Assembly: GCA_007136585.1 (NCBI GenBank)
Contig: SLGR01000036.1
Coordinates: forward strand, 1 to 10,468
Length of the DNA: 10,468 nucleotides
Direction of reading: 5' to 3'
DNA from: Candidatus Sumerlaeota bacterium
Lineage (GTDB): Bacteria; CG03; SLGR01
How positions within the stretch are numbered: the stretch's first letter is position 1; every line of letters starts with the position of its first letter. Below are positions 1 to 10,468 of the stretch, piece by piece. Under the pieces are notes generated by a model. The model worked only from the letters and a program-made list of their open reading frames with translations, made no database searches and was not told the origin of the DNA. The position numbers were made by a program, and so were the translations under genes.

Positions 1-23
1 ATCCTGATAATCTCCTGTCTCAT
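1..23 (-). CDS. Start of a leftward gene, truncated by the window edge
   Basis: An ATG on the minus strand at 23-21 is preceded by a near-perfect Shine-Dalgarno sequence (AAAGGAGGT, plus-strand 31-39) with a 7-nt spacer. Only seven codons are visible, reading MRQEIIR. The ribosome binding site makes this a credible gene start even though almost nothing of the protein is seen. The direct repeats just upstream resemble the multiple terminal repeats of IS21-family elements, so an IstA-type transposase is my leading guess. IstA proteins often begin with a short stretch of this character before a helix-turn-helix. Seven residues cannot establish that, and any other divergent gene would fit equally well. 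Confidence 0.6.
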
Positions 24-30
24 TTGTATT

Positions 31-39
31 ACCTCCTTT
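31..39 (-). promoter_or_regulatory. Strong Shine-Dalgarno site for the leftward gene
   Basis: Read on the minus strand, AAAGGAGGT is an almost full complement of the 16S rRNA 3' end. It sits 7 nt before the ATG at 23-21. It is clearly stronger than the site in front of the rightward HAD gene. Confidence 0.75.
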
Positions 40-66
40 GCTATGAATCATAACAAAAAAGGCAAA

Positions 67-114
67 ACCGGAAATTTCTACTTTGCTCATACCGGAAATT
101 ATCATTTTGCGCTT
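67..114. repeat. Two imperfect tandem direct repeats, 24-bp period
   Basis: The units at 67-90 and 91-114 both start ACCGGAAATT and share a TTTGC core near their ends. The 10-bp head is identical and most of the rest matches. The spacing is exactly 24 bp. They lie between the divergent gene starts at 23 and 197, so they could be transposase binding sites at an element end or a pair of operator sites. Confidence 0.7.
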
Positions 115-123
115 ACAGGGGGG

Positions 124-152
124 TTGCGTAAAATATTTAAATTTTATAAATA
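124..152 (+). promoter_or_regulatory. Candidate promoter for the HAD gene
   Basis: TTGCGT at 124-129 is a partial -35 match. An AT-rich run follows, with TATAAA at 145-150 (spacer 15, short) or TAAATA at 147-152 (spacer 17). Transcription would then start near 157-160 and leave a leader of about 40 nt before the ATG at 197. The match is weak, and the phylum's promoter consensus is unknown to me. Confidence 0.3.
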
Positions 153-181
153 ACCCATTAACCGCAGATTTTTTCCGAGCA

Positions 182-190
182 GAGAGAGGT
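182..190 (+). promoter_or_regulatory. Ribosome binding site of the HAD gene
   Basis: GAGAGAGGT ends 6 nt before the ATG at 197 and supports that start. It is a moderate rather than perfect Shine-Dalgarno match. Confidence 0.6.
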
Positions 191-196
191 AATTAA

Positions 197-841
197 ATGA
201 CAGAAGCTGTTATATTTGATCTTGACGGGATAGTAGTAGATACCGTGCCCCTGCATTACAGGGCCTGGAAACGTATGTTCTCCGAGTACGGGAAAGATTT
301 TTCCTTTGAGGATTACAAGGAAAAAGTGGACGGTATACCCCGCCTGGACGGGGCTCGGGCGGTTCTGGATTCATTAAATGAAAAGGAACTTGAGAATGCC
401 GCAGAAAGAAAACAGGTTTATTTCAGGGAACTCCTTGACAGCGGGGATATACCGCAGTACGAATCAACAGTAACTCTCATAAAGAAACTGCGCCGGGAAA
501 ATGTGCCGATAGCCGTTATATCATCAAGCAGGAACTGCTCCCACATACTTAAGAAAATAGGCATCTACCAAATCCTGAACTCTGTAGTTGACGGAAACCG
601 CCGCCTCCCCGGCAAACCCCGGCCGGATATCTTTCTTGCCGCGGCTGAAGAGACCGAAGCGGACCCGGCCGGGTGCGTTGTCTTTGAAGACGCTCTTCTC
701 GGAGTGGAATCCGCTAAATCCGCCGGGATGTTCGTAATAGGTGTAGACAGGTACGGGGATCCAAAACGACTTAAAGGAGCGGACCTTACAATAAGCGATG
801 CCTCTGAGATATCCCTTGAGGAACTTCTCTCACTTGTATGA
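197..841 (+). CDS. HAD-superfamily hydrolase, beta-phosphoglucomutase-like
   Basis: This 214-residue soluble protein has the usual length for the family. Motif I is FDLDG (nucleophile Asp8, acid/base Asp10), motif II is the Ser at 110-111 in VISSS, motif III is Lys140 in GKPRPD, and motif IV is Glu164-Asp165. His20 and Arg49 occupy positions important in beta-phosphoglucomutase (beta-PGM). The cap carries VDG-x-x-R-x-DG (44-52), which I recall from the HAD proteins found with family-65 glycoside phosphorylases. At residue 45 it has Asp where Lactococcus beta-PGM has Lys. Family knowledge suggests isomerisation of beta-glucose-1-phosphate to glucose-6-phosphate, or dephosphorylation of a related sugar phosphate. 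No phosphorylase gene is visible nearby to settle the substrate. The start is supported by the ribosome binding site at 182-190. The gene converges on the giant gene with 17 bp between stop codons and seems to be transcribed alone. Confidence 0.9.
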   Translation: MTEAVIFDLDGIVVDTVPLHYRAWKRMFSEYGKDFSFEDYKEKVDGIPRLDGARAVLDSLNEKELENAAERKQVYFRELLDSGDIPQYESTVTLIKKLRRENVPIAVISSSRNCSHILKKIGIYQILNSVVDGNRRLPGKPRPDIFLAAAEETEADPAGCVVFEDALLGVESAKSAGMFVIGVDRYGDPKRLKGADLTISDASEISLEELLSLV

Positions 842-858
842 GCCCCGCCTTACGGGTA

Positions 859-3800
859 TCAGTTCGCGTAAAGTATATTTGCTATCCTGCCGGGGTTTAT
901 GCCGGCGGTTATGCTCTCACCCGGGTCCCGACCCATTGCGCGCATTATAAACCCGCTGATATTTACAATCCAGGAGAAGCGTATCCCCGGTGAGAGGATA
1001 TCCTCGGCTCTAAGGGCGTCGTAACCGCTATATATCCCTGTCGCTGCAGCAAGAGGGGCAACAGGAAGCGCCATTATGTTAAGGGCCCTTACCAGGTGAG
1101 CCACACCTGAGATATCACCGGAATAACCTTCTATCACATCCTCCGGAGTTAGATACCCGGCTGCTGTAGCGTCAACAATCTTTCTACGCTCACCAAGGAA
1201 CTTTTCCATAATGGTAAGGACACGCCCGGCGATCGCGCCGCGGAAGTAAGCAGGCGCGGAAGCATAACTCCCGGAGCTTATAACTTCATCAAGAGTTGAG
1301 CTTATCTCGCCGGCAGCGGGGAGTTCCCCGGAGAGAAGAATCGGAAGGATATGTTCAAAAAAGACAGGCAGGGCTAAAGCGTCCAGTCCTTCTTCAATAC
1401 CCGCATTTTCAAGTTCTTCAAGATACATCCGCTCTATATCCCCGAAGACCCCGGCCCGGGCCCTGCTCTTTTCGTAAGCCGCTATTACTTTCACCATATC
1501 CGAAAGAAGTTCTCCCCCGCCCGTGCTCAGGGCCATAAGGCCAAGCCGCGTTAGTGTTTCTTCATCCAGTGTAAGAACCCCTGAACCATAGGAGGTTTTC
1601 TCACCCCGGGAGACCCGGATTCCCGATGCCGGGTCCGTAAGCTCAATATCCCTCTCAATGAGCCCGGCAACCCCTTCCATTTCCAGGGCCTTTCGTCTCT
1701 CACCGGAGATATTCCTGTAAAGAGCCGTAAGGTATCTCAGTTCACCCTCGGAGAAGTACTCTTTTAAACCGGGTTCTATCTTGCTCGGAAAGATACTCCC
1801 GGGCTCCAGGTTAACTCTGAGAAGTCCGGGGTCGGAGACAGATACCTCAACCCCCTCCTCCCTCAGAAGCGCGGCGATCTCTTCCGGGTTTTTACGGATA
1901 TCTCCCACCCTCTCTTCAACCAGTGACCATATCCCGCGGGATACGGCGGAGACGGACCTGGAAAACTCCTGTCCCCGCAGCGCGTCAGGAGCAAAGACAA
2001 ACTCGACAGGGATAAGTTCGCCGCCTATCTTTCTTAAAACGGTAAAATTGAGGTCATTTCGTTTTCCCTTCAGGGAAGCCCCGCCGGCGCCTTCAATAAG
2101 GTACCCCCCCTCGCTCAGCATCCCGGAGATTTCCTCAAGGTGAGCAGACCCCTCCTCAGCGCCGTACCAGTTGAGCGTGTTCATAACAAAAATAAGTTTT
2201 ATATTCTGCGGCCTCTCCCCTTCCGGGATTACAAAACCGCTCTCTAACAGTTTAAGGTTATCCCGTCCCCTTATTATCTCCCGGTACGGGTTTATCTCAA
2301 CCCTGTCCTTTCCGTTGTACCCCGGCAGGGAAGCCTGCCGGAACCTCTCCTCAAGTTCGGCTGCCTGCGCAGCGGGTATCTCATCCCGCTCTGTAACCTG
2401 CATCCGCTGTTTGCGGTAACTGACCCTGTCGGTTCTTAGAAGCCGGCCGTCGCTGTCAAAAAAGGCTATACTGCTCTCTGAACCGTCAATCAGGAGCTTC
2501 GCCGCGGGGATAAAACTGTCAACGGCGTAGACGTTCACCCCCTCGCCGGTTTTCTCAGAGATAAGCCTGGCAAAATAGGGAGCCGAGGAACCGAGATCAA
2601 GCACCGAGGCGGGACCCACCAGGGTATCCAGGAGACCTTCGGAATCGGCATATTCGGCGACCCCGGAAAGACGCCCTTCAAACGTAAAGGCAGAAGGTGT
2701 CATCGCGGCCGCGGGAGAGGCCTCCTCTATTACCCAAACTGCCGCCTCAACAGACCTTAGCGGACGCCGTCCTACGGAGGTCTCGTCCGAAAGAAGCAGG
2801 TAATCCACCGACTGCCTTACCGCTCTGGTTATATCCTCAATATTCTCCCTTGAAGGCGAATCGCTCTCAAGCATAGAAGTAAGAAGCCCCGTTGCCACGA
2901 TTACGGGTTTTTCCGCAAGTCGGGTTTTTTCGGCTATAAGTTCCTGTATCTCCCCGACCCTCTCTTCCCCGTAGATAAGGCCCAGGTCGCCCCTTGCTAT
3001 CAGGACCATATCCGAGGCAGCTGTTATCTCATCTAAATTTTCAAGTCCCTCCGACGATTCTATCTTGGATATCAGGAGCGGGCCTTCCCCTTCCCGGACT
3101 CCTATGATATCTCTTACAGCGCGTATATCCTCCGCGGATTCGGCAAAGGGTATAAGGAGAGCGTTTATACCATTTCTCCTGCCGAACTCCAGGTCGCTGA
3201 TATCTTTCTCCGTAAGCCGCTCCGCGCTCAGGGGCCTTATTACAGTCTCGCCGGGGAGTATCCCCGCACGCGGCCTGACAACCCCCGGTGTAAGAACCTC
3301 AAGCTCAACGGTACCATCTCCGGGATCGGCTGCGGTCGCCCGTACTCTCACCGGAGAATGCTCACCGTCAATAATGTAATCTTCTCCCGGAACCGTCTCT
3401 TCCGCAAACCTTTCATAATCCACTGTAAGGGTAATCCCCGGGGCTCCGGAGCGGCTATCTGTCGCGAGTATGATCCGGTCACCCTCCTCAAGGCTAAGCC
3501 TCCCGCCGGGAACCTCAGTCCCTATCCTTACTTTTCTTCCCTGGAGATCCTGCATAACCATAACCCGGCCTTCGAGCCCTTTCTCTTCTGCCAGTGAGTA
3601 GACCATACGGATAAGTCCCGAGGTTTTCTCCAGTTCTGAAGTTGAGGTTATATGAGAGAAGTTTATCCTGAAAGCCCTGACCCCGGCATCAAGCATGGCA
3701 GAAATCGTATCCCTGTCACTGGAAGAGGGGCCCAAGCTTGCCATTACCCCTGGAACCTCCCGTTTCCGGGAAAACCGGCTACGGAGTTCCTCCTCCTCCG

Positions 3801-6800
3801 TTGCCCTACGGGCCTCCGCCAGAATGAATGAATCCTCAAGGGCGCCTCTTACTCCGGAAAGAACAAGTTCATACCCGGTTTCGCTTATAGGTGCCGCTTC
3901 AAAACTCTCGAAAAAGTTCCGGCCTTCAGGGGTGCGGGCATCCATTCTTACCGCTGTTTTCCCGTAAAGAAGCGAGGTCCCTAGCACCGTCTCAAAAAGT
4001 TTTGCCGCAACTCCCTTTACCGACTTTTCTCTTCCCCTGTTCCAGGGCGCGTTCTCCATCCGGTCAATAAAAACGTGGTCCTGCTCTATATCATATGAAA
4101 GGAGCCCCTCTATCCGTCTACTCCCGTCCGGAAGAACGGTACTGAACCTGTAAACCTTTTTCGCCGGGTTTGCAAGGATCTCCGGCCAGCTGAACTTGTA
4201 ATCCTGCCAGGTGCGCTTTACATATAGGGCATCGTCACTTGAAGCAGGTTCTATCACCCAATTTCTGCCGTCGCTGAGGGTGCCGCTTACAATAAGGCTC
4301 TTATCAGCGCTTCCGGAAACTGATCGTTTATCCAGCCGCCCTCCCGACTCTATGTATATTTCTTTAGGAGTTGTTACTACCTCTACTTTCCCTACAGAGA
4401 TACCGCGTTCCGGTTCAGTTATGATTCTGCCCGGCGAATCCGTTCCGGGCAGAATTATATCTCCTGCCGAGAGAAACTGCCTGGAAGAGGGTTCTTCTTC
4501 CTGAAATCTTTCAAGGAAGAAGCTTAAGATATCTGCCGAATCAGTCGGATCCCCTACCAGGAGCGCATTAACCCCGGGAATATCAAGCACCTGGGCATCC
4601 GAGACCCTGAAATCATCTCCCAGGTAAAGCAGGTTTTCAATACTTATTCCCGTGTCCCTTATTAAATTTTCAACAGCTATCCCTTTATCGGATGAACTAA
4701 CCCAGGATACATATATATTGTCGGATTCACGACCGTTAACCTCGCCTTTGAACGGGTCTCTGTCCATAAAAACCGGAAAACCCATTCCCTCCTTCTCCAT
4801 GCGTAGTTTAACCGCCCGGTATATTTCCATATTGATCCCCGGCTGGGGAGCGGAAAACTTGAAAATAACATTACACTCCTCAAGGACTTCTAATTCAAAA
4901 AATCTGTCATCCAGCCCGAACTCCGATGCAGTTTCTCGGTATATCTCTTTTATTTTCTCGGCATACCCTGAGGAAAAAGTAACTGATCGCTCCCTGGATT
5001 TGCTTCTTCCCCTGCTGTTTAACTCGTATACCGAAGCCCCGCTTAGAGAGTAGACCCATATACTCTTTCCGGGGGGTAGTTCAGAGATAAGATCCGCCCC
5101 GCCGTCAGCTCCCCGCAGGTGCCCCTCTATCCTGTCGATATCCCCGGCGGTTACAATCACCGCTTCCCGTCCGGTTTCAATAACTTCTCTTATCAGGCGG
5201 TGTATACCCAGGCTTAAATCCATATCCGAGCGGTTTTCAGCCAGGGTTCCGTCATAATCAAAAACTAAGGTTCTGATCCCGTCAAACTCGCCTTCTTCTA
5301 TTAATTCTTTTACTTCGCCGGGTATAAGCGGCTGCGCGGAAGTATCCTCCGGAGCGGTGAAAGGGGCAAAATCCCCCCTGCCTGTAATACGGGAAACCGC
5401 GGCATCAAGAATCGATAGCCCCATATAGACCGAGCCTGCTATTATACCGGGCAGTGATCCCAGTAAAAGCGCGCCCAGGGAAAAAGCGGCGGCTCCAATA
5501 AGGAAAGTCGCAGCTACCCCGGCGTACCTTACAGCCGGCGGACCCCTTATCTCTGTCCTGCCTGTTATAAGGTCCGCGGGTTTTATCTCGCCCTTTTCTC
5601 CCGATATCCTTGAGGCCGCCCAGTGCGCAATCTCGTGGGCGGGGGTATAAAGAGAAAGAAAGAGCGGTATCCGCAGCACCCAGTTTGCACGGGAAGCTTT
5701 TCCTTCAAAAAGGTTCGCAAGCATGGACCTCATCCCGGGATCTCTCTCTTTATCCCTCTTAAGCTCCCTTGCTGTAAGGTACTGGGCTATGACCGCCATA
5801 CCAAGAGCCGTAACATCCGTAACGGTATGAACGCCGTCGGCAAAGAGCGAAACCGAGTTTGTCAGATACCCTACTATAAGCTGCACTACCATTGTAAATG
5901 AGGTAAGGCCCAGAACTGCCAGAAGCGCTTTCATACTGCCGGTTCCGTGGACGTGGCCGAACTCGAAACCGTCTTCACTCTGCCCGCATCCTTTATCATG
6001 AGTGTGACCATCGTGGTGATCGTGATGTTCGTGATGATGGGAGTCCTCCGCCGCGGGGGCTATAGCGGTATGAGGCTCCCGCGCGCGTTTTAAGGCCTCC
6101 AGCGAGCGTTTTATCTGCCCTGCGGCGCTACGCGCTACCAGGACGGATATAATCAGGCCTATTACCGGATCGGCAAGGGTCCACCCCAGGGTCAGTATAA
6201 GTACCCCGGCAACTATAACCCCGGCAGAGCTCAGGGCATCGCTTAATACGTGAAGGTATGCCCCCCGCATATTTATATCATCCCTGGAACCGGAATGAAG
6301 GATCTTTGCCCCTATAAGGTTAGCCACAAGTCCCCAGGCCGCGGCTATAAGCATCCCGACCCCCGCAACCTCGTGCGAGTCCCCGAAAAAGGCGGAGACC
6401 GATTCCTTTAATATGAATGCGGATGTAAGAGAGAGGAGTAATCCGTTGGCCAGGGCTGACCAGTACTTGTAAACAGGGGGCTTTTTATGCTCATGGCCGG
6501 GCGCTGGAGTATCCTCGTGAGTTCCGGAGACCCATCCGGATTCCCTTCTGAGGTAATCAAGTGATGTTGATCCGATTTCCGAAAAAGGATGAGTTTCAGC
6601 CTGCAGGCTGAGATTCTCCCGCTCCTTTACCCTGACAACCTCCTGCCTCCCATGCGCGCGGGCCAGGGCCCGATTAAGCGCGGAGGAGTTATCCGCCCCC
6701 TCAGTGTAATCTTCAGTAAGCGCGGCGGTGAATTCCTCATCAAAGAAACCAAAGACAAACTCCATATACTCGCTGCTCAGCCCCGCCTTATCCCGGAGGT

Positions 6801-9800
6801 TGTTAATTTCCATGCCTATCAGGGAAAGAGCTTCACCTATCTCAGGGGATGTGTAGGCCCCGGACTCTATCTCCTCCAGTATTCTGAGTATCTCAGCTTT
6901 GGACTCCCGCTCCTGACGAAACTGCGCAAGCTGTTTCATTATGAGATCACGCGGTGAGGCCGAATCAAATAGAACCGCTGTCCTTTTTCTGGCAAATGCG
7001 GGGAGTATCCCAACCTCGCCCGGATATGCAAACCCAAGCGAGACTGCATCATCCGCCCAACGCCGGTCCGTATCAGTTTCAAAGAAGGAAAGAGCGACCT
7101 GTGAAAACTCATGCAGAGCGTTCTCCCCGTAGGCGGAGCCGCCCATCCTGCCAAGTTTATCCCTTGCGTACTCGCCCCCTTTATCAGAGTAGTGAAGAAG
7201 GGCTGTTGTCAGAGCGTGAGTAAGATAAGAGGCGTCTAACGAATCATACTCGGCCGAACCCCTCCACGCGCTCAGCATATTTGAGAATCCTGACGGGATA
7301 ACCTCCCCCGTATCAAGAACCCAGAAGCCTAAATTCTCAATAATCCCGCAGAGTTCCTCACCGCTTAACTTAAATCCCAGTTCCTCAAATTCTCTCTCCG
7401 CTTCGGAGAGGGTGAACTGTTTCTTTACCTTTAACCTGCGTTCATCCAGCTTCCCGGCAAGACTTCTCATCCCGGGAGTGATACCCCTTCCCTCGTACTC
7501 CAGAATTTTATCGGAAGTCTGTATTAAGACGGCATTAAGGTTATTCATAAGAAGAGCCTCAGCCGCAAGTAAAGCCCTTTCATCGGGGTCAAGGCCTTCA
7601 AGAACTCTCCTGGCTGATACGTAGTCTCCTGAAAGCATATGGCGTCTCAGGCGAAACAGGTCTCTGCGCTCTTTGTACTGTCTGATAAACGCGCCGAGAT
7701 CATAACTTTCGGCAGCATCAACGTAAAAGAGATCAGAGGCAAGAACCCGTGCTATTACCGGAACCTCCTCCGGGTTCAGCTCCGGGAGTTCTTTGAGAAG
7801 AGCATCTTTAAGGGTGGGGAGAACTTCCCGGAATATGAACTCCGAGTATTCGCCCGACTCACGGGCCAGGGCGCCCAGCTCTTTTCCCAGAGCCTTAAGT
7901 TTCTCCCTTGTAAGTTTTGTATCCTCCGCGTCAGTAAAGACTCCCTGAAGCAGGGAAAACCCGTAGAGAACCTCTTCGGCATACTCCTCCCCGGCATTGT
8001 TTATAATCTCAAGGAGCTCCCCGCCAAAATACCGCAGCCGCGCGGAGCTAAGCGAGGGGTTTCTCTTAACCCAAACAACCCCGCTTAAGGAGGAAAGAGC
8101 GTCCCGGAACAGGAAAGCCGAGGCCGGGCCGGCCTCCAGGGCAAGCTCTTTAAAGGTTTCCCAGTGGGTCTTAATAAAATCAACGCCGTAAGCCTTCTTC
8201 AAGGCACCAAACCCCTCCGGAGACAGAATATTTGAATTGTTTCCGGCCCGCCGGACCATAAGAGCCAGGTCATTTCCAAACTTAAGAAGGTTCTGAGCGG
8301 TCTTTTCTTTATCGCCTTCCACTTGTATAAGCTGCTTTAAAATGGAAAGAGCCTCAAAGAACGGGGCGCTGTCTCCGGATTCCGTGCCAAGTTTCACCAG
8401 TTCATCCCAGTAATCTTTTACAAACTCCGCGCCGAAACCCTTTTTAAGAGCGGGAATACTCCTTGCTCCCAGATACCATGAATGAGTATCCTTCATCAGC
8501 AGATCCAGGTCAGCGGTGAATTTTCTGATATTACCGGTGATTTCTTCAATATTTTCCCCGGCCGTTACCTCCTCCTTAAGGGCCGGCAACCCGTGTTTGA
8601 AAAGGTAAAACGCGTTTCCGTCAGATTCAGCCGCTGCCGAGACCAGGGTTTTCCAGTGGGTCCTGAAAAAATCCAACCCGAACTCTTCAACCATAGCAGG
8701 GAGAGCCCTTTTAAGAAAAGCGCCGGACTGAGCTTCCGTAATCTCTAAAATTCGCAGAAACTCCGAGCTGATATCCGATGAGAGAAGAAGTTCCCTTACC
8801 TCCGGAGTAAGCTCATCTAAGGAAACTCCGGAAAGTTCCTGTACCTTATCAAGGTATATATCCCGGATATTATCTTCAAGGATCGATTTCTCCGTTAGCG
8901 CGGTTTCAAGGGCGGTTTCAGGATCAGCCTGCCAACTGGAAAATAATCCCGATTCCCTTTCTTCATAGGAAAGAGTCTCAAAAACCTCAAGTGAAACATT
9001 AAGGGCTTCAATGGAATCCTCCAATAGAGACCAGCGCTTCAGCTCATCGGGCTCAAGGCCGCTCATTAGAAGCAGAGTATATCCCATACCCATAAAGGCC
9101 TCACAGTTTAACACGTCTCCTGTTATTTTCTCTCTACGGGTGAATTTTTCATAAGCCTTAAAAGACTCCTCTAGAAGCTTATATTTACTCCGGTTATCCG
9201 TCTCTTCAAGGTATTTTTCAAAAAGATTATCACCCAGTTCAAAGTACCCGATATCATCATATCCTGCCTCAATGGACCTGTGATAACCCTCTATAACAGC
9301 ATCAACCCATTTATCCCGCTCCCGGGGTGTATCCGCTAACATGTGCAGCGCATCTAAAATACGGATCATTAAGTTATACGTTACAAGCCAGTATCCGTGC
9401 AACGAAATTGCTTTTTCAACTTTCTCCAAGGCTCTGAACAGAAGCTCCCTCTCTTCTTCTATATCAGATGCAAATTTACTCCCATAAAGCAACACCTCTG
9501 CTGTATTGGAGTGATAGCACGCGTTACTTACATCAAGAGCGCAGGCTCGTTCAGATAATGTAAGAACCAGGTCATATAATTCCCACAAATTCTCATGATC
9601 CTGCTTGAATAGTATTACAGATAGCGCAGCCGCCAGATTGGTATTCAGAGAAGCCAATAATCCCTCCGCCGGTCTTGATACACTAAGAACCCGGGTCCTG
9701 TTAATCCCGGGTTCTTGCGGCTCTTTAAATTTTAAGGCAATACCTTTTTCTTGTCTGAAAGCCTCGCTTATGTAGCCTTCGTGTATAGCATCAAGAGAAC

Positions 9801-10468
9801 TGGTATATTTTGTATTGGACGGGTCAAAGAGAAAATAAGATCCGTCTGAAAGCTCCAGAACCAGGAATATATGTCCGGGGTAAGTTCCGGTAAAAGCCCT
9901 GTCTTCTCCAACCCCTATCTCCTTAAGTATCCGTGCCGAAAGCATAGTTTTACCCACACAGCAGAGTTCCCCGGTCTGATAAATGAACTCAGGAGACCAG
10001 TCCATGGGCTCATCATCCACCCAGCCCGGATATCTCTCAACTGTCTCAGTAATTTCAGTTATTACCCTTATCTCCTCATCAGTATCCCCCGATGCCGAGG
10101 CTATACTCATACGCCGCTCCCATTCATCCATAGGAAGGGTTTCTTTTAATAAGCCTTCCTCTTCCCCGGGATATACAAGAGATGTGTACATCCTCTCAAG
10201 ACCCTTAAGGAATACCGCGTGCTCAAGGCGGGTAATTAAATCAGAAGCAACCTCTGAAGCAATATAATCGGGTATCTTCAGCGCCCACTCCTCAAGGCCG
10301 TACGGGTCCCTGAGATTCTCACGCGTAAGACCAAAACTTTCTCCAAGATACTCCAGTACCGCTTCCTCATCGCCTTCAAATTCCCGGGCCCTGAGCCCCT
10401 CGTAAGAGTTCCCTTCCGGGCTCGCCTTTCCGCTGAACTTCTCTCCAAGGTAATAGAGTACCTCCAGA
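859..10468 (-). CDS. Giant multidomain protein, at least 3202 residues, N-terminus outside the window
   Basis: The frame runs from the TGA at 859-861 to the right edge without a stop. The Met at 10191 is internal: 92 further in-frame codons (10192-10467) encode acidic, helix-rich sequence of the same character. Domain order counted from that Met: transglutaminase-like 66-126; TPR-like 180-450; about 82-residue repeats 474-805; unrecognised 806-1195; permuted CDF transporter 1239-1475 with a His-rich loop; membrane HExxH segment 1500-1605; HAD-IIB phosphatase 1636-1898; GNAT-like 1985-2112; pyruvate kinase 2142-2492; methyltransferase-like 2505-2745; unrecognised 2746-3110. Each domain is listed separately. 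Several keep intact catalytic residues. The membrane segments put the central part in the membrane. The overall role is unknown. Uncultured phyla such as Omnitrophota are known for ORFs of this size. A single frame over 9.6 kb argues against a string of frameshifted genes. Confidence 0.95.
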   Translation of the reverse strand, partial: LEVLYYLGEKFSGKASPEGNSYEGLRAREFEGDEEAVLEYLGESFGLTRENLRDPYGLEEWALKIPDYIASEVASDLITRLEHAVFLKGLERMYTSLVYPGEEEGLLKETLPMDEWERRMSIASASGDTDEEIRVITEITETVERYPGWVDDEPMDWSPEFIYQTGELCCVGKTMLSARILKEIGVGEDRAFTGTYPGHIFLVLELSDGSYFLFDPSNTKYTSSLDAIHEGYISEAFRQEKGIALKFKEPQEPGINRTRVLSVSRPAEGLLASLNTNLAAALSVILFKQDHENLWELYDLVLTLSERACALDVSNACYHSNTAEVLLYGSKFASDIEEERELLFRALEKVEKAISLHGYWLVTYNLMIRILDALHMLADTPRERDKWVDAVIEGYHRSIEAGYDDIGYFELGDNLFEKYLEETDNRSKYKLLEESFKAYEKFTRREKITGDVLNCEAFMGMGYTLLLMSGLEPDELKRWSLLEDSIEALNVSLEVFETLSYEERESGLFSSWQADPETALETALTEKSILEDNIRDIYLDKVQELSGVSLDELTPEVRELLLSSDISSEFLRILEITEAQSGAFLKRALPAMVEEFGLDFFRTHWKTLVSAAAESDGNAFYLFKHGLPALKEEVTAGENIEEITGNIRKFTADLDLLMKDTHSWYLGARSIPALKKGFGAEFVKDYWDELVKLGTESGDSAPFFEALSILKQLIQVEGDKEKTAQNLLKFGNDLALMVRRAGNNSNILSPEGFGALKKAYGVDFIKTHWETFKELALEAGPASAFLFRDALSSLSGVVWVKRNPSLSSARLRYFGGELLEIINNAGEEYAEEVLYGFSLLQGVFTDAEDTKLTREKLKALGKELGALARESGEYSEFIFREVLPTLKDALLKELPELNPEEVPVIARVLASDLFYVDAAESYDLGAFIRQYKERRDLFRLRRHMLSGDYVSARRVLEGLDPDERALLAAEALLMNNLNAVLIQTSDKILEYEGRGITPGMRSLAGKLDERRLKVKKQFTLSEAEREFEELGFKLSGEELCGIIENLGFWVLDTGEVIPSGFSNMLSAWRGSAEYDSLDASYLTHALTTALLHYSDKGGEYARDKLGRMGGSAYGENALHEFSQVALSFFETDTDRRWADDAVSLGFAYPGEVGILPAFARKRTAVLFDSASPRDLIMKQLAQFRQERESKAEILRILEEIESGAYTSPEIGEALSLIGMEINNLRDKAGLSSEYMEFVFGFFDEEFTAALTEDYTEGADNSSALNRALARAHGRQEVVRVKERENLSLQAETHPFSEIGSTSLDYLRRESGWVSGTHEDTPAPGHEHKKPPVYKYWSALANGLLLSLTSAFILKESVSAFFGDSHEVAGVGMLIAAAWGLVANLIGAKILHSGSRDDINMRGAYLHVLSDALSSAGVIVAGVLILTLGWTLADPVIGLIISVLVARSAAGQIKRSLEALKRAREPHTAIAPAAEDSHHHEHHDHHDGHTHDKGCGQSEDGFEFGHVHGTGSMKALLAVLGLTSFTMVVQLIVGYLTNSVSLFADGVHTVTDVTALGMAVIAQYLTARELKRDKERDPGMRSMLANLFEGKASRANWVLRIPLFLSLYTPAHEIAHWAASRISGEKGEIKPADLITGRTEIRGPPAVRYAGVAATFLIGAAAFSLGALLLGSLPGIIAGSVYMGLSILDAAVSRITGRGDFAPFTAPEDTSAQPLIPGEVKELIEEGEFDGIRTLVFDYDGTLAENRSDMDLSLGIHRLIREVIETGREAVIVTAGDIDRIEGHLRGADGGADLISELPPGKSIWVYSLSGASVYELNSRGRSKSRERSVTFSSGYAEKIKEIYRETASEFGLDDRFFELEVLEECNVIFKFSAPQPGINMEIYRAVKLRMEKEGMGFPVFMDRDPFKGEVNGRESDNIYVSWVSSSDKGIAVENLIRDTGISIENLLYLGDDFRVSDAQVLDIPGVNALLVGDPTDSADILSFFLERFQEEEPSSRQFLSAGDIILPGTDSPGRIITEPERGISVGKVEVVTTPKEIYIESGGRLDKRSVSGSADKSLIVSGTLSDGRNWVIEPASSDDALYVKRTWQDYKFSWPEILANPAKKVYRFSTVLPDGSRRIEGLLSYDIEQDHVFIDRMENAPWNRGREKSVKGVAAKLFETVLGTSLLYGKTAVRMDARTPEGRNFFESFEAAPISETGYELVLSGVRGALEDSFILAEARRATEEEELRSRFSRKREVPGVMASLGPSSSDRDTISAMLDAGVRAFRINFSHITSTSELEKTSGLIRMVYSLAEEKGLEGRVMVMQDLQGRKVRIGTEVPGGRLSLEEGDRIILATDSRSGAPGITLTVDYERFAEETVPGEDYIIDGEHSPVRVRATAADPGDGTVELEVLTPGVVRPRAGILPGETVIRPLSAERLTEKDISDLEFGRRNGINALLIPFAESAEDIRAVRDIIGVREGEGPLLISKIESSEGLENLDEITAASDMVLIARGDLGLIYGEERVGEIQELIAEKTRLAEKPVIVATGLLTSMLESDSPSRENIEDITRAVRQSVDYLLLSDETSVGRRPLRSVEAAVWVIEEASPAAAMTPSAFTFEGRLSGVAEYADSEGLLDTLVGPASVLDLGSSAPYFARLISEKTGEGVNVYAVDSFIPAAKLLIDGSESSIAFFDSDGRLLRTDRVSYRKQRMQVTERDEIPAAQAAELEERFRQASLPGYNGKDRVEINPYREIIRGRDNLKLLESGFVIPEGERPQNIKLIFVMNTLNWYGAEEGSAHLEEISGMLSEGGYLIEGAGGASLKGKRNDLNFTVLRKIGGELIPVEFVFAPDALRGQEFSRSVSAVSRGIWSLVEERVGDIRKNPEEIAALLREEGVEVSVSDPGLLRVNLEPGSIFPSKIEPGLKEYFSEGELRYLTALYRNISGERRKALEMEGVAGLIERDIELTDPASGIRVSRGEKTSYGSGVLTLDEETLTRLGLMALSTGGGELLSDMVKVIAAYEKSRARAGVFGDIERMYLEELENAGIEEGLDALALPVFFEHILPILLSGELPAAGEISSTLDEVISSGSYASAPAYFRGAIAGRVLTIMEKFLGERRKIVDATAAGYLTPEDVIEGYSGDISGVAHLVRALNIMALPVAPLAAATGIYSGYDALRAEDILSPGIRFSWIVNISGFIMRAMGRDPGESITAGINPGRIANILYAN
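862..1956 (-). other. Unrecognised C-terminal region of the giant protein
   Basis: Residues 2746-3110 are mostly helical and acidic at first. A mildly hydrophobic stretch (about 3035-3060, ALNIMALPVAPLAAATG) and the segment RFSWIVNISGFIMRAMG lie near the end, which reads NPGRIANILYAN. I recognise no family. A peripheral membrane association is possible. Confidence 0.5.
1957..2679 (-). other. Domain: class I methyltransferase-like Rossmann fold
   Basis: Residues 2505-2745 include SVLDLGSSAPYFARLI (2529-2544, motif I, Asp2532 and Gly2534), VYAVDSF with Asp2558 at the position that normally contacts the SAM ribose, IKLIFVMNTLNWYG (2664-2677, motif IV strand) and MLSEGGYLIEG (2691-2701, post-IV). 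A long insert separates motifs II and IV. Motif I lacks the usual GxGxG (here GSSAP), so SAM binding is plausible but not assured. It takes the place where pyruvate kinase would carry its C-terminal domain. Confidence 0.6.
2322..2341. repeat. Perfect 8-bp hairpin with tetraloop inside the giant gene
   Basis: CCGGCAGG at 2322-2329 pairs with 2334-2341 across a 4-nt loop. It lies in coding sequence within the methyltransferase-like domain. No T-run follows. Confidence 0.5.
2716..3768 (-). other. Domain: pyruvate kinase (A and B domains), K+-independent type
   Basis: Residues 2142-2492 follow pyruvate kinase from end to end of its barrel and lid: FRINFSH (Arg2175, Asn2177, Ser2179), DLQGRKVRIG (Asp2215, Arg2222), ISKIESSEG (Lys2376 and metal ligand Glu2378), ARGDLG (metal ligand Asp2402), ATGLLTSM (Thr2434) and LLLSDETSVG. 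The Leu/Gln/Lys/Ile pattern in DLQGRKVRI is the known signature of K+-independent pyruvate kinases; K+-dependent ones have DTKGPEIRT. The family's C-terminal allosteric domain is absent. Departures from consensus are Pro to Arg in DLQGP, Gln to Gly in ATQ, and Gly to Asp in SGET. The expected reaction is PEP plus ADP to pyruvate plus ATP; the key residues make activity plausible. Confidence 0.85.
3856..4239 (-). other. Domain: GNAT-like acetyltransferase fold
   Basis: Residues 1985-2112 resemble the GNAT core: a strand RIEGLLSYDI, a strand HVFIDRMENAPWN, then KGVAAKLFETVLGTSLLYG as the helix that normally follows the acetyl-CoA loop, TAVRMDA as the next strand, and RNFFESFEAAPI, typical of the C-terminal GNAT helix and strand. 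The usual [RQ]xxGx[GA] loop is only partly matched (EKSVKGVA), so acetyl-CoA binding is uncertain. The preceding part (1905-1985) is beta-rich and unassigned. Confidence 0.55.
4424..4455. repeat. Perfect 11-bp inverted repeat with 10-nt loop in the HAD/GNAT linker
   Basis: ATTCTGCCCGG at 4424-4434 and its exact complement at 4445-4455 flank 10 nt. The geometry is identical to the repeat at 9685-9716 and it likewise encodes an interdomain linker (residues 1913-1923, ILPG..SPGRI). Confidence 0.75.
4498..5286 (-). other. Domain: HAD type-IIB phosphatase
   Basis: Residues 1636-1898 hold all four HAD motifs: DYDGTL (Asp1645, Asp1647), VIVTAGD (Thr1681), SSSDKG (Lys1836) and YLGDD (Asp1859, Asp1860). 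The long insert between motifs II and III is a type-II cap, as in Cof-like, sucrose-phosphate, trehalose-phosphate and phosphomannomutase enzymes. The likely reaction is phosphate removal from, or mutase action on, a sugar phosphate; the substrate cannot be read from sequence. It is not a copy of the separate HAD gene at 197-841, which has a type-I cap. Confidence 0.85.
5377..5694 (-). other. Domain: membrane HExxH segment, possible M50-like protease
   Basis: Residues 1500-1605 contain HEIAHW (His1519, Glu1520, His1523) directly after a hydrophobic stretch (WVLRIPLFLSLYTPA). Two further hydrophobic segments lie at about 1555-1580 and 1583-1600 and end in ILDAAVSRI. HExxH in or next to a membrane helix, then a second pair of helices with an Asp, is the layout of site-2 (M50) proteases. 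The usual LDG motif is not clearly present (LDA instead), so the family is tentative. Confidence 0.45.
5538..5577. repeat. Imperfect inverted repeat, 11 paired bases with 2-nt bulge
   Basis: GCGGA-CC-CCTTAT (5538-5550) can pair with ATAAGGTCCGC (5567-5577), leaving CC bulged and a 16-nt loop. It lies in coding sequence between two membrane segments. Confidence 0.45.
5767..6477 (-). other. Domain: cation diffusion facilitator (CDF), permuted TM3-6 then TM1-2
   Basis: Residues 1239-1370 match TM3-TM6 of ZitB/CzcD-type CDF exporters: ALANGLLLSL..ILKESV, GLVANLIGAKILHSG, the TM5 motif HVLSD (His1314, Asp1318), GWTLADPVIGLI and RSAAGQIKRSL. A His-rich stretch (1383-1416) follows, then residues 1418-1475 match TM1-TM2, including SLFADGVHTVTD (His1455, Asp1459). 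The four canonical site-A ligands are therefore all present, but the helix pairs are in the order 3-4-5-6-1-2. The cytoplasmic C-terminal domain of CDFs is missing. In normal CDFs both the termini and the TM2-TM3 loop are cytoplasmic, so this permutation keeps the topology. The expected role is Zn2+ or other divalent metal export by proton antiport; transport is inferred. Confidence 0.85.
5944..6045 (-). other. His-rich metal-binding loop between the CDF halves
   Basis: Residues 1383-1416 include DSHHHEHHDHHDGHTHDKGCG and a later HVH, as found at the N-terminus or in the TM4-TM5 loop of zinc CDFs. A smaller His cluster (GTHEDTPAPGHEHKK) lies before the first helix, at about 1223-1237. Both would be cytoplasmic and could deliver metal. 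Confidence 0.8.
6607..7776 (-). other. Unrecognised soluble segment of the giant protein
   Basis: Residues 806-1195 are acidic, mostly predicted helical, without membrane segments or a motif I can name. A conserved-looking patch lies at 985-1060 (HALTTALLHY, ALHEFSQVALSFFETD). The last part (1080-1195) looks like long charged helices leading to the transporter section. Confidence 0.5.
7777..8772 (-). repeat. About 82-residue internal repeats (four units), likely alpha-solenoid
   Basis: Residues 474-805 hold four related units. The motif FG-x-[DE]-F(5-7 residues)W recurs at 504 (FGLDFFRTHW), 586 (FGAEFVKDYW) and 668 (YGVDFIKTHW), exactly 82 residues apart each time. Each is preceded by PALKK- or GALKK-type sequence and followed by a pattern like [AE]SG-x(4)-F-[LIF]-F. 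A fourth, divergent unit (716-805) keeps the tail EFIFREVLPTLKDAL. DNA similarity survives in places (near 8158 and 8650, CCAGTGGGTC), which suggests fairly recent duplication. The predicted all-helical structure suggests a protein-binding scaffold. I recognise no named family. Confidence 0.75.
8842..9654 (-). other. Domain: TPR-like helical region
   Basis: Residues 180-450 are almost entirely predicted amphipathic helices. Several helix pairs look like degenerate tetratricopeptide repeats, for example 312-350 (ELGDNLFEKY then ESFKAYEKF) and 365-406 (AFMGMGYTLLLM then EALNVSLEVFE). TPRs commonly follow transglutaminase-like domains and mediate protein contacts. No unit is canonical enough for a firm call. 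Confidence 0.4.
9685..9716. repeat. Perfect 11-bp inverted repeat with 10-nt loop inside the giant gene
   Basis: AAGAACCCGGG at 9685-9695 and its exact complement at 9706-9716 are separated by 10 nt. It encodes residues 159-169 (QEPG..TRVL), the linker after the transglutaminase-like domain. No T-run follows on either strand, so it is unlikely to be a terminator. Confidence 0.75.
9814..9996 (-). other. Domain: transglutaminase-like (Cys-His-Asp)
   Basis: Residues 66-126 fit the transglutaminase-like or papain-like fold. A Cys (77 or 78, in GELCCVGKT) opens a helix that continues as LSARILKEIGV. His107 lies on a strand in PGHIFLVLEL, and Asp123 follows in YFLFDPS. The spacing and the strand-ending FDPS match bacterial transglutaminase-like proteins, many of which act as cysteine peptidases rather than cross-linking enzymes. 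TPR-like helices follow, as in several known family members. The fold is fairly clear; the activity and substrate are not. Confidence 0.65.
10192..10467 (-). other. Unassigned 92-residue stretch before the first visible Met
   Basis: This is the in-frame translation upstream of the Met at 10191. It is acidic and predicted helical. It contains two similar short motifs, VLYYLGEKF and VLEYLGESF, about 36 residues apart, which hints at another small repeat continuing beyond the edge. No family was recognised. Confidence 0.6.

Follow-up and report, generated by a model that had tools for sequence, protein, structure and literature searches.

The window, i.e., the whole analyzed stretch of 10,468 bp, carries a giant ORF in which the helices of a CDF metal transporter follow one another in an unusual order. 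The question is whether these helices make up one circularly permuted transporter domain or are what remains of two transporters. The results obtained favor, with a probability of roughly 0.7, a naturally circularly permuted ZitB/CzcD-like CDF domain that lacks the C-terminal domain (CTD) and is a putative zinc/proton antiporter within a mosaic giant protein. The coordinates of the features are listed in Table 1.

Table 1. Positions of the giant ORF, the parts of its permuted CDF domain and the downstream modules in the window.
Feature	Position	Strand	Residues	Remarks
Giant ORF	859..10468	(-)	at least 3,202 aa	runs off the contig edge
CDF TM3 equivalent	6385..6474	(-)	1240-1269	PF01545 67-197; AF2 helix
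TM4 equivalent	6286..6363	(-)	1277-1302	conserved Asn1291; PF01545; AF2 helix
TM5 equivalent	6187..6276	(-)	1306-1335	site-A ligands His1314 and Asp1318; Ser1322
Site-A ligand codons, TM5	6250-6252; 6238-6240	(-)	His1314; Asp1318	
TM6 equivalent	6079..6174	(-)	1340-1371	ADP motif (Asp1341); AF2 helix
Linker	5941..6078	(-)	1372-1417	46 residues; His-rich; predicted disordered
TM1 equivalent	5863..5940	(-)	1418-1443	PF01545 2-54; AF2 helix
TM2 equivalent	5749..5853	(-)	1447-1481	site-A ligands His1455 and Asp1459
Site-A ligand codons, TM2	5827-5829; 5815-5817	(-)	His1455; Asp1459	
Membrane HEXXH module	5362..5742	(-)	~1484-1610	HEIAH 1519-1523; directly after TM2
HAD-IIB-like phosphatase stretch	4609-5268	(-)	1642-1861	TIGR01484, E 2e-5, under cut-off
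Pyruvate-kinase-like barrel	2749-3747	(-)	2149-2481 (to about 2494)	under NCBIfam cut-offs

Helix order of the CDF domain

The initial annotation placed TM3-TM6 ahead of TM1-TM2 within residues 1239-1475 of the giant ORF (window 6477-5767), and both the coordinates and the order proved to be correct. Positions 67-197 of the profile PF01545 were found at window 6091-6468 (residues 1242-1367; E 4e-19), while positions 2-54 were found downstream in the ORF (window 5764-5922; E 3e-9); that is, the second part of the domain maps before the first in the CDF profile. The same reversal was obtained with TIGR01297 (positions 74-198 in the first half and 2-59 in the second) and with the ZitB model NF002923 (91-212 followed by 15-74). 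The matches, each in two pieces, reached 98.8 bits for PF01545 (cut-off 26.6) and 151.5 bits for TIGR01297 (cut-off 82.35); NF002923 was the best-scoring equivalog with 116.6 bits, which is far under its equivalog cut-off of 408 bits. Among solved structures, the first half matched TM3-6 of ZnT7, ZnT4 and ZnT3, and the second half matched TM1-2 of ZnT1 (residues 10-62).

All six CDF helices are present, in the order 3-4-5-6-1-2 and not in the usual order from TM1 to TM6, and none of them is duplicated. Apart from the CTD, only profile positions 55-66 are absent, and these correspond exactly to the cytoplasmic TM2-TM3 loop in which the cut had been proposed to fall. The view that there are six helices without an extra copy also held at the level of the genome, which contains just the two halves and one ordinary CDF. 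The initial description of the domain was right as to helix order and overlooked the missing CTD. A ZT_dimer domain, which is usual but not universal at the C-terminus of CDFs, is absent from the permuted CDF and was found genome-wide only on the ordinary one; it is present in the control CDFs L046, L060 and L001.

In every ordinary CDF for which the two halves could both be detected (46 of 46), TM1-2 preceded TM3-6. A junction query (TM5-TM6-linker-TM1-TM2) gave an end-to-end match in the window only, in a search of about 780 genomes (386 drawn as relatives and 395 of the phylum with the best half-matches, 3 being shared). Neither the same architecture nor the same flanks were found in 15 other genomes of the phylum of the window, and viral contigs gave no match.

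Site residues, topology and linker

The four site-A ligands named in the initial annotation (His1314, Asp1318, His1455 and Asp1459) were all found, and they lie in columns aligned with those of CDFs. The domain also keeps Asn1291 in TM4, Ser1322 in TM5 and Asp1341 in TM6, the equivalence being drawn from the alignment and the motif; E. coli ZitB mutants changed at these three positions lose function (table in PMC1868760). The TM1 Glu of CDFs is replaced by Gln, and the conserved glycine region of the TM2-TM3 loop is lost. In a plant CDF, the loop glycine is essential and the G118A variant has no function (PMC1868760). The CDF signature of 2007 (PMC1868760) consists of a TM2 block, then 20-25 residues and then the loop glycine; its TM2 block matches residues 1446-1462, and a match to the full pattern puts the glycine in the next module, which is probably a coincidence. 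Judging from that work and from general knowledge of the family, the His-Asp/His-Asp site would point to zinc.

It is also conceivable that the order is real and that transport was lost, so that the giant protein would use the domain to anchor itself in the membrane by six helices or to sense metal. In line with this, the domain has lost its CTD and its TM2-TM3 loop and lies among other domains, some of which show altered motifs, and the genome contains a separate ordinary CDF. However, although the identity to the nearest relative is only about 39%, the domain retains the four ligands as well as the Asn in TM4, the Ser in TM5 and the Asp in TM6, which argues for selection on the site and not on hydrophobicity alone, and a loss of transport is considered rather doubtful.

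For the permuted transporter, the initial annotation had stated that the cut preserves topology. Lys and Arg residues cluster on the ends and loops that are expected to be cytoplasmic, and none occur in the three periplasmic loops; this positive-inside pattern fits the predicted topology with cytoplasmic ends.

Residues 1371-1417 include 12 His. Many ordinary ZitB-like CDFs have a His-rich tail ahead of TM1, and the aligned tails run into the linker of the window, a likeness that is partly biased, since the pattern HHHEHHDH was used to fetch the loci. The genome G347, which was found through a genome search without this pattern, also aligns with the linker and TM1-2. It contains an ordinary CDF (L075, contig C33), encoded by an open frame of 501 aa, and the His-rich tail and TM1-2 of this CDF were the best match found to the linker and TM1-2 of the window. 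Because CDF tails align into the linker, and because such a composition is expected when a CDF is joined end to end, the linker is best read as the old C-terminal side followed by the old His-rich N-terminal tail. The His-rich loop reported initially is thus present, and it is better read as the CDF's own N-terminal tail lying between TM6 and TM1.

Predicted structure

The input alignment for AF2 was built from a stable set of fragments without alterations and included each of the six helices. It led to five similar models with a mean pLDDT of 71-76 and a pTM of 0.69; an earlier AF2 run had yielded one good model out of five. The helix blocks mostly had pLDDT values of 79-94 and the linker was disordered. 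TM4-5 and TM1-2 were predicted with good confidence to lie in one bundle.

Foldseek aligned 125-137 columns with YiiP at 2.0-2.4 A, which was read as TM3-6. With VIA-align, 158-162 residues (model 44-250), extending over the permutation joint, were superimposed on ZnT8 and ZnT1 at 3.4-3.5 A. This match may be read as TM4-TM5-TM6-TM1-TM2 placed on TM1-TM5 in a shifted register through the pseudo-symmetry of the core. Ferritin-type four-helix bundles scored as well as CDFs in VIA-align (Z 13-14), and therefore this result indicates a joint four-helix core and is not CDF-specific. The structural aligners work in sequence order and are unable to trace a permutation; their scores were not used as proof. 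Together, AF2 and VIA-align support the packing of TM1-2 with TM4-5 in one bundle, which is in favor of the initial annotation; the fold and topology of the domain are predicted ones.

The two halves could also work across chains, with TM1-2 packing against TM3-6 of a neighbor as a domain swap in a CDF dimer. CDFs are dimers, the 46-residue linker is long enough, and the prediction was made for a single chain; nevertheless, the single chain was similarly confident in all five models, making a partner unnecessary, and the swap appears unlikely. A domain-swapped form would still be a permuted CDF.

Relatives and single origin of the two halves

When each half was scored alone against 47 relatives, the same three were at the top, namely L046 (Chloracidobacterium) and L060 and L047 (both Gemmatimonadetes); the rank correlation was 0.56. 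The domain is about 39% identical to its nearest relative. In the combined tree, the window sequence formed a long branch within the ZitB-like group, next to further long branches, and its exact place is not trusted. A plain alignment put TM1-2 fragments on TM3/TM5, and another pulled TM6 onto TM1; CDFs are internally similar, which accounts for the misplaced TM1-2 fragments. Both halves come from one ZitB-like CDF, since they are complementary, hold all four ligands and share their three closest relatives.

A side-by-side decay of two CDF genes or domains without a common fold, e.g., of a tandem pair minus its outer parts, is very unlikely, because both halves pick the same three relatives. 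A permutation would itself probably pass through a tandem pair that lost its outer parts, which makes the histories overlap, and TM1-2 scored slightly better with the DmeF model than with the ZitB model. Against two remnants, the halves are exactly complementary without overlap, no leftover helices were found ahead of TM3, TM2 abuts the next module, and the joint fold is predicted with confidence. A DmeF origin of the TM1-2 half was rejected, as its TM2 has H-D, compared with H-H in DmeF-like rows. The initial preference for a permutation over two decayed transporters is thus upheld by the non-overlapping halves, the shared relatives and the retention of nearly every functional residue tested.

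The giant gene and its genome

The first ATG of the giant ORF is at 10191, which gives a protein of 3,110 aa (10191-859, (-)). The source genome is a draft of 257 contigs that is 88% complete, and the permuted CDF is known from a single draft contig of this one genome. The codon usage of the CDF stretch is that of the remainder of the giant gene, even across the joints, and no long repeats were found at the CDF joints, which makes an assembly error less likely. A whole-genome profile search revealed one other CDF only, an ordinary protein of 289 aa on a different contig, and no complementing CDF half elsewhere in the genome. The 289-aa CDF belongs to a branch distant from that of the window CDF and is not the source of the permuted domain. 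An artefact of assembly in this metagenome-like contig, which the draft state of the genome and the absence of the order in any relative might suggest, is hardly credible given the intact 3,202-codon frame through all joints, the uniform codon usage without long repeats, and the lack of an ordinary copy of the permuted CDF in the genome that could have been misjoined.

Directly downstream of TM2, the HEXXH module gave no match in Pfam or among solved structures. It was also found without any CDF in another giant ORF of the same genome (L026, contig C150) and twice, again without a CDF, in a giant ORF of the genome G004 (L005, contig C119), where the second copy lacks HEXXH; the modules of the window, L026 and L005 share the start 'SLANLFEGK...ANW'. 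Given this recurrence without a CDF, the module is an independent one to which the CDF was joined.

Besides the HAD-IIB-like stretch, a separate HAD-like gene is located at 197-841 (+). The pyruvate-kinase-like barrel has altered motifs, e.g., DLQGRK in place of the DLQGPK of ordinary enzymes. Near the start of the giant protein (residues ~76-135; ~9780-9970, (-)), a stretch has a transglutaminase-type Cys-His-Asp look by eye; it gave no match in Pfam. The region ~1980-2690 (-) also looks methyltransferase-like by eye (VLDLGSSAPYFARL, later MNTLNWYG).

Proposed mode of action and origin

The permuted domain most likely works like a ZitB-type CDF. The chain would enter the membrane at TM3, run through TM3-TM6 and return to the cytoplasm, where the flexible His-rich linker would connect what was once the C-terminal side with the former N-terminal side; TM1-TM2 would then end in the cytoplasm, and the remainder of the giant protein would continue there. 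TM1, TM2, TM4 and TM5 would assemble into the four-helix core usual for CDFs, and His1455/Asp1459 (TM2) together with His1314/Asp1318 (TM5) would constitute site A. Zn2+, or a similar divalent ion, would be exported against H+, and the linker may collect the metal on the cytoplasmic side. The domain likely originated when one CDF was duplicated in tandem or fused end to end and its outer parts were lost along with the C-terminal regulatory domain. An arrangement in which the permuted CTD-less zinc exporter acts as a unit with the adjoining HEXXH metallopeptidase-like module, giving or withdrawing its metal, is improbable.

Comparison with known systems

Circular permutation is a familiar feature of soluble proteins, but recent cases in multi-helix transporters are seldom encountered; the rearrangement of such transporters is thought to be constrained by the order of helix insertion and by topology. 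The initial annotation knew of no described permuted CDF, and a literature search with the terms tried likewise found none. As an experiment of nature, the domain may show how much rewiring membrane transporters tolerate. With nearly all conserved CDF features kept, it becomes testable whether TM1-TM2 must insert first and whether the TM2-TM3 loop and the CTD are needed. It also offers a case for how a transporter domain enters a giant mosaic protein.

The domain resembles ZitB and other zinc CDFs (E. coli ZitB, CzcD, ZnT1/3/4/7) in its six helices, the His-Asp/His-Asp site A, the TM4 Asn, TM5 Ser and TM6 Asp, the His-rich N-terminal tail and the cytoplasmic ends. However, their order is tail-1-2-3-4-5-6, whereas that of the window is TM3-4-5-6-tail-1-2, without ZT_dimer and the TM2-TM3 loop and inside a giant multi-domain chain. 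Because its helix order differs and the C-terminal domain is missing, it is no ordinary member of the CDF family.

It has been proposed that CDFs arose from a tripled two-helix hairpin and that Orai/CRAC channels arose from TM3-6 of a CDF (PMC2894845); these proposals make the TM2/TM3 boundary a natural seam. The same boundary is involved in Orai, which is proposed to have lost TM1-2, whereas the window CDF moves TM1-2 behind TM6. The only other zinc-transporter case found is the ZIP family, for which an ancient permutation was proposed (PMC13192868), and a 'mix-and-match' reordering of helix blocks was proposed for the MFS (Madej et al. 2013, as cited in PMC3962082). As in these proposals, blocks of transporter helices are reordered and the fold is kept. 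The ZIP and MFS cases are ancient, family-wide and deduced from symmetry, whereas the window CDF is a single case that still shares about 39% identity with ordinary relatives. Omnitrophota commonly have giant ORFs whose function is little known (PMC10066038), and no report of a permuted transporter in them was found; like these ORFs, the giant protein of the window is very large and poorly conserved, and known domains and membrane helices are scattered along it.
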